This document shows positions 1-64,000 of a stretch of 64,000 nt of DNA, piece by piece (the stretch's first letter is position 1; each line of letters begins with the position of its first letter). A model generated the notes under the pieces. The model worked only from the letters and a program-made list of their open reading frames with translations. It ran no database searches and was not told the origin of the DNA. Both the position numbers and the translations under genes were made by a program. The DNA comes from Spirochaetes bacterium GWB1_60_80 (lineage in GTDB: Bacteria > Spirochaetota > Spirochaetia > Treponematales > UBA12059). The stretch covers positions 1-64,000 of the forward strand of contig MIAR01000043.1 in assembly GCA_001829185.1 (NCBI GenBank), written 5' to 3'.

Positions 1-134
1 GGATAACCCGGCGGCCGTCAGCCAGCTGCTGCCGTACCGGCTTGATCCGAGAAGCTATAAAACTGCGCCAACGGGGTGATGGTAGCGCTTACCTTGGTAC
101 CGTCGATGATGGTAGCAGCACTGTTTACACCTAG

Positions 135-3100
135 GCTCTGGAACAGCATGATGATGTTGAGCGCCGGGCCCGGCGCATCGAGCCAGACAACACCCCCTTC
201 CTGCAGCTAGTCAGTTTGGCCGAAGAACAACTGAGCAAGCTTTATCTGGACACATTGCCCGCTGAATGGCAAACCCAGGAAGGCCTAGCCGAAAAGGTCG
301 AGGCCGATTAGGGCCCGCAAAAATGGCATCAGTTTGACGAGGAAGATTGGGTTCGTCTGCAGTTGTCGGATGGTCAGAATGAGCTGGAATTTAGCTTGCT
401 GCTTTCGTCTGAACAAGCCTGGCTCCTTACACAGCCGCCGCCTATCTTGCTTTCCGGCACAGCCGGATCGGGTAAAACCACCCTGGCGGTATATTTTTTG
501 TTGCGCCCCGAATATCAGGGGCAGCGTCGTTTGTTTGTCACCTACAGCCCCTTCCAGCGTGATTACGCGCGCTCACTGTATGTGGACTGGTCAAAGGTAA
601 AGACAAGCTTGGCAGAGAACCAGCGCTAGTTTTAACGAACTGCAACGTCAGTTACTGGGTAGCCAAGTCCAGTAGCTTCGACCCTGACAACGAAGTCAGC
701 CTTGATGAGTTCAGAAACATCATCGCCCTGTATCCGCTGTCGAGCCCCTACAATCCAGAACTGGTTTGGGAAGAAATACGCTCAATTATCAAAGGATCCC
801 GGCCGGTCGTACCGCTGCGGCGCCTGCATGATTTGTTTGGCCAGATCCAAAATAATACCGCCTCGCGCCGCGACCGCCAGGAGTTGGCCGCCGGCCTAGT
901 TGAATTGTCCCGCTTTAGCTGGATGAACAAAGCCGACCAACTAATCTATAAGCGGACCGGCTTGGCGGATGTGGCAAGTTTTGCCAGCCAGTTGGCAGTT
1001 GGCAGCAGTCCGCATGAAACAGCCATAGTGGAAATAATTCTCGAGTTGGTGCGTAAGCAGAGCGGGCAAAGCCAGGGCGTACTGCTCAGTCTGGATGAGT
1101 ACCTGATGCTTGGTCACAAGCGAGAGCCAAATTTTCCTTACGATCGGCAGATCATATACAATATCGCTGAATTTTACCAACGCAAACTGAGCGAAAGCGG
1201 CCGGTACGACGAAATCGACCTGGCTCGTGCCGCCCAAGAAGAACGCAAGCTGAGCCGGCCGACCGGCAACACAGCCGACCAGTCCGGCTACGAACTGCTG
1301 GTATGCGACGAAATTCAGGATTTTACCGACATCCAGACCGAGCTACTCTTTGATCTGGTGCCGGAACGTAGCCGCCTATTTCTGGCCGGCGACGACCGGC
1401 AAATAATTAATCCCAGCGGCTTTCGCTGGGAAGAAATCCGGCAGCGTTTCCACGAAGGCGGCGGCAGCATACCGCCGATCACGGCTTTGAAACTGAATTT
1501 TCGCTCCACCAGTGCCATTGTCGGCCTGGCCAATGCTTTGCTGGCGCTATAAAAAATTTTTTTGGGGATCGGCAAACACGAACACTTTGAAGACTGGAAG
1601 TTCAACGGTAAAGCCCCGCTTTTACTGGAAGCCATATCGGAAAACAGCCTGTTAAGCCTCTTGGGCAGCCAGGCTGCCGACCAGGCCATTCTGACCCGAA
1701 CCAGCGCGGAAAAACAGTAGCTGTTCAAAAAATTTGGTACCGAGCTGATCTTTACCATTCATGAAGCCAAGGGCCTGGAATTCGAATCACTCTTGTTGTG
1801 GAAATTCGCCAGCGATTCTCCCAATCAGGAGCTGTGGCACTTAATAGCCGAGGAGCAAGCCCTACCGACCGAACAACAGCCGCGCGCCCGTTATGAAATA
1901 AACCTGCTCTATGTGGTGGTAACCCGTAGCCCCAACCTGCTCTGCATCTACGATGGCCCAGCAGTCTCGGCAATCTGGCAGAACAAGCTTCTGCAAGCGC
2001 CTGGGCGACCCACGCCTCTTGGGCTATTCCAGCCTGGAATTCAATCGCCTGGATGACACCATCCGTTACCTTGGTCTGGCAGCCAGCAAAAATGAAGCCA
2101 GCCGACTAGCACTGGAGCGTGATTACGCCGCGCCGGCCAAAGGCAAGGCGCTGATTCGTCGCGCCGTGCTGGCCTATGCACAGGGACTCTATAAACAAGC
2201 CACCGAAGATTTCGCCGCCTGCTTTCAGAATAAATATGCGGCTCAAGCTTTCCAGCAGGCCGGCTTGATCCCGGAAGCCGCCCGGTACTATCAGCGAGCC
2301 AACAATCCGGAAGCCGCCCTGGCCGCGTTTGATAGCTGGCAGCCCACAGATTATCAGGCTAGCGCCTGCAACAACAGCATTTACTCAGTCAACTCCTTTC
2401 CGAACGGCTGGCGCGCGATCCGGATAAAGGTAAAAGCTACAACCAGGACACGGCCAATCGCCTGTACCAGGAAGCCATCAGCGCTGGTAACGAAGGCCGG
2501 CCACTGGCTGCCCTGGGGCGCCTATTGCCCTTTCATGAAATGGAACATGTCGTAGACGCCCTGCTTGACATCGAGGACGACGACCTGGCCGCCCATATAC
2601 TCATGCATGCCCCAAAACCGCAACTCTGGCAGGATTACCACCAACGCCGCGGTAATCTGCGGCTTGACCCGAGAAAAAGCAGTTTCCTGAATGCTGAAGA
2701 GTTTTCACGTTTCTTGTACCGACAAAAGAATCCGGAGGCCATGCGCGTCTTTTTCCTCTACATTGAAGAGCTGCTCCGGGCTGTCAAGCAGCTGGACACT
2801 GCCGCCGGGGAAGACTGCCGGCAAAAGCTGCAGCAAGGCGTCGCCAAATCTTATTTCTTTTTTAACCAGCTCAGCAAAAAAAAAACATGGCCGAACTGTA
2901 CCCTTATTACTGCCGCTTGTGCCCCCGACTGTCCGACTGGAACAGTATAGGACGCTTTCTGTACTACTGCAGCCACGTCATTCCGACAACTGATCTTAAA
3001 AAGACGGCGCCTTCTGGCAGCTGGCCAGCGAATTACAAGAGATCTGTGATGACTCCAAAGACGTGCAATTCTGCCTGGCGTTTAGTGGTATTCCGCCTTA

Positions 3101-3424
3101 TGATCAAATGCTTACGATCGGAGCCAGCCTGACAGTGCAGGCCAACAACTGGCAGACACTGGCGCTCCTGCCCGGCTTGCACGACAACATTGTGGCCTAT
3201 CTGTAAGCCGCCGGCAACTATCAAGCCGCCTATAATCTTTGTATCAGCAACAAGCAGATCGAACAAGCCGTGCGATTGGCTTTGAATCATCTGTCCTATA
3301 AAACCGCCGCCAAGCTGCTGCAAACCGAAAAACGGCTGGCCGAGGCACTGCAGATCTACGAAAAGCATGGCGACCTCAAAGCCGCTGAAAAACTGCGCCA
3401 AAGAATGGTTAAAATTGCCAGTTA
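135..3424 (+). pseudogene. Decayed UvrD/SF1-type DNA helicase with C-terminal TPR-like region
   Basis: Fragments in several frames add up to one superfamily I helicase. Visible in order are Walker A GTAGSGKTT (about nt 465-492), motif II DEIQD (about 1310), GDDRQI (about 1390), NFRS (about 1495), HEAKGLEFE (about 1760) and an arginine motif VVVTRSPNLL (about 1915). Alanine-rich TPR-like helical repeats follow from about 2050 to 3424. In-frame stops (309-311, 1555 region, about 1718, 3204-3206) and frame changes near 630, 1985, 2380, 2890 and 3000 break the gene, so no functional product is expected. The true start is unknown; the first residues that fit the frame begin at 135. Base composition is poorer in GC than in neighbouring genes. 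The class is clear; the exact helicase subfamily is not. Confidence 0.85.
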
Positions 3425-3497
3425 AAGCCAGGCCGTCGATAAGCTAAAGCAAAAAGATTTTGATTTTTAAGCTGGCCGGCCGGTACCGGACCGCTAA

Positions 3498-3626
3498 CAG
3501 GTTGTTGAAAAAGCCGGTTGCTTTCTCAACAACCTTAACAATTCCTCGCATAGCTTGCGCTATGCTGCGTAATTGTACCGGCTTTTGAAGTGTTGAAAAG
3601 CCGCATCCGCGTTTTTCAACACCCTG
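3498..3626. mobile_element. 129-bp MITE-like element, copy 1
   Basis: This non-coding element is identical over its whole length to 46842-46970. Its ends are imperfect inverted repeats (CAGGTTGTTGAAAAA on the left, CAGGGTGTTGAAAAA on the other strand at the right), and internal palindromes lie around 3501-3533 and 3548-3565. It is flanked on both sides by CTAA (3494-3497 and 3627-3630), a likely 4-bp target duplication. With no room for a transposase it would be moved in trans. It fills the gap between the helicase remnant and the kinase gene. Confidence 0.85.
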
Positions 3627-3689
3627 CTAAACCGGCAGCCAGCCTTCGACTGCATGGTGCAGTCAGGGGGCGGGAGTTTGTTGTGGGGT

Positions 3690-5135
3690 TCAGTCGACTA
3701 GGTGGATGGTATCTGGGTGGAAGGGCAGGCTCAGGGTGAAGAGGCAGCCGGCGCCGGGGTGTGATATGACTTCGACTTGGCCGCGCAGTTGTTCGTTGAT
3801 GATGGTGTGCAGGATGTAGAGGCCTAGGCCGGTGCCGCCGCTGGAGCGCTTGGTGGTGAAGAAGGGGTCGAAGACGCGTCGTTGGGTTTCGGCGTCCATG
3901 CCGCGGCCATCGTCGCTGACGGTAATGGTCAGGTTGGACCGGTCGTTCGAGATGCTGATATGTATCTGGCCTATCTGGTCGCTTTCAAAGGCATGTACTT
4001 TGGCGTTTAGCACCAGGATGGTGATGAGCTGGGACAAGGTGCCTGGAGCCATTTCGACGTTCAAGCGCTCTGGGCAGTTGAGCTTGATGGTCAGGTTGGT
4101 TCGCTTGAATTCCGGTTTCAGGCTGGCGATTATCTCTTCCATATAGGTGCCGACGTTAATTTTTCTTTTTGCTTCGCTGGATTGGTCGGCGGAGACTTGC
4201 TTGAAGCTGCGGACTAATTTGGCGGCTTGCATAAGGTTTTTCTGGATAATATCGCAAGCCTTGTTTGTTTCGTCCGTATAATCCACGAGTTGCTGGTAGG
4301 ACAGATTGTTGTCGGCCAAGCTGGTTTTCAGGGTGCCGACATCTTCGGCCATCATGGTTATGGCGGTGATGGCCACGCCGAGGGGGGTGTTGATCTCGTG
4401 GGCTACGCCGGCCACCAATCCGCCCAAGGCGGCGAGCTTTTCAGAGCGCAGCTGGGTGTCCAGGCTCTGCTTCAGTTTCATGGTCATGGTGTTGAAGCTG
4501 GACGCCAGGACGCCTATCTCGTCGCGCGAGCTAATCTCCACGGCCTCGATGATCCGGCCGTGGGCGACTCCGTCCATCGAGGCGGCCAGGCGTTTGATCG
4601 GTATCAGGAGCATCAGGCGCAACATGATGGTGATGGCGGTCCACGACAGCGTCAGGATGACGGCGAAACTGATCTGAAGCAGCGATCTGGTCTGAGCGAC
4701 GCCGATCTGGACCTGGTTAAGCGACAGCTTGATCCGCAAGGTGCCCAGCTTAGTGCCGATTTCGTCGTAGATTTCCTTTTCCAGGATGGTAGTAACGGCC
4801 TTGTCCGGGATAGGTTTGGAGGCGAAGGGCAGGATGTCGAAGCCGCTGCTGTCGAGTAAGGATACCGATATTATATCTTCAGTTTTTAGCAGGCCTTCGG
4901 CGTTGCCGCGCAGGGTGGAATAGTCGAGCCGGCGCAGGGGGGCTATGCTCAGCATAGCGAAGAGCTCGGCGATTTCGCTGCCTTTGGCCAGGGCTTGCCT
5001 AGTTAGGATGCGCGAGATGTAGGTTGACTGAACGACCCACTGGCCGGCCACGATAAGCAGGATCAGGACGAACAACACGGTGTTTATCTTGAAGGCCAGG
5101 GATCGTCGAGTCAGGAAATGGTAACCTGCCTTCAC
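3690..5135 (-). CDS. Membrane sensor histidine kinase (HAMP-HisKA-HATPase)
   Basis: A 481-residue kinase. Two membrane segments (about residues 16-37 and 153-176) enclose a periplasmic domain of roughly 115 residues. A HAMP linker (about 177-232) is followed by a HisKA domain with the phospho-accepting His246 in GVAHEINTP. The ATPase domain has DDGRGMD and GTGLGLYI boxes. It should autophosphorylate on sensing a signal at the periplasmic face. The start codon overlaps the end of the upstream Bmp-type lipoprotein gene by 4 nt (ATGA), so the two proteins are translationally coupled. The natural reading is that the lipoprotein presents a ligand to the kinase and the REC-HD-GYP protein encoded first in the operon is the phosphorylation target. 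Class certain; partners inferred. Confidence 0.93.
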   Translation of the reverse strand: MKAGYHFLTRRSLAFKINTVLFVLILLIVAGQWVVQSTYISRILTRQALAKGSEIAELFAMLSIAPLRRLDYSTLRGNAEGLLKTEDIISVSLLDSSGFDILPFASKPIPDKAVTTILEKEIYDEIGTKLGTLRIKLSLNQVQIGVAQTRSLLQISFAVILTLSWTAITIMLRLMLLIPIKRLAASMDGVAHGRIIEAVEISSRDEIGVLASSFNTMTMKLKQSLDTQLRSEKLAALGGLVAGVAHEINTPLGVAITAITMMAEDVGTLKTSLADNNLSYQQLVDYTDETNKACDIIQKNLMQAAKLVRSFKQVSADQSSEAKRKINVGTYMEEIIASLKPEFKRTNLTIKLNCPERLNVEMAPGTLSQLITILVLNAKVHAFESDQIGQIHISISNDRSNLTITVSDDGRGMDAETQRRVFDPFFTTKRSSGGTGLGLYILHTIINEQLRGQVEVISHPGAGCLFTLSLPFHPDTIHLVD

Positions 5136-6268
5136 GGCTGCCCTTCGGTGGCTGGGAAGGCGCTGGGTACCGGGATGGTCTGGTTGAGGATACCCGCCTT
5201 CAGGTTGGCCAGGTATTCTCGGATTTCGGGGGTGATCAAGTGTCCGGTATAGATCATGTCCGTCAGGCCAACGCCATCCTCGGCCAAGCCCAACGGATAG
5301 TTGCGGTTTTCTAGGCGCCCGTCAAGGTATTCGTTGATGATGAACAGGACACCCTTGTCGACCTTTTTCATCATGCTGGTCAATATACTGCCTTCCAGCA
5401 GATAATCTTGGTCAGAGTCGACGCCGATGGCGTAGCGGCCGTATTTCTGGGCGGCCAGGAAGATGCCCATGCCCGAACCGCCGGCTACTTGGAAGATGAT
5501 ATCGCAGCCGGCGTCGTACATTCCGGCTGCTAGGTCATAGCTGGTGCGCGGCGCGTTCCAGGCATGGCTTTCGCCATAGGCGTTGGCTAGGTGGTCATGG
5601 ATATAGTCCTCCATGACGACGATTTCGGGAACGGCTTGCCTGGCGCCGGCCGCGAAGCCGACCATGAAGTCGTTGATGACGGGGACGTTCATCGCGCCGA
5701 GGGTAGCTACCTTGCCACTGCTCGATATGAGGGCGGCCAAGGCGCCGGCCATGAAGGAGCCTTCGTTCTGGCGGTAGGTGATGGAGCTGACGTTGGGTGG
5801 GTAGGCGATGGCCTCGGTGTCATCCAGGATAAAAATGATGTCCGGGTAACGCTCGGCCATGCTGGCTACCGCGTCCATCATGAAGAAGCCGGCGCCGGCG
5901 ATGATGACGGTGCAACCGCCGTCTATCAGCTCTTGCATCGGGCTTGAGAAATCGTTCTCGTCGACTGGTACGCGATATTCAAATTCGATGCCGTAATCTT
6001 TCCTGGCCTGGACCATGCCGTTGAAGTGCAGGTCATTGAAGGCGCGGTCGTTGAGGCCGCCGAAGCCGACGACCAGCCCGAACTTGCGGGTAAGCCGCAG
6101 CGCCCGCTCCGGGCTGATATTCGCGGAGGCTCCGGGCGCGCTTGAGTCCGACCCGGTCGTTCCGTCGGCTGCCGGTTTGGCGCAGCCGAAGCTGGCCGCT
6201 AAAATCAGCCCTAGGCAAGCGGTTAGGATCCGAGTTGCCCATGTCGTTGGTTTGCGCTGTGCTTGCAT
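5132..6268 (-). CDS. Bmp/PnrA-family substrate-binding lipoprotein
   Basis: A 378-residue secreted lipoprotein: signal peptide with a lipobox at Cys29 (SFGC), then a full periplasmic binding fold of the Bmp/PnrA/TmpC family (GFGGLNDRAFNDLHFNG near the N-terminus, later a GVDSDQD motif). Characterised family members bind purine nucleosides for an ABC importer. Here the gene lies not with the importer (38894-42503) but between an HD-GYP response regulator and a histidine kinase, with a 4-nt overlap into the kinase. It may therefore act as a nucleoside receptor for signalling, as the missing binding protein of the distant importer, or both. A strong Shine-Dalgarno (AAGGAGAG) precedes the ATG. 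Confidence 0.9.
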   Translation of the reverse strand: MQAQRKPTTWATRILTACLGLILAASFGCAKPAADGTTGSDSSAPGASANISPERALRLTRKFGLVVGFGGLNDRAFNDLHFNGMVQARKDYGIEFEYRVPVDENDFSSPMQELIDGGCTVIIAGAGFFMMDAVASMAERYPDIIFILDDTEAIAYPPNVSSITYRQNEGSFMAGALAALISSSGKVATLGAMNVPVINDFMVGFAAGARQAVPEIVVMEDYIHDHLANAYGESHAWNAPRTSYDLAAGMYDAGCDIIFQVAGGSGMGIFLAAQKYGRYAIGVDSDQDYLLEGSILTSMMKKVDKGVLFIINEYLDGRLENRNYPLGLAEDGVGLTDMIYTGHLITPEIREYLANLKAGILNQTIPVPSAFPATEGQP

Positions 6269-6309
6269 TGTGCTCTCCTTCTGGCGCCGGTCGCGCGGCG
6301 CCTGGTCGC

Positions 6310-7869
6310 TTAGTCCGGGAAGCGCGATTTGATGCCGGTGAATTCCGCCAGGTGCTCGAGGAACAAGTCCACCAGGCGGGGTTCAAACTGCTCGCCGCGT
6401 TGCCGGCGGATATAGTCGGTGACGTCATCGATTGGCCAGGCTTTTTTGTAAACGCGGTCATGGCTGAGGGCGTCGAAGACGTCAGCCAGGGCGACGATTC
6501 GGCCGAAGACCGGGATGCTTTCCTCGGCCAGGCCATCGGGGTAGCCGCCGCCGTTCCAGTGCTCATGGTGGGTCCGGGCAATCTGGGCGCTGGCCTTGAG
6601 GATCGAGCGCTCGGACTTGCCGAGCATGGCGTGGCCGGTTACCGGGTGTTCGCGCATGACCAGCCATTCCTCCGGCGTCAGCGGCCCGGGCTTGTTGAGG
6701 ATATTGTCCGGAATGCCGAGTTTGCCGATGTCGTGGGTGGGCGCCGCCGAGCCGAGCAGGGTAACCTCGTCCTCGGATAGGCCATACAACCGGCCTAGCA
6801 ACTGGCAATACTCGGCGACTCGGCGGACGTGGTGGCCGGTCTCGCGGGAACGCTTTTCGGCCACTTCGCCGAGGGTCTCGATGATCTCGCGCTGGGTTTC
6901 CTCGAGCTCATCGTTGAGGTAATTGTTGTCGAAGGCAATGGCGGCGTTCAGGCTGAAGATGTCAACCAGTTTTGTCTCCCATTCGTTCAAGTCTTGGACG
7001 CCGCTCAGGTAAATGACGTTTTCGGTGCCCCGCTCGCTGGTACTGTAGGCCACCAGGGCCGCTGGTTTCTTGATGGTTTGCTTGACCTGGAAGGCTTCCT
7101 TGATGCTTTCGCGGATATCGTCGGGCAGGCAGGCTTCACTGCCGCAGTCGATGAAGCGCTCGTATTCCCCGGATGCTGCCATGATTTGCAGCTTCTTTTC
7201 GGCGACGCGGGTGATGGTCATACCGGAGCTGACGCAAAGCGAGTTGCGCGACATGCCGAGCAGCGCCGCTAACTGGGTTAGCACGCCGGAGGCTAGTTTC
7301 TTGAGGGACTGCAGCTTGAAGATGCTGCCCAGTGCATCAATGATCTTCTGCAAGCCTTTGCGGTTGGCATCGATGATGGTAATGTCGCGCCAGGATCTCA
7401 GGGCGGCGATGATGGCCGTGCGCAGCTTTTGGGCGGTCAGCTCGGTTTTGTCCTTGTAGTCATTGATGTCGTAATCGACGATGACATTTTGTTCCGGGGC
7501 TTGTCCGGGATGCCCGGTGCGCAGGATGATCCGAACCTTGCGGTTGCCTGTTTTTTGACGGACGAACTTGATGAAGTCCAACCCGGCATTCTCATGCTCC
7601 ATGACCACGTCCAGCAGTATCAAGCAGATATCTTCATTGTCCTGGATAATGGTTTCCGCCTCGGCGGCCGAATAGGCGTCGATGAGCTGGATGGGTCGGT
7701 TCTCGAACTGGAAATTGCGCAGCACCAGGCTGGTTACGGCATGGACTTCGGCATCGTCGTCCACTACCAGGATTTGCCATGGGGCAGTGCCGGCTGGGCT
7801 CTGCGTGTTGGCAGCTTGCTGCTTGAGGCCGTTCAGGAAGGAGCCGGGCTCGTTTAGGGTGCCGGTCAC
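6310..7869 (-). CDS. Response regulator: REC-DUF3369-HD-GYP phosphodiesterase
   Basis: 519 residues, GTG start with AAGGAG upstream. A receiver domain (about 31-160) carries the phospho-acceptor Asp87 in LLDVVM. A DUF3369 region (about 165-330), a GAF-like input domain often fused between REC and HD-GYP, follows. The HD-GYP domain has HD at 379-380 (THDIGKLG), further histidines in THHEHW and an intact GGYP motif (about 441-444). HD-GYP enzymes hydrolyse cyclic-di-GMP to GMP or pGpG, and all catalytic motifs are present, so activity is likely. It is the first gene of the operon, 41 nt before the binding lipoprotein, which makes it the probable output of the kinase at 3690-5135. Confidence 0.93.
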   Translation of the reverse strand: MTGTLNEPGSFLNGLKQQAANTQSPAGTAPWQILVVDDDAEVHAVTSLVLRNFQFENRPIQLIDAYSAAEAETIIQDNEDICLILLDVVMEHENAGLDFIKFVRQKTGNRKVRIILRTGHPGQAPEQNVIVDYDINDYKDKTELTAQKLRTAIIAALRSWRDITIIDANRKGLQKIIDALGSIFKLQSLKKLASGVLTQLAALLGMSRNSLCVSSGMTITRVAEKKLQIMAASGEYERFIDCGSEACLPDDIRESIKEAFQVKQTIKKPAALVAYSTSERGTENVIYLSGVQDLNEWETKLVDIFSLNAAIAFDNNYLNDELEETQREIIETLGEVAEKRSRETGHHVRRVAEYCQLLGRLYGLSEDEVTLLGSAAPTHDIGKLGIPDNILNKPGPLTPEEWLVMREHPVTGHAMLGKSERSILKASAQIARTHHEHWNGGGYPDGLAEESIPVFGRIVALADVFDALSHDRVYKKAWPIDDVTDYIRRQRGEQFEPRLVDLFLEHLAEFTGIKSRFPD

Positions 7870-7934
7870 GGGAACTCCTTGAGGTGTGGCCGGTGATGAT
7901 TGGTGTGGTCGTTTTTACATGCCAGCCTTACTTA

Positions 7935-7963
7935 ATGATTGGCCTCACCGTTTTCATTATCAA
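7935..7963 (-). promoter_or_regulatory. Putative sigma70 promoter of the HD-GYP/Bmp/kinase operon
   Basis: On the minus strand TTGATA (7958-7963), a 17-nt spacer and AATCAT (7935-7940) lie about 65 nt before the GTG start of the HD-GYP gene. No other promoter-like pair is seen inside the operon. Confidence 0.5.
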
Positions 7964-8059
7964 CTATAGGTGGAGGAATTTTACATTTCAAGTCAGTAAC
8001 GTTTTTTTTTGTTGATTTATCGGAAATATCTGAAACACCGAACCTAAGCGGCGTCCTGG

Positions 8060-8842
8060 TCAGGTCTCCAGCAGGCTTTCCAAGGCCGCGTGGTAGAGCG
8101 TTTCCAGGCCGGCGCCGGTTTCCTGGGCTAGGAACTCCGGTTTCCATTCTGGCTCGGCCAATGAGTCGCTGATGGTAAAGCAACTGGCCAGTTGGGCTTG
8201 GCGGTAGCGGGCGACGGTAAACAAGGCGGCGGCTTCCATTTCGACTACCAGGGTACCGCGGGCGATGTGCTGCTCCATTTCTACCCGGGTTTCCCGGTAG
8301 ATGGCGTCGATAGTCCAGGTGAGCCCCTTGCGGTAAGCCAGCCCGTTGCCTATCAGGCGGTTTTCCAGGGCAGCGGTCATGGTCTCATCCGGCAGGGCCG
8401 GGCTGCCGCCGGGTATATAATGGTAGGAAACGCCTTCGTCGCGCAGAGCGCCGGTGCAAAGCACTAGGTGGCCGGGATTGAGGCCTGCCACCAGGCTGCC
8501 GGCCGTACCCAGCGAAATAAAGCGGTGGCAGCCGAAGGCGATCAGCTCTTCCAGCATGATGGCCGCGGCCGGGGCCCCGATGCCGAAATGGCCGGCGATG
8601 GCCACCTTGCCGCCGGTTTCCTCCAGGTAGGCCAGATGATTCTTGAAATAGCCGTCGTGAAAGCGTACCGGGTGGTTCTGGACGACGTAGTCGAAAAGCG
8701 AGCGCTGGTAGGACAGAATGACGGCCTCAGGCGCCGGCTCGTCGGCCTTGAGCAGACCAGAACGGCGCATATAAGCCAGAAAATCGCTCGGCGCGAAAAT
8801 CGATTCGGCCTTATATTTATCAAACACCAGCGGTAGGGCCAT
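8060..8842 (-). CDS. Nucleoside phosphorylase, uridine phosphorylase (Udp) family
   Basis: A 260-residue enzyme of the PNP/UDP phosphorylase superfamily. Markers are the phosphate-site stretch HFGIGAPAAA (about 84-93), SLGTAGSL, the substrate loop motif VEMEAAALFTVA with the ribose-contacting Glu-Met-Glu, and the late Asp in ISDS. It would split a nucleoside with phosphate into free base and ribose-1-phosphate; uridine is the likeliest substrate, but purine nucleosides cannot be excluded. The ATG at 8842 is preferred over a GTG two codons earlier because GAGGAG sits 5 nt before it. It is transcribed alone. It may act on nucleosides imported by the ABC system at 38894-42503, and cytidine deaminase (59357-59758) would feed it uridine. 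Confidence 0.88.
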   Translation of the reverse strand: MALPLVFDKYKAESIFAPSDFLAYMRRSGLLKADEPAPEAVILSYQRSLFDYVVQNHPVRFHDGYFKNHLAYLEETGGKVAIAGHFGIGAPAAAIMLEELIAFGCHRFISLGTAGSLVAGLNPGHLVLCTGALRDEGVSYHYIPGGSPALPDETMTAALENRLIGNGLAYRKGLTWTIDAIYRETRVEMEQHIARGTLVVEMEAAALFTVARYRQAQLASCFTISDSLAEPEWKPEFLAQETGAGLETLYHAALESLLET

Positions 8843-8899
8843 GTTCACTCCTCAAAACTAGCGGGGCTCTAGCCGCCTAGCCGGCTTGACCCTCGGTGC

Positions 8900-8928
8900 A
8901 GTATAGCAAATTTCAGGGTCATTGTGCA
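8900..8928 (-). promoter_or_regulatory. Putative sigma70 promoter of the nucleoside phosphorylase gene
   Basis: Minus-strand TGCACA (8923-8928), a 17-nt spacer and TATACT (8900-8905) lie about 58 nt upstream of the ATG. The -10 box is strong and the -35 box moderate. Confidence 0.55.
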
Positions 8929-9008
8929 GCGGTTTTGGCGGCTGGCGCGGCTAGCTATTTCGCTTTTTTCAATATATATTTGATTTAACGTACCGATGAA
9001 TATATAGA

Positions 9009-12000
9009 ATGCCGCAACTCAGGGATATCGAAGAGTTCAAAACCTCATTACAGCAGCTGGGCGACGAGGCGCGTATCCTGGAGCAATGGGGCGAAACCGC
9101 GGTCGACGATCCACTGCCCGTGCAGGGCATTTCGGAAGACTTGGCCGCCCTGATGAGCGACTCGCTGGAAGCGGTGTCCGATAGCGCTGACGCCGCTGAG
9201 CCTCCCTCACCCGAGCAATTGCTCGACGCCGACAGTGCCGGCGGCGATTTTACCGATTTCCTTGACACCATGAAGCTGGACGAGCCCGACGCGCTGCCGC
9301 TAAGCGCGGCCGGCGAGGAAGCCGACGTTTCCGGCTTGTTTAACGGCCTGGATACGGCTGACTATCAGGACGAACCCGTCGCGGCAGATACTATCCCGCC
9401 TGACGGCGCGGCTAGTCCCGACGCCGGCGAATTTTCCCTGGACGCCATGGACGCAGCCCTGGCCGATTTTGGCAGCGGCGACGCCGACCTGAGCGGCGAG
9501 TCGACAGCGCTGCCGGAAATACCGGAGCCGGCCGGTTTCGAGGACTTAAGCGGCGAATTCGGCTTGGGTGACGAGGTCAGCCCGGCGACTGAACCGCCGT
9601 CTGAGCCGCCGCCCGATGTATCGGCCGATTTCAGTGACCTGGCCGACTTCGCCCCCAGCGACTTGGCGGAACTCGCGATCGATGCTGCCGCCACGGTGGC
9701 GGGCGACGATTTTGGTATGGCCGACTTTGACGCCACTGACCTGGCCGAGCCAACCGGCGAAGTACCCGACCCCCTGTCTGCCACCCTGCCCGACAGCGAC
9801 GTCTTTGACCCAACCGCTGATTTTGGTACGGTCGACGATGCGGTGGCGGCCAGTCCGGCCGAGCCCGATGACTTTGACTCCTTCGACCTCGGCGGCGGCG
9901 TGGATGGCACGGCGGCCTCCGCCGATGACGGTCTGCCCTCGCTACCTGATCTGGACGACCTAGCTTTCGGTGAAGCCCTCGGCAAGGGCGGGCTGGACGA
10001 CCTCGATCACCAATTAGAGGCGCTCGACAAGCCTAGCCCCGAGGCCGAAAATTTCTCGATCGATAATTCCTGGGGCAACGATTTTAATATTCCCGGTTTT
10101 GAAATGAAGACTCCCGGCGACGCGGCCAAGCCCGGCAAGCCGACCGCAGCCAGGGAACCCGAGGCTTTTCGGCCTAAAGCTGGCGACGCCCCCATAGTCA
10201 AGCCGGTGGACCTGAGCGAGGAACAAGTCGACGCCCTGCAGGATAGCCTGCTGGCTTACCCGCTCAACCTGCGGCTGGCCATCGAGGACATGCTGGCTAA
10301 CGACAAAGGCACGACCGAGCAACAGGCCGAGCTGGTCTGGATGCTGGTCGACGGCCGCTCCGCCCGCGACGCCGCCCACCTGGTCAGCCGCGTCTTCAAG
10401 CGCACCATCCACGTTCCGGCCGGTTACGAGAAGCGCACCGGCGCCGCCCTGGAGGCCGAGAAAGGCAGCCTGGCTTGGATATTCCGGCACAGCATCCTGC
10501 CGGCCCTGCAGGTGATACTGCTAGTGGCGGCCGGCCTGGGCGCCCTGGCCTTCCTGGGTTATAATTTTGCCTTCCGCCCGCTCTACGCCAACCATATTTA
10601 CAGCCAGGGCTATGAACAGTTGGAGGCCGGCAATTATCCGCAGTCGCGCAGCTATTTCGAGCGCGCCGACCGCTACTGGATATTCAAGACCTGGTACTAT
10701 CGCTACGCCGCCGGCTATGTCGACCAGGCGCAGTATGAGCGCGCCGCCGAGATGTACAAGTTCATCATGCTACGCTGGCCGGGTGAAAAGCAGGCCGCCC
10801 TGGACTGGGCGCGCATGGAATCCGGCAAGCGTTTCCGTTTTGCCGAGGCGGAGCGCATCCTGCAGGAATACATCCTGCGGAACGACTATTTCCACCGCGA
10901 CGCCTTGCTGCTGACGGTGCTTAATTACCTCAATTGGGCTGATTTTGAAGAGCAGGATTACGACGGCGGCAACCAAACTCAGATTGCCGAGTTGCTGGAA
11001 AAAGCCCGCCTGCAACTGGCTAGCCTGATGGAAAATTACGGCCAGCAAGACGGTTACCTGGAGCTGTTCGGCCTCTACTTGATCCGCGCCGAGCGCTTCA
11101 GCGGCACCAATAATCTGCGCATGGTGCTGCCGGTAGCCTCCTATTACCTGGCGAATAGCGGACGCAGCGACTTTTCGGCCGACACCCTGGCCGAAATCGC
11201 CGCCTATTTGATTATGCATGGCCAGCGCGACTACGTGGCCGAGCTCTTGCAGGCGGCCAACGGCCTGGACGAGATGCTGCCCGAATTACATACCGCCACC
11301 GCTGCCTGGTATAAGCTCATCAACATGCCGGAGCGCGAGCGCGGCGCCCTGGAAAACGCTGTCTTCACCTACCGCCGCTTGGCCGAGACCGACGCCTTCG
11401 GCATGACGCCGCGTCGCCAGCAGAATTTTATTCGCAGCATGATCCGTTTGTCCGAAATGCGCAAGGAGGCCGGTGAATTTCTCGATACCGAGGCCTTGCT
11501 GGTGGAAGCCGTCAGCGAGTACGAGCGCGCCCTGGAAGGCCGGCGCTTCCGCCCAGCGGCCGAGTTCGGCATGGCCTACTCGCACCTGGGCGACCTTTAT
11601 TATGAAGTCCACGGCCGCTTCCCGGAAGCCCTGGAATGGTATCGCCAGGCCGAGGCCAATTTCTACCATACCGAGCGCACCGACTATCGCCGGGGCTACA
11701 TTTACTACGACGCCTATGCCAGCGGCACCCGCAATTATCCGCGCGCCTTGGAATTGTTCTACCGCGCCGGCCTGGACGCCGAGGCCAGCCCCTATCTGCT
11801 CCTGGCCACCGGCAACACCCTTTACCAGCGGGGTGACTGGTTCGCCGCCCAGGCCTATTACGGCATGCTGCGCGCCCGCATCCAGCAGGCCTTGGCCCAG
11901 ATTACCATGCCCCGCCCGCAGGAGCAGGAGATACACAACGAGTTGGTGGACCTGCTGATGGTCGCCTTGAACAATCAGGGCGCCGCCATGTACCGCATCA

Positions 12001-12221
12001 GCCAGCGCATGGGCGACCCGGCCAAGCGCGCCGAAGCCATGTACGCCTTCAGCGAGTCGGCCCGCTACTGGGACTCGCTCAGCCGCGATCAGGTGAGCAT
12101 GCGCCGTTCCGAGACCCGCAATCTGGGCTACCTGAACCTGGATTTCGTGCTCCACCCCAGCCGCGCCATCGACATCGGCATCTACCCGGAAATCCCGTCG
12201 GACATGCATTTCCCGCAGTAA
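9009..12221 (+). CDS. Large membrane-anchored TPR protein, candidate flagellar collar protein FlcA
   Basis: 1070 residues in three parts. Residues 1 to about 390 are acidic and low-complexity (many DFxDLADF-, PEPA- and DxADLxE-like runs, hardly any Lys/Arg). About 395-485 is a compact, more basic region. One membrane segment (about 495-520) follows, and the rest is an array of TPR-type helical repeats, probably periplasmic. Size and layout fit the Borrelia collar protein FlcA (BB0326 type), which anchors the stator region of periplasmic flagella; this is an inference from architecture, not from alignment. No ribosome binding site precedes the ATG. A weak sigma28-like box (ACCGATGA, 8992-8999) lies just upstream, which would suit a flagellar gene. 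An FlhG-like gene lies 8.6 kb downstream. Confidence 0.6.
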   Translation: MPQLRDIEEFKTSLQQLGDEARILEQWGETAVDDPLPVQGISEDLAALMSDSLEAVSDSADAAEPPSPEQLLDADSAGGDFTDFLDTMKLDEPDALPLSAAGEEADVSGLFNGLDTADYQDEPVAADTIPPDGAASPDAGEFSLDAMDAALADFGSGDADLSGESTALPEIPEPAGFEDLSGEFGLGDEVSPATEPPSEPPPDVSADFSDLADFAPSDLAELAIDAAATVAGDDFGMADFDATDLAEPTGEVPDPLSATLPDSDVFDPTADFGTVDDAVAASPAEPDDFDSFDLGGGVDGTAASADDGLPSLPDLDDLAFGEALGKGGLDDLDHQLEALDKPSPEAENFSIDNSWGNDFNIPGFEMKTPGDAAKPGKPTAAREPEAFRPKAGDAPIVKPVDLSEEQVDALQDSLLAYPLNLRLAIEDMLANDKGTTEQQAELVWMLVDGRSARDAAHLVSRVFKRTIHVPAGYEKRTGAALEAEKGSLAWIFRHSILPALQVILLVAAGLGALAFLGYNFAFRPLYANHIYSQGYEQLEAGNYPQSRSYFERADRYWIFKTWYYRYAAGYVDQAQYERAAEMYKFIMLRWPGEKQAALDWARMESGKRFRFAEAERILQEYILRNDYFHRDALLLTVLNYLNWADFEEQDYDGGNQTQIAELLEKARLQLASLMENYGQQDGYLELFGLYLIRAERFSGTNNLRMVLPVASYYLANSGRSDFSADTLAEIAAYLIMHGQRDYVAELLQAANGLDEMLPELHTATAAWYKLINMPERERGALENAVFTYRRLAETDAFGMTPRRQQNFIRSMIRLSEMRKEAGEFLDTEALLVEAVSEYERALEGRRFRPAAEFGMAYSHLGDLYYEVHGRFPEALEWYRQAEANFYHTERTDYRRGYIYYDAYASGTRNYPRALELFYRAGLDAEASPYLLLATGNTLYQRGDWFAAQAYYGMLRARIQQALAQITMPRPQEQEIHNELVDLLMVALNNQGAAMYRISQRMGDPAKRAEAMYAFSESARYWDSLSRDQVSMRRSETRNLGYLNLDFVLHPSRAIDIGIYPEIPSDMHFPQ

Positions 12222-12261
12222 ACACAGGCTTCTACCGCTGCCACGCACTATACCACTTTAA

Positions 12262-12284
12262 GCATTATCCGGTCCGGATGATGC
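12262..12284. terminator. Hairpin behind the TPR gene
   Basis: A near-perfect palindrome (GCATTATCCGG and its inverse) lies 40 nt after the stop codon. No U-tract follows, so it would need a factor to terminate; it could equally be an operator for the porin promoters downstream. Confidence 0.35.
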
Positions 12285-12327
12285 ACAAGACCTGTCGGCT
12301 GTCAATTACTTCAAGTAAAAAGCAGAC

Positions 12328-12410
12328 TTGACATATTTATCTGTTTTGTCATTATTTGAGCTTTTTTGCTAAAAATAATGCTTGACACCTGAATTTTAGG
12401 CTGATATACT
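12328..12410 (+). promoter_or_regulatory. Strong, possibly tandem promoters of the porin gene
   Basis: TTGACA (12382-12387), a 17-nt spacer and TATACT (12405-12410) form an almost ideal sigma70 promoter. A second TTGACA (12328-12333) with a weak ATTATT box 17 nt later lies upstream. The region is AT-rich, unlike its surroundings. The leader to the ATG is about 70 nt long. Confidence 0.8.
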
Positions 12411-12486
12411 CGATTCAAAGAACGGGGCAGTGCCTGGCCTTATGGTTTTATGGCTCCCGCTTTTAAATTCTTTAGGAGGATTCCAC

Positions 12487-13479
12487 ATGAAGAAAGCTCT
12501 TGCTATTCTTTTGGCTCTCGCCTTGGTCGGCGGAGTCGCTTTCGCCCAGGTGACGACTGCTATCTATCTCGAAGGCACTATTCAGACCTTCGATCTGGAT
12601 ATGGGCGCCGGCTTTGACTATGGCTATGCTTCGCTCACTGTCAGCGGTGCGGACGAAGAAGACACCGCTGGTTTCGCTGTGACCACTTGGAATACCGCTT
12701 TGTTTGATGGCGATTTCTATGCTTCTGTCCGCGATTGGAATGTTTATTACAATCTGTTTGACGCCGCTCTCAAAGTAACCGCTGGTAGTCTGCGCAACGC
12801 CACCTATCGCATGACCGATGTTTATGGTCTGTACAAGTTCACCAACCGTATCACCGGCATGGGCCTCCTGACCCAGATCAACGCCATCGAGAACGCCAGC
12901 ATCGGTATCAACCTGCCCTTCCCGAACGCTGATCCGGCTCTTGTTGATGTCATTGACGACGTGCTCATGGGTACTGATCTTGGCTTCACTTACAAAATCG
13001 CTGATGTTGGTAACCTGATTCTCCTCGCCCAGCTCAATCAGTCTATCAATATTGGTACTTCTGATGTTCCCGTTTACGAAAACGCTCCTGTCATCAACTT
13101 TGGTTTCAATGTCTCTGCCGTTGAGAACCTGGCCCTGCGCGTTCTGTACAAAGGTACCTTTACTACCGCTAGTACTAACTGGTTCAACCTGAACGCCAAG
13201 TACACCTTGTCTGACACTATGTCAGTCGGTGGCTACGTTGATGGTACCTTGACTGATGCCTTGACTCTGGCTGCTAAGCTTCGCTTCGACTACGGCATCA
13301 ACGACAACATCTCTGCCCTGGTCACCGTTGACCTGTCCGACATCACCGGCACCCTTGGCTACGATGTTATGGCTGAAGTGACCTATGATTTCCTGAATGG
13401 TCTGAGCACCTCGCTCGACGTCGGTTACGATGGCGCTTTCTACCTGAAGAACTACATCTACTTCTACGTCAGCTTCTAA
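12487..13479 (+). CDS. Secreted beta-barrel outer-membrane protein (porin-like)
   Basis: The 330-residue product begins with a classical signal peptide (MKKALAILLALALVGGVAFA, cleaved before Gln), followed by alternating hydrophobic/polar strands with many Tyr, Phe and Asp and a C-terminus ending in aromatic residues and Phe, as in outer-membrane barrels. The ATG is set by AGGAGGA 8 nt upstream. Codon use is richer in T-ending codons than in neighbours, a sign of high expression or separate history. An ideal promoter before it and a strong intrinsic terminator behind it make it a monocistronic, highly expressed gene, probably a major surface porin. The family is not recognised beyond resemblance to Treponema barrel proteins. 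Confidence 0.8.
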   Translation: MKKALAILLALALVGGVAFAQVTTAIYLEGTIQTFDLDMGAGFDYGYASLTVSGADEEDTAGFAVTTWNTALFDGDFYASVRDWNVYYNLFDAALKVTAGSLRNATYRMTDVYGLYKFTNRITGMGLLTQINAIENASIGINLPFPNADPALVDVIDDVLMGTDLGFTYKIADVGNLILLAQLNQSINIGTSDVPVYENAPVINFGFNVSAVENLALRVLYKGTFTTASTNWFNLNAKYTLSDTMSVGGYVDGTLTDALTLAAKLRFDYGINDNISALVTVDLSDITGTLGYDVMAEVTYDFLNGLSTSLDVGYDGAFYLKNYIYFYVSF

Positions 13480-13500
13480 TTCTAACGTAATCGTGGAGTG

Positions 13501-13530
13501 GGCCGGCCCTTTCAGGGCTGGCCTTTTTTT
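13501..13530 (+). terminator. Intrinsic terminator of the porin gene
   Basis: The GGCCGGCCC / GGGCTGGCC stem with a short loop is followed by seven T. The ribosome binding site of the next gene begins directly after the T-run, so some read-through into the lipoprotein gene is possible. Confidence 0.9.
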
Positions 13531-13539
13531 GGAGGTATA

Positions 13540-14145
13540 ATGCGTCTGGCCAGCCTGAATCGGATATTTTCGTGTGTACTACTCTGCAGCTTATGGTTAT
13601 CAGCCTGTCAGTCGACAGTTCCTGCAGCGGCGCTGCCCCAAAATGGAAGCGCATTGACCAATCAGCCACAAGTCCTGAACTATCCGACCCTGCACTTGAT
13701 TGATGAAGCGCTTATCCGGCAACGCTGGGGCATTGATCCAATGCGTAATCCTTTTTTAGCTTACACAGGCTTGATAACTGGGCCGCATTATCGATTATGG
13801 TGTCTAGAGTTGGCAGTGCCCGGGGCGGTTACGGTTGAGGTGGTCGAAGTAACCGGTTTGAGCGAGGAGGGGGCCGAGCTGGGCAGAAGTTTCCTGCAGG
13901 AAGCTTATTTGGTATACCTTGAAGGTTTTCCAAGCCGGGACGAGGATTTGGAAGCGCGTTTGGAAACATCCCGCCGCCAAGTCCCCGGCGAGAATGAGTT
14001 CAGGATTCGCAGTACCACAAAATTCATACTGCCGATTGTGGGTAATCTGCGCGACGCTATTCCGGTAGCATTTCGGGTTCGTCTGCTGCTTGATGGCGAA
14101 GCCGTGGAGCTTACCTGCCCCAATGACCGGCCGGAGTCCGACTAG
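13540..14145 (+). CDS. Small lipoprotein of unknown function
   Basis: 201 residues. A signal peptide ends in a lipobox LSACQ with the acylated Cys at about residue 23. The mature part is a mixed sequence of about 175 residues rich in Val, Glu and Leu, without a recognised domain; it predicts as mostly beta strand (WCLELAVPGAVTVEVVEV). The start is the ATG 5 nt after GGAGG; an upstream in-frame GTG lies in the terminator region and is not used. It follows the porin by 60 nt with only the terminator between and has its own terminator, so it may be expressed by read-through from the porin promoter as an accessory envelope protein. Function unknown. Confidence 0.75.
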   Translation: MRLASLNRIFSCVLLCSLWLSACQSTVPAAALPQNGSALTNQPQVLNYPTLHLIDEALIRQRWGIDPMRNPFLAYTGLITGPHYRLWCLELAVPGAVTVEVVEVTGLSEEGAELGRSFLQEAYLVYLEGFPSRDEDLEARLETSRRQVPGENEFRIRSTTKFILPIVGNLRDAIPVAFRVRLLLDGEAVELTCPNDRPESD

Positions 14146-14192
14146 TTTGCCTAGCTGTGGTCAATGAATAAGCGACTGCCTCTGGTAAGTCG

Positions 14193-14223
14193 AAAAGCGC
14201 CCCCTTGATGGAGGCGCTTTTTT
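14193..14223 (+). terminator. Intrinsic terminator, possibly bidirectional
   Basis: AAAAGCGCCCCC and its inverse form a long stem ending in a T-run, with A-run on the other side. It lies between convergent genes (lipoprotein on plus, TolC remnant on minus) and could serve both. Confidence 0.88.
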
Positions 14224-14236
14224 AATCAGCGTTGGA

Positions 14237-14797
14237 TCATGGATTCAGGGCCCCCAGCCATTCCCGCCAGTCAAGCTGCAAGGCATACCCCAGGTCGATG
14301 AGCAGGGCCAGGTACTGGTACTGGGCGGACAGGCGGCTTTGTTGGGCGGCGCTCCAGTCCAATTGGGCGCTTTCCAGGTCCAGCAGGCTGGCATTGCCTT
14401 GCTGGTAGTTTTGAACGGTGCGCTGGTAGATGCGCTCGGCCAGATCCAGTTGGCGGTTGGACAACGTCAGGCTGTCGGCCTGAAGGCTGAGGTCCAGCCA
14501 TAGGCTGTGAATTTCGTCGCGGCTGGCGGTCAGGGCGGTCTGGTAATTTTGCCGTAGGCTTTGGCCGCTCTCGTGTAGCTGGCGCCAGGCTAGGTCCTTG
14601 CGTGAGCCGGGTATCCAGGCATCGATGGCAAAGCTGAGGCCGGCCTGCAGGCGGAAGCTGTCCTGGTATTCCTGCCAGTCGTCCAGGGTGCCGTTCCAGC
14701 CGGCCATTCTGCTGGCTGGCCCGCCTGGTCGGCTGGGCCGGATGGTCATTATGATACTATGAGTTTCCATTGTACCGGTCTGGAGGCGGGCCGGCAA
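14237..14797 (-). pseudogene. C-terminal fragment of a TolC-family outer-membrane efflux protein
   Basis: The last roughly 160 residues read as the second half of a TolC-type protein: an amphipathic barrel/helix junction (FRLQAGLSFAIDAW), long helices with LTLSNRQLDLAERIYQRTVQNY, then the typical GNASLLDLESAQLDW turn and a closing helix. The N-terminal half is absent: only about 20 unrelated residues precede the homologous part, and upstream is repeat sequence (14817-14848). TolC proteins have about 420-480 residues, so this is a 5'-truncated remnant, possibly cut when the DUF2156 segment arrived. No ribosome binding site fits its start. Confidence 0.75.
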
Positions 14798-14816
14798 GCC
14801 GGGTTGGGGGAGCGCT

Positions 14817-14848
14817 TGGTCACCTGGTCACTAGGTCACCTGGTCACC
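14817..14848. repeat. Four tandem 8-bp GGTCACC repeats
   Basis: The unit TGGTCACC occurs four times in a row (the second ends in T, the third begins with A). Two inverted copies occur at 15811-15827. Together they bracket the DUF2156 gene. Confidence 0.85.
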
Positions 14849-14874
14849 CCCCCTGTTAATTCCCACGAATCAAG

Positions 14875-14903
14875 TTGCCTTTGGCCGCTATTACCGCTAG
14901 ATT
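14875..14903 (+). promoter_or_regulatory. Promoter of the DUF2156 gene, likely leaderless transcript
   Basis: TTGCCT (14875-14880), 17 nt, TAGATT (14898-14903). The ATG follows after only 6 nt, the usual distance to a transcription start, and no ribosome binding site is present. Confidence 0.6.
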
Positions 14904-14909
14904 TAGTCC

Positions 14910-15782
14910 ATGAAAATCCCCGAATACCCGGCCTTTGAGCCGATCTCGCTGGAAATGCGCGACGAGCTGTACCCGGCCCTCAACATGCTAACCGACGGCA
15001 TTTCCGAGTTTACCTTCTCCGGGCTCTACCTGTTTCGCCGGACTTACCAGTACCAGGTGTCGCACCTGACCGGCACCACCTTCATCATCTCCGGGCTCAA
15101 GGCCGGCGAGCCGTTCTGCTTCACGCCTTGCTGCGTGCCCGAGCCGGCCATGCTGGTTGAACTGCTGCAGAGCCACGCCTACCTCAAGAATATGTCCGAG
15201 TCGCAGTGTTTGAAGGAGCGCATGCGCTTGGAGGCCGCCAGCCACCGCGTTGTCGAGGATCGCGATAATTTCGATTATTACTACAACCGCCACGACCTGG
15301 CCGAGTTGTCGGGCAAGACCTACCACAAGAAGCGCAACCTGGTAAACGCCTTCCTCAATTCATACAATTACGAACAGAAGATCCTGGACCAGAGCACCCT
15401 GCCGGACGCCATGGCGGTGGTCGACGCCTGGCGAGCCGAGAAGGGCATCGATGGCGACTACGTGGCCTCGCGCGAGGCGCTGGAGCTGTACGAGACGCTG
15501 GGCATGCGCGGCGCGGTCTATTACGTCGATGGCCAGCCGGCCGGCTACGCCCTGGGCGAGCCGATCGCCAAGGCGCGCATGTTCGCGGTGCACTTCGAGA
15601 AGGCCGTCGGCGCCTACAAGGGCATCTACCAGTTCCTGAACCAGGCCTTCGCCCAGGCCCTGCCGCCGTACTTTAAGTTCGTCAATCGCGAGCAGGACCT
15701 GGGCGACGAGGGCTTGCGCCAGGCCAAGATGACCTACCGGCCGGCCGGCTTCGTCAAGAAGTACCGGGTCTATCCGTCCTGA
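14910..15782 (+). CDS. DUF2156 protein (LPG-synthase C-terminal-like acyltransferase fold)
   Basis: 290 residues matching DUF2156, the tandem GNAT-like fold that in phosphatidylglycerol lysyltransferases moves an aminoacyl group to a lipid. Typical features are YHKKRNLVNAF in the middle and the closing NREQDLGDEGLRQAK signature. There are no membrane helices, unlike full-length MprF, so it is a soluble stand-alone domain. The substrate is unknown: aminoacylation of a lipid or a small molecule is possible. It is a single gene between GGTCACC repeats, next to a truncated TolC gene, which hints at an inserted segment. The start at 14910 is supported by the promoter spacing and not by a ribosome binding site. 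Confidence 0.82.
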   Translation: MKIPEYPAFEPISLEMRDELYPALNMLTDGISEFTFSGLYLFRRTYQYQVSHLTGTTFIISGLKAGEPFCFTPCCVPEPAMLVELLQSHAYLKNMSESQCLKERMRLEAASHRVVEDRDNFDYYYNRHDLAELSGKTYHKKRNLVNAFLNSYNYEQKILDQSTLPDAMAVVDAWRAEKGIDGDYVASREALELYETLGMRGAVYYVDGQPAGYALGEPIAKARMFAVHFEKAVGAYKGIYQFLNQAFAQALPPYFKFVNREQDLGDEGLRQAKMTYRPAGFVKKYRVYPS

Positions 15783-15810
15783 ACTAGCCTGCAAGTCGAC
15801 CAGGGCGACG

Positions 15811-15827
15811 AGGTGACCAGGTGACCA
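15811..15827. repeat. Two inverted GGTCACC-type units
   Basis: GGTGACCA occurs twice in tandem, the exact inverse of the TGGTCACC units at 14817-14848. It lies 30 nt behind the DUF2156 stop codon. Confidence 0.8.
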
Positions 15828-15864
15828 GGCGGCTTGGCCGCAGCCTGGTACTACCCGGCGGATC

Positions 15865-16251
15865 TCAACCGCGCACGTAGTGGGGCAGGCTGTCCGGAAT
15901 GACCATCGACAACTCGACCAGGCCGCCGACCTGTCCGTCGTCGTGTTTCCAGGCCGTCTGGTAGATCAGTTTCTTGAGGCCGGCCTTCTGGACGGTGTAG
16001 ACATTGGTGCCGCCAGAGGCCAAGAGCTGGCGGATGATGTCGTTGGAGCGCGGCTGATGGCATTCGAGCAGGCTAGTGCCGATCAGCTGGCGGCCGCCTT
16101 GCTTTTCCCAGGTGGCCAGGGCTTTGTCGTTCAGGTAGGTAATGATGAGGTCGGCGTCGCAGACGGTGATGGCGCCGGGGAAATTGCCGATCCAGGCCGG
16201 CAGGTTGTCCGGCTGGTGGCCGCTACCGCCGGCGGTCGATGCTGTACTCAT
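15865..16251 (-). CDS. Single PAS-domain protein
   Basis: 128 residues forming one PAS domain (core ITVCDADLIITYLNDKALATWEKQGG and the HQPRSNDIIRQLLASGG helix), with no output domain. PAS domains bind ligands or cofactors or mediate protein contacts. Its start overlaps the end of the fumarase gene by 4 nt, making it the last gene of a tightly coupled operon (PEGA protein, DUF362 protein, fumarase, PAS). It may sense the redox or metabolic state linked to the fumarase step; the sequence does not show a ligand. Confidence 0.82.
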   Translation of the reverse strand: MSTASTAGGSGHQPDNLPAWIGNFPGAITVCDADLIITYLNDKALATWEKQGGRQLIGTSLLECHQPRSNDIIRQLLASGGTNVYTVQKAGLKKLIYQTAWKHDDGQVGGLVELSMVIPDSLPHYVRG

Positions 16252-18017
16252 GGTGTTTCCTTTTCCGGCGCGTTTGTCGGTAGCCGGTTATAGTAATCAT
16301 TTCCTTGCGCGTCGATGGCGACCAAGGCAGGCAGATCCTTGAGGGTGACGCGGCGGACGGCTTCCATGCCCAGCTCCGGCCAGTCGAGGAGCAAGGCGGC
16401 GCTGACGTGGTCGCGGGCGCCCAGGGCGGCGGCGCCGCCGACGGCCGCGAAGTACATGCCGCCATGTTCGCGGCAGGCTTCGGCGCAGGCTGTACCGCGC
16501 TCGCCTTTGCCCAGCATCAGGCGGCCGCAGCCGACCTGCATCAACTCGGCCACGTAGCCGTCCATCCGCCGGGCGGTGGTCGGACCCAGTGAGCCAATGA
16601 CGCAACCCTCCTGAGTCTCGGTTGGGCTGGCATAATATAACGGGAAGCGGGCCCAGTCCGGCAGGCTTTTTCCCTCGGCCAGCAGCCGGCGCAGCCGGGC
16701 ATGGGCGGCGTCGCGCGCCAGGATGACGCTGCCGGACAGGCGCACCAGCTGGCCGGCGCGCAAGTCGGTCAGGGCAGCCGTCAGCGGCGCGCCGGGCGTC
16801 CAGTCGTCCAGGTTAACGGCCGGCAGGTCGGCGGCGGAGCGGTGGCCGCCGACTGCGCCGGTGGCCGGGGTGGCCGAGTCCGGTGGACAAGCGCTGACGT
16901 CGGCCGGCCGGCCGCTGTTCGCTTGCGGTTGGCGGCCACCCGCCAGTGATCGGTCGACGTCGGCCAGCAAGCGGTCGATGTCGGCGGCCTCGGCTACGCT
17001 CTCCAGCCAGAGCCCGTCCGGGCCGATGCGGGCGTGGAGTTGGCGGTGGGCGGCGCAGGACAGGCCCAGGCCGACCGGCAGGCTGGCGGCGTGGCGCGGC
17101 AGGCGGATAACCCGGGCGCTGCGGGCCATCGCTGTGCCGCCGAACTGGGCGCCCCAGCCGGAGCTGGCGGCCAGTTCCAGCAGTAATGCTTCAGTTACCA
17201 AATCGCGCCAGGGGCCGTCACCGGCGGCGGTGGGCAGGGCGTCGAGGGCTCCCAGGCTGGCCAGCTTGACGGCGCTCAGGCACTGTTCGGCGCTCTGGCC
17301 GCCGATGGCCAGGGCCAGGCCGTAAGGCGGGCAGGCCGAGACGCCCAGGTCGTTGATGGCATCGGCCAGGAAGGCGCGCAGCCGGGCCGGCTCCAACAGG
17401 GCCTTGGTTTCCTGCCACAGCCGGCTCTTGTTGGCCGAGCCGCCGCCCTTGGCCAACAAGATCAATTCATAACAGTCGCCCTTGGTGGTATAAAGTTCGG
17501 CCGCCAGCGGGCTATTGTCGCCGCTATTGCGCTCCGCAGCCCCGGCTAGCGGCAGTAGCTGGCTGCTGCGCAGTTTGCTGTCACGCCAAGCCGAGAGCAT
17601 GCCGCGTTCGAAGTGGAAGCGGTCGTCGTCCGGGCTGTCGGTGATAATTCTGTCGCCCTTCCAGCCGTACAGGATGGCGGTACCGGTGTCCTGACAGGTA
17701 GGGTAGATGCCGTCAGCGCTGGCGCGGGCGTTGGCCAGTAATTGCCGCAGCACGAAGCGGTCCAAGTCGCTGGCCGAGGGGCTGGTCAGCAGGCTAGCCA
17801 GCTCTTGCAGGTAGGCCAACGGGAAGCCGAACTGCAGTCGGCGCCAGGTAATAGCCGCCAGCCGTTCCAGGCAGCTCGGGTCCAGCCGATAAAAGCGGCC
17901 GGCCGGCGTGTCCAGTATAGTTGGCGGCGGCAGGTCGAGCCGCTCCAGCGGCAGGGCAGCCAGCTGTAAGGCGCGGACCGAGCGATGGCAGGCGGTCTCG
18001 AAGCTGGCGTCGCTCAT
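16248..18017 (-). CDS. Class I (iron-sulfur) fumarate hydratase, fused alpha and beta domains
   Basis: 589 residues. The N-terminal alpha domain holds the cluster-binding cysteines in PTCQDTG (about 157), ACPPYGLALAIGG and GLSCAAHRQ; the C-terminal beta domain has GPTTARRMDGY, KGERG and the closing DAQGNDYY. The fused architecture equals FumA/FumB; a related class I tartrate dehydratase is the main alternative. It interconverts fumarate and malate with a [4Fe-4S] cluster and is oxygen-sensitive, fitting an anaerobe. A stretch of about 45 residues between the domains (about 385-430) is Pro/Ala/Gly-rich. The start ATG at 18017 overlaps the upstream DUF362 gene by 4 nt; an in-frame upstream extension is frame noise from that gene. 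Confidence 0.9.
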   Translation of the reverse strand: MSDASFETACHRSVRALQLAALPLERLDLPPPTILDTPAGRFYRLDPSCLERLAAITWRRLQFGFPLAYLQELASLLTSPSASDLDRFVLRQLLANARASADGIYPTCQDTGTAILYGWKGDRIITDSPDDDRFHFERGMLSAWRDSKLRSSQLLPLAGAAERNSGDNSPLAAELYTTKGDCYELILLAKGGGSANKSRLWQETKALLEPARLRAFLADAINDLGVSACPPYGLALAIGGQSAEQCLSAVKLASLGALDALPTAAGDGPWRDLVTEALLLELAASSGWGAQFGGTAMARSARVIRLPRHAASLPVGLGLSCAAHRQLHARIGPDGLWLESVAEAADIDRLLADVDRSLAGGRQPQANSGRPADVSACPPDSATPATGAVGGHRSAADLPAVNLDDWTPGAPLTAALTDLRAGQLVRLSGSVILARDAAHARLRRLLAEGKSLPDWARFPLYYASPTETQEGCVIGSLGPTTARRMDGYVAELMQVGCGRLMLGKGERGTACAEACREHGGMYFAAVGGAAALGARDHVSAALLLDWPELGMEAVRRVTLKDLPALVAIDAQGNDYYNRLPTNAPEKETP

Positions 18018-19156
18018 CGCCGGGACCGGCCATAGAGGAATTTCTTGAGCGCGATGGCGTCGGCCGGGCAGACTTCGTCGCAACAATAGCAGCGGATGCA
18101 GGCCTCGTAATCGACGGCCGGCGCCTGCTTGCCGCTTACGAAGGCCAGGGCCTTGGCCGGGCAGATCTTGACGCAAGCGGCGCAGTGGACGCATTTGTGC
18201 TCGAAAAAAACCGGGCGCGGAACCAACAGGTTCTTGAACAGGCGGTGTATCCAGGCCGGCATGTGCGAGCGGAAAATGTCGTTCTCGTGTAATACTTTTA
18301 TCAGTTCGAAGCGCTTGGGCCGGAATTGCTCGATATCGTCGCCCTGCAGGGAAATCAGCGCCGGGTCGAAGCCGTAACGCGTATCCTCGAGCGCCTCGCG
18401 CAGGTAGGGCACGTCGGCGCTGCTGTATCCGATCAGGCCGGCGGCTACCCAGTCCAGGGCGTAGACGCTGGGCGAGGCCAAGAGCAGGCCCAGGTGGCAG
18501 GGCGTGCCGTTGTTGGGGCCGTGGCCCTGCATGGCCATGACGCCGTCCATGATGGCGAAGTGGGTGGGGCGGGCCAGCTGCAGGTCATTGAGCATGACGG
18601 CGAAATCGGCCCGGCCGGGGAAGCGCATGTGGAAGGCGCTTTTCTGCAGGCCGGGAATGAGGCCGAACATGTTCTTGAGGGCGCCGGTGAAATACATCAG
18701 GCCGTGCGTCTTGAGTTTGGGTAGGCTGATGACGACGTCGGCGCCGACGGCCGGAGCGGCCAGCTGGAAGCGCCGCACCACCTTACCGGCCGGGACGTCG
18801 ACTTCGACCGCTTGGCTGAAGTCGGACCATTCGGCGCCTGAGTCCTGGGTGGCGGCCAGGAGGCCGGCCTTGCTGGCGGCTAGATCCTGGGGCTGCCAGC
18901 CGGGGGCGTCGCCTACCAGGATGCGGCTGGCGCCGCGCTGTTGTACCAGCCGGATGACGGCGCGCAGCACGGCCGGGTGGGTGGTGGCGCAGCGTTCCGG
19001 CGCGCTGGCCAACAAAATGTTCGGCTTGAGCAGCACGGTCTTGCCGCGCAGGTCGGGGAAGCCGAGGCCGGCGCAGAGCTCGGCCAGGGCGGTGTCGAGC
19101 CGGCTGTCGTCGTAGTCAGGGCAGGCCTGGAGGCCGACGCGATGGTCGGCCATCAT
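18014..19156 (-). CDS. DUF362 protein with two 4Fe-4S ferredoxin motifs
   Basis: 380 residues: an N-terminal DUF362 domain (KTVLLKPNILL, LPKLKTHGLMYFTGALKNMFG) and a C-terminal ferredoxin-like tail with two CxxCxxCxxxCP motifs (about 315-365). DUF362 proteins are linked to iron-sulfur and anaerobic redox chemistry, but their reaction is unknown. The gene overlaps both neighbours by ATGA (PEGA gene before, fumarase after). An electron-transfer or cluster-supply role for the fumarase is plausible but unproven. Start: ATG at 19156, or the next codon ATG at 19153; the upstream extension is read-through of the PEGA gene in another frame. Confidence 0.85.
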   Translation of the reverse strand: MMADHRVGLQACPDYDDSRLDTALAELCAGLGFPDLRGKTVLLKPNILLASAPERCATTHPAVLRAVIRLVQQRGASRILVGDAPGWQPQDLAASKAGLLAATQDSGAEWSDFSQAVEVDVPAGKVVRRFQLAAPAVGADVVISLPKLKTHGLMYFTGALKNMFGLIPGLQKSAFHMRFPGRADFAVMLNDLQLARPTHFAIMDGVMAMQGHGPNNGTPCHLGLLLASPSVYALDWVAAGLIGYSSADVPYLREALEDTRYGFDPALISLQGDDIEQFRPKRFELIKVLHENDIFRSHMPAWIHRLFKNLLVPRPVFFEHKCVHCAACVKICPAKALAFVSGKQAPAVDYEACIRCYCCDEVCPADAIALKKFLYGRSRR

Positions 19157-20706
19157 CGCAGGGCCTCCACCTCGAAGTACAGGCCGGCCTGCCAGGAGAG
19201 CTGGCTGGCGCCGAGGCCGAGTTGTCCATTCAGGCTGGCCCGCAGCGGCAGACCCGGCGGGAGCAGGTTGAGGTCCAGGGCCAGCTGCATCGGCCACTGC
19301 AGGCTGAAACCGCCAGCCAGGTCGGCGCTGGACAAACGGGCCGACAGCTGGGCGGCCAGGTTGTAGCCGCTCAGGCCGATGGCGGCGGCGGCCGACAACT
19401 GCCAGGCCGGACCGTCATCGTACCGGAAGCTGAATTCCGGCGCCAGCTGGAGGAACAAGAAGGGCGTGCCCAGCGACAGCGGCAGGCCAAGGCGGATGCG
19501 TAGCGCTTCGGTGTCGCCGGCGACGGGCAGGTCGAAGCTCAGGGCCGCTCCTGGCGAGAAACTGCCGAGCAGTGGCAGGCTGGCGGCTGGCAAGCCGGCC
19601 CGAAGGCCGCCGCGCAGTATCAGCGCGCCGCTGTCCGGCCCGACCTCGCATACCAGGCCAAGGTCAAAGAGCCGGCGCAGCGCCAGGTTGCCTTTGAGGC
19701 TGGCATAGAGCTGCGGCAGACCGCTGGAGTCGCTTCTGGCCAACAGGCCAATGCCCCAGTAGAGGCTATCGGCCGCCGGCAGGAAGGCGCCGTAGGCTAG
19801 GGCCGGACCGGGCAAGACCGTGCTGAGGCCTTGTGGTAATACCAGCAGGCTGCTGTCGAGTCGCGCTTCCAAGGCGTATTCGAAGGTTTGGTAATTGGTC
19901 AGTGTATCGGCATCAGGTTGGACGATTACCTTAATAGTATACAGCCCGTCGGGCAGGATGGTACCCGCCTGGTCGCGGCCGTTCCAGTACCAGTCTTGCT
20001 GCCAGGTAGCGAAGGGCGTCCCGGTTTCGGCATAGCGCAGTTCCCCAGCCGCGTCAAAAACCTGGTAGCTGGCCAGGCCGCGGTTGGTTACTTCGTAGCT
20101 CAGGATAGTCGTGCCTTGCAGGCCGGCGTTGCGCGGGTTGAAACTGCCGCGCGACAGGAGGGGCGTGGTCAGGCTGAATTCAACCGCTTCTAAATCCACG
20201 GCCAGGTAGTTGATCAGGTTGAGCGGCACCAGGACTTCCAGCTCGCGGCTGGCATAACCGAAGGCCCGGACGCTAATGTCGTGTTGGCCGACCGACAGTT
20301 CGATCAGGCCGGCCGGGTATTCTGTTTGCCCGACCCGTACCGTGGCGTTGGGGACATTGACGGATACCTGCAGGTAGCCGGTCTTTTGCACCAACTCGAC
20401 GTACAGCTCGGTGCGGGTGTCGGCCGCCAGGCTGAGGTCCACGGCGCAGTCGTGGTAACCAGGCGCGCTGATGATCAGCGCGTAGCGTTCCGGCGTCAGG
20501 TTCTTGAGCTCGACCGGTAACAAGCCATAGTGGTGGCGGTTGATCTGGACGGTGGCGACGGTGGGGGCGGAGCTCACGACCAGGCTGGCCTTGCCGTCCT
20601 GCGCCAGGCTGGTCGTGGTAATCTCGATCAGCGGCTGGCCGGGAACTCCGGCGTAGGCCAGGATGCCGCCGACCAGGCCGGCCAGCAACAGCAGATAATG
20701 TTTCAT
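19153..20706 (-). CDS. PEGA-domain protein with C-terminal outer-membrane-type barrel
   Basis: 517 residues. Signal peptide (MKHYLLLLAGLVGGILAYA), two PEGA-like repeats (about 45-115 and 120-190, with PVELKNLTPERYALIISAPGY and PAGLIELSVGQHDISVRAFGY), a FlgD/CHU-like Ig domain (about 215-300, DWYWNGRDQAG and DGLYTIKV) and a roughly 200-residue Leu/Gly/Ser-rich region that predicts as beta-barrel strands. PEGA domains are common in spirochaete envelope proteins and may contact peptidoglycan or surface structures. It heads the operon. The ATG lies 6 nt after a -10 box, without a ribosome binding site. Confidence 0.78.
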   Translation of the reverse strand: MKHYLLLLAGLVGGILAYAGVPGQPLIEITTTSLAQDGKASLVVSSAPTVATVQINRHHYGLLPVELKNLTPERYALIISAPGYHDCAVDLSLAADTRTELYVELVQKTGYLQVSVNVPNATVRVGQTEYPAGLIELSVGQHDISVRAFGYASRELEVLVPLNLINYLAVDLEAVEFSLTTPLLSRGSFNPRNAGLQGTTILSYEVTNRGLASYQVFDAAGELRYAETGTPFATWQQDWYWNGRDQAGTILPDGLYTIKVIVQPDADTLTNYQTFEYALEARLDSSLLVLPQGLSTVLPGPALAYGAFLPAADSLYWGIGLLARSDSSGLPQLYASLKGNLALRRLFDLGLVCEVGPDSGALILRGGLRAGLPAASLPLLGSFSPGAALSFDLPVAGDTEALRIRLGLPLSLGTPFLFLQLAPEFSFRYDDGPAWQLSAAAAIGLSGYNLAAQLSARLSSADLAGGFSLQWPMQLALDLNLLPPGLPLRASLNGQLGLGASQLSWQAGLYFEVEALR

Positions 20707-20712
20707 GCCCTT

Positions 20713-20741
20713 ACTGTAGCGCATTTGGGAGACTCGCTCAA
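20713..20741 (-). promoter_or_regulatory. Promoter of the PEGA-DUF362-fumarase-PAS operon, likely leaderless
   Basis: Minus-strand TTGAGC (20736-20741), 17 nt, TACAGT (20713-20718). The ATG begins 6 nt after the -10 box, so transcription should start at or within 2 nt of it. Confidence 0.6.
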
Positions 20742-20769
20742 GGCGGCCGGGGATTGACGGGAAAAAAAC

Positions 20770-20798
20770 TTGCAGGATGGCCGAACAGGCACTAGAAT
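20770..20798 (+). promoter_or_regulatory. Putative promoter of the FlhG-like gene
   Basis: TTGCAG (20770-20775), 17 nt, TAGAAT (20793-20798), about 50 nt before the start. It lies back to back with the PEGA promoter. Confidence 0.5.
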
Positions 20799-20851
20799 GG
20801 CAGTAAGTCGGCCGGCGTCGCGCCGGGCGGACCGTGGGGAAGGAGACTCGA

Positions 20852-21928
20852 GTGGCCATAATTCTACCAATCGCCTCCGGCAAGGGTGGCGTGGGCAAAA
20901 CCGTTTTTACCGCCAACCTGGGGGCTGCCCTGGCCGGCCTCGGCAAGACCGTCATCCTGGTGGACCTGGATCTGGGCGGCGCTAATCTCCACACCTGCCT
21001 GGGCGTGCGCAATAAGCACCCCGGCGTCGGCTCGATCATCTGGAAAAAGCAGAAGCGGCTGGAGGAGCTGGTGGTGCCCACCGAGGTGGAGCGCCTTTTC
21101 CTGGTGCCGGGCGACAATCTGCTGCCGGGCACGGCTAACCTCGATTTCTTTACCAAGCGCCGCATCATCAAGGAAATCGGCGAACTAACCGCCGACTACG
21201 TGCTGGTGGACCTGGGCGCCGGCGCTTCCTACAACATCGTCGATTTCTGGCTGATGGTCGACGATGGCATCCTGGTTACCGCGCCGGAAATTCCGGCCAT
21301 CCTGAACGCCTACGCGTTTTTCAAGACCGCCGCCTTCCGGCTGCTGTTTCGCTCCTTCAAGCGTGGCGGCGACGAGCGCGGCAAGATCGTCGACTACGTG
21401 GTTAACCGGGTGGAGGGGCAGGGCAAGACCTTCGTCGAGTTTGCCGCCGAACTGGCCGCTACCTCCGGCGCCGCCGGTCAGCGCGCCCTGGCCGAGTTGT
21501 CGGCGCTGCGGCCGCGGGTGGTGGTCAACATGGGTAACGGCGAGACCGACGCCGCTATCGCTATGCGCCTGCGCGAAATCTCGGCCCGCAACCTGGGCAT
21601 CGGCATGGATTATATCGCCTACATCATGCGCGACCCGCACGTTTCGGCCTCGATCGGCGCCCGCGAAGTCCTGTTGACCAGCCATCCGGGCACGCCCTTC
21701 GCCCGCGGCGTACTGACGGCGGCGGAGCGCATCAAGGCCGCGCCGGAGGGCCGCGTGCCGCGCCTGGAGCTGGACGACGAAGACCTGTACGGGCTGATGG
21801 ACAAGGTGCTCAACGCCGAGGCTAGCCAGGCTGATGAAGCCGACCAGACCGACGAAGCGCCAACCCTCGGCGGCGGCTACGAGCTGACGGCCGACGAAGC
21901 CGCCGCTGACGAGCGCCTGGGACTCTGA
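20852..21928 (+). CDS. MinD/ParA-family ATPase, FlhG-like
   Basis: 358 residues. Deviant Walker A SGKGGVGKT (residues 9-17), switch motifs VDLDLGG and VLVDLGAG, and the family body of FlhG/YlxH/MinD2. In flagellated bacteria FlhG sets the number and place of flagella together with FlhF; no flhF is in the window. A 45-residue acidic C-terminal tail (ADEADQTDEAP) is extra. The GTG at 20852 is chosen because AAGGAGA lies 5 nt before it; an in-frame GTG six codons earlier has no such site. FlhG is favoured over chromosome-partition ParA because no ParB or parS is seen, and because the protein is longer than ParA. Confidence 0.78.
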   Translation: MAIILPIASGKGGVGKTVFTANLGAALAGLGKTVILVDLDLGGANLHTCLGVRNKHPGVGSIIWKKQKRLEELVVPTEVERLFLVPGDNLLPGTANLDFFTKRRIIKEIGELTADYVLVDLGAGASYNIVDFWLMVDDGILVTAPEIPAILNAYAFFKTAAFRLLFRSFKRGGDERGKIVDYVVNRVEGQGKTFVEFAAELAATSGAAGQRALAELSALRPRVVVNMGNGETDAAIAMRLREISARNLGIGMDYIAYIMRDPHVSASIGAREVLLTSHPGTPFARGVLTAAERIKAAPEGRVPRLELDDEDLYGLMDKVLNAEASQADEADQTDEAPTLGGGYELTADEAAADERLGL

Positions 21929-21954
21929 CCGAGCCGCCGCTGGTCGGCCGGCTG

Positions 21955-21984
21955 TTGCCCCGGCCCCCGCGACTGTGTTACAAA
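21955..21984 (+). promoter_or_regulatory. Promoter of the NagZ-like gene, likely leaderless
   Basis: TTGCCC (21955-21960), 18 nt, TACAAA (21979-21984), then 6 nt to the ATG. Both boxes are only moderate matches. Confidence 0.45.
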
Positions 21985-21990
21985 AGAAGC

Positions 21991-23370
21991 ATGGTTTCCG
22001 CCCACACGCCAAGCGTCCGGTCCGTCAATCGGGTCGGTCCTTTATCAGCTATAACTTTATCGCTAGCCTGCCTGGCCTGTGCCGCTCTGGCATCCTGTCG
22101 GCTGGAAGCTGGCCGTCAGCCCGGGGCGGGCAACGCGGCCACCGCGGTGGCCGCTGAATGGGCGCCGGCGCCGCTGTCCGGCCGGCCGCGGGTACAAGAG
22201 CCGGCCGTCTACCGCGACGACACGCCGGCCGCAGTCGAGCGCCGGCTGTGGCAGACGGCCAGCCGCCTGGCCGCCAGCCTGAGTGACCAAGCCCTGGTGG
22301 GTCAAGTGCTGATGGTGGGCGTGCCCGAAGTGGCCAGCCTGTCGGCCGCCAGCTTGGCTTGGCTACGCGCCATCCAGCCGGGCGCCATCCTCTTGTTCCG
22401 CTACAACCTGCCGGCCGGTATCGCCGCCCTGCAGGCCTACACCAGCCTGTTGGCTGGCGCCGGCGGGGGACTGCGGCCCTTCCTAGCTATCGACCATGAG
22501 GGCGGCACGGTCTACCGCTTCGGCGACGAGACCACCCGGCTACCGTCGGCTCACCGGCTGGCGGCCGCCCCGCGCGCCGCCGAACTAGCCAGCCTGACCG
22601 GCCGCATCGCCGCCTGGGAACTGGCCGGGCTGGGCTTCAGCCTGAACCTGGCGCCGATCGTCGAGGCCGCTAGCGGCCCAGGCGCCGTGTTCCTGGAATT
22701 CCGGGCCTGGGGGTCTGTCCCCCTGCAGGCCGCCGCCCACGGCCGCGACTACATCCAGGCCAGCCAGGCCGCCGGTCTGGCCGCCGCGGCCAAGCACTTC
22801 CCGGGCAGCGGCGGGGGTGACCCCCATCAGGCGCTGGCCAGCCTGCCGGGCGACGCGGCCAGTATCCGCCAACGTTATCTGGAACCCTTCCGCCTGGCGC
22901 TGGACAGCCAACCGGCCGCCGTTATCCTATCGCATGTCCGCGTGCCGGCCTTCGACGACAGCCAAGTGGCCACCTTCTCGGCTAGCCTGGTCGACACCAT
23001 CCTGAAAGGTGAGCTTGGCTTCCGTGGCCTGGTACTGTCCGACGACCTGTTCATGCGCGCCCTGGCCGATTCCGGCAGCTTGACGCGGCGGGCTAGCCTA
23101 GCCCTGCAGGCCGGCGTCGACATGCTGATGCTGAGCAGCCTGGAGGAGGCCGTCGCCGTCCACGCTAACCTGGTGGCCGCCCTGCGTGCCGGCCAACTGG
23201 AGCGGGCCCGCCTGCTGGACGCCGCCACTCGCTGCCTGGCCCAAAAACTGCGTTTTCTGCTCATTAACGGCCAGGGCGGGCCGGGCATCGACCGCCGTCT
23301 GTCGGCCGCCGCTCAGGCCAAGCTACTGGCGGCCAATTCGGCCCGCTTGCAGGCTATGCTGGGCGACTGA
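21991..23370 (+). CDS. Lipoprotein of glycoside hydrolase family 3, NagZ-type
   Basis: 459 residues. A lipobox ALASC puts the lipid on Cys36. The GH3 N-terminal domain shows IDHEGGTVYRF, KHFPGSGGGDPH and the nucleophile Asp in LVLSDDLF. NagZ enzymes remove N-acetylglucosamine from muropeptides or cell-wall fragments using an Asp-His pair on a mobile loop. The loop here is shorter than the usual KHFPGHGxTxxDSH, but Asp and His remain. Export as a lipoprotein suggests it works on peptidoglycan or sugar polymers in the periplasm and not in cytoplasmic recycling. The LysM-M23 peptidase two genes on would act on the same polymer. Confidence 0.83.
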   Translation: MVSAHTPSVRSVNRVGPLSAITLSLACLACAALASCRLEAGRQPGAGNAATAVAAEWAPAPLSGRPRVQEPAVYRDDTPAAVERRLWQTASRLAASLSDQALVGQVLMVGVPEVASLSAASLAWLRAIQPGAILLFRYNLPAGIAALQAYTSLLAGAGGGLRPFLAIDHEGGTVYRFGDETTRLPSAHRLAAAPRAAELASLTGRIAAWELAGLGFSLNLAPIVEAASGPGAVFLEFRAWGSVPLQAAAHGRDYIQASQAAGLAAAAKHFPGSGGGDPHQALASLPGDAASIRQRYLEPFRLALDSQPAAVILSHVRVPAFDDSQVATFSASLVDTILKGELGFRGLVLSDDLFMRALADSGSLTRRASLALQAGVDMLMLSSLEEAVAVHANLVAALRAGQLERARLLDAATRCLAQKLRFLLINGQGGPGIDRRLSAAAQAKLLAANSARLQAMLGD

Positions 23371-23383
23371 GTACCGGGTCGCC

Positions 23384-23411
23384 TTGTAAAAGCGGTAATC
23401 GGCGCTACTTT
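23384..23411 (+). promoter_or_regulatory. Putative promoter of the VWA gene
   Basis: TTGTAA (23384-23389), 16 nt, TACTTT (23406-23411), 19 nt before the ATG. No clear ribosome binding site follows. Confidence 0.4.
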
Positions 23412-23430
23412 TCCTGCCGATCATCTGGAC

Positions 23431-24708
23431 ATGCCGCGTTCATCCGTCCGCTGTCAGCCGTTATGCCGCCGCCTGGCCCTGATCGCTCTGAGCCTGCTGA
23501 CTGTCGGGGCGGCGGCCCAGGATTTGGGCATCCAGCCGCTCGATCTGCGCATCGAGCAACGCGGCGACGGCGGCTACCATTTGTACATCCGGGCCAAGCC
23601 CGGCGTGGGCAGCATCCTCCTGACCGAGACGACGGTTGACCCGGCGCGCCAGGCCGACAATTACGCCTACCGTTCGCCGGTCTGGAACGCGGTCAATGGC
23701 GACGAGCGGCGCATCCTGGACGGCGCGTTCCTGCCAACTGGTAACAACTTGTTCTTCCTGATCGATTCGACGCCGCAACCCGACAGTCAGTTCGGTCAGG
23801 CCTTCCTGGTTTTCATTCCCTGGGTGGTGGAGTGGGGCTACGACTGGAGCCGCCACGGCCAGACCTTCCTGGCCGACGGCACCTTCATTAATCTCCGGAC
23901 CTTTGCCCAACCTTACGCCGATTATCGCGGCGCCTTTCAGGACAACCCCTACCGCATCGCCGTAACGCAGGCGCCTTTCGAGCGCCCGGCTGCGGCTACC
24001 GCGCCGGCGCCGGAACCGCTGCTGGCGCCGCTGCCGCCCGTGACGCCGCCGGTCACGGCGCCGCCCGTGACGCTGCCGCCGGTCACGGCGCCGCCGGCCG
24101 TTGTGCCACCGCCGCTTGAACCTGGTCCCGACCTGACCGTCTATCTGCCGTCTACCCTGGCGGCCTTTACCGACATCGCTGCCAGCAACGGCGGCCGCCT
24201 GGAGCATTCGCTGGGTCCGGCCGACATTCTGCCCGCCCTGGCCAGCCTGCTGGACGAGGTGCCCGGCGACAGCCTGGACCTGGTGCTGTGCATCGACACT
24301 ACCGCCAGCATGGCCGACGACATCGCCGCCCTGGTGGCCGGCTTGCCGGCCCTGTTGGCCGAGCGGACGGCGCGCTTTCGCCAGTTTCGGGTCGGCCTGG
24401 CGCTGTACAAGGACTATTTCGAGGAATACATTGTCCAGAGGCAGCCTTTTACGGCCGACTTGGCGGCCTTTGGCGGCCAGCTGCGCCGCATCCGGGTGCG
24501 CGGCGGCGGCGATATCCCGGAGGCCATCTATGAAGCCCTCTACGACAGCCTGGACAATTATCCCTGGCTGGCCGCCGAGCGCCTGATCATCGTCATGGGC
24601 GACGCGCCGCCGCATCCGCTGCCGCGCGGCCGGATCGACAAGGCGGCGGTGGACGCGCTGGCCAGCCGGCTGGGCGTCACCATCAGCCTGGTGATTTTAC
24701 CGCACTGA
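23431..24708 (+). CDS. Secreted von Willebrand factor A-domain protein
   Basis: 425 residues. Signal peptide cleaved after GAAA, an N-terminal beta domain (about 25-190), a Pro/Val/Thr/Ala-rich linker with PPVTxPPVT repeats (about 190-235) and a VWA domain (about 280-425) with an intact metal site DTTAS near 289 and a later TxxG/DxP part (GGGDIPEA, MGDAPPHP). VWA domains mediate metal-dependent binding between proteins; the GDIPEA form also occurs in outer-membrane and peptidoglycan-linked VWA proteins. Secreted to the periplasm or surface. The partner is unknown. It lies between two cell-wall genes, so an envelope role is likely. Confidence 0.8.
   Translation: MPRSSVRCQPLCRRLALIALSLLTVGAAAQDLGIQPLDLRIEQRGDGGYHLYIRAKPGVGSILLTETTVDPARQADNYAYRSPVWNAVNGDERRILDGAFLPTGNNLFFLIDSTPQPDSQFGQAFLVFIPWVVEWGYDWSRHGQTFLADGTFINLRTFAQPYADYRGAFQDNPYRIAVTQAPFERPAAATAPAPEPLLAPLPPVTPPVTAPPVTLPPVTAPPAVVPPPLEPGPDLTVYLPSTLAAFTDIAASNGGRLEHSLGPADILPALASLLDEVPGDSLDLVLCIDTTASMADDIAALVAGLPALLAERTARFRQFRVGLALYKDYFEEYIVQRQPFTADLAAFGGQLRRIRVRGGGDIPEAIYEALYDSLDNYPWLAAERLIIVMGDAPPHPLPRGRIDKAAVDALASRLGVTISLVILPH
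24036..24110 (+). repeat. Tandem Pro-Val-Thr coding repeats
   Basis: Repeats of 12-18 nt related to CCGCCGGTCACGGCG encode PPVTAPPVT-type units within the linker of the VWA protein. Such tracts change length easily by slippage. Confidence 0.7.
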
Positions 24709-24732
24709 CAGGTTGGTGAAAAAGCCGGTTGC
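24709..24732. repeat. Relic of the MITE left end
   Basis: Twenty-four nucleotides match the left end of the elements at 3498 and 46842 with one mismatch (GGTTGGTG in place of GGTTGTTG). The rest of the element is absent. Confidence 0.55.
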
Positions 24733-24749
24733 CGGCTGGTCGAATTCGG

Positions 24750-24778
24750 TTTACAAGCCGGCGCCGCGACGCTACAAT
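24750..24778 (+). promoter_or_regulatory. Promoter of the LysM-M23 peptidase gene
   Basis: TTTACA (24750-24755), 17 nt, TACAAT (24773-24778), about 36 nt before the GTG start. Confidence 0.6.
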
Positions 24779-24814
24779 GGGCACCTGATTTTTCCGAGCG
24801 ACAAGGGAGGCGAG

Positions 24815-25954
24815 GTGGGCACACGCCCGGCCTGGACAGCGCAGCCAACTCAGATCCGCCGGCCCCGCCACTTGGCCGGCCTGGCTGGCGCTTTCTGCCT
24901 GCTGGCAGCCCTTGTAATCCTGGTGGCCGGCAACCGTCCGGTACCGCCGGCATTACGCGGCCTGCCGGCCTACCTGCTCGCCGCCCTACCGGGCGGCGCG
25001 GCCGCCGCGCCAAGCGCCGCGACTGTTCTGCCACCCGCCGTCGCCGCTACTGATCCCGCCGCCGTCGTTTCGGCCTCGCCGACCGGGCCCGCGCCAGCCA
25101 GTGCCACGCGGCCGCTGCTGCCGGCCGAGGCCTCCGTCGGCCTGGTCGACTTGGTCAGCCTGGACGAACTGGCCGGCCTGGAGGATCCGACCGGTTCAAG
25201 CGCGCCAGCCGAGGTGGTGCCACCCGACGCCGGACTATTTTACCGCGTCTACCGGGTGGTGGCCGGCGACACTATTTCCCGCATCGCCAATCAATATGGC
25301 GTCAGTACCGACAGCGTCGTCACCTTCAACGACATTACCAATACCCGGGCCATTCCGGTCGGCCGGCTACTCAAGATCCCGAGCATGAACGGCATCCTGT
25401 ACGAGGTGCGCTCCGGCGACCGCCTGGAAAGCATCGCCACCGCCCACGCTATCTCGGCCAGCCGTATCGCCGAGATCAACGGCCTCGCTGACGCCGACCT
25501 GAGCGCCGGCCTGCGCATCTTCCTGCCCGACGCCCGGCTGTCCAGCATCACGCTGCGCGAGATCAACGGCGACCTGTTTACCTGGCCGCTGCGCGGCAAC
25601 CTGACCAGCTGGTACGGCTGGCGCAACGACCCCTTCACTGGCGCGCGGGCCTTCCATACCGGCATCGATATCGGCGCCGCTCACGGCAGCAGCGTCCGGG
25701 CGGCCATGGAAGGGCGCGTCAGCCAAACCGGCTATTCGGCCATCTTGGGCAACTTCGTCATGCTGACGCATCATTCCGGCTACAGCACGGTTTACGCCCA
25801 CCTTTCGGCCATCCTGGTTCGGACCGGCAGCCGGGTAGCGATGGGCGCGGCCATCGGCCGGGTGGGCAGCACCGGCTACAGCACCGGCCCGCACCTTCAC
25901 TTTACCATCCGCAAGAACGGCCAGACTATCAATCCCATGACCATGCTGCGCTGA
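24815..25954 (+). CDS. LysM-LysM-M23 peptidoglycan endopeptidase
   Basis: 379 residues. One N-terminal membrane segment (about 20-40) with a short cytoplasmic tail, an Ala/Pro-rich spacer, two LysM domains (about 145-190, YRVVAGDTISRIANQYGVS; about 192-235, YEVRSGDRLESIATAH) and a C-terminal M23/LytM domain. Its zinc ligands are present: HTGID (about 281-285), YAHL and HLHF (about 360-363). It should bind glycan by LysM and cut peptide cross-links in the periplasm, remodelling the wall during growth, division or flagellar insertion. The GTG at 24815 is chosen for GGGAGG 4 nt upstream; earlier in-frame codons lie before the promoter. Confidence 0.92.
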   Translation: MGTRPAWTAQPTQIRRPRHLAGLAGAFCLLAALVILVAGNRPVPPALRGLPAYLLAALPGGAAAAPSAATVLPPAVAATDPAAVVSASPTGPAPASATRPLLPAEASVGLVDLVSLDELAGLEDPTGSSAPAEVVPPDAGLFYRVYRVVAGDTISRIANQYGVSTDSVVTFNDITNTRAIPVGRLLKIPSMNGILYEVRSGDRLESIATAHAISASRIAEINGLADADLSAGLRIFLPDARLSSITLREINGDLFTWPLRGNLTSWYGWRNDPFTGARAFHTGIDIGAAHGSSVRAAMEGRVSQTGYSAILGNFVMLTHHSGYSTVYAHLSAILVRTGSRVAMGAAIGRVGSTGYSTGPHLHFTIRKNGQTINPMTMLR

Positions 25955-25988
25955 CTTCTGGCCAGGGCCCAGCCATTAGCCACGCCAT

Positions 25989-26017
25989 TTGACAGCTAGC
26001 CGAAATTCAGTTACCAT
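25989..26017 (+). promoter_or_regulatory. Promoter of ptsI, likely leaderless transcript
   Basis: TTGACA (25989-25994), 17 nt, TACCAT (26012-26017), then 9 nt to the ATG. The leader would be 0-3 nt; there is no ribosome binding site. Confidence 0.7.
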
Positions 26018-26026
26018 ACAGGCAGC

Positions 26027-27769
26027 ATGAGAAGCTTGTCCGGCATCCCCGCGTCGTCCGGCATTGCCATCGCCAGGGCCTTTGTCTTCCTGGATGACGA
26101 CGAACCCATCATCCCGCGTTACGCGATCGCCGGCAATGAGCTGGCGGGCGAGTGGCAGCGCTTTCAGGTCGCCCTGGAGAAGGCCCGGGAAGACATCGTG
26201 CTGCTGCGCGACCGGGCCAAGCGCGAGATGGGTGACGAGCATTCGGCCATCTTCGACGCCCACCTCTTGATGCTGGAAGACGTCGACCTGCTGGAAAACA
26301 TCGAGAAATCGCTTAACGACAGCCTGCTGAACATCGAGTGGGTGCTGCACCAGTACTCAAGCTCGGTGGTCAGCCAACTGGAGAGCCTGGACGACCCACA
26401 TTTCCAGGAACGCTCCTCCGATGTCCACGACATCACCCATCGCATCCTCAACCACCTGATGTTCCGGGAACGCTTCTCGCTGGCCGACCTGCCGGAGGAC
26501 GTGGTGCTGGTGGCGCACAATCTATTGCCGTCGGACATGATTTCCATGACCCGCCAGCACGTCAAGGCTATCGTCATGGACGCCGGCGGCAAGACCAGCC
26601 ACACCGCCATCCTGGCGCGGGCCTTCGAGATCCCGGCGGTGCTCGGCCTGTCCGGCAGCGTGCGCAGCATCAAGAACGGCGAGATGCTGATCGTCAACGG
26701 CCAGGCCGGCCTGGTCATCGTCGACCCCGACACCGATATGCTGGTGCGTTATGAGAACATCAGGGCGCGGGTCTTGGCCCACAATGACGTGCTGATCGCC
26801 ATGGCCGGCCAGCCGGCCGTCACCAAGGACGGCATTCCGCTGGTGCTCAAGGCCAACATCGAGGTGCCGGACGAGATCGAGACGGTCATCCGCCACGGCG
26901 CGGCCGGCATCGGGCTGTTCCGCTCCGAATTCCTGTTCCTGCAACCGGGCTGGGCGCCGTCCGAGGAAGACCAGTTCTCGGCCTACCGCCGGGTGCTGGC
27001 CGCCATGAACGGCAAGCCGGTCACCATCCGCACCCTCGACGTCGGCGGCGACAAGGTGATGCCCGATATGGCTATGTCGGCCGAAAAGAATCCGCTGCTG
27101 GGCTGGCGGGCCATCCGCTACTGCCTGTTCGACGTCGAGATGTTCCAGAACCAGCTGCGCGCCATCCTGCGGGCCTCGGCTTTTGGCGACGCCCGTATCA
27201 TGTTCCCGATGATCTCCGGACCGGACGAGCTGGACGCCGCCCTGGCCGCCCTCGACGTCGCCAAGCAGGCCTGCCGCGATGCCAAGATCGCCTTCCGGGA
27301 AGACATTCCGGTCGGCATCATGATCGAGATTCCCTCGGCGGCGCTGATCGCCGACATTCTGGCGCGCAAGGTGTCGTTCTTCTCGATCGGCACCAACGAC
27401 CTCATCCAATACACCATCGCCGTGGACCGCGGTAACGAGCGGGTGGCCTACCTGCATGAGCCCTTCCACCCGGCGGTATTGCGCCTCATCAAGCGGGTCA
27501 TCGACGACGGGCACGCCGCCGGCATTTCGGTCTCGATGTGCGGCGAGATGGCCAGCGACCCGGCCGCCGCCATCATCCTCCTGGGCCTCGGCCTGGACGA
27601 GTTCTCGATGTCGGCCGCCTCCATTCCGCTGGTCAAGCGGGTGTTGGGCTCCGTCAACCGTACCGAGGCCAGCGCCATCGCCGCCGCGGTGCTGACCCTG
27701 GAATCGCACCGCCAGGTGGAAGATTTCATGCAACAGCATCTGGGTGGCTTGGCCATTCAGGAAACTTGA
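26027..27769 (+). CDS. ptsI: Phosphoenolpyruvate-protein phosphotransferase (PTS enzyme I)
   Basis: 580 residues, the normal length. The phospho-His domain has GGKTSHTAILAR with the active histidine at 192. The C-terminal PEP-binding barrel has GLFRSEFLFL, TLDVGGDK, SIGTNDLIQY and the catalytic Cys in SMCGEMASDP. It takes phosphate from PEP and passes it to HPr. No ptsH or ptsP-type extra domain is nearby, and in many spirochaetes the PTS proteins serve mainly regulation; that may hold here, since no sugar-specific EII gene is in the window. It is a stand-alone gene with its own promoter. Confidence 0.95.
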   Translation: MRSLSGIPASSGIAIARAFVFLDDDEPIIPRYAIAGNELAGEWQRFQVALEKAREDIVLLRDRAKREMGDEHSAIFDAHLLMLEDVDLLENIEKSLNDSLLNIEWVLHQYSSSVVSQLESLDDPHFQERSSDVHDITHRILNHLMFRERFSLADLPEDVVLVAHNLLPSDMISMTRQHVKAIVMDAGGKTSHTAILARAFEIPAVLGLSGSVRSIKNGEMLIVNGQAGLVIVDPDTDMLVRYENIRARVLAHNDVLIAMAGQPAVTKDGIPLVLKANIEVPDEIETVIRHGAAGIGLFRSEFLFLQPGWAPSEEDQFSAYRRVLAAMNGKPVTIRTLDVGGDKVMPDMAMSAEKNPLLGWRAIRYCLFDVEMFQNQLRAILRASAFGDARIMFPMISGPDELDAALAALDVAKQACRDAKIAFREDIPVGIMIEIPSAALIADILARKVSFFSIGTNDLIQYTIAVDRGNERVAYLHEPFHPAVLRLIKRVIDDGHAAGISVSMCGEMASDPAAAIILLGLGLDEFSMSAASIPLVKRVLGSVNRTEASAIAAAVLTLESHRQVEDFMQQHLGGLAIQET

Positions 27770-27871
27770 TCTCCGATCGGGGTCAAACACGACCGTGCAA
27801 TGCCGGCCGCCCTTGCGGGCAGCGCCCCGATTAACCCAGCATTAACCTAGAAAGACCATAGAGGAAGTATC

Positions 27872-29665
27872 ATGCCAGTGCGCAGAAAAACCGGCCCCAC
27901 CGGTGTCCGGGCCCGTATGAAGGCCACCCAGGAACGTGCCGCCACCAAGCGGACTAGCCGTCCAGCCACCAAAAAAACGACCGAGGCGCCCGAAGAGCGC
28001 GCCAAGCCAGTTGAGCCAGCCGATCCGGCCGGCACCAGCCGCGCCGGCAAACCCGTCGCTAAGCCGGCCGCCAAGTCAGGCGCCAAATCGTCTGCCTCCG
28101 GGCGGGGCTCCGCCAGCAAAACGCCAGCCTCCAGTCGTGGCTCCGCCGTTAAGGGCACGGCCCCCGGTCGCGGCTCCACCACGCGCTCGGGCGGTCGGGC
28201 CGCCGCCGATGGTCCGCGCACCGCCCGCGCCGCCCGCCAGGATCGGCCGGCCGATGCCGCCGGTAGCGCCGGGGGTGAAGACGACCTCCTGAACCTGGAA
28301 ACCCCCAACCGCTGGCAGAATCTGCCGGTGGTGGCGGTGGCAGGCCGGCCAAACGTCGGCAAGTCCACCTTGTTCAACCGCCTGCTGCACCGCCGCCGGG
28401 CCATCGTCGACCCGACGCCAGGCGTGACGCGCGACCCGATCGACGCCCAGTGGCAGCCGGACTGCTGCGATCTGCCCGTCATGCTGGTCGATACCGGCGG
28501 CCTTAAGCTGGAACGCGACAGCATGGACGACCTGGTGGCCGGCAAGAGCTGGGAGCGCATCGAGGCGGCCGACCTGGTGCTGTTCCTGGTCGACGCCGTC
28601 AACATCACGCCGGAGGACGAGGAATTCGCCCGTCAGCTGCGCAAGTACTCGGCTAAACTGGTGCTGGTGGTTAATAAGGCCGACGGCCCGGAGCGCGACG
28701 CCGCCGCCTGGAGCCACGCCGGCTGGGGCTACAAGGACATGGTCTTCGTGTCGGCCGAGCACGGCCGCAATATCGGCGAGCTGGAGGAGCTGATCGTCTC
28801 GCGGTTGGACTGGTCGAAGGTAGAGAGCGCCGTCGACGAGCACGTTGATATCCGTATCGCCATCATGGGCAAGCCGAACGTCGGCAAGTCCACCCTGCTG
28901 AACAAGCTCTTGGGCGAGGAGAAATCGATCGTCTGCGACATGCCCGGCACCACCCGCGACGTGGTGGAAGGTCATTTCGAGCGCAAGGGCCGGCCGTTTA
29001 CGGTGCTGGACACGGCCGGCATCCGCCGCAAGGGCAAGGTCACCGAGAACGTCGAGTACTACTCGGTCAACCGCGCCATCAAGACCCTGGACCGCGCCGA
29101 CGTCGTCATCCTGATGATCGACGCCGTGGAAGGCCTGTCCGAGCAGGACAAGAAAATCGTCAAGTTGGCGACCGACAAGGGGCGCGCCGTCGTCTTTACC
29201 CTCAACAAGTGGGACAAGATGCCGGACGTCAAGAATACGTTTGAAGCCTCGCGCGACAAGCTGCGCTTCTTCTTCGGCCAGATGGCCTACGCGCCGGTGC
29301 TGCAATTGGCGGCCCGCGACGGCGTCGGCCTCGACAAGCTGCTCAATATGTGCGTGGCGCTGTTCGACGAGCTTAACCGCCGCATCGAGACCTCGCGGCT
29401 GAACAAGGCGGTGCACGAGTGGGTGGAGCAGAATCCGCCGCCGGCCAGTACAGCCGGCCGCTTCAAGCTACGCTACGCCGTTCAGACAGCCGTCAATCCG
29501 GTCAGCTTCTCGTTCTTCATCACCAAGCCGGACGCCATTGCCGAGACCTATATTTCCTTCCTGAAGAACAAGCTGCGTTCCGAGCTGGGCTTTGCCCACA
29601 TCCCCCTGGATCTGCAGATCAAGGCCTCGCGCAAGCGTTTTGAGGATCTCGAAAAGAAGGATTGA
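27872..29665 (+). CDS. der: Ribosome biogenesis GTPase Der (EngA) with long basic N-terminal extension
   Basis: 597 residues against about 440-490 in the family. Residues 1 to about 148 are a Lys/Arg/Ala/Pro/Ser/Gly-rich tail without predicted fold. Two tandem GTPase domains follow: GRPNVGKST, DTGG and NKAD in the first, GKPNVGKST, DTAGIRRKGK and NKWD in the second. A KH-like C-terminal domain ends the protein. Der binds the 50S subunit and helps its maturation. All nucleotide motifs are intact. The ATG at 27872 has GAGGAAG upstream, so the extension is probably real; its charge suggests RNA binding. Confidence 0.93.
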   Translation: MPVRRKTGPTGVRARMKATQERAATKRTSRPATKKTTEAPEERAKPVEPADPAGTSRAGKPVAKPAAKSGAKSSASGRGSASKTPASSRGSAVKGTAPGRGSTTRSGGRAAADGPRTARAARQDRPADAAGSAGGEDDLLNLETPNRWQNLPVVAVAGRPNVGKSTLFNRLLHRRRAIVDPTPGVTRDPIDAQWQPDCCDLPVMLVDTGGLKLERDSMDDLVAGKSWERIEAADLVLFLVDAVNITPEDEEFARQLRKYSAKLVLVVNKADGPERDAAAWSHAGWGYKDMVFVSAEHGRNIGELEELIVSRLDWSKVESAVDEHVDIRIAIMGKPNVGKSTLLNKLLGEEKSIVCDMPGTTRDVVEGHFERKGRPFTVLDTAGIRRKGKVTENVEYYSVNRAIKTLDRADVVILMIDAVEGLSEQDKKIVKLATDKGRAVVFTLNKWDKMPDVKNTFEASRDKLRFFFGQMAYAPVLQLAARDGVGLDKLLNMCVALFDELNRRIETSRLNKAVHEWVEQNPPPASTAGRFKLRYAVQTAVNPVSFSFFITKPDAIAETYISFLKNKLRSELGFAHIPLDLQIKASRKRFEDLEKKD

Positions 29666-29669
29666 AGCC

Positions 29670-30053
29670 ATGCCAGGCGAGAGGCCGGAGACTGGACCAT
29701 ACCGGACCGGGCAGATCGTCGAGCTGCTGGCCATTCCGGAGCACGTGCTGCGTTACTGGGAAAAGGCGCTGCCTTTCCTGGCGCCGCAGCGCAGCTTCGG
29801 CCGACGCCAGTACAGCCCGTCCGAGGTGGCCCTGCTCTGCCGGGTGCGCCACCTGGTGCGGCAGCGCGGCCTGGGCCTGGAAGCCGTCCAGTCCCAGCTC
29901 TTGGCCGAGCGCTCTGGAGAAGGCGCCGAGTGGGCGGCCCGCTTGACCGAGTTGCGCGTTGCCTTGATTGAGGCCTGGTTCGCCTCGCGCCGCCTGACTG
30001 CCCGGGTAGCTGGCGGCGGTCGGTCGGCGCCGCTGGCGGCCGGCCAGCCCTGA
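29670..30053 (+). CDS. MerR-family DNA-binding protein
   Basis: 127 residues. An N-terminal winged-helix MerR domain (YRTGQIVELLAIPEHVLRYWEKALPFLAP, RQYSPSEVALLCRVRHLV) and a short helix, then a basic Ala/Gly/Arg tail without a recognised effector domain or metal-binding cysteines. It starts 4 nt after the der stop codon, so it is probably co-transcribed with der. The adjacent ABC exporter has a palindromic site at its promoter (30101-30122), which makes the exporter a possible target. The effector is unknown. Confidence 0.8.
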   Translation: MPGERPETGPYRTGQIVELLAIPEHVLRYWEKALPFLAPQRSFGRRQYSPSEVALLCRVRHLVRQRGLGLEAVQSQLLAERSGEGAEWAARLTELRVALIEAWFASRRLTARVAGGGRSAPLAAGQP

Positions 30054-30072
30054 TAAATAATGTCGATTTCCC

Positions 30073-30101
30073 TTGTCAAAACCTATTATGCCTTGTATTA
30101 T
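30073..30101 (+). promoter_or_regulatory. Promoter of the ABC exporter operon
   Basis: TTGTCA (30073-30078), 17 nt, TATTAT (30096-30101). It gives a leader of about 130 nt before the first exporter gene. Confidence 0.65.
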
Positions 30102-30122
30102 ACGGTAACGGTTATTACCGTA
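30101..30122. promoter_or_regulatory. Palindromic operator candidate
   Basis: TACGGTAA and TTACCGTA are perfect inverted repeats separated by 6 nt. They overlap the end of the -10 box and the expected transcription start, where a bound protein would block transcription. Confidence 0.5.
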
Positions 30123-30239
30123 GTATATTTCATGCTTGAGATCCTGACTATCCAAAGTTCCATCAAGGCCGACAGGCTTGGTGGCCGCGCCCGGTAACGG
30201 GGCTTGGACGGCGGGAAGGGCAGTGAATCGGGGGTAGTT

Positions 30240-31886
30240 ATGAGAAATTTGCTATTAAAGCGGCCGCAGGCCTTGGCGCGCTACGTGCTGGCCTGCTTTT
30301 TCCCGGTGGCCACCGAATTGTTGGCCGTCTGGGGCTTTGCCCGCCTGATCGGCAGCATCCAAGTGGGGCGGATGGATTATTTCTGGCAAAGCCTGTGGCT
30401 GACCATCGGTCTCGGTCTTCTGGGCATTGGCCTGTTCATCAGTTCGCGCTTCATGCGTATCGGCTTCATGCGCGACACCATCCTGGACGTCCGCTTGTCC
30501 GCCTTCGACAAGATCCTGTCCCATTCGTACGACACGTTCAACCGCCAATCCAAGGAAGTCTATCTTTCCCATCTCATCAATGACGTCAACACTTTTGAGC
30601 GCGACTTTTTCCTGACCCTCCTGAACGTCATTTTCGCGGCCGGGCGTTATGTCTTCGCCATCGTCATCATCCTGACCATGGACGTCTGGTTCGCGCTCGG
30701 CACCGTGGCGGCCTCCCTGCTGCTCTACCTGGTCAGCGCCCGCTTCGAGAAGCGCACCGTGCGCATCAAGGAAGAGCTGTCGACCAACAGCGAACGCTTC
30801 ACGGTCGAGCTGGCCAACACCTTCAACGGGTTGGAAATCCTCAAGCTGAACCGGGTGGAGGGCAAATTCCTCCGTAAGACGCTGGCCTCGATCGACCGCA
30901 TCGAGCGCAAGAAACTGGATTTCGCCGTCTTTACCGAGGGGCAGCGCAGCCTGACCGGCTTCCTGTCCAATCTGGTGTTCGTGGCCATGCTGGTCTACCT
31001 GTTGACCCGCGGCTTCGACGGCCTGTCGCTCACCCTGCTCACCCTGCAGCTCCAGCTGGCGGCCAGCTGCGTCATGCCGGTCGGCGCGGTGATGCCGATG
31101 TTCAACGAGCTGAAGGCCTCCCTGGCCATTTACCGCAAGATCACCGCCAGCCAGCCGGAAGCGGCCGGGGCCGTCCGCCGGATCCAGCCCTACCACTTCA
31201 GCCAGCGCATCGAGGCCCAGGGCCTGTCGTTCGCCTATGCCGACCAGGCGATCCTGCGCGACGTTAACCTGCGCCTGGAGAAGGGCCGCAAGTACCTGGT
31301 GCGCGGCGCCAGCGGCTCAGGCAAGTCGACGCTGCTCAAGCTGCTGTCCATGGTGCAAGCTGGCTACTCCGGAGCGCTGACCCTGGACGGCGTGCCCTAC
31401 AGTCAAGTGGATGAAGCCGGCTTTAACGCCAACATCGCCTTCATCTACCAGGATGTCTTCCTGTTTGAAGACACCATCCGCAACAACATCACCCTCTTCA
31501 AGCCGGCCAGCGACAGCCACCTGCAGGCGGTGGCCGAAAAGGCCGGCCTAGCCGACCTGGTGGCCAGCCGCGGTCAGGGGCTGGAAGAACCGCTGCTGGA
31601 GAACGGCAAGAACCTGTCCGGCGGCCAGCGGCAGCGTATTTCCATCGCCCGGGCCATCTTCAAGCAGGCCGAGCTGCTGTTTGTGGACGAAGGCACGGCC
31701 AGCCTGAACGAGGAGTTGGGGCGGGCGGTGGAAGAAACCATTCTGGCTTTGGACAGCACGGTGCTGGCGGTATCGCACCGGCATTATCCGGGCGTCACCG
31801 AGCGCTACGACTACGTCCTGGAACTGGTCAACGGGCGGGTGGTGCAGTACGCGGCCGCCGACTATTTCGAGGCGGTGGCGGTATGA
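30240..31886 (+). CDS. ABC exporter subunit 1 (membrane domain fused to ATPase)
   Basis: 548 residues: about six membrane helices in the first 300 residues, then an ATPase with Walker A GASGSGKST, signature LSGGQRQRIS and Walker B LLFVDEGTAS. The residue after the Walker B aspartate is Glu, so this site should be hydrolytic. It is a type IV (MsbA/LmrA-like) half-transporter that pairs with the product of the next gene, whose start overlaps its stop by ATGA. Exported substrate unknown; lipids, peptides or drugs are possible. The ATG at 30240 has a G-rich ribosome binding site (GGGGGT). Confidence 0.88.
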   Translation: MRNLLLKRPQALARYVLACFFPVATELLAVWGFARLIGSIQVGRMDYFWQSLWLTIGLGLLGIGLFISSRFMRIGFMRDTILDVRLSAFDKILSHSYDTFNRQSKEVYLSHLINDVNTFERDFFLTLLNVIFAAGRYVFAIVIILTMDVWFALGTVAASLLLYLVSARFEKRTVRIKEELSTNSERFTVELANTFNGLEILKLNRVEGKFLRKTLASIDRIERKKLDFAVFTEGQRSLTGFLSNLVFVAMLVYLLTRGFDGLSLTLLTLQLQLAASCVMPVGAVMPMFNELKASLAIYRKITASQPEAAGAVRRIQPYHFSQRIEAQGLSFAYADQAILRDVNLRLEKGRKYLVRGASGSGKSTLLKLLSMVQAGYSGALTLDGVPYSQVDEAGFNANIAFIYQDVFLFEDTIRNNITLFKPASDSHLQAVAEKAGLADLVASRGQGLEEPLLENGKNLSGGQRQRISIARAIFKQAELLFVDEGTASLNEELGRAVEETILALDSTVLAVSHRHYPGVTERYDYVLELVNGRVVQYAAADYFEAVAV

Positions 31887-33502
31887 AAAAAGCTATGCGC
31901 CGAGCCTGGCCGCTGTTGCTGGCGGTGGTCGCGGCCGCGGCCATCGCGGCGGCCCTGGAGGGCCTGTTGGCCATCTACGCCATGCACGCCGTCGACGCCA
32001 TGTTCCAGCGTGATCGCGCCGCCTTCAATGAAACTGTCCGCAGCCTGCTGCTCGTCGCCGGCGGCCTGATCCCGGCCATGCTGCTGCTGGCGGCCTGCCG
32101 CGGCTGGTTTAAGCGCCGGGCGGCTGTCGCCGCCAAGGTCGATTACGTGCGCCGGCTGTTCAGCAAGCATATCAACGAGTTCCAGGCCGAGAACAACGCC
32201 GGCTACGTCTCGATCCTGACTAACGACTGCAATACTATCGAAGCCGATTACATTGACGGCATCTACGCCTGCGTGGTGGGAATCATCAATTTCGGCGTGG
32301 CTGTCCTGGTGATCGGCCTGGTCAGCCCTTGGGCCTTGGTGGCAGGCGTCGTAGTCAGCGTCGTCAGCGCCGTGTTGTCGGGCCTAATCGCCAAACCGAT
32401 GCAGCGTCATCAGGCTCAGCGCAGCGAGATGTACGCCACCTATACCGCCTACATCAAGGAAGCGCTTAGCGCCTTCCATATCATCAAGGGGAACGACCTA
32501 ACCGGCAAGGTGCGGGCCGACTACCGCGCCAAGAGTAGCGCAATCCAGCACAAGGGATACCTTATCGACCGCCTACTGACTTGGATGATCTCGCTGAATC
32601 GCCTTAATTTTGTGCTGACCTTTATCGGATTGATGGGCGCCACCGTTTTCATGGGGCTCAAGGGTATCATCACCGTTGGCGGTGTCATCCTGATAATCAC
32701 CAACGTGGAGCGCCTGATGAACCCGCTGGAGAAGCTGGGTGAGAGTCTGCCCAAGATTTTCGGCACGGCTAAACTGTTCGCCCGCATCGAGGGCACGCTC
32801 CAGAATCGGGACGACCATCCGGAAACGGTGGCCGCCGACCGCCTCGACGGAGCGCTCCACGTGGATGGCGTGTCGTTTAGCTTCGCTGACAACGACGTGC
32901 TCCGCGACGTGAATCTGCGGCTGGAGAAAGGCGGCAAGTACCTGGTGGTGGGGCCGTCGGGTGGTGGCAAGACCACCCTGCTCAAGCTGCTGCGCAAGTA
33001 TTACGCGCCGCAAAGCGGGCGCCTGCTCCTGGGCGACCAGGATCTGCGCGCCGTCACCAAAGACAGCTATTTCCGGCGCATCGCCAATGTCGAGCAGCAG
33101 GTTTTCCTGTTCGAGGATACCGTGCGCCACAACTTGACGCTTTACAAGGACTACCCGGACGACATGCTGTCGATGGCGCTGGACCGGGCTGGCCTGCGCG
33201 AATTCCTGGAGCGCCTGCCGCAGGGCCTGGATAGCCTGATACTCGAGAACGGGAAAAACATTTCCGGCGGCGAGCGCAGCCGCCTGGCCATTGCCCGCGC
33301 CTTACTGAACCGCGCCGACATCATTTTCCTGGACGAGGCCTTCGCCAGTCTGGACGCCAGCGCGGCCCGGGCCATCGAGCGTACCCTGCTGGAGCTACAC
33401 GGCATCACCGTGGTGAATGTTTCCCACGTCAGTTTCCCGGATACCAGGCCGCTGTATACCAAAGTGGTTACCGTCAAGAACAAAGGCGTCCAGGTCGCCT
33501 GA
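31883..33502 (+). CDS. ABC exporter subunit 2 (membrane domain fused to ATPase)
   Basis: 539 residues with the same layout as subunit 1: about six membrane helices (residues 10-300) and an ATPase with GPSGGGKTT, ISGGERSRLAIARAL and IIFLDEAFAS. Both ATPase halves keep DE after Walker B, so neither site looks degenerate, unlike in many heterodimeric exporters. The shared sequence LEKGxKYLV and YxDV/FLFEDTxRxN show that the two genes arose by duplication. Stop and start codons of the pair overlap by 4 nt, which favours a heterodimer made in equal amounts. Confidence 0.88.
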   Translation: MKKAMRRAWPLLLAVVAAAAIAAALEGLLAIYAMHAVDAMFQRDRAAFNETVRSLLLVAGGLIPAMLLLAACRGWFKRRAAVAAKVDYVRRLFSKHINEFQAENNAGYVSILTNDCNTIEADYIDGIYACVVGIINFGVAVLVIGLVSPWALVAGVVVSVVSAVLSGLIAKPMQRHQAQRSEMYATYTAYIKEALSAFHIIKGNDLTGKVRADYRAKSSAIQHKGYLIDRLLTWMISLNRLNFVLTFIGLMGATVFMGLKGIITVGGVILIITNVERLMNPLEKLGESLPKIFGTAKLFARIEGTLQNRDDHPETVAADRLDGALHVDGVSFSFADNDVLRDVNLRLEKGGKYLVVGPSGGGKTTLLKLLRKYYAPQSGRLLLGDQDLRAVTKDSYFRRIANVEQQVFLFEDTVRHNLTLYKDYPDDMLSMALDRAGLREFLERLPQGLDSLILENGKNISGGERSRLAIARALLNRADIIFLDEAFASLDASAARAIERTLLELHGITVVNVSHVSFPDTRPLYTKVVTVKNKGVQVA

Positions 33503-33637
33503 CTCTGCTCCTGCCTGACCCTGCGTGTCTGTCTGGCCTTGCCAACCGTTTACGGCCGGCGCGCCAGGCGCCCGGGGATCGGGGTGGTCACTTCTATATA
33601 ACCAAGCGCCGCAAGGCCTGGCGACGGTTTTTTTGGC

Positions 33638-33666
33638 TTGTCAATTCGGCAATCTCCATTTACTAT
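33638..33666 (+). promoter_or_regulatory. Promoter of pepD
   Basis: TTGTCA (33638-33643), 17 nt, TACTAT (33661-33666), about 58 nt before the ATG. The same hexamer pair and spacing recur in front of the PilZ gene (36030-36058). Confidence 0.65.
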
Positions 33667-33724
33667 GATTGTAACGCGTATCCCTGCCGCGGCCGGGTAT
33701 CGAAAAATCTGTCTGGAGGTATAC

Positions 33725-35191
33725 ATGTCGATCCCTGCCCTTGAACCCAAAGCCGTCTGGACTAATTTTCTGTCCATCTGCGGTATTCCCCGTGGCTCTG
33801 GCAACGAGGCCGCCATCGCCGACTGGTTGTTGCTCCGCGCCCGCAGCCTGGGTCTGGAAGCCAGCCAGGATGCGGTCGGCAACGTCATCATCCGCAAGCC
33901 GGCCAGTCGTGATCGCGAATTCCGCAACGGTGTGGTGCTGCAAGCCCACATGGACATGGTATGTCAAGCCGCCAACGGCGTGGATCACGATTTCAAACGC
34001 GACCCGATCCGACCGCAGATTCTGGCGGACGACCCGGATTGGATGCTGGCGCGCGGTACCACGCTGGGCGCCGACAATGGCATCGGCATGGCTGCCATCC
34101 TGGCGGTGCTGGAGGCCACCGATCTGGTGCACGGCCCGCTGGAAGCGCTGTTTACGGTTAACGAGGAAAACGGCATGAGCGGCGCCCGCGGTTTGAAGCC
34201 GGATAGCCTGAAAGGCAACTATGTATTGAATTTGGACAGCGAGGCGATCGACGAATTGACTATCGGCTGTGCCGGTTCGCTGCGCGCCAACGCCCGCTTG
34301 GAGTTGCCAGCCCTGCCGGCCGGACCAGGCCTGGCTTGGATTGAGTTGGCCATCAATGGCTTGCAGGGTGGACACTCCGGCGTGGACATCGCCAAGCAAC
34401 GGGCTAACGCCAGCCGGCTCTTGGCCAGGATGCTGACTGGTCTGCCCGTGGAAATTCGCCTGGCCAGCCTGGTCGGGGGCAACGCTCTGAATGCTATCCC
34501 TCGCCAGGCGGAAGCCTTGCTGTGCGTACCGGCTGCCAGCCTGATGGCCGTCCAGGCCGCCGTCGTTGGCCTGGCCGACGAAGTCCGACGCGAGCTGGCC
34601 GTCGTTGAGCCGCAGTTCAGTTGCGGTCTGGCGCCGGGCCGCGCCGCCGCCGCCTGCCTGTCGCCCGCCGACAGCCAGCGGGCCTTGCGGCTGCTGCTGG
34701 AATTGCCGAACGGCTTGCAGTCGATGGATGCCAAGCTACCTAACACTATTCGTACGTCGCTCAATCTTGGTATTACCAGCTTGGCGCCGTCCAGCTCGGG
34801 CCAGTTCGAATTGTCGCTGGGGCTGCTGGTACGCAGTTCCGACGAGGCCGAGAAGTTGGCCTTGGCGGCGACTATCGAGGCGGCTTGCCAGGCGGCTGGC
34901 GGCCGGCTGGAACGCCTCAGTGTCAGTCCGGCCTGGCAGCCGGAATGGGATAGCCCGCTGTTGAAGACGGCCTGCGCGGTCTTCAAACAAGTCCACGGAG
35001 CGGAAGCCAACTTGACGGTGACGCACGGCGGCTTGGAGTGCGGCTTGTTCCGGCCGCTCTATCCGCGCTGGCAGATGGTGTCGTTGGGACCGAACCTGCG
35101 CTTTGCGCATTCACCGGATGAAGCGTTGCACATTCCGAGCGTGGCGGAATTCTGGCGCTACCTGGTGGCTCTGCTGCGCGAACTGCAATAA
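33725..35191 (+). CDS. pepD: Aminoacyl-histidine dipeptidase (M20 family)
   Basis: 488 residues, the family length. Metal ligands and catalytic groups are seen in QAHMDMV, GADNGIG, the Glu-Glu pair of VNEENGMSGA and LDSEAID. The ATG at 33725 follows GGAGG by 6 nt. PepD is a cytosolic zinc peptidase that splits dipeptides such as carnosine and other Xaa-His peptides, providing amino acids. The gene is single, with its own promoter, and convergent with the PilZ gene. Confidence 0.92.
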   Translation: MSIPALEPKAVWTNFLSICGIPRGSGNEAAIADWLLLRARSLGLEASQDAVGNVIIRKPASRDREFRNGVVLQAHMDMVCQAANGVDHDFKRDPIRPQILADDPDWMLARGTTLGADNGIGMAAILAVLEATDLVHGPLEALFTVNEENGMSGARGLKPDSLKGNYVLNLDSEAIDELTIGCAGSLRANARLELPALPAGPGLAWIELAINGLQGGHSGVDIAKQRANASRLLARMLTGLPVEIRLASLVGGNALNAIPRQAEALLCVPAASLMAVQAAVVGLADEVRRELAVVEPQFSCGLAPGRAAAACLSPADSQRALRLLLELPNGLQSMDAKLPNTIRTSLNLGITSLAPSSSGQFELSLGLLVRSSDEAEKLALAATIEAACQAAGGRLERLSVSPAWQPEWDSPLLKTACAVFKQVHGAEANLTVTHGGLECGLFRPLYPRWQMVSLGPNLRFAHSPDEALHIPSVAEFWRYLVALLRELQ

Positions 35192-35237
35192 GGGGGAGGG
35201 CTAGCCCAAGCGTCTGGCTTGAGCCGGGCGCCTCGGT

Positions 35238-36020
35238 TCAGGCCATGGCGATTTTTTCGTTGATTGAGGACTGCAGGACCTTGCCGATGAAGGAGCGCAG
35301 CTTAAGGCGCTTGTCTTCGTCCAGGCTGGCTGGCTCGAACATGGCCAGGCGGAGCGGGCCATGGCCGTCCATTTCCTTGGCGCCGACCACGATGCCGTTT
35401 ACCATGATGCGCAGGCCTTTGAGGCTGAGCTGGATGTCCTTGATGCGGCTGTTGACCGGCGGCGCGTGCCCGCCCGAGAAGAATACGGCCATGCCGGCGA
35501 TACTCAGGTCCAAGACGGTGCCGCGATGCAGCTCACCGTCGATCTTGCAGTTGAATTCAGCCGAATCCGGCGGGCATTTGATGCGCACGTATTTGCGCTT
35601 GCCACGGGCTTCGTTGGCCTCCAGCGTCCGGATTAGAATTTCGGCCGTTTTGGCGGAACCCATCTTGAGGATGATGAAGCCGCAGTTAACGCCCAGGTCC
35701 ATCAAATAGGCGTTGCGCTGGTCGTCATTACCCATCATGGTCAGGACGCCGATGCCGACATTGGCCGTAACCGGGTCGGCATGCAGTTTTTGGATCCAGC
35801 CCCGCCAGACCGTTTCGTCCTCGCCCTCGTCGATGTTGATGAATATCAGGCTCTGCGGCTCTTTGCAGATAAAACGGGCCAACCGGATGTGGTCGCGGGT
35901 GGTGTAGACCTCGAATTCGGACTGCGACAGCAGCGGAATAATCTCTTCCAGCACGGCCGGTGGGTTGAGGAAAAAGACTTTCTTGCCAAACAGACCGTTT
36001 TCGGTAACATCTTCCATCAT
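35238..36020 (-). CDS. PilZ-domain protein with receiver-like N-terminal domain
   Basis: 260 residues. The N-terminal half (about 10-130) resembles a receiver fold (KKVFFLNPPAVLEEIIPLLSQSEFEVYTT), with LIFINIDEG at the acceptor position, but the acidic pocket is not typical, so phosphorylation is doubtful. The C-terminal half is a PilZ domain with both c-di-GMP-binding motifs, RKYVR and DLSIAG. It should bind c-di-GMP made by the GGDEF enzyme (49876-51339) and removed by the HD-GYP enzymes here. The ATG lies 9 nt after the -10 box without a ribosome binding site. Confidence 0.85.
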   Translation of the reverse strand: MMEDVTENGLFGKKVFFLNPPAVLEEIIPLLSQSEFEVYTTRDHIRLARFICKEPQSLIFINIDEGEDETVWRGWIQKLHADPVTANVGIGVLTMMGNDDQRNAYLMDLGVNCGFIILKMGSAKTAEILIRTLEANEARGKRKYVRIKCPPDSAEFNCKIDGELHRGTVLDLSIAGMAVFFSGGHAPPVNSRIKDIQLSLKGLRIMVNGIVVGAKEMDGHGPLRLAMFEPASLDEDKRLKLRSFIGKVLQSSINEKIAMA

Positions 36021-36029
36021 ATTAGATCG

Positions 36030-36058
36030 ATAGTACGCTAGAAAAGTCTACTTGACAA
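36030..36058 (-). promoter_or_regulatory. Promoter of the PilZ gene, nearly leaderless
   Basis: Minus-strand TTGTCA (36053-36058), 17 nt, TACTAT (36030-36035). The start codon lies at 36020, so the leader is 0-3 nt, or 6 nt if the second ATG (36017) is used. Confidence 0.65.
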
Positions 36059-36071
36059 GTCTTTTTTCTAG
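36038..36071. promoter_or_regulatory. Inverted repeat over the PilZ promoter
   Basis: CTAGAAAA at 36038 and TTTTCTAG ending at 36071 are inverted repeats, with the palindrome ACTTGACAAGT in the middle covering the -35 box. It looks like a repressor site. Confidence 0.45.
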
Positions 36072-36094
36072 ATTTTGGAGATATTGGATTATTA

Positions 36095-36625
36095 TTACTG
36101 GGGCTGGCACTCCACCAAGCGCCAGGTTTTGGCCTTGGCGGCCAGCGTAATGTAGCGCTGATTGTTGTGCTGCAGGCGCTCGGCGTCGGTCGGCTCGATG
36201 CTGCGGACGGCCTTGGCCGGGCTGCCGATGATCAGGCTGTTGGGCGGGAACTCCTTGCCCTGGGTGACCAGGGCGCCAGCCCCCACTACCGAACCGTGGC
36301 CGATGCGAGCCTTGTCCAGCACGATGGCGCCCATGCCTATCAGGCAGTCGTCCTCGATGACGCAGCCGTGTAGGATGGCGCCATGGCCGACGGTGACATG
36401 GTCGCCAATCAGGCAGGGCGAGTCGGTTTCGACGTGGATGACGCTGCCATCCTGGATGTTGCTACCCCGGCCGACACGGACGGCGCCGATATCGGCTCGG
36501 ATGGTGACGTTGAACCAGACCGAGGCCTCGGCCGCCAGTTCGACGTCGCCGGCTACTTCGGCGTTCCAGGCTACGAAGACCGAGGGGTGGATGAACGGTT
36601 CCTTGTCGTCAATGGCGTGGATCAT
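36095..36625 (-). CDS. Gamma-class carbonic anhydrase-like hexapeptide protein
   Basis: 176 residues with left-handed beta-helix hexapeptide repeats. The three zinc histidines of the gamma-carbonic anhydrase family are in place (VIHVET, GHGAILHGC). The sequence is closest in type to YrdA/PaaY, which lack the acidic loop of Cam; these have weak or uncertain carbonic anhydrase activity. The ATG has GGGAGGA upstream. It stands alone between the PilZ gene and the divergent asparaginase-domain gene. Confidence 0.87.
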   Translation of the reverse strand: MIHAIDDKEPFIHPSVFVAWNAEVAGDVELAAEASVWFNVTIRADIGAVRVGRGSNIQDGSVIHVETDSPCLIGDHVTVGHGAILHGCVIEDDCLIGMGAIVLDKARIGHGSVVGAGALVTQGKEFPPNSLIIGSPAKAVRSIEPTDAERLQHNNQRYITLAAKAKTWRLVECQPQ

Positions 36626-36764
36626 GGCAGAATCCTCCCTGGATGGTAGTTGGGGTGACTAGGCGCCACCCGCATCGCTGCCAAGTATGCCGTGAGTTTT
36701 GAACCTTTGTACAGGGTGCGCCACGTGGCGGGTGCCAGGTGGCGGCGCCCGCTGTAGGCGGGCG

Positions 36765-36793
36765 TTGCCAAAGGCCGGTGGCGATGCTATCAT
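36765..36793 (+). promoter_or_regulatory. Promoter of the asparaginase-domain gene
   Basis: TTGCCA (36765-36770), 17 nt, TATCAT (36788-36793), about 31 nt before the ATG, which has GGGAGG in front. Confidence 0.6.
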
Positions 36794-36824
36794 CGGGCCT
36801 GCGGTCTTTGGCGCGGGAGGTTTC

Positions 36825-37337
36825 ATGAATGACGATCCGGTTCGCCTGATCATTACGGGCGGTACGTTCGACAAGCACTACGACGAGCTGAAGGGCGAAT
36901 TGACTTTCAAGGAGTCCAATCTGCCGGACATCATCAAGCAGGTACGCATCGTCAGTCCGGTGGAATTCGAGCTGTTGCAGCTGATCGACAGCCTGCAGAT
37001 GACCGACGACCACCGCGCCCGGATCCTGGAGGCCTGTCGTAACGCCCCGGAGCACCGCCTGGTCATCACCCACGGCACCGATCGCATGGCCGAGACGGCC
37101 CGCTATCTGGGACCGGCCGGGCTTAACAAGACTATAGTCTTGACCGGCGCTATGATTCCGTTCAAAATTTCCGGGTCGGACTCGCTGTTCAACCTGGGAA
37201 CGGCCTTCATGGCCGCGCGCCTGTTGCCGCCCGGCGTCTATGTGGCCATGAACGGCCGCAGTTTCCCTTGGCAGGACGTACGCAAGGATTACGCGCGCGG
37301 CGTCTTTCGGCCGGCTGAGGAAACCGCGAGCGCCTGA
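36825..37337 (+). CDS. Short asparaginase N-domain protein
   Basis: 170 residues, equal to the N-terminal half only of a type I/II L-asparaginase (about 330). It keeps both active-site threonine motifs in variant form, TGGTFDK and THGTDRM, and the Lys region TGAMIPF. It ends in a clean stop with no downstream remains of the C-terminal domain, so it is a natural short form rather than a recent deletion. Similar short asparaginase-domain proteins are known in other bacteria; activity on asparagine is unproven. Confidence 0.75.
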   Translation: MNDDPVRLIITGGTFDKHYDELKGELTFKESNLPDIIKQVRIVSPVEFELLQLIDSLQMTDDHRARILEACRNAPEHRLVITHGTDRMAETARYLGPAGLNKTIVLTGAMIPFKISGSDSLFNLGTAFMAARLLPPGVYVAMNGRSFPWQDVRKDYARGVFRPAEETASA

Positions 37338-37347
37338 CCAGTGGTCG

Positions 37348-37374
37348 CCACCCGCATTCGTAGTGGTTTTTTTT
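37348..37374 (+). terminator. Weak terminator candidate
   Basis: CCAC and GTGG enclose an 11-nt loop and precede eight T. The stem is short, so termination would be inefficient. Confidence 0.3.
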
Positions 37375-37447
37375 CAGGCAGCGTCCGGCGTTGGCAAAAA
37401 AAAACAGGAATTGCGGTTTTCATCTTTCATTAAGCGGAAAATCCCAT

Positions 37448-37453
37448 TATAAT
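37448..37453 (+). promoter_or_regulatory. -10 box of the GAF-HD-GYP gene
   Basis: A perfect TATAAT lies about 20 nt before the ATG. The -35 region (TTTCAT, 17 nt upstream) is poor. Confidence 0.45.
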
Positions 37454-37473
37454 CTGCGTGGGAGACATAGCCA

Positions 37474-38709
37474 ATGCCCATTAAGATGGCAGCCGATCAC
37501 AAAATTCTGAGTATCGACTCCGACCTCAATAAAATCCAGGACTACGACCTCTTGCTGGAGCGCATTCTTTACGAGGCCCGGCGGGTGGTCAACGCCGACG
37601 CCGGTTCTATTTATATCCGCGAGGATGACCAGATCGCCATCAAGTATGCCCAAAACGATACCAAGCAGAAACGACTCCCCCCGGGCGAGAAGGAAGTCTA
37701 CCCGCTGTTCAAGATTCCCATCAACGAGAAAAGCATCTCCGGCTATGTGGCCATGACCGGTAATTCGCTGCGCCTGCGCGACGTTTATCATTTACCGGCC
37801 GGGCTGCCCTTCAGTTACGCGTCCAAGTACGACCAGGAATCCAATTACAAGACTACCTCGATGCTGACGGTACCGCTGATAAACCAGGACGACGTGGTGC
37901 GTGGCGTCATCCAGATCATCAACGCCACGGACAAGACCGGCAAGGTGATTTCCTTTACCAAGGCCGACGAGGAGCTGGTCTGTCATTTCGCCACTAAGGC
38001 CACCGAAGCCCTGCAGCGCGCCCGGATAAACCGCAAGTTGATCACCCGGCCTATCGCCATGGCCGAGATGCGCGATCCCAAGGAAACCGGCGCCCACGTC
38101 AACCGGGTAGCTGGCTACTCCGGCGAGCTGTACGAGCATTGGGCCTACAAGCAAGGTTTGCCGGTCAAGCGCATCGCCAGCGAAAAGGACAATTTCAAGC
38201 AGGCGGCTATGCTGCACGACGTTGGCAAGGTGGCTATTTCCGACCTAATTCTTAAAAAGCCGGCCAAATTCACGGAAGAAGAATACCTGATCATGCAGAC
38301 CCATACTTGGCGCGGCGCTCACCTGTTTGATGATCCGGAGTCGGACATGGAGGCTATGGCGCTTGATGTGGCCCTGACGCACCACGAGAATTGGGACGGG
38401 ACTGGTTACCCCGGCTGGGTGGATCTCAAGACCGGCAAGCCGACTAAAATCGGGTTGGACGGTCGGGCGCTGCGCCGCAAGGGTGAGGAAATCTCTATCT
38501 GGGGCCGCATCGTGGCCATCGCCGATGTCTATGATGCCTTGGTGTCGGCGCGGGTCTACAAACAGGCCTGGACCGAGGAAAAGGTGCTCGACGAGCTGCG
38601 CGCCATGAAGGGCAGCAAGTTCGACCCGGCGGTGGTCGACATCTTCTTCGAGATCTATCCCCGTATCTTGCAGGTACGGCAACGCTATCCGGACGCCGCC
38701 GCCGACTGA
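37474..38709 (+). CDS. GAF-HD-GYP cyclic-di-GMP phosphodiesterase
   Basis: 411 residues. A GAF domain (about 20-185) binds a small ligand or cofactor. An HD-GYP domain follows (about 190-405) with LHDVGKV, THHENWDGTGYP and the later IADVYDALV, all catalytic motifs intact. It should hydrolyse c-di-GMP in the cytosol under control of the GAF ligand. It has no receiver domain, unlike the HD-GYP protein at 6310-7869, so the two respond to different inputs. Single gene. Confidence 0.92.
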   Translation: MPIKMAADHKILSIDSDLNKIQDYDLLLERILYEARRVVNADAGSIYIREDDQIAIKYAQNDTKQKRLPPGEKEVYPLFKIPINEKSISGYVAMTGNSLRLRDVYHLPAGLPFSYASKYDQESNYKTTSMLTVPLINQDDVVRGVIQIINATDKTGKVISFTKADEELVCHFATKATEALQRARINRKLITRPIAMAEMRDPKETGAHVNRVAGYSGELYEHWAYKQGLPVKRIASEKDNFKQAAMLHDVGKVAISDLILKKPAKFTEEEYLIMQTHTWRGAHLFDDPESDMEAMALDVALTHHENWDGTGYPGWVDLKTGKPTKIGLDGRALRRKGEEISIWGRIVAIADVYDALVSARVYKQAWTEEKVLDELRAMKGSKFDPAVVDIFFEIYPRILQVRQRYPDAAAD

Positions 38710-38738
38710 CGGAACGCCAAACAACCTTCTTTTTCTTC

Positions 38739-38767
38739 TTGTCCGTTTCAGGATTCTATATTATAGT
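38739..38767 (+). promoter_or_regulatory. Promoter of the nucleoside ABC operon
   Basis: TTGTCC (38739-38744), 17 nt, TATAGT (38762-38767). The leader to the first gene is about 120 nt; no riboswitch fold was recognised in it. Confidence 0.6.
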
Positions 38768-38893
38768 GGAACGCCGCTCGGGCTGGCCGCTGGCCGACCC
38801 TGAGAAGGAAGTCCGTAAAAAAAAGCAGTATTGTTGGCGCGGTCGGGTCTGTTCAGCAGGAATCCGGCTTTGGGCGCCTTATCAGGAGGACAC

Positions 38894-40417
38894 ATGGAAC
38901 ATGTCGTGGAAATGTTGAACATCACCAAGGCGTTTCCCGGTATTGTCGCCAATGATGACATCAGTATCCAGTTGCGCAAGGGCGAAATCCTTGCTCTGCT
39001 GGGCGAGAATGGCGCCGGTAAATCGACGCTGATGAGCATCCTGTTCGGCCTGTATACGCCGGACGCGGGCACCATCAAGGTGTTCGGCAAGACCGTGAAT
39101 ATCGCCAACCCTAATGTAGCCAATGCCCTCGGTATCGGTATGGTGCACCAACATTTCAAATTGGTGCACAATTTTACCGTTACCGAGAACATCGTCCTGG
39201 GCATGGAACCGCACGTCGGGCCGTTCCTGAAGACCAGGGACGCCGCTGCCAAGATTCGCGCTTTGTCCAAGCACTATGGCCTGAACGTCGACCCCGATGC
39301 CAAGATCGAGGACGTATCGGTGGGCATGCAGCAACGGGTGGAGATCCTCAAGATGCTCTACCGCGACGCCGAGGTGCTGATCTTCGACGAACCGACCGCC
39401 GTGCTGACGCCGCAGGAAATCATCGAACTGATGAAGATTATGCGCAACCTGATCGCCGAGGGCAAGTCGATCATCCTGATCACCCATAAGCTTAAGGAGA
39501 TCAAGGAGATAGCCGATCGCTGCACCGTCATTCGGCGCGGCAAGGTTATTGGCACGGTCGACGTGGCCGGCACCACCAGCGCTCAGATGGCCGAGATGAT
39601 GGTCGGGCGGCAGGTCAACTTCAATGTCGACAAGCCGGCCAAACAGTGCGGCGACGTGGTGCTGGAGATCAAGGATCTGCGTGTCCAGTCGTCGCGCAAG
39701 ACCGAGGCGGTTAAAGGGTTCAGCCTGACCGTCCACGGCGGCGAGATCGTCGGACTGGCCGGCGTTGACGGCAATGGCCAGACCGAGCTGGTGGAGGCCC
39801 TGACCGGTCTGCGCCATGTCGAGTCCGGCAGCATCCTCTTCCAGGGCCAGGATATCGCCCACCACTCGATCCGTGACCGCATCCGCGCCGGCATGGCTCA
39901 TATCCCCGAAGACCGCCAGAAGCGCGGTTTAGTGCTCGACTACACCATGGAAGAAAACATGGTGCTGGAGATCTACGGCTTGCCGCCTTTTGCCAAGCGG
40001 GGCTTCCTGCAGAAGCCGCTCATCCGCGCCTACGCCGAGAAGCTGATGCAGGACTTCGATGTCCGCGCCGGCGAGGGCAGCCTGTCGCTGGCCCGCGGTC
40101 TATCTGGCGGCAACCAGCAGAAAGCCATTGTCGGCCGCGAGGTAGCGCACGACCCGATGCTCTTGATTGCCGTCCAGCCGACGCGCGGTCTGGACGTCGG
40201 CTCCATCGAGTACATCCACCGCCGCTTGGTGGAGCAGCGTAATTCCGGCAAGGCGGTGCTACTGGTATCGCTCGAGCTGGACGAGATCATGGACCTTTCC
40301 GACCGCATCGCCGTCATCAGCCACGGCGAACTGACCGGACTCAAGTATCCCAAGGAAACCAATGAAGGCGAGATCGGCTTGATGATGGCCGGCGTTGCCG
40401 AAGGAGCCCATCAGTGA
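38894..40417 (+). CDS. nupA: Nucleoside ABC importer, double ATPase subunit
   Basis: 507 residues with two ABC domains. The first has GENGAGKST and the second a shortened Walker A, GVDGNGQT, with LSGGNQQKAIVGREV, as in RbsA/NupA-type double ATPases. The first signature is the variant VSVGMQQRVEIL, also typical. Family members with this gene order import purine and pyrimidine nucleosides. AGGAGGA lies 3 nt before the ATG at 38894. The next gene starts inside its stop codon. No binding-protein gene belongs to the operon; the Bmp-type lipoprotein at 5132-6268 is the only candidate here. Confidence 0.88.
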   Translation: MEHVVEMLNITKAFPGIVANDDISIQLRKGEILALLGENGAGKSTLMSILFGLYTPDAGTIKVFGKTVNIANPNVANALGIGMVHQHFKLVHNFTVTENIVLGMEPHVGPFLKTRDAAAKIRALSKHYGLNVDPDAKIEDVSVGMQQRVEILKMLYRDAEVLIFDEPTAVLTPQEIIELMKIMRNLIAEGKSIILITHKLKEIKEIADRCTVIRRGKVIGTVDVAGTTSAQMAEMMVGRQVNFNVDKPAKQCGDVVLEIKDLRVQSSRKTEAVKGFSLTVHGGEIVGLAGVDGNGQTELVEALTGLRHVESGSILFQGQDIAHHSIRDRIRAGMAHIPEDRQKRGLVLDYTMEENMVLEIYGLPPFAKRGFLQKPLIRAYAEKLMQDFDVRAGEGSLSLARGLSGGNQQKAIVGREVAHDPMLLIAVQPTRGLDVGSIEYIHRRLVEQRNSGKAVLLVSLELDEIMDLSDRIAVISHGELTGLKYPKETNEGEIGLMMAGVAEGAHQ

Positions 40418-41475
40418 ATCGCGCACGAGACCTCTTCACCGCCCTGATGGCGGTATTCCTCGGCCTGGTGGCGGGGGCTATCTTCATGACCGCCATCGGC
40501 GCCAACCCCTTCGCCGGCTTTTTCTACCTGTTTCGCGGCGGCCTGATGTCCATCTCGCGTATCGGCGATACCCTGTCCACCGCCACCACCCTGATCCTAA
40601 CCGGCCTGGCGGTGGCCTTCGCCTTCCGCACCGGCTTGTTCAATATCGGCGTGGCCGGCCAGATGCTGGTCGGCGGCCTCGTGGCCACCATGCTGGCCCT
40701 GACCATCGGCGAGTCGATGCCCAAGTACCTGTTCATCCCGCTGGTGCTGGTCTGCTCGATGCTGGCCGGCGCCCTCTGGGCGGGCATCGCCGGACTGCTC
40801 AAGGCGGCCTTCAACGTCCATGAGGTGGTGGCCACCATCATGCTCAACTGGACCGCCTTCTGGGTGGTCGACTACATCATCCCGACCTTCTTCAAGGCCG
40901 GCCTGGAGACCGAGTCGCGCACCATCCTGTCGGATGCCTCGATGCGCATGGACTGGATGAATCGGCTGTTCGACGGCTCGCACGTCAATTTTGGCCTATT
41001 CGTGTCCATCAGCGCGGTCATCATCATCGCCATCATCCTGGACAAGACGGTGCTTGGTTACGAGCTCAAGGCGGTTGGCTTCAACCACCACGCTGCCGAG
41101 TACGCCGGCATCGACGTGGCGCGCAACGTTACCCTGGCCATGGCCATTTCCGGCGCCCTAGCCGGCCTGGCCGGCGCTACCTATTACACCGGCTACACCC
41201 TGAACATGCAGATCGGCGTCATGCCGACCGCCGGCTTCGACGGCATCGCGGTGGCCCTGTTGGGCGCCAACTCGCCGTGGGGCGTGTTGGCCGCCGCCCT
41301 GTTCTTCGGCATCCTGCACGCCGGCAAGGGCTTGATGGGCGCCAATACCAGCATACCGCCCGAGATCGGCGATACCATCATCGCCACCATCATCTACTTC
41401 GCGGCTACCAGCATCCTGTTCTTCAAGTTATTTGATTATCTCAAGAAAAAATTCAAGAAGGGAGGGCAGGCATGA
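40414..41475 (+). CDS. nupB: Nucleoside ABC importer, permease subunit 1
   Basis: 353 residues, about eight to ten membrane helices, BPD_transp_2 family (GLFNIGVAGQMLVGGL and the ATPase-contact loop GFNHHAAEYAGID, the EAA-like segment). The GTG start overlaps the stop of the ATPase gene. It forms the membrane channel with permease subunit 2. Confidence 0.88.
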   Translation: MNRARDLFTALMAVFLGLVAGAIFMTAIGANPFAGFFYLFRGGLMSISRIGDTLSTATTLILTGLAVAFAFRTGLFNIGVAGQMLVGGLVATMLALTIGESMPKYLFIPLVLVCSMLAGALWAGIAGLLKAAFNVHEVVATIMLNWTAFWVVDYIIPTFFKAGLETESRTILSDASMRMDWMNRLFDGSHVNFGLFVSISAVIIIAIILDKTVLGYELKAVGFNHHAAEYAGIDVARNVTLAMAISGALAGLAGATYYTGYTLNMQIGVMPTAGFDGIAVALLGANSPWGVLAAALFFGILHAGKGLMGANTSIPPEIGDTIIATIIYFAATSILFFKLFDYLKKKFKKGGQA

Positions 41476-42503
41476 ACCTCATCCTGGATATTTTCCCCTA
41501 TGCGATTGCCTATACCATGCCCCTGCTGGCGGCGGCGCTAGGCGGCCTCTATTCGGAGCGCTCCGGCGTCGTCAATATCGGACTGGAAGGCTTGATGGTC
41601 ATGGGCATGTTCGTGTCGGCCATCACCATCGCCGCCTTCGAGCCGGCGATCGCCGTCTGGACGCTGGCGCGCTGCCAGGCCCGCGGCATCGACATCGTCG
41701 CCTCGCCGGCCGAGTACCAGGCCATCTTCAACCATTTCCATGCCATGGTGCTGTGGATCGGCGTCCTGGCCGGAACCCTGGGTGCCACCATTTTCAGCCT
41801 ACTGCACGCCTTTGCCAGCGTGACGCTTAAAGCCAACCAGGTCATCTCCGGCACGGCCATCAACATGATCGCCGGCGCCATAACCGTTTTCCTGGCGCGC
41901 ACCATTTCCGGTTCGGGGAATATCAGCATCAAGCTGGGCTTCCTGCGCGGCGACGTGCCGGTGCTGAGCAAGATACCGCTCCTGGGCCGGCTGTTCTTCA
42001 GCCAGACCTACGCCACCACCTGGTTGGTACTGCTCATCCTGGTTGTTTCCTGGCTGCTGATTTACCGGACGCCCTTCGGCCTGCGCCTGCGTTCCTGCGG
42101 TGAGCATCCCCAGACGGCCGATGCCGCCGGCATCAACGTCTACCGCGTGCGCTACATCGCGGTAATGTTGTCTGGCGCCATGGCCGGCCTGGCCGGCAGC
42201 GTCATGCTAGTGACCTACGCCGGCGAGTTTACCGGCAGCGTGGCCGGCATGGGCTTCCTGGCCCTGGCCGCCCTGATTTTCGGACAGTGGAAGCCGCTGG
42301 GCATCCTTGGTGCCACCTTCTTCTTCGGCATCGCCGCCACCATCGCCAACGTCGCCCCCGGCATCCCGCGGCTCAGCTCCATTCCAGAATGGATATTGCG
42401 CATCTTCCCCTACGTGGTCACGCTGGTGGCCCTGATGCTCTTCTCGAAAACCTCGCAGGCGCCACGTGCCTCCGGGGAGGCTTTTGACAAAGGCAAACGG
42501 TGA
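41472..42503 (+). CDS. nupC: Nucleoside ABC importer, permease subunit 2
   Basis: 343 residues, polytopic, same permease family (YSERSGVVNIGLEGLMV; ATPase-contact loop RSCGEHPQTADAAGIN). It overlaps the previous gene by 4 nt. A loop of about 30 residues around 60-90 (ARCQARGIDIVASPAEYQAIF) is longer than usual. Last gene of the operon; the repeat array begins 16 nt behind its stop codon, so transcription may continue into the repeats. Confidence 0.88.
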   Translation: MNLILDIFPYAIAYTMPLLAAALGGLYSERSGVVNIGLEGLMVMGMFVSAITIAAFEPAIAVWTLARCQARGIDIVASPAEYQAIFNHFHAMVLWIGVLAGTLGATIFSLLHAFASVTLKANQVISGTAINMIAGAITVFLARTISGSGNISIKLGFLRGDVPVLSKIPLLGRLFFSQTYATTWLVLLILVVSWLLIYRTPFGLRLRSCGEHPQTADAAGINVYRVRYIAVMLSGAMAGLAGSVMLVTYAGEFTGSVAGMGFLALAALIFGQWKPLGILGATFFFGIAATIANVAPGIPRLSSIPEWILRIFPYVVTLVALMLFSKTSQAPRASGEAFDKGKR

Positions 42504-42518
42504 CGTTATAAAAAATGT

Positions 42519-42631
42519 GCAGACGCGGGGCCTGGTGCTGCAAGGTATGGTCAGCTTATCGCTTGACCATACCTTGCAGCACCACCAAGCCAAGGGCTTG
42601 GTGCGCACTCGCGCGGGTGCCGGGTTTGTTA
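42519..42631. repeat. Type 1 palindromic element, copy 1
   Basis: The element folds into a 21-bp perfect hairpin (arms 42533-42553 and 42564-42584, loop GCTTATCGCT), then a second hairpin ACCAAGCC/GGCTTGGT, and ends in GGGTTTGTTAG. Outer arms can pair. Layout (about 120 bp, AAC- and GTT-type ends, whole unit quasi-palindromic) resembles integron attC sites. No coding function. Confidence 0.75.
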
Positions 42632-42694
42632 GAAGCGTTTGACTTGGTCAATCGCTTGGTGTGATAGAAGCCTGGGGTTGTGTTCTGAAAACAT

Positions 42695-42811
42695 GGCAGA
42701 CGCGGGGCCTGGTGCTGCAAGATATGGTCAGCTTATCGCTTGACCATACCTTGCAGCGCCACCACGCCGAGGGCTTGGTGCGCACTCGCGCGGGTGCCGG
42801 TATTTGTTGTA
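42695..42811. repeat. Type 1 palindromic element, copy 2
   Basis: Same structure as copy 1; the hairpin arms are 42710-42730 and 42741-42761 with one mismatch and one G-T pair. It is the left half of a composite unit running to 43040. Confidence 0.75.
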
Positions 42812-42956
42812 AGCGTTTGATCTGGTAGATTACCTTGGATGTGCAGATAATCCCATGCAGACGTACGGAGCCAAATAGGCAAGCCATGCTATTGTAGCCT
42901 CCCGCGGCTTCTGCGTTGATACTAACATCACTTAGTGCTATTTGAGCAAGTCCATG

Positions 42957-43040
42957 TTTATAAACAACCCAGGCGCAAGCGCGGGTGGCGCGTCCAAGCG
43001 TGGCTAAGCGATAAGCGCAGCCATGCTTGAAAGCGCCAGG
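42957..43040. repeat. Type 2 palindromic element, copy 1
   Basis: A shorter element in inverse orientation to type 1. It begins TATAAACAACCC, contains the loop sequence AGCGATAAGC (inverse of the type 1 loop) in a shorter hairpin (AAGCGTGGCT and AGCCATGCTT) and ends CCAATGTTT. Confidence 0.7.
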
Positions 43041-43139
43041 ACCCGCGGCTCCAATGTTTAAATAGAATAGCCATAAGTGCTAAGGCTATCAGGGCAGGCT
43101 TATGTAATTTGACAACCTCGCTATGTTAGCGCAGGGCAC

Positions 43140-43613
43140 TTATAGATAACGCCGGACTTGTGTCCGATAGGCTGAATATTCGTCGCCGAATCGTGCCGCT
43201 AGGAATTTTTCCTCACCTCGGATAATCAGGTCATAGACCGCCATGCTGTAAAGCCCCGCCACCCAGGCGACCGGATTTGATATCGCTAACATGGCTGCAA
43301 TAGTGAGAAGATTGAAACCGACATACATCGGATTGCGGCTCAATCGGTATATCCCACCTGTTTTCAGCTTGGTATCGCCTTGGGGTAAGCCTAAGCGCGT
43401 TGATTTTCCTAAGCTGACCGCACTGGCCGCGATAAATATCAAGCCTAGCAGCAGCGCGGCGATAGCCAGTATATCCAAGACCGGCAGCTCAAATTCCGGA
43501 ATGAACTTGATTCCAAAGCACCCGAGGCCACCTCCCACCCACAGTGCATAACCACTCACCTTGCCAGAATAAAACAGCACTGGATTGATCGTCGCTTTCC
43601 CAATAATTTCCAT
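43140..43613 (-). CDS. Isoprenylcysteine carboxyl methyltransferase (ICMT/PEMT)-family membrane protein
   Basis: 157 residues with four to five membrane helices and the C-terminal methyltransferase signature of the family: RLSRNPMYVGF (about 96-106) and EEKFLAARFGDEYSAYRTQVRRY at the end. Bacterial members methylate small molecules, lipids or unknown substrates with S-adenosylmethionine. The ATG at 43613 has AAGGAG 6 nt upstream. Its GC content is clearly lower than that of the flanking chromosome, and it is the only gene inside the repeat array, bracketed by two copies of the composite repeat. It looks like the cargo of a gene cassette. Confidence 0.82.
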   Translation of the reverse strand: MEIIGKATINPVLFYSGKVSGYALWVGGGLGCFGIKFIPEFELPVLDILAIAALLLGLIFIAASAVSLGKSTRLGLPQGDTKLKTGGIYRLSRNPMYVGFNLLTIAAMLAISNPVAWVAGLYSMAVYDLIIRGEEKFLAARFGDEYSAYRTQVRRYL

Positions 43614-43685
43614 GGTTACTCCTTGCCTCATACGCACCGGCTAGCTCTAATGTCCCAAGTCGGTATCGGCTTATCAACCAAAAAG

Positions 43686-43816
43686 TATTAACAGCTTGGC
43701 AGTCGCGGGTCCTGGTGCTGCAAGGCAGGGTCAGCTTATCGCTTGACCCTGCCTTGCAGCACCACCAAGCCGAAGGCTTGGTGCGCACTCGCGCGGCTGC
43801 CGGGTTTGTTATAAAC
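43686..43816. repeat. Type 1 palindromic element, copy 3
   Basis: It has a 21-bp perfect hairpin at 43713-43733 and 43744-43764 with the same loop as copy 1 but two changed base pairs, both compensated. Outer arms GGCAG and CTGCC pair; ends carry TATTAAC and GTTATAAAC. Confidence 0.78.
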
Positions 43817-43955
43817 GTTTGCGTTGTCAAATTGCGTTGTGCGTGTCTACAATCCCCTGCAGAAACTTGAAGCCACTTTGCCAGCCGTGCCGTAGCCACC
43901 CACGTCTCCTGCGTTGGTCATAACATCACTGTGTGCTATCTGAGCAACCCTCAGC

Positions 43956-44056
43956 GTATAAACAACCCAGGCGCCCGCGCGGGTGGCGCGGCCAGGTGCG
44001 TCCAGCGATAAGCTGGCCGCACCTGAAAGCGCCAGGCCCTGCGTCTGCCAATGTTA
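43956..44056. repeat. Type 2 palindromic element, copy 2
   Basis: It begins GTATAAACAACCC and has a hairpin AGGTGCG-CCAGC with loop GATAA and its complement; it ends CTGCCAATGTTA. With type 1 copy 3 it forms a composite unit like 42695-43040; the spacer between the halves is also conserved (AACATCACT, GTGCTAT, TGAGCAA). Confidence 0.72.
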
Positions 44057-44067
44057 TTTGTAACGTA

Positions 44068-45378
44068 TCACTTGCCCGAAATGTCCGCAGGCCCAGCCTG
44101 CAGCCAGGGCAGTATGGCCGAGCCATAGTTGACTCGTTCCCTGGAGATGGCCTTGACGTCGCTGAACAGCTTGGCCAGGTTGCCGGCGATCATGGTTTCG
44201 CCGATCGGCCGGACGATCTTGCCTTGCTCGATCAGGTAGGAGTTCTTGGCTACGCCGGAAAAATCGCCCGAGTCGGAGGGGCTGCCGCCGGAGAAGCGCA
44301 TCAGCAGCAAGCCGCGCTCGATGCTCTTGACCATATCCTGCCAGCCAAGTTCGCCAGGGTCAACCATCAAGCCGCCGCCACCCGAAGGGCAGCGCGGTCG
44401 GCCGCTTTTGTTGGCGGCGTACAGACCGATACTGAAGTTTCGCAAGACGCCTTTTTCGATGAGCAGGCAGTCCTCGGTCCGGAAGCCGTCGCCGGTGTAC
44501 GGCGAGTTGGCCGCCAGCTCGGGGCTGTTGGGCAGGGAACGCACCGTCAGCTGCGGTGAGGTTACCGCCTGCCCGAGTTTGGCGGCCCAGGGCGAGGTAC
44601 CGGTGATGATCGGGTAATCGCTGGTATAGACGCCGTCAAGCATGCCCAGGAAATCGCCTAGGCAGTCGGGCGCTATTAATAGGTCGCCGGAGAAATTGCC
44701 CTGCACCGGCTGGGTGACGGTCTGCTCGGTGGATTGCCGCATCAAGAGGTCGATACTGCCCCAGTCCTTAAGTGGTTGGTCCAGGTTCTTCTGGACGGCG
44801 CCGGAGTAGTTGAAGCTGGAGGCGTTGCCGCCGTCCTTACTGGTGAACATGGCGCTGAAATTATACAAGCCGCCGCGTTGCTCGAACTCGGCGCCGTTGG
44901 AGTTGGCGAAGAAGCTCTCGCCGCGGCTGAAGTCCAGTACGCACTGTTCCAGATGGGTGATCGGGTAGCGTTCCTGGCAATAGGCGATAAACTCTTGCAG
45001 GCGCTCGTACATCTTGTCGGAGTCGGGCTCCAGCTGGCCGTCCTCGAAGGACTCCAGCGGCCGGGCCGGCGAGATGTCGTTGGCCGGATCGGGTTGGCTG
45101 GAGCGGGCCATCGAAACGGCCTCGGCGGCCGCGGCCTCGATGCTCTGGTCGTCGTACTTGTTCAGGCTGACGCTGCCTTTACGGGTTTCAGTCAAGGCCG
45201 TCAGGCTGAGCGACACGTTGACCGTGCTGCGGTAGAGGCTCAATTTGCCGGCGTCGATGTTCATCTCGTTCTGGACGCCGCAGCCGAAACTGGCTGTAGC
45301 CTGGTCGGCTCCGGCCGCTCTCAGGGCGGCCACCGCCTTGCGGACTATCGCCATGCCGTCGAATTTCTGCGCGCTCAT
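44068..45378 (-). CDS. tldE: TldE/PmbA-family protein
   Basis: 436 residues, PmbA/TldE type (DQATASFGCGVQNEMNIDAGKLSLYRST near the start, RCPSGGGGLMVDPGEL towards the end). TldE has no catalytic zinc site; it forms a heterodimer with TldD that digests unfolded or modified peptides and helps quinone- or microcin-type maturation in other bacteria. Its start overlaps the tldD stop codon by 4 nt (ATGA). The ATG at 45378 has GGGAGG 5 nt upstream; residues ahead of it in frame come from overlap with tldD. The gene ends 12 nt from the repeat array. Confidence 0.9.
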   Translation of the reverse strand: MSAQKFDGMAIVRKAVAALRAAGADQATASFGCGVQNEMNIDAGKLSLYRSTVNVSLSLTALTETRKGSVSLNKYDDQSIEAAAAEAVSMARSSQPDPANDISPARPLESFEDGQLEPDSDKMYERLQEFIAYCQERYPITHLEQCVLDFSRGESFFANSNGAEFEQRGGLYNFSAMFTSKDGGNASSFNYSGAVQKNLDQPLKDWGSIDLLMRQSTEQTVTQPVQGNFSGDLLIAPDCLGDFLGMLDGVYTSDYPIITGTSPWAAKLGQAVTSPQLTVRSLPNSPELAANSPYTGDGFRTEDCLLIEKGVLRNFSIGLYAANKSGRPRCPSGGGGLMVDPGELGWQDMVKSIERGLLLMRFSGGSPSDSGDFSGVAKNSYLIEQGKIVRPIGETMIAGNLAKLFSDVKAISRERVNYGSAILPWLQAGPADISGK

Positions 45379-46757
45379 GCTCGGCCTCCCACGTTGATAC
45401 GGCACTTGATGGCTGGTCCGCCCATGCCTACCGGAATGGACTGTTTCTTGCCGCACATGCCGGCGCCGGTCCAGCTCATGTCGTCGGAAACCATGGTCAC
45501 GGTCTTGAGCATGTTGAAGGCGATACCGGAGATGGTGCAGTCGCGTACCGCCGCGCCGAGCTTGCCGTTGTTGATCTCGTAGCCCATAACCACCCCGAAC
45601 ATGAATTCGGAGGTGGAATCGGCCTGGCCGTTGGATGATGTAAGAAAATAATAACCCTTGTCGACGCTGGCGATCATGTCGGCCAGCTTGCTTGAACCCG
45701 GCAGGATGGCGGTGTTGCGCATGCGGATGAGGGGTTCGTCGTAGAAGCCATAGGCGCGGGCGTTGCCGGTCGGATCGGCGCTAAAATGCCGGGCTGACTC
45801 CTTGTTGTGCATGTAGCTCTTGAGGACGCCATCCTTGATGAGTACGGCGTCCTTGGCCGCCGTGCCCTCGTCGTCGATCCATAGCGGTACCGGACAGAGC
45901 TTGCCGTAGGCGGTGTTGGCGAAGTCGACCATGGTGACCAGCGGGCTGGCTACCGCTTGGTTCATATAATCGGCCGCTACCGAGCCGCCCAGTACCAGGT
46001 CGGCCTCCACGGTGTGGCCGATGGCTTCGTGAGCCAGGATGCCGGCCAGGTCGGAGTCGAGGACTACCTCGTGCTCGCCGGGTTTTGCATAGACGCCCTT
46101 GGCCTTTTGCCGCAGACGGTCGGCCAATAGGTCGATTTTGGGGTAAAGCGCGGACGGCTGGTCGAAAATGTCCTCGAACTGACCGGGGCCGCCGATGACC
46201 TCGTACAGGTCGACTGGTTCGCCGTTTTCTTCCATGGTAAAGGAGGCGTAGACTAGGCTGCGGGCGATCAAGCTCCAGGCGTCGCCGCCGTCGGCCGTCA
46301 GTACGGTTTTCTCCATATCCAGCCCGGATAGCATCAAGGTGCGGGCCTTGAGGTAGGGGTACTTGGCGGCTGCATACGCGTCAACGTCGCGTAGGAAGTC
46401 AATGTAGGCTTTTTGTTCTAACCGCGGTTTGGTAGTGGCTAGGCTGTTTTGACCGATGCCGGGACGAGCGGGCAGGGCGCCGGTCGGTTGGCCGGCCTTG
46501 CTGCCTAGGAAGCGAGCGTTGTCGGTGGCCAGACGGATGGCTTGGCGGATCGCCTCGTCGTCACTCTCCGGCGTAGACGCGAAACCCCACAACCCGTTCT
46601 TGAAGACTCGCGCCGACATGCCGCCCTGCGCGTTGCGTGCGTTTCGTACAATGTCGCCGTTCAGGATGCCGACCGCGACGGACCGGTTCTCCTGGACGCG
46701 CAACTCCGTGTACTCGGAGAAGAGCGCTTTGTGCCGCTCAATGTTTGCATATTGCAT
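45375..46757 (-). CDS. tldD: TldD metalloprotease
   Basis: 460 residues. The zinc motif HEAIGHTVEAD (HExxxH, about 243-248) and the conserved late MCGKKQ and GGPAIKCR segments identify TldD. With TldE it forms the protease that degrades unfolded peptides through a narrow channel. AGGAG lies 6 nt before the ATG. A weak promoter (TTGACG at 46810-46815, 17 nt, TAGCTT at 46787-46792) lies upstream, only about 27 nt from the end of the second MITE copy, so the insertion could affect its expression. Confidence 0.93.
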   Translation of the reverse strand: MQYANIERHKALFSEYTELRVQENRSVAVGILNGDIVRNARNAQGGMSARVFKNGLWGFASTPESDDEAIRQAIRLATDNARFLGSKAGQPTGALPARPGIGQNSLATTKPRLEQKAYIDFLRDVDAYAAAKYPYLKARTLMLSGLDMEKTVLTADGGDAWSLIARSLVYASFTMEENGEPVDLYEVIGGPGQFEDIFDQPSALYPKIDLLADRLRQKAKGVYAKPGEHEVVLDSDLAGILAHEAIGHTVEADLVLGGSVAADYMNQAVASPLVTMVDFANTAYGKLCPVPLWIDDEGTAAKDAVLIKDGVLKSYMHNKESARHFSADPTGNARAYGFYDEPLIRMRNTAILPGSSKLADMIASVDKGYYFLTSSNGQADSTSEFMFGVVMGYEINNGKLGAAVRDCTISGIAFNMLKTVTMVSDDMSWTGAGMCGKKQSIPVGMGGPAIKCRINVGGRA

Positions 46758-46841
46758 GCCTGCTCCTGTGAGTTGGAATGTACTTGAAGCTAATGCCGGA
46801 ACGGCCAGCCGTCAAGCGGAAAAGAAAAGCCGCCGGATTAG

Positions 46842-46970
46842 CAGGTTGTTGAAAAAGCCGGTTGCTTTCTCAACAACCTTAACAATTCCTCGCATAGCTT
46901 GCGCTATGCTGCGTAATTGTACCGGCTTTTGAAGTGTTGAAAAGCCGCATCCGCGTTTTTCAACACCCTG
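46842..46970. mobile_element. 129-bp MITE-like element, copy 2
   Basis: All 129 bp are identical to 3498-3626. It is flanked by TTAG on the left (46838-46841) and CTAG on the right (46971-46974). With the CTAA pair of copy 1 all flanks fit YTAR, a target pattern known for IS5-type elements. It sits in the gap between tldD and the TPR-kinase gene, in front of tldD. Confidence 0.85.
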
Positions 46971-47005
46971 CTAGACCGAAGCGGCGGACGCGTCCCTGGA
47001 AAGGA

Positions 47006-49885
47006 TCAGGTCGGCAGGCACGTGCCATTGTCGGCCGTCGGCAGCCGTACCGTAAAGCGGGTGCCGTTGCCCGGCTGGCTCGTGAACTCGATGCTGCCGT
47101 TGAAGGTGCCGGTGACGATGTCGCGGACGATAGTCAAGCCCAAGCCGGTGCTTTCGCCGAAGCGCTTGGTGGTGAAGAGCGGATCGAATATCTTCGTCTG
47201 CACCGCTGGATCGATACCCGAGCCGTTGTCGCTGATGGCCAGGTCGACCAAGCCGTCGTGGTTGGCAAAGTCCAGGCTGATGCAGCCGCCTTTGGGCGGG
47301 AGGGCCTCGACGGCGTTGACCACCAGGTTGGTTACCACCTGCGCGAATTTACCCGGCGAGCCGCAGAGTGGCAGGGGGCGCTCGTGCCCGCTCCAGGTCA
47401 GCTTGACCGCCTTGGGGCGCATGAAGTAATCGAGTAGGCTGAGCGCGTCCTGCGCCGTGCTTACCGCGTTGAAGGTTATCTTTTCATTCTGGTTGGTCTC
47501 GCGGGTTTGGGTCTTGATGCTGCGGATAAAGGTGGCGGCCCGGTCACCGGCGCGGGTGGCCAGATCGAGGGCTTTTTTCATATCGGCCGCGATGGCGTGG
47601 TGATCGTCCGGGCCGACCTGACCGTTGCCGATCGACTTGTCGTACTCGTCGATCAGCAACTTCATTTCCTCTAGGGAGGTGCGGACCGTCGCCAGAGGGG
47701 TGTTGATTTCGTGGGCGATGCCGGCGGTAAGCCGGCCGAGCGATGCCATTTTTTCGGCGGCCAGCAGCTGTTCCCGGTTCTTCTGGATGCGGTCGTTGGC
47801 CTCCTCGAGTTCTTGGTAGGCCAAGGCGTTGTCCAGGGCGATGGCGGTGTATGAGCAGAGGGTGCGGAAGATCGAGGCCTCGCGCTCGCCGTAGGCTTGT
47901 GGCTTGACCGACTGGATGCTCATGACGCCAAGCAGCCGCGGCCCGATGGTCAACGGCGAGTAGAGCAGGCTGACGGTTTCCAGGGTGCCGGGCACCTGGG
48001 TTTCGTTGGTCGCTCGGGGATCCAGGTCAATGGCGATCTCACGGCGCTCGCGGGCGCAGCGCACCACGTTGGAATCGCGGTCGTCGCCGCTCAGCTCGGG
48101 CAGCTCGATGGGTTGGTCGTCCTCGACGGCGAAAGCGCCATGGAAATTTTCCAGGGAATCGTCCACCAGGTAAATGAAGAAACTGCTGGTGTCTAAAAGG
48201 TCGTGGACATGGCGTTGCAGGGTCAGGAAGATGGCCTGGGCGTCCAGGTTGGCCGTCAGGTCGCGGCCGATCTGGCCCAGGGTTTCCAGGGTGGCGGCGG
48301 TTTGCTGCAAGGACTGGGCGCGGCGGCTCTCGGTTTCCGCCAGTTGCCGCTGGTGGGTGGCCTCGGCGCGGGCCCGCTCGGTTTCGTGGCGGATCTGCAG
48401 GGCCAAGGCGCGTTTGTTGGCGTCGGCGGCTTCGGCTTTTTTCCGTTCCACCGCGGCGCGTAGGCTGTTCCGGTACGCGGCCTGGAAGTCGCCGAGCGCG
48501 GCTTGGGCCGCGGCGGTATCTTCGAGCAGTTCGGCCGGGATAACGTAGCTTTCGATTTTAGCGGCTACCGATAGGGCCTTTTCCAGGAAATGCAACTCGG
48601 CGCTGCTGTCGCTCATGCCGGCTGGCGGGGTTAAGATAGGGTTGCGGAACAGCCGGGCCATGGTGTGCAGGATCTTTACTTCCTCGGCGGCGTTGCCGGT
48701 GCTCACGGCCAACTGCAGGGCTTGTTCGGCCTTGGCCAGGGCTTCTGGCATTCGGTCCAGGCCGGCGAAGGCCCTGGCCTGACCGCGCAGGGCCGGGATC
48801 AGGAGGTCGACTTCCTGGTGGGCGGCGGCGCGCTCCTCGAGTTGGCTGTTCCAGTCCAGGGCGGCGGCGTGGTCGCCAATATCCAAGGCTAGGTCGCCCA
48901 GGAAGCGCAGGGTAACCGCGTAGTTGTGCGACTTTTTCAGGTTGCCCATGACGGCCAGGCCGCCTTTTAGTTCCCGTTCGGCGCTTTCGAAACGGCCGAG
49001 CAGGCGCAGGGCGTTGCCGGTGCGGGTGCGACAGGTGCCGATCATGCCGGGCCAGGCTACTTTCAAGGCCAGCTCCAGGGCCCGTTCGTTCCATTCCAGG
49101 GCGGTGGTGTTGTCGCCCAGCTCCTCGAAACAGACGGCGCAGTTGTTGCCGGCGATGATGGCGCTGCGCCACTGGCCGTATTCCAGGAACAGATGGAAGG
49201 CTTCGGTGTAATGGCCGGTGGCGCTGCCCGGGTCGCCCTGCATGTTGGCGATATTAGCGCGGGCCGACAGCAGCCAGGCTTCCGACACCGGATGCGTCGA
49301 TCGGGTAGCGGTGAAATCACGGGCTAGCATGGCGGCGCTATCGGCCGGATTCTTGAAGGCGTGGTAGAAGATCAGCCGAGCCTGGGCGGTGTCCGCCCGG
49401 ACCTTGTCGCCGGCCGCCTGCCAGGCTGTCCGGGCGTCGACGATCCTCGCCTCGCAGGCGACCGAATCGCCGTGCTCGGCGCGCAGGAAGGCGTCCAGCC
49501 AGAAGCCGTCGCCGCGGCCAGCTTGGTCGCCTACTGCCGCAAAGGCCTGCATGGCCTCGGCCAACAAGGCCTCGGCCTGGTCGAGTTCGGCGAACAGCCA
49601 GCGGATTTCGGCGCGCAGCAGGGCCAGCCGGGCTACGAGGCCGCGGTTGTCGCTTATCGCGGTCTGGGCGGCCAGACAGTGCGCTGCCTCGTCGGCCAGG
49701 CTGGCGGCGCGGTGGCTGTCGGCCTGGCGCAGGTACCAGGCCAGCTCGATGCAGGCCAGTAAGCGCGGCTGACCGTCGAGCTCGGCCAAGGCGGTTTCCA
49801 GCGCTGCGAGGCGTTCCTTGTTGGCATGCAAGGCAAACGGCGGAGTGGCAGAGGCTTGGGCGAGGCGGGCGTGCTTTACGGCCAT
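47006..49885 (-). CDS. Cytoplasmic TPR-GAF histidine kinase
   Basis: 959 residues without membrane segments. An alanine-rich TPR-like helical array (about 15-480), a coiled coil (about 480-535), a GAF domain (about 540-690), a second coiled coil, and a HisKA/ATPase module with GIAHEINTPLA, NLVVNAVEAL, DNGSGID and STGLGL. The TPR array may bind a protein partner, as in AcoK/MalT-type sensors. It is the third gene of a cluster with two receiver-domain proteins (49876-53104); its start overlaps the GGDEF gene by 10 nt, so the three are co-expressed and it may phosphorylate either receiver. Ligand unknown. Confidence 0.9.
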   Translation of the reverse strand: MAVKHARLAQASATPPFALHANKERLAALETALAELDGQPRLLACIELAWYLRQADSHRAASLADEAAHCLAAQTAISDNRGLVARLALLRAEIRWLFAELDQAEALLAEAMQAFAAVGDQAGRGDGFWLDAFLRAEHGDSVACEARIVDARTAWQAAGDKVRADTAQARLIFYHAFKNPADSAAMLARDFTATRSTHPVSEAWLLSARANIANMQGDPGSATGHYTEAFHLFLEYGQWRSAIIAGNNCAVCFEELGDNTTALEWNERALELALKVAWPGMIGTCRTRTGNALRLLGRFESAERELKGGLAVMGNLKKSHNYAVTLRFLGDLALDIGDHAAALDWNSQLEERAAAHQEVDLLIPALRGQARAFAGLDRMPEALAKAEQALQLAVSTGNAAEEVKILHTMARLFRNPILTPPAGMSDSSAELHFLEKALSVAAKIESYVIPAELLEDTAAAQAALGDFQAAYRNSLRAAVERKKAEAADANKRALALQIRHETERARAEATHQRQLAETESRRAQSLQQTAATLETLGQIGRDLTANLDAQAIFLTLQRHVHDLLDTSSFFIYLVDDSLENFHGAFAVEDDQPIELPELSGDDRDSNVVRCARERREIAIDLDPRATNETQVPGTLETVSLLYSPLTIGPRLLGVMSIQSVKPQAYGEREASIFRTLCSYTAIALDNALAYQELEEANDRIQKNREQLLAAEKMASLGRLTAGIAHEINTPLATVRTSLEEMKLLIDEYDKSIGNGQVGPDDHHAIAADMKKALDLATRAGDRAATFIRSIKTQTRETNQNEKITFNAVSTAQDALSLLDYFMRPKAVKLTWSGHERPLPLCGSPGKFAQVVTNLVVNAVEALPPKGGCISLDFANHDGLVDLAISDNGSGIDPAVQTKIFDPLFTTKRFGESTGLGLTIVRDIVTGTFNGSIEFTSQPGNGTRFTVRLPTADNGTCLPT

Positions 49886-51339
49886 GTTATTTCCAGATTA
49901 CCGGCGGCTTGAGCCTTGCCGGCCGACTTGGCGGCGTACAGGCTGTCGTCGGCGTATTTGAGCAAGGTTTCGGCCACCAGGCTAAAATAGGCGGCCGGTC
50001 GGGAGGTTTCCGGGCCGGTCTTGAGCGCGCTATCGGGCGCGCCAGCGGTCAAGGTGACCACGCCCAGGCTGGCCTGCAGGACTATCGGCTTGTTTTCGAA
50101 GGTCAGCCGCTCATCGCGCAGCAGGCGCAATATCTTGTTGGCCACGACGGCCGCGCCGGCCGCTCCGGTGGACGGCAAAATGATGACAAATTCATCACCC
50201 CCGAATCGGGCCACGAAATCGGTGGTCCTGGTAGCCTTGAGCAGGAGGTTGCCCGCCCGGGACAGGGCCAAGTCTCCGCCCAGGTGGCCGACGCCGTCGT
50301 TGATGGCCTTGAAATTATCCATGTCGAACATCAACAGCGACAGCGGCTGCCCCAAGCGATAGCACGTGCGCAATTCCTTGAGGACCCAGGAGTCGTAGAA
50401 CTTGCGCACGAAGACGCCGGTCAGCGGATCCTGGGTGGCCAGCGAATACAGCTGCGAATTCTGGATGGCCACCGCGGCCTGGTTGGAAAAAATGGTCAGC
50501 AGCTCGATCTCGTCTTCGGCCAGGTTGCCCTTGTCTAAGTATATCAGGCCGATGACGGTATCGCCGACGCTGAGCGGAAGGGCCGATTCGTGTGGCTGTC
50601 GATGCAGGTGTCCGTCGCGCAGCGTCGATACCAGTTCGGCCGTCTTGTTCTTGCCGAGCAGCGCCACGATGTCGCCTTCCCGCCCGAAGCGGCCGACGCC
50701 GGCCTGGATCTCCAGCTGCATCTCCTGGTTTACCATGGCCAGGAAGCCGTCGATGGCCGGGTTGTTCGGCTCATCCTGCCTGGCGATGGCCAGGAAGGAA
50801 TTGGCGCAGCCCAGCAGGCCGGATACCTGGCAGAGTATGCCTTGCAGCAGATCCTGCAATGGCTGCAGTTTGTGCAGGGCGGGGGTTGCCTCCAGGATGA
50901 AGCGCAGGCCCTGGCGGCTCTTGAGCAAAAGCTGGGTGGTGTACGCCGCCTTCAGGCCGGCTTCCGTCCATAAAAGCAGCTTCTCGGAGCCTTCGCTTTT
51001 GTCGAAATAGCCTTGAATGTCCAGCTTGCGCAGCATCTCGCGCGGCGGGCTTTCGCTGGCGTAGCCGGTTTGCAGAATTACCTGGATATGGCGGTTGAAA
51101 GTGCGCAGCTGTGTGACAACTTCTTCACCAGTCATGCTAGGCATGTGGAAGTCCAGCAGGATCAAGTCGACCGGCCGTTCACGCAGGATTTTCAGCGCCA
51201 CTGCGCCGCCCTGGGCGGTGATTACATCGTGGCCTTCCCGGTCCAGGAGCTGGCCGGTAGCCTGCAGGTAGCCTTCATCGTCGTCCACCAGCAGGATGGT
51301 GCGGCCGCTTCTGGCGCTGGCCTGGTTCACTCGGGGCAT
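49876..51339 (-). CDS. REC-GAF-GGDEF diguanylate cyclase
   Basis: 487 residues. A receiver domain (about 12-130) has LILLDFHMP with the acceptor Asp and ends in GYFDKSEGSEKLLLWTEAGLK. A GAF domain (about 150-305) follows, and a GGDEF domain (about 320-480) with an intact RFGGDEF active motif and an inhibitory site RTTD five residues before it. It should make c-di-GMP from GTP when phosphorylated and be product-inhibited. It is the only cyclase in the window, opposite two HD-GYP enzymes and one PilZ receptor. It overlaps the downstream kinase gene. Confidence 0.93.
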   Translation of the reverse strand: MPRVNQASARSGRTILLVDDDEGYLQATGQLLDREGHDVITAQGGAVALKILRERPVDLILLDFHMPSMTGEEVVTQLRTFNRHIQVILQTGYASESPPREMLRKLDIQGYFDKSEGSEKLLLWTEAGLKAAYTTQLLLKSRQGLRFILEATPALHKLQPLQDLLQGILCQVSGLLGCANSFLAIARQDEPNNPAIDGFLAMVNQEMQLEIQAGVGRFGREGDIVALLGKNKTAELVSTLRDGHLHRQPHESALPLSVGDTVIGLIYLDKGNLAEDEIELLTIFSNQAAVAIQNSQLYSLATQDPLTGVFVRKFYDSWVLKELRTCYRLGQPLSLLMFDMDNFKAINDGVGHLGGDLALSRAGNLLLKATRTTDFVARFGGDEFVIILPSTGAAGAAVVANKILRLLRDERLTFENKPIVLQASLGVVTLTAGAPDSALKTGPETSRPAAYFSLVAETLLKYADDSLYAAKSAGKAQAAGNLEITWP

Positions 51340-51430
51340 GTCGTACTCCTCGGAGCGCCGCCGCTGGCGCGTGATGCTGAACGGGTTGTAGGCGGTAGCC
51401 GCCTCTGCCAGCCGGGTGGTTGCCGACTGC

Positions 51431-53104
51431 TCACGAGGCCGGCCCGCCGGAAATCGGCACGGTAAAGCTGAAGACCGAGCCGCTGCCCTTTTCGCTGTTT
51501 ACCCACATGCGGCCGCCCATTAGCTGCACCAGGCGGGCGCTGATCGGTAAACCCAGGCCGGTGCCGCGCTTCTTGCGGTCGGCGTCGGGGTCGAGCTGGA
51601 CGAACTCCGAAAAGATGCGGCCGATGTCGCGGGCCTCGATGCCCATGCCGCTGTCGGCCACATGGATAGTCAGGAAGGCGCCGGTGACCTCGGCTGAAAC
51701 GGTGATGGTGCCCTGCTGGGTGAATTTGACCGAATTGGACAGCAGGTTGAGCAGTACCTGGCTGAGCCTAGCCCGGTCGGCTTGAATCTCCGGCAGCTCG
51801 GCTGGCAGGTCAACCCGGAGCGTGACCGGGCTGCCGTCCAGCATGCCTTCAACCATGCGGATGCTCTCGGCCACCACCGCGGCTAGGTTGATCCGCTCCA
51901 GGCTTAGGTCCATGTGCCCGGCTTCGATTTTGGCCAGGTCCAGGATGCTGTTGATGAGCTCCAGCAAGTAGTGGCCCGATTGCTCGATGCGCTGCAGCAG
52001 GTTGCGGTGGTCGGTGGTCAGCGTGGGTAGTTCCTGTCCCAGGATCCAGGAAAAATTGATGATGGCGTTGAGCGGGGTGCGCAGTTCGTGCGAGACATTG
52101 GCCAGGAAGCGCGACTTGGTGCGGTTGGCTTCCTCGGCCTCCGCCCGGGCCTCGGCGGCCTGGCGGTAGAGGCGGGCGTTCCGGATGGCCAGGGCCACCT
52201 GAGTGCCGAGGGTGGCGAAGAGCGTCAGGTCCGACTCGTCGTAGCAGTGGTCGTCTTGAAAATTCTGGATGCACATCGAGCCTTCCACCATGTCGCCGGC
52301 GATCAGCGGCACGCCCATCCAGGAATGGCTGGATCGGCCGATCAAGGCGATGCCGTTGTCGTCGTGGAATTGCCTCAGCTCGCTGTCCGTTTTGAAGAGC
52401 AGTGGCTTACGCTGCCGGATGATGTAACCGGCCAAGCCTTCGCTCAGGCCAAAATAGCGTTGCGGCGAGCGGACGCCGTCGTTGATAAAATAGGTGGATT
52501 GCCAGCGGGCTGAGGCGTGGTCGCAGGTGGCGACGCCCAGGCTGGTAGCGCCGAATGCCCGGCTGAATTCGCGGTGGATGGTTTTCATGAGGTCATCGAA
52601 TTCCAGATTGCCGGCCAGGGCTTGGTTAGTCTCGACCAGCATGGCCATGCGGGCGGCCCGCTCCTCGGCTTCCTTAAGCAGCTGGCCGTTGAGGGCTTGG
52701 ACGGTCAAGGCTGACTTGAGGCCGATTTCCGTCCAGAGCAGCAGCTTTTCGGGGCCTTCGCTCTTGTCGACGTATCCCTGCACGCCCAGTTTCTTGACAA
52801 TCTCGCCGGGGCTGCTCCCGCCGGCTTGGCCGGTTTGCAGGATGATGTGAACATGCGGCGCCAACTTGCGAATCTCGCCGACCAGTTCTACGCCGTCCAT
52901 GCCGGGCATGGAGTAATCGAGCAGGATTAATTCCACGTGATAACGACCGAGCTGCTCGAGGGCTTGCCGGCCGTCGGTGGCAGTCAGTACCTCATGGCCC
53001 TGGCGAGCCAGGACAGCCCGGGTGGCTTCGAGGTATTCCTGGTTATCGTCGACCAGCAGGAGAGTGCGCCCGCTGGTCTCCTGCTTGGCGTGTATTCTGG
53101 CCAT
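51431..53104 (-). CDS. REC-GAF-HisKA hybrid kinase with N-terminal receiver
   Basis: 557 residues. A receiver domain (about 15-125) has LILLDYSMPGMDG and the same tail as its neighbour (GYVDKSEGPEKLLLWTEIGLK). A GAF domain (about 160-310) is followed by a HisKA/ATPase module with NVSHELRTP, LLSNSVKFTQ, DSGMGIE and GTGLGL. The receiver comes first, so the protein is a phosphorylation-controlled kinase with no membrane part. The start at 53104 is taken from the homology of the receiver; the stretch ahead of it in frame is not protein-like. First gene of the cluster. Confidence 0.9.
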   Translation of the reverse strand: MARIHAKQETSGRTLLLVDDNQEYLEATRAVLARQGHEVLTATDGRQALEQLGRYHVELILLDYSMPGMDGVELVGEIRKLAPHVHIILQTGQAGGSSPGEIVKKLGVQGYVDKSEGPEKLLLWTEIGLKSALTVQALNGQLLKEAEERAARMAMLVETNQALAGNLEFDDLMKTIHREFSRAFGATSLGVATCDHASARWQSTYFINDGVRSPQRYFGLSEGLAGYIIRQRKPLLFKTDSELRQFHDDNGIALIGRSSHSWMGVPLIAGDMVEGSMCIQNFQDDHCYDESDLTLFATLGTQVALAIRNARLYRQAAEARAEAEEANRTKSRFLANVSHELRTPLNAIINFSWILGQELPTLTTDHRNLLQRIEQSGHYLLELINSILDLAKIEAGHMDLSLERINLAAVVAESIRMVEGMLDGSPVTLRVDLPAELPEIQADRARLSQVLLNLLSNSVKFTQQGTITVSAEVTGAFLTIHVADSGMGIEARDIGRIFSEFVQLDPDADRKKRGTGLGLPISARLVQLMGGRMWVNSEKGSGSVFSFTVPISGGPAS

Positions 53105-53161
53105 TGCCGAATTGATCCCTTCTCCGGGTGGCGTCAGATAAAGGTCGCTTCCCCGGCCCAA

Positions 53162-53190
53162 AGTATAGCGGTTGACGACGACTGGCGCAA
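53162..53190 (-). promoter_or_regulatory. Promoter of the three-gene sensory cluster
   Basis: Minus-strand TTGCGC (53185-53190), 17 nt, TATACT (53162-53167), about 58 nt before the ATG. Confidence 0.6.
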
Positions 53191-53235
53191 TGACGGGGTA
53201 GAGAAAAACTGGCGCTTGGCCTCTGGCTGGATCGC

Positions 53236-53265
53236 TTGTCGGCCAGCCGTTTCTCCGGCTACACT
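53236..53265 (+). promoter_or_regulatory. Promoter of the TrmH-type gene, likely leaderless
   Basis: TTGTCG (53236-53241), 18 nt, TACACT (53260-53265), then 7 nt to the ATG. No ribosome binding site is present. Confidence 0.55.
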
Positions 53266-53272
53266 GTTGACC

Positions 53273-54139
53273 ATGAATCCGATTCAAGGTTCCCCGGCCG
53301 CGCCGGTACCTGACTTCGATGCCAGCGACCCGGCGGTCTGCCTGTTTGCCAAGCTGCGCGACCGCGACTACGCCAGCCAGGGCTGGTGTGTGCTGGAAGG
53401 CCGCATCGTCATCGAGAAAGCCCTGGCGTCCGGCCTGGAGCTGGTGGCCTTGCTGACGGTGCCGGCCGATGCCGACTACTGGCGCCAGCGCCTGGCTGGG
53501 GGCTCGGACGTGGCGCTGCGTGTTCTGGCCCGGCCGGCGATGGAGCAACTGGTCGGCTTCGCCTTTCACCGCGGGGCCTTGGCCTTGGCCCGCCGGCCGG
53601 CGCTTGGACCTGCCTGCTTGCCGGCGCTAGGCCCCAAGGACAGGCGGGTCAGCCTGGCTCTCTGGCAAGTCGGCGATCCGGACAACCTTGGCGCCCTGAT
53701 CCGGTCGGCGGCCGCCCTCGGCGGCGCAGCCGTCTTCCTGGGGCCGGGCTGCGCCGATCCCTACGGCCGCAAGGCCCTGCGCGCCAGTATGGGCTGCACG
53801 CTGTCGCTGCCGTTGTACCCAGTGGTCGATCTAGCCGGCTTACGCGCCGGCCTGACTGCGCCGGCGGCGGTCGGGTCGGTGGCGACTGGGCCGCGCCTAG
53901 TAGCCGCCGCCCTCAGTCCGGTCGCCCTCCAGCCCGGTCAGGTTGTGTCGGCCGGCGACACCGTGCTGCTGCTGGGTAACGAGGGCTGGGGCCTGCCGCC
54001 GGAGCTGGTGACGCAGTGCGACGCGGTGGTGTGCATCCCGATGGCCAGCGGCGTCGACTCCCTGAACGTGGCCGCGGCCGGCGCCATCTTGCTCTGGGAA
54101 CTGTGCCAGGCTCACCCGGCCAAAAACCACGCCGGTTGA
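53273..54139 (+). CDS. SpoU/TrmH-family RNA 2'-O-ribose methyltransferase
   Basis: 288 residues. A substrate-binding N-terminal domain (about 15-100) and a knotted SPOUT domain with the three family motifs: DNLGALIRSAAALG, LLGNEGWGL and SLNVAAAGAILLWE. It would methylate a ribose in rRNA or tRNA using S-adenosylmethionine. The exact target site cannot be told. Single gene ahead of cheW. Confidence 0.9.
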   Translation: MNPIQGSPAAPVPDFDASDPAVCLFAKLRDRDYASQGWCVLEGRIVIEKALASGLELVALLTVPADADYWRQRLAGGSDVALRVLARPAMEQLVGFAFHRGALALARRPALGPACLPALGPKDRRVSLALWQVGDPDNLGALIRSAAALGGAAVFLGPGCADPYGRKALRASMGCTLSLPLYPVVDLAGLRAGLTAPAAVGSVATGPRLVAAALSPVALQPGQVVSAGDTVLLLGNEGWGLPPELVTQCDAVVCIPMASGVDSLNVAAAGAILLWELCQAHPAKNHAG

Positions 54140-54178
54140 GCCGGCCGCGCCGCGCCTGGATAAAATTCGGCTTCGCCC

Positions 54179-54207
54179 TTGCTGGATTGGCGGAAAAGTG
54201 CTAAACT
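54179..54207 (+). promoter_or_regulatory. Putative promoter of the cheW operon
   Basis: TTGCTG (54179-54184), 17 nt, TAAACT (54202-54207), about 43 nt before the ATG. Confidence 0.45.
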
Positions 54208-54249
54208 TGGCTTTGTCGCATGGTCAAAAGGCTTGTGGTTGGAGGGTGT

Positions 54250-54729
54250 ATGGCCGAACGGGAAGTGCTGCTGCAATTGGTGACGTTCCAGCTCAGCGAG
54301 GAGCTGTATGGCATCGACATCATGGATGTCAAGGAAATCGTCCGCGTGCAGGATATCCGGCCGCTCCCCAACGCTCCCACTTACGTGGAAGGGCTCTTCA
54401 ACCTGCGCGGCGAGATCATCCCGATCATCAACCTGCACAAGCGTTTCCATTTGCGCAAGGCGCTGCTCGACGACGAGGATGAGCTGCTGTCCGGTTTCAT
54501 CATCATCGAACTGGACGGCATGAAGCTGGGCGTGATCATCGACAAGGTAGAGCGCGTCATCTCGATCGACTACAACGAGATCCAGCCGCCGCCGCAGATG
54601 CTGACCGGTATCGGGGCTGAGTACATCCAGGGCGTGGTCAACCAGAAGAACGGCTACCTGATCATCCTGGATATCCGCAAGCTGTTCAGCGCCAAAGAGC
54701 TGCAGAAAATCGTCGAGACCCGAAAGTAG
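54250..54729 (+). CDS. cheW: Chemotaxis coupling protein CheW
   Basis: 159 residues, one CheW domain from end to end (FQLSEELYGIDIMDVKEIVR, LFNLRGEIIPIINL, NQKNGYLIILDIRKLF). It links methyl-accepting receptors to the kinase CheA. The ATG at 54250 has GGAGGG immediately upstream. No cheA or receptor gene is here, so this CheW may be an extra copy with a special receptor. It is followed after 12 nt by the DegT-like gene, probably one operon to recN and beyond. Confidence 0.95.
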   Translation: MAEREVLLQLVTFQLSEELYGIDIMDVKEIVRVQDIRPLPNAPTYVEGLFNLRGEIIPIINLHKRFHLRKALLDDEDELLSGFIIIELDGMKLGVIIDKVERVISIDYNEIQPPPQMLTGIGAEYIQGVVNQKNGYLIILDIRKLFSAKELQKIVETRK

Positions 54730-54741
54730 GACTATAGTTCC

Positions 54742-55884
54742 ATGAAGATCCAGACTCTCAGCTCCTATATCCGCCGCAAGGATATGGATTCCGTTCTCAA
54801 TTGCATGGTCACTGACCGGCTGGCCACCGGCGAATTTAGCGAGCGCTTGGCCAAGCTGGCCAAGGAAAAGCTCCATTTTGATTTTGGGGTGACCCTGCGC
54901 AGCCCGGCCGCCGCCCTGGCCCTGGCCCTGGAATGCCTCAGTCTGCCGGCCGGTTCGCATGTCGCCCTGTCGGCCCTGGCCGAACCGTGGGCGCTCAAGG
55001 TTATCCGGTCAATGGGCTTCGAACCGGTCTGGCTGGACGTTGATGCCGGTACGGCCTGTTTTAGTCCGGCCGCGCTGGACAGCCTGGCCGGGTCCGGGGC
55101 GCGCGCCCTCTACCTGGCCCATCCCTGGGGCATCATGATCGATCCGGCCCTGCTGGTCGAGATTGGCATCCCGATCATCGAGGATATTTCCACTGCCTTG
55201 GGCGCGGCCATCGACATCGGCCTGCCTGGAGAGGGTGGCGACGCGGCTGGGTCAGTGGCCGTCGCGGCGGAACCGGCCGGCGGGGAAGCTGGCGCGGTGG
55301 ACGAGGCGGCCGCGGCCGAGCAGGCTGCCAGGCTGGTGGCTGCCGGTTCGCTCGGCCTGTTTACCATCCTCGGGCTGGAGGACAGTCAGGCCATCACGGC
55401 CGGCGGCGGCGCCCTGTTATACGCCCGCGCCCGCCGCGATGGCCAGGCGCTGCGCAACCAGGCCGAAAAGCTGGTGGCGACGGACCTGCTGCCGGACTTG
55501 AACGCGGCCCTGGCTCTGACCCAACTGCGCGACGCCGACCGTTTCCAGGAGAAGCGCGCCGAATTGTACAAGCTATATGAACAGTCCCTGCTGCGGTCCC
55601 ACAAGAAGGCTTTAATGTCGACCCGCGACGGCCGGCCGGCGTATTACGGCTGCGTGGTGGTGCTGGAGGCCGGCATCAAGGACGTACGCGCTTACGCCAA
55701 GAAAAAGGAAGTCGACACGCTACTGGCCTTTGAAGGCAGCTGCGTGGCGCTCGGCCTAGTGCCGGAAGGCGCCTGCCCGACGGCCGCCTCGCTGGCCAAC
55801 CGGGCGCTGGCCTTCCCGCTGCATCCGCGGCTGGGCAAGACGGCCGCCCAGAAGATAGCCAAGGTTCTGGTTACCTTGCCATAA
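54742..55884 (+). CDS. DegT/DnrJ/EryC1-fold protein lacking the PLP lysine
   Basis: 380 residues with the fold of DegT-type sugar aminotransferases. The expected K-N-I-T-T-G-E-G-G segment reads QAITAGGG here (about 216-223), so the lysine that binds pyridoxal phosphate is replaced by Gln. Region 165-205 carries an Ala/Gly/Glu-rich insert. The protein is therefore probably not an aminotransferase. Position between cheW and nadK suggests a structural or regulatory role. Fold assignment good; function unknown. Confidence 0.72.
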   Translation: MKIQTLSSYIRRKDMDSVLNCMVTDRLATGEFSERLAKLAKEKLHFDFGVTLRSPAAALALALECLSLPAGSHVALSALAEPWALKVIRSMGFEPVWLDVDAGTACFSPAALDSLAGSGARALYLAHPWGIMIDPALLVEIGIPIIEDISTALGAAIDIGLPGEGGDAAGSVAVAAEPAGGEAGAVDEAAAAEQAARLVAAGSLGLFTILGLEDSQAITAGGGALLYARARRDGQALRNQAEKLVATDLLPDLNAALALTQLRDADRFQEKRAELYKLYEQSLLRSHKKALMSTRDGRPAYYGCVVVLEAGIKDVRAYAKKKEVDTLLAFEGSCVALGLVPEGACPTAASLANRALAFPLHPRLGKTAAQKIAKVLVTLP

Positions 55885-55943
55885 CCGGCTGTGGTCGGCG
55901 GCGCTCTGCCGGCCGGCCGCGCTGAGCTTGAAAGGAAAGCGTT

Positions 55944-56798
55944 GTGCCGAAGGCTGCCCGCGTCCTGATAATCGCCAATACTCACAAAGAAGGTGTTGCC
56001 GACTTGGCCGACACCATAGTCAGCCGCTTGGCAGGCGAAGGCCGCCAGACGCGTCTGTTCAGTTTTGCGCACCGGCCGGATAGCGCTCCCGACCTGTCCG
56101 GGGTGGACCTGGCCATCTGCCTGGGTGGCGATGGTACCGTGCTGTACTCGGCCCGCCTAGTCGCGCCGGTCGGCGTGCCGCTGTTGCCGGTGCACCTAGG
56201 GCGGCTCGGTTTTATCGCCTGGGTGACGCCGGCCACCTGGTACGACAGCTTGTTGGCCGCCGAGCGTGGCGAGCTGCCGCTGTCGGCGCGCAGCCTGCTG
56301 GCTATCAGCGTCCGCCGCGCTGGTCAGGAAATCGCTGCCTACACCGCTTTCAACGACGGCGTGGTGTCCGGCGCCGGACCGGCCAAGCTGGTCTACCTCG
56401 GCATCAAGGCCGGCGACGTGTCGCTTGGCGTCTACCGCTGCGATGGCGTCATCGTGGCCACGCCGACCGGTTCCACCGCCTATTCGATGGCGGCCGGCGG
56501 ACCGGTGGTGTCGCCAGACCTGTCGGCCATGGTCTTCACGCCAATTTGCCCTTTTACGTTATCCAACCGCCCGCTGGTGCTACCCGGCGATTCGCGGCTG
56601 GAGGTGCGCGTCGAGGCCGGCCAGCGCGAAAACACCGTCCTGACCTTGGATGGCCAGGATTCCTGCAGCCTGCAAGAAGGCGACAGCGTGGTTTTCCGCG
56701 AGAGCCGCCATCGGGTACAGCTTTATGGCGCCGACCCGAGTACCTTTTTCCATGTTCTCCGCAGTAAGCTCAACTGGTCGGGAGGTCCCGATGCTTGA
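55944..56798 (+). CDS. nadK: NAD kinase
   Basis: 284 residues. Kinase motifs GGDGTVL (about 59), NDGVVSGAG (usually NE) and the fingerprint TPTGSTAYSMAAGGP identify it. It makes NADP from NAD with ATP. The start is GTG at 55944 with AAAGGAA upstream. The last 8 nt overlap recN. Confidence 0.92.
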   Translation: MPKAARVLIIANTHKEGVADLADTIVSRLAGEGRQTRLFSFAHRPDSAPDLSGVDLAICLGGDGTVLYSARLVAPVGVPLLPVHLGRLGFIAWVTPATWYDSLLAAERGELPLSARSLLAISVRRAGQEIAAYTAFNDGVVSGAGPAKLVYLGIKAGDVSLGVYRCDGVIVATPTGSTAYSMAAGGPVVSPDLSAMVFTPICPFTLSNRPLVLPGDSRLEVRVEAGQRENTVLTLDGQDSCSLQEGDSVVFRESRHRVQLYGADPSTFFHVLRSKLNWSGGPDA

Positions 56799-58476
56799 AG
56801 AGTTGACCATTCGCGATTTTGCCATTATCGACCGGCTGCAGGTGCGCTTCGAGCGCGGTCTCAACCTGCTGACCGGCGAGACTGGCGCCGGCAAATCCAT
56901 CCTGATCGGAGCGCTTGGCTTTCTCCTGGGCGCCAAGGCCGAGACCGGCATCATTCGCGCTGGCTGCGAGGAGACGGTCGTCTCCGGGCTGTTCGACGTT
57001 TCCGGCAATATGGCAGCCCGCCAGTGGCTGCAGGACCACGGCATGGCGGCCGACGACGGCAACTTGGTCATCCGGCGCAGCCTGAAGAATACCGGCCGCG
57101 GGTACATCTACATCCAGAATCTGCCGGCGTTGCGCGCCGACCTGGCTGACTTTTGCGCCTGCCTGGTGGAAATCCACGGCCAGCGCGACGGCATGGCCCT
57201 GCTCAAGAACGATCGCCAGCGCCTGCTCCTGGACCGCTATGCCGGCTTGCAGGATGCCTTGACCGCCTACAGCCGCGATTATACCGACTTGTGCGCCCGC
57301 CGCCGCGCCCTGGAACGGCTGGTCAGCGATGGCCAGAGTGGCGAGCGCGAGATGGAGCTGCTGCGCTTCGCGGTCGACGAGATTGGGGCGGCCGCCCTGC
57401 AGGACGGCGAGGAGCTGGCCCTCCAGGAGGAGGAGACGCGGCTGTCGCAGCACGAGAAGCTGTTTGCCGCCCTCGGTCAGGCCGGCAGCCTGCTGTCCGA
57501 CGAAGGCGCCATCCTGGGCCTGTTGCGCCGGCTGCGCGTTCAGTTGGAAACAGCCAGCCACATCGACAGCCGCCTGGCCGACCAGTCCACCCGGGTGGAC
57601 TCGGCCTACTTCGAGCTGGAGGACGGCGCCTCGGCCTTGTCCGCCTACATGGATCGCCAGAATTTCGACCCGGGGCGGCTGGAAGAAATCGAGAGCCGCC
57701 TGGCGCTGTTCCAGAAACTGAAGCGCAAGTACGGCGCCTCGCTGGCCGAAGTACTGGCCTATCGCGAGGAAGCCCTGGCCCGCCTCGACGCCTTTGAGAA
57801 CCGCGACGCCGAGATCGCCGGCCTGGTACAAGCCATCGCTCGGCTGGAGCAGACTGTCTACACCCAGGCCGAAGCCATCAGCCAGGCCCGGCAGGCGGCG
57901 GCCCTGACCCTGGAGGTTGGCGTCCAGGCCATCCTGGCCGACCTGGGCATGCCGCACGCCCGCTTCAAGGTCGACCTGCCGCGCAAGCCGCTGGAAAACG
58001 GCAAGGTGGTGGTCGGTCCCTTTGGCGCCGACGAGGTCATCTTCCTGATCTCGGCCAACAAGGGCGAGCCGCTGCGCTCGCTGGCGGCGGTGGCCTCCGG
58101 TGGCGAGTTGTCGCGCATCATGCTGGCCATCAAGACCATGCTTATTAGGCTGGACGAGATTCCCAGCATGATCTTCGATGAGATCGACACCGGTATCGGC
58201 GGCGAGGTGGCCATCAGCCTGGGCCGCCAGTTGGCCGAAATCGCCGTAAACCGCCAAATATTGTGCATCACGCATCTGGCGTCCTTGGCTGTTCGCGCCG
58301 ATAATCATTATAAAGTGGAAAAGCAGGTCGAAGGCGAGCGCACCGTCACCCGGCTGGTTCGGCTGGACGACGAGCGACGGGTACAGGAAATATCGCGGAT
58401 GTTGTCCGGCGATTCCCGCTCGGCGACGTCCTTGGAACATGCCCGGGACCTGCTCGCCACGTACCGCGCCCGATAG
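56791..58476 (+). CDS. recN: DNA repair protein RecN
   Basis: 561 residues, SMC-like: Walker A GETGAGKSIL near residue 30, central coiled coils, signature ASGGELSRIMLAIK and Walker B MIFDEIDTGIGG. RecN acts at double-strand breaks in recombination repair. GGAGG lies 5 nt before the ATG, inside nadK. The nadK-recN pairing is common in bacteria. Confidence 0.95.
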   Translation: MLEELTIRDFAIIDRLQVRFERGLNLLTGETGAGKSILIGALGFLLGAKAETGIIRAGCEETVVSGLFDVSGNMAARQWLQDHGMAADDGNLVIRRSLKNTGRGYIYIQNLPALRADLADFCACLVEIHGQRDGMALLKNDRQRLLLDRYAGLQDALTAYSRDYTDLCARRRALERLVSDGQSGEREMELLRFAVDEIGAAALQDGEELALQEEETRLSQHEKLFAALGQAGSLLSDEGAILGLLRRLRVQLETASHIDSRLADQSTRVDSAYFELEDGASALSAYMDRQNFDPGRLEEIESRLALFQKLKRKYGASLAEVLAYREEALARLDAFENRDAEIAGLVQAIARLEQTVYTQAEAISQARQAAALTLEVGVQAILADLGMPHARFKVDLPRKPLENGKVVVGPFGADEVIFLISANKGEPLRSLAAVASGGELSRIMLAIKTMLIRLDEIPSMIFDEIDTGIGGEVAISLGRQLAEIAVNRQILCITHLASLAVRADNHYKVEKQVEGERTVTRLVRLDDERRVQEISRMLSGDSRSATSLEHARDLLATYRAR

Positions 58477-58487
58477 AGAGGTAGCCG

Positions 58488-59327
58488 ATGGCCAAGATAA
58501 CCCAGGAGCAACGCAACCGTTACGCCGCCAAGCTCAAAGAATACAAGACGACGATCGACAGCCTGCTTGCCAAAGAGCAGAATCTGCTGATGATGATCAA
58601 GAAGAGCGGCGACAACAATACCGGCTACCCGCGTATCCGCCTCGTCCAGGAGCTTCTGCCGTTAGCCTCCTATTACATCCTGATGAACACGCTGTCGGTG
58701 TCGATGCTCGGCGTCAAGAACGAGGATTCGCTGGCCGCCGCCCGCCAAACCCTGACCCGGGCCTTCAAATACCTGGAAGACATCGTCACCGCTTACATCG
58801 ACGCGCCGTTTTCGGAGTACGAGAAGAATCTTGAATTGATCGCCGACGTCAGCTACGAGGATCGTTACGCCCTGGTCCGCAAAATGGCCTTTGCCATCAG
58901 TGAAATCGAAGACGGCTACGGTGCCAATTCCAAGTGGCGCTGGTCATTCATCGACCTGTGGGCCAAACTGGCGGTGGTGGCCAAGAACATGCTGGACCTC
59001 AAGAAAGCCTATGTCGATATTGATTTGGAGTCGCCCGATCGCATGATCGTCACCGCCTATTTGCGAACCCTGAAGAGCATGTTCATAACCACCGGTGACA
59101 AGTACCGCGAAAAATACGAAATGTTCTCCAGTAAAATGGAAGATTTTAAGCAGGCCATTACTTATCTGCAGGCTCTGCGCCGCCTCCATACCGTGTTCGG
59201 CGAACGCGAGGAGGCCGAGGAGCTCAAGAAGAAGATCGATATTTGGACGACCAAGCTGGAAACTGACAAGAAGCGCCAGTTGGAAGAATCCAGGAAACCG
59301 GCAGCGTCGCCACGGCCCGAGGGCTGA
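58488..59327 (+). CDS. Conserved protein of unknown function
   Basis: 279 residues, mainly helical and charged, with no signal peptide, membrane segment or recognised motif. The N-terminus resembles a coiled coil (KLKEYKTTIDSLLAKEQNLLMMIKK); the C-terminus ends in a Lys/Glu helix and a Pro-rich tail. It follows recN by 11 nt with GAGAGG in front of the ATG, so it belongs to the same transcript. Likely a cytosolic protein; no function can be given. Confidence 0.8.
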   Translation: MAKITQEQRNRYAAKLKEYKTTIDSLLAKEQNLLMMIKKSGDNNTGYPRIRLVQELLPLASYYILMNTLSVSMLGVKNEDSLAAARQTLTRAFKYLEDIVTAYIDAPFSEYEKNLELIADVSYEDRYALVRKMAFAISEIEDGYGANSKWRWSFIDLWAKLAVVAKNMLDLKKAYVDIDLESPDRMIVTAYLRTLKSMFITTGDKYREKYEMFSSKMEDFKQAITYLQALRRLHTVFGEREEAEELKKKIDIWTTKLETDKKRQLEESRKPAASPRPEG

Positions 59328-59356
59328 CGGCTGGCAGCCCTCAAGGCAGTTCCCGG

Positions 59357-59758
59357 CTAGGAGTCGGCCAGTTCGTGTAGGGCGTCGTGCGGGAAGAGCT
59401 CGGCCATGGTGCTTTCCACCAGCTTGCCGTCGCCACCGCCGAAGCTGATCGGAAAATCGGGTGGCACGAATTCGGAGATTACCTGGCGGCAGGCGCCGCA
59501 GGGGCTGACTGGATAGGCCGCGTCGGGGCAGGCGATAGCCAAGGCCTTGAACCTGGTTTTGCCCTGGGTGACGGCGGTGACCAGCGCCGAGCGCTCGGCG
59601 CAGATGGTCAACCCGAACGAGCGATTCTCGACATTGACGCCGGTAACGACGCTGCCGTCTTCGCACAGCAGGGCGGCGCCTACCCTGAATTTTGAATACG
59701 GCGCGTAGGCTCGGTTCGCAGCCTGGCGCGCTAAAGCGAAAAGTTCCTGACTATTCAT
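59357..59758 (-). CDS. cdd: Cytidine deaminase
   Basis: 133 residues, tetrameric type. The zinc ligands and catalytic Glu are in TICAERSAL and PCGACRQ. It converts cytidine or deoxycytidine to uridine, which the phosphorylase at 8060-8842 could use. The ATG at 59758 has AAGGATAG upstream. Convergent with the unknown gene before it. Confidence 0.94.
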   Translation of the reverse strand: MNSQELFALARQAANRAYAPYSKFRVGAALLCEDGSVVTGVNVENRSFGLTICAERSALVTAVTQGKTRFKALAIACPDAAYPVSPCGACRQVISEFVPPDFPISFGGGDGKLVESTMAELFPHDALHELADS

Positions 59759-59794
59759 ACGATACACTATCCTTGTCGTGAAGGGTGGAGGGTC

Positions 59795-59824
59795 AGTATA
59801 GCGGGTTATCGCCCGTTCTGTCAA
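59795..59824 (-). promoter_or_regulatory. Promoter of cdd
   Basis: Minus-strand TTGACA (59819-59824), 18 nt, TATACT (59795-59800). A CGGG/CCCG inverted repeat lies in the spacer and could bind a regulator. Confidence 0.75.
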
Positions 59825-59874
59825 ACTGAATCCGTTTTTCCGGACTCGTTGGCCGCCCGCCGGCCGCTCAGTGT

Positions 59875-59903
59875 TTGTATAATTTCTTCAATCGTGCTAT
59901 CAT
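59875..59903 (+). promoter_or_regulatory. Promoter of the propeller/M23-like/AOR genes
   Basis: TTGTAT (59875-59880), 17 nt, TATCAT (59898-59903), about 60 nt before the ATG. It is divergent from the cdd promoter. Confidence 0.55.
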
Positions 59904-59962
59904 GGTGATTGGTCGGCGACTGGCCCTGTGCCGAACTTGTCCCGCTTCCAACGGAGTGCCGC

Positions 59963-61042
59963 ATGTATAGCGACGAAAAACGACCGCGACCGATATTAAT
60001 CATTCTGCTACTTGGCGTGGTTTTGATCGTGCTCTTCCTGGTTTTCCCGGAGAGCCTGGCGCCGGAAATTACCATGGAACCGCAGTGGTATCAAGCCTTC
60101 GACAGCGCGGCTAGCAACGACCAGCTCGACGCGGAAGACCTGGTGGGTTTCGTGTCGGATAGGCATTTCGGTTACTTCGCCCCCGATGGTAGTTTCGCCG
60201 CCTTGCATACCCGCGACCGGCCGGTAGCGGTCAACGACGCCGCCTGGGTGCAGGTGCCGGCCGCGCCGGGCGAAAGCCTGCGCTTGCGGAGCCGGCAGGG
60301 CGATCCGTTGGCTGAATTGCCGGCCGGCCAGCAACCCTTTTTCAGCGCTGGCGGCCTGTACGCCGTTTCGGCCGACAGCCTGACCCTGCACCATTATCAG
60401 CCCGGCGGTAGCCTGTCTTGGTCGTATACCCTGCCGTCCCACGTTACCGCCTTCGCCAGCAGCCCAGCCCTCACCGTGGTGGGCATGATCGACGGCAGCA
60501 TCGAGGCCATCGACCCGACCGGCAGCCAGACGCTGCGCTTCCTACCTGGCGGCAGCCGCCTGAGCGCCATCTATGGCGTGACGGTGTCCGACGACGGCCA
60601 GTACATCGCCTGCCTGAGCGGGCTGGAACCGCAACGCATGCTGGTGCTGGGCAAGGGCGAGGGCGGCTATCGCGTCATCAGCCATCGTTACCTGGAAACC
60701 GCCTTTCGGACGCCTTCGTCCTTGGCTATCTTGCCCGACGAGCCCTATGTTCTGTATCGTGACGCCGGCGGCATTGGCGTCAGCACCTTGGACGGTACGG
60801 TTCTTGGGGTGCTGCCGGCTGCTGTCGATACTTTCGAGGTTTATCCGGCGCATCATCATGGCATTTACTACCTGTTTGCCAGGCAGGGTGAACAAGTTGA
60901 ACTGATCAGTTTCAAGCCGCCCACCCGCCTGCTGGGCCGCGCCCGTCTGCCGGACGGCGTCCGTTTCATCAGCGTCCGCGACGATGTCATTTATTTTTCC
61001 TGCGCCGTCGGTATGGCCAGGATCCAAATTTCCGAGAGGTAG
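59963..61042 (+). CDS. Membrane-anchored beta-propeller protein
   Basis: 359 residues. One N-terminal membrane anchor (about 10-30), then blades of a WD/PQQ-like propeller facing the periplasm (repeated GxxxAxxxSxxGQYIA-like stretches, SLAILPDEPYVLYRDAGGIGVSTLDG). No enzymatic motif is seen. The next gene begins 3 nt after its stop codon, so the two proteins probably work together in the envelope. Confidence 0.75.
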   Translation: MYSDEKRPRPILIILLLGVVLIVLFLVFPESLAPEITMEPQWYQAFDSAASNDQLDAEDLVGFVSDRHFGYFAPDGSFAALHTRDRPVAVNDAAWVQVPAAPGESLRLRSRQGDPLAELPAGQQPFFSAGGLYAVSADSLTLHHYQPGGSLSWSYTLPSHVTAFASSPALTVVGMIDGSIEAIDPTGSQTLRFLPGGSRLSAIYGVTVSDDGQYIACLSGLEPQRMLVLGKGEGGYRVISHRYLETAFRTPSSLAILPDEPYVLYRDAGGIGVSTLDGTVLGVLPAAVDTFEVYPAHHHGIYYLFARQGEQVELISFKPPTRLLGRARLPDGVRFISVRDDVIYFSCAVGMARIQISER

Positions 61043-61045
61043 CGC

Positions 61046-61900
61046 ATGAAGAAATTTGCCGGCCTCGGCTTGGCCATCCTGATTTTTATTGCCGCTGTGC
61101 ACGCCTACCGTTGGCCGGTTCCGGAAGCCGCCGTGCGTTCCGGTTTTGCCACCCACCCGCGTCAGTCCTTCCTGCGCGGTTTGGAATATGATAACCAGGG
61201 CGGTCGCGTCCAGGCGGTGGCCGATGGCGAGTTGCTGTTTTATGGAAACGCCACAGCCTTGCCCGGCGGCTTTCCGGTACCCGACGGCAGTCTGCTGGTC
61301 GTCGCCCATCGTCAGGAGCTGCTATCGGTCTACACCGGCCTCCAGCTGACGCCGCTGGAGGGACTGGACGCGGTAATTTTCGAGGGTGACGAGCTAGGCA
61401 CTGGTGAGCCATCGTCAGCGACCGTCTTGCCCGGCTTCTTTTTTTACGACCGCCAAGCCGCGCAGTACGTCAATCCATTGGCGCTGTTGCCACTACCGGC
61501 GGACAATCGCCCACCGCAATTACGATCGATCCAGCTGCGTTCCGGTAGCCTGACTATCCCGGTGGAACAAGCCCGCAATATCGCCCAGGGCAGTTATGCC
61601 GTCCTGATCGAGGCGGTCGACGCCTCGCCGCTGGCCGCCAACCTGGCGCCCTTCAGCATCCAGCTGTTGATAAACGGCAACGAGGTGCAGCGTTACCAAT
61701 ACGACGCCGTCCGCGTCACCGCAGCGGGATTGGAGCTGGCCTCCAGCCCAAACCAACAGAATAGTCCACTTTTCTCGGCCGATGGCCGCATCGATCTTGG
61801 TACCTACCTGTTGGCCAGCGGTACCAATGTCATCAACCTAGTGCTGCGCGACTTCAACAACAATCGCCTGGAGCGCAGCTGGACCATTACCGTCCAGTAG
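61046..61900 (+). CDS. Secreted M23-like protein with missing zinc ligands
   Basis: 284 residues with a signal peptide (cleaved after AVHA). Residues 20-150 follow the M23/LytM layout: YRWPVP, GFATHP, the beta hairpin VQAVADGELLFYGN, LLVVAHRQELLSVYTGL, LGTGE, then FFFYDRQ, VNPLALLP. The positions of the zinc ligands are occupied by non-ligands: the HxxxD motif reads RGLEYDN, and the HxH motif is FFYDR. It should not cut peptides; such domains usually bind or activate, as EnvC does. A C-terminal Ig-like domain (about 165-284) follows. It lies 8 nt before the AOR gene. Confidence 0.72.
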   Translation: MKKFAGLGLAILIFIAAVHAYRWPVPEAAVRSGFATHPRQSFLRGLEYDNQGGRVQAVADGELLFYGNATALPGGFPVPDGSLLVVAHRQELLSVYTGLQLTPLEGLDAVIFEGDELGTGEPSSATVLPGFFFYDRQAAQYVNPLALLPLPADNRPPQLRSIQLRSGSLTIPVEQARNIAQGSYAVLIEAVDASPLAANLAPFSIQLLINGNEVQRYQYDAVRVTAAGLELASSPNQQNSPLFSADGRIDLGTYLLASGTNVINLVLRDFNNNRLERSWTITVQ

Positions 61901-61908
61901 GAGAAACC

Positions 61909-63786
61909 ATGGAATCCTGTCAAAAAGTGCTGTTTGTGGATGCTATCACCGGGTTCTACAAAATGCGCCGTTATGCGCTGGCCGATTTCTTCGGCCCGAT
62001 CGACCTGGGACTGCACTTGGCTGGCCGCCTGCAAAGCCTGAATATCGGCACTGGTCTTTTTGCCGGTTCCATCCTGCCGGGTTCTAACCGGCTGATGTTT
62101 AACGGCTTCTCGCCCTGCTGGCGCGGTTTTTACATTTCCAGCATGGGTGGAGCCGGTTTGGTTTTCGACAACCTGGGTATCAACATGGTTTCCCTCGTGG
62201 GTAAGGCAGCCCTACCGTCCATCCTCTACCTGAATCGCGATCACGGCGAGGAGATCGAGGTGGAGCTGGTGCCGGTCGATCTGCATGAGATTTGGGGCGG
62301 CGGCCGCGGCGGCGCTTATGCCATGATGGACGAGGCCTTACGCTTGTTCGGCCCGCGCTATGAAGGCGAATTCCGGGCTTTGGCGGTCGGCCCGGCTGCC
62401 CTGGCCACCGATTACGCTGGCATCGTCTCGGCGCCGGTCAAGGACGGCCAGGCCACCCACATCGATACCTGGGCCGGGCGCGGCGGCTTGGGCTCCAAGA
62501 TGCTGGCCGAGCATGGCATCGCCGCCATCGTCTATGGCGGCACGGTGGTGGACGAGGACTTCCGCGACCGCACGGTGGCCGATTCCTGGTTCGAGGACAA
62601 GTACAAGCAAAAGCTGGCGGTCAAGGATTTCGAGGCTACTACCAAGTACCGCTTTGACCCGAAATTCCAGACCGGCGGCACCCTGGGGGTCAATTACGCC
62701 AGCGTCGGCGGCCGGATTATCGCCCTCAATTACCGCACTAATGCCTGGAGCGAAGAACAGCGCCTGGCCATGCACCAGCGGCTGGTGGTCGACCACTACC
62801 TCAAGCAGTTCAATGAGGAAACCATCCAAACCAAGAGCCAGGCCACTTGCGGCGAGCCCTGTTCAGCGGTCTGCAAGAAGTTCCGTGGTGAATTCAAGAA
62901 GGACTACGAGCCCTATCAGGCGCTTGGTCCACTCTGCGGCATCTTCGACCAGCGCGCCGCCGAGTTACTGAACCAGGCGTCCGATGCCGCCGGCTTCGAC
63001 GCCATTTCCGGCGGCGGCATCCTGGCCTGGCTGATGGATTGCCTGGACTGCGGTGACCTGACGCCTGAGGACCTGGGCGTCGCCGACAAGCCGCGCTGGA
63101 ACCTGGACAGCTTCGATGTAGTGGCCGATTCGATGCACAATGCCAAGCTGGGCGTGGCCTTGATCGACGCCATTCTCCAGCGTAAAGGCTTGCTGGACTT
63201 GCGGGAAGGCCCGCGCAAGTGGGGACGCGCCATCAGGCGCAGCAAGGGTGTGCGCATCCTGGATCGCTTCGTTTATTCGGCCCACGGCCGCAAGGGTTGG
63301 ATGGTGCCCAACCAGTATTGGACGCCGGGCGTACTGGCGCCTATGGCCATCATGGGCAAGTACTACATGCACTACGGCACCGAATTCATGGCGCCGCGCC
63401 AGCTGGGTCGCAAGTGCGCCGACCGTCTGAAAAAGGAATTGAGCCTGGACAACGCTGGCTTGTGCCGCTTCCATCGCGGCTGGGCCGAGGACATGGTTCC
63501 GATGGCCATCGAGGCGCTTTACGGCAAGAAGGACGCCTACCTGCAGGCGGTGGCCGTCGCGGCTAGCCGCATTAACAGCCGCAACGCCGGTGTCTATTGG
63601 GAAAGCCAAGCCAATATCGATTTCGTGCGCAGCTTCCTGGCTCGCGCCAAACAAGTCGACGGCAATACCGACCCGGTACTGGCTACCTGGCTGGAGGCCT
63701 TCGAGAAAACGCCGGCCGAAGCGGCGATCGATTTCTGGTTCGAGCTGCGCAAGGGTATCGATGAGAGCCTGCGTGACTTTTTCTGA
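61909..63786 (+). CDS. Aldehyde:ferredoxin oxidoreductase-family enzyme
   Basis: 625 residues, AOR family. N-terminal pterin-binding domain (FISSMGGAGLVF-like region), cluster cysteines in TCGEPCSAVC (about 306-315) and a fourth Cys in AGLCRFH (about 524). Members carry a tungsten or molybdenum bis-pterin and a [4Fe-4S] cluster and oxidise aldehydes to acids with ferredoxin. The substrate is not certain, as this subfamily is diverse. AGGAGA lies in front of the ATG. Presence supports an anaerobic life style. Confidence 0.87.
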   Translation: MESCQKVLFVDAITGFYKMRRYALADFFGPIDLGLHLAGRLQSLNIGTGLFAGSILPGSNRLMFNGFSPCWRGFYISSMGGAGLVFDNLGINMVSLVGKAALPSILYLNRDHGEEIEVELVPVDLHEIWGGGRGGAYAMMDEALRLFGPRYEGEFRALAVGPAALATDYAGIVSAPVKDGQATHIDTWAGRGGLGSKMLAEHGIAAIVYGGTVVDEDFRDRTVADSWFEDKYKQKLAVKDFEATTKYRFDPKFQTGGTLGVNYASVGGRIIALNYRTNAWSEEQRLAMHQRLVVDHYLKQFNEETIQTKSQATCGEPCSAVCKKFRGEFKKDYEPYQALGPLCGIFDQRAAELLNQASDAAGFDAISGGGILAWLMDCLDCGDLTPEDLGVADKPRWNLDSFDVVADSMHNAKLGVALIDAILQRKGLLDLREGPRKWGRAIRRSKGVRILDRFVYSAHGRKGWMVPNQYWTPGVLAPMAIMGKYYMHYGTEFMAPRQLGRKCADRLKKELSLDNAGLCRFHRGWAEDMVPMAIEALYGKKDAYLQAVAVAASRINSRNAGVYWESQANIDFVRSFLARAKQVDGNTDPVLATWLEAFEKTPAEAAIDFWFELRKGIDESLRDFF

Positions 63787-63807
63787 TAGAGGGCGAGGGG
63801 AGTGAGC

Positions 63808-64000
63808 GTGGACAGACAGACTGACGAGGGTATACTGGCGGAAAGCATCCGCGCCAACCTGGCGCGGGTCGAGGAGGGCATCGAGCGGGCCTGCCAACGG
63901 GCTGGCCGCAATCGTTCGACGGTGCGCTTGCTGGCCGTCAGCAAGTTCAACCCCTCGGTGGCGGTTCAGGCCGCTATGCAGGCTGGCCTGCGCCTGTTTG
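63808..64000 (+). CDS. YggS/PLPBP-type pyridoxal phosphate-binding protein, 5' part
   Basis: Only the first 64 codons are inside the window. GTG start after AGGGGAG. The PLP lysine is visible in LLAVSKF (about residue 47), preceded by the typical NLARVEEGIERACQRAGR helix. The family keeps PLP levels and amino acid pools balanced. It begins 21 nt after the AOR gene. Confidence 0.85.
   Translation, partial: MDRQTDEGILAESIRANLARVEEGIERACQRAGRNRSTVRLLAVSKFNPSVAVQAAMQAGLRLF

Follow-up and report, generated by a model that had tools for sequence, protein, structure and literature searches.

Large intergenic palindromes of bacteria include ERIC, an element of about 127 bp that is described as a sequence-conserved repeat. 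Smaller palindromes make up the REP, BIME and REPIN elements, of which the CGTC REPs are reported to occur in Spirochaetes among other phyla, without a dedicated transposase, and consist of a CGTC tag, a stem of 8-9 bp, a loop of 4-5 nt and a CCA tail (Di Nocera et al. 2013, PMC3733652). Integrons, whose attC sites are palindromes of another kind, are present in the same bacterial order as the genome considered here, as chromosomal integrons of Treponema (PMC3607928). The stretch analysed, referred to below as the window, comprises 64,000 nucleotides of the genome of Spirochaetes bacterium GWB1_60_80 (G000; 3.6 Mb in 59 contigs, 96% complete). A preliminary description of the window proposed that a group of large palindromes around one foreign-looking gene might be integron attC sites. 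Our analysis indicates that the palindromes probably belong instead to a previously undescribed family of the REP/REPIN/BIME class, made up of palindromic repeats that are dispersed between genes, larger than the known members and built differently. Its units would be non-autonomous and subject to both spreading and gene conversion.

The interval between the permease and tldE genes

The gap between two convergent genes, one for an ABC permease (labelled nupC in the preliminary description, an assignment that the Pfam match replaces) and one of the tldE/pmbA type, is occupied by five palindromes, three of type 1 and two, in inverted orientation, of type 2, and by a single gene. The features are as follows.

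41472..42503, + strand: flanking ABC permease gene (BPD_transp_2, Pfam match), convergent with tldE; orthologue at G001:C274:8991-9935
42517..42640, - strand: type 1 element copy 1, a core hairpin with two small side hairpins, 14 bp past the permease stop codon
42676..43070, no strand: doublet 1, a type 1 unit and an inverted type 2 unit separated by a conserved spacer
42694..42817, - strand: type 1 copy 2, on the left in doublet 1 (sequence repeat, folding, covariance models)
42960..43054, + strand: type 2 copy 1, on the right in doublet 1, in the form dispersed through the genome
43140..43637, - strand: PEMT/ICMT-family methyltransferase gene, 165 aa, a low-GC, foreign-looking cargo
43681..44067, no strand: doublet 2, a direct repeat of doublet 1 on the other side of the cargo gene
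43697..43820, - strand: type 1 copy 3, on the left in doublet 2 (sequence repeat, folding, covariance models)
43958..44051, + strand: type 2 copy 2, on the right in doublet 2, with its end 16 bp from the stop codon of tldE
44068..45456, - strand: flanking tldE/pmbA-type gene; orthologue at G001:C274:11386-12720

Repeat comparison and folding far beyond chance bear out the five palindromes as first described, and likewise the two homologous composite units, doublets 1 and 2, which share 74% ungapped identity. The type 1 copies (from 42519, 42696 and 43699) are 78-87% identical to a 143-nt reference copy, and the type 2 copies D2 and D3 (within 42894-43050 and 43892-44046) show 81-87% identity. 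Every type 1 copy contains a long inverted repeat, which in copies 1 and 3 consists of 21-nt arms that are 100% complementary and separated by a 10-nt loop. As single-stranded DNA, the type 1 copies fold to reach -33 to -49 kcal/mol (z -4 to -9, with no shuffled sequence equally stable) and the type 2 copies a z of -4.7, again far beyond chance; type 1 copy 1 is also matched by covariance models on the - strand at 42485-42646 and 42489-42642. The segment as a whole is bounded by inverted arms (42512-42567 and 44000-44055) that are 79% complementary. Its outer edges (42506-42527 and about 44046-44066) are inverted copies of approximately ACGTTA(T/C)AA...GCAGACGC, lying directly past the permease stop codon and directly ahead of that of tldE.

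The enclosed gene was correctly recognised in the preliminary description as a lower-GC, foreign-looking member of the ICMT family. Its product matches Pfam PEMT (6.6e-13) and ICMT (1.5e-5), its GC content is 0.51 in a window of 0.62, and its third-position GC is 0.54 as against 0.82-0.85 in neighbouring genes. The nearest relatives, about 50% identical, are found in Bacteroidetes and Spirochaetota; since neither palindromes nor attC sites occur at the 16 loci with related genes that were inspected (the best 13, L096 and two weaker ones), these relatives do not point to a shared cassette.

In the congener G001, the permease and tldE products have orthologues (72% and 76% protein identity) whose genes converge on a gap of 1.45 kb. 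This gap holds a different gene, with a weak OmpA-like match below the Pfam cut-off, and neither a methyltransferase gene nor a palindrome. The array is therefore not constant among relatives, and the segment is variable.

Dispersed copies, their architecture and their exchange

A BLAST search with the segment placed the type 2 core on ten contigs of G000. The search for further copies was extended with a covariance model built from 14 cores (R1), which located about 30 distinct places in this genome, the list of 48 matches including antisense ones because the units are palindromic; dispersed full copies reach about 440 bp and contain further nested stems. Elsewhere, R1 detected full-length units in the sister genus g8 (G008, G020 and G023), which has at least 10 units per genome, and single or few units in G001, G003 and G056, the congener G001 having one. 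A broader model (R3), whose unit counts per genome are lower bounds because no more than ten candidates in each were scored, extends the family to 22 of 294 genomes of the order and 14 of its 83 genera; what three genomes of family f5 show is for the most part a core hairpin that lacks the outer stem. Doublets in inverted arrangement were found again in G020, G023 and G080. The fallback that the preliminary description had offered, an unrelated palindromic element family, thus proved apt, given the dispersed copies in the genome and its relatives. No Rfam family matched the palindromes at or above its gathering score (weak microRNA matches lay far below the cut-offs, and only a tRNA was found, in L076), and identity with a known RNA family was rejected on this ground; a coding function was also set aside, as the overlying open reading frames look mechanical and their contexts vary.

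Two other repeats were encountered. One, of about 137 bp and unrelated to the palindromes, lies at 46838-46974 and 3495-3629 of the window and at L016 1101-1241 and L022 1136-1275; its copies are 98-99% identical, which suggests recent activity. The other, of about 160 bp, lies near some of the genome's own units (L003 1625-1784, L013 1062-1221 and L006 1083-1243).

The units combine a fixed base with a variable tip. The base is nearly invariant across genera and consists of an outer stem, CGGCG...CGCCG, followed by GGGTG...CAGG(C/A)CCC with an unpaired GG bulge. The apical hairpin measures 52-62 nt in most g8 units, the whole unit being about 160 bp; many G000 units carry the tip GCGATAAGC on stems that vary, and a second subfamily is built on another stem. 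Changes on both sides of a pair were counted in 139 cells of the alignment versus 34.3 +/- 4.9 in shuffles, and 94% of cells are paired versus 37-56% with one strand slid, figures that come from related rows and from a structure drawn from that very alignment. Such covariation could also arise without selection, through templated correction of imperfect palindromes. Two inner pairs of the apical stem (A5 columns 79-122 and 81-120), adjoining a conserved TGTG on the 3' arm, are preferentially G-U on the same strand (15/36 and 23/36), a bias over A-C that was read by eye from the pair table at these two positions and is not taken as proof of an RNA function. In two copies, L012 (G000:C7:2704-2861) and L018 (G000:C32:27460-27617), the 3' base carries TTGA(A/T)A and, 17 nt further, TATAAT, a near-perfect match to an outward sigma-70 promoter; other copies have weaker second hexamers.

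Orthologous sites were compared among G008, G020 and G023 at seven shared loci, which gave nine unit comparisons. The flanks of the unit at site A are 93% identical between G008 and G023, and its base is the same in both; the entire apical hairpin is different, G020 agreeing with G023. The G008 unit of site E2 is close to the adjoining unit E1 (98% in the apical part, 97% in the base) and not to its G020 orthologue. Other unit pairs show apical identities of 0.87-0.92 with base identities of 0.69-0.77, and in sets B, C, C2, D and F the tips are identical or compensated. From these alignments we infer that the distribution of tips is best explained if copies exchange the core as a block, through gene conversion or re-insertion. 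The point of note is that a tip can be exchanged as a block between nearly identical flanks while the structure is conserved; a literature search for bacterial palindromes that combine variable stems with gene conversion yielded nothing. The family may accordingly serve as a natural setting in which to examine whether covariation in such palindromes is due to selection on structure, to gene conversion or to templated mutation.

The position of the units relative to genes brings in the main rival explanation, that they are structured RNAs at the 3' ends of mRNAs, i.e., terminators or stabilising hairpins maintained by selection with little or no mobility. In g8, by heuristic open reading frame calls and with some units sharing loci, 21 of 27 units (binomial p 0.006) have their 3' side toward the stop codon of a gene that runs into them, and 18 of the 27 lie 3-62 bp past such a stop codon. 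The trend is weak in G000 (12/21), and the window conforms to it at both ends, with the permease and tldE stop codons close to type 1 copy 1 and type 2 copy 2, respectively. The strong covariation, the proximity of g8 units to stop codons, the positions common to several species and the two G-U-rich pairs would all suit such an RNA. Copy number, however, ranges widely, from about 30 places in G000 to one in its congener, whose orthologous gap is without an element; several of the genome's own copies apparently lie between divergent genes (by crude open reading frame calls); and the core hairpin has neither a T tract behind it nor an Rfam match. Terminator-like sites exceed shuffled sequences only modestly (5 vs 2.1), and those seen are small side hairpins or the base motif and not the core stem. 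Weighing both sides, we consider a 3'-end RNA possible but rather doubtful as the explanation of the family.

Integron sites, transposon ends and gene capture

G000 encodes an integron integrase at C56:348-1583 (TIGR02249, 428.8 bits), on a contig other than that of the window, and an integrase above the family cut-off was found in 23 of the 59 genomes of the order that were searched, G000 included. The presence of intI in this genome and in many relatives made the attC idea worth a real test. The open frame of the G000 integrase (C56:345-1583, L076) encodes 434 aa with an N-terminal extension, and its 3' end points toward the contig edge; the gene is at a contig edge in many relatives as well, as if the cassette array on its 3' side (the intI being reverse-oriented) had not been assembled. 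Two partial matches to the integron integrase model (integrase_gron), G000:C23:39871-40677 and 44809-45621, are long open frames about 5 kb apart and appear to be tyrosine recombinases of some other element.

For the test, a covariance model of attC (R2) was built from 14 aligned genuine sites of Treponema-denticola-like relatives and of class 1 integrons on plasmids. It gives up to about 73 bits on genuine sites and found 59 matches in the Treponema-denticola-like genome G055, 2 in G020 and 4 in G000, the last being candidate genuine sites (C7:887-944, C35:58973-59089, C45:93425-93542 and C45:96198-96304; 27.8-44.1 bits). R2 returned no attC match in the window, and with all filters off the best score across 42300-44200 (1.9 kb) was 6.5 bits, with an E of 1.3. 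In a search for the core boxes, by a method that does pick up the genuine attC sites of T. denticola-like genomes, there were no paired RYYYAAC (R'') and GTTRRRY (R') boxes on either strand of 42504-44067, and few matches elsewhere in the window, at the level of shuffled sequence. The units, moreover, are not arrayed beside intI: they are scattered singly over many contigs and occur in both orientations within one cluster. The genuine integrase, the real attC sites elsewhere in G000, the similar palindrome size and the fixed base with variable tip had all spoken for an attC cluster without an integrase; against the missing R boxes, the gulf in model score and the dispersed, oppositely oriented units, that reading retains virtually no probability, and membership by sequence is refuted by the box search and the purpose-built model with their positive controls. 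The attC-cluster part of the proposal falls. Of the three observations that the preliminary description named as refuting it, however, two were not borne out, since the genome as a whole possesses an integrase, on another contig, and the array is not present unchanged in the relatives. It appears that an attC-like architecture, with a fixed base, a variable tip and about one unit per gene, can arise outside integrons, even alongside a real integrase.

Cargo is enclosed by units at other loci also. An inverted pair at G020:C36 has a short spacer, and at G023:C446 the same site encloses a gene of 0.42 GC in a contig of 0.68 GC, flanked on both sides by 75-bp direct repeats that are 84% identical. 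At G003:C319, where masked bases blur the locus, an AbiEii gene lies within an inverted pair, and parts of units are here too repeated directly; this locus (L214, 1720-2880) consists of an AbiEii-type nucleotidyl transferase gene and a small upstream partner gene. Such inverted pairs around low-GC genes, together with the complementary arms that bound the window segment, are what one would expect if the palindromes were the ends of a composite transposon or MITE carrying the methyltransferase, with the outermost type 1 and type 2 units as terminal inverted repeats. Most copies, however, are single units or empty doublets, the cargo differs each time, a linked transposase is absent and the match between outer ends is not repeated in dispersed copies (full form about 440 bp), all of which makes transposon ends a very unlikely reading. 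No autonomous element related to the units was seen, and no target duplication was obtained for them; the G001 contigs sampled for empty sites provided the window locus and two partly aligned loci, none of them clean.

The same loci would also fit repeats that act as integrase-free gene-capture sites. A foreign gene lying beside a unit, e.g., on a circular molecule, would recombine with a resident doublet and be left between direct copies of doublet parts; the methyltransferase of the window, the AbiEii gene of G003:C319 and the low-GC gene of G023:C446 would then be three independent captures, and the exchange of apical hairpins a trace of the same frequent recombination. We regard capture as unlikely, and three loci are too few for a claim of such a mechanism.

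The family among described repeat classes

The reading as a REP/REPIN-like family draws together the dispersed homologous copies in G000, the same architecture in other genera, the covariation, the apical replacement at an orthologous site, the inverted doublets, the positions behind stop codons, the cargo that in the window, G003 and G023 adjoins directly repeated parts of units, and the absence of the array from the orthologous G001 gap. The units would be non-autonomous, spreading through recognition of their folded base by an enzyme that acts in trans, and ectopic gene conversion would homogenise them. In the window, units may have been inserted or duplicated between the two convergent genes, and the foreign methyltransferase gene may have come between two direct copies of the doublet via recombination between repeats. 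Against this reading, several g8 copies are old and hold the same positions across species, which fits a functional, vertically inherited element no less than a mobile one; the 3'-end bias is weak in G000 itself, and neither a clean empty site nor a target duplication was obtained. The Y1/RAYT transposase domain (PF01797), which was detected in 5 of 14 control genomes, had no match in G000, so that no mobilising enzyme was identified and an IS200/IS605/RAYT origin was rejected; the units thereby raise the question of what spreads REP-like elements without a RAYT.

Like attC sites, the units can fold as single strands, with a conserved base and a variable terminal structure, and here occur about once per gene; unlike them, they have neither AAC/GTT R boxes nor an attC model score, and are dispersed in both orientations and not arrayed. 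ERIC, by its description, is similar in size class, intergenic location and extended palindromic fold, whereas in the present units conservation is confined to the base and tips are exchanged. The closest likeness in broad terms is to the REP, BIME and REPIN elements of the GTAG and CGTC superfamilies (PMC3733652), which are also dispersed intergenic palindromes found as singlets and often as inverted doublets, mostly downstream of coding regions. Of the features of the GTAG superfamily, no GTAG tag was seen in the units and no Y1 transposase was found, and a CGTC-tagged REP was rejected because the geometry does not fit, the g8 apical parts being 52-62 nt long on another base. What sets them apart from REPs in general is this large apical part, carried on a fixed base with its GG bulge and composed of interchangeable hairpins.
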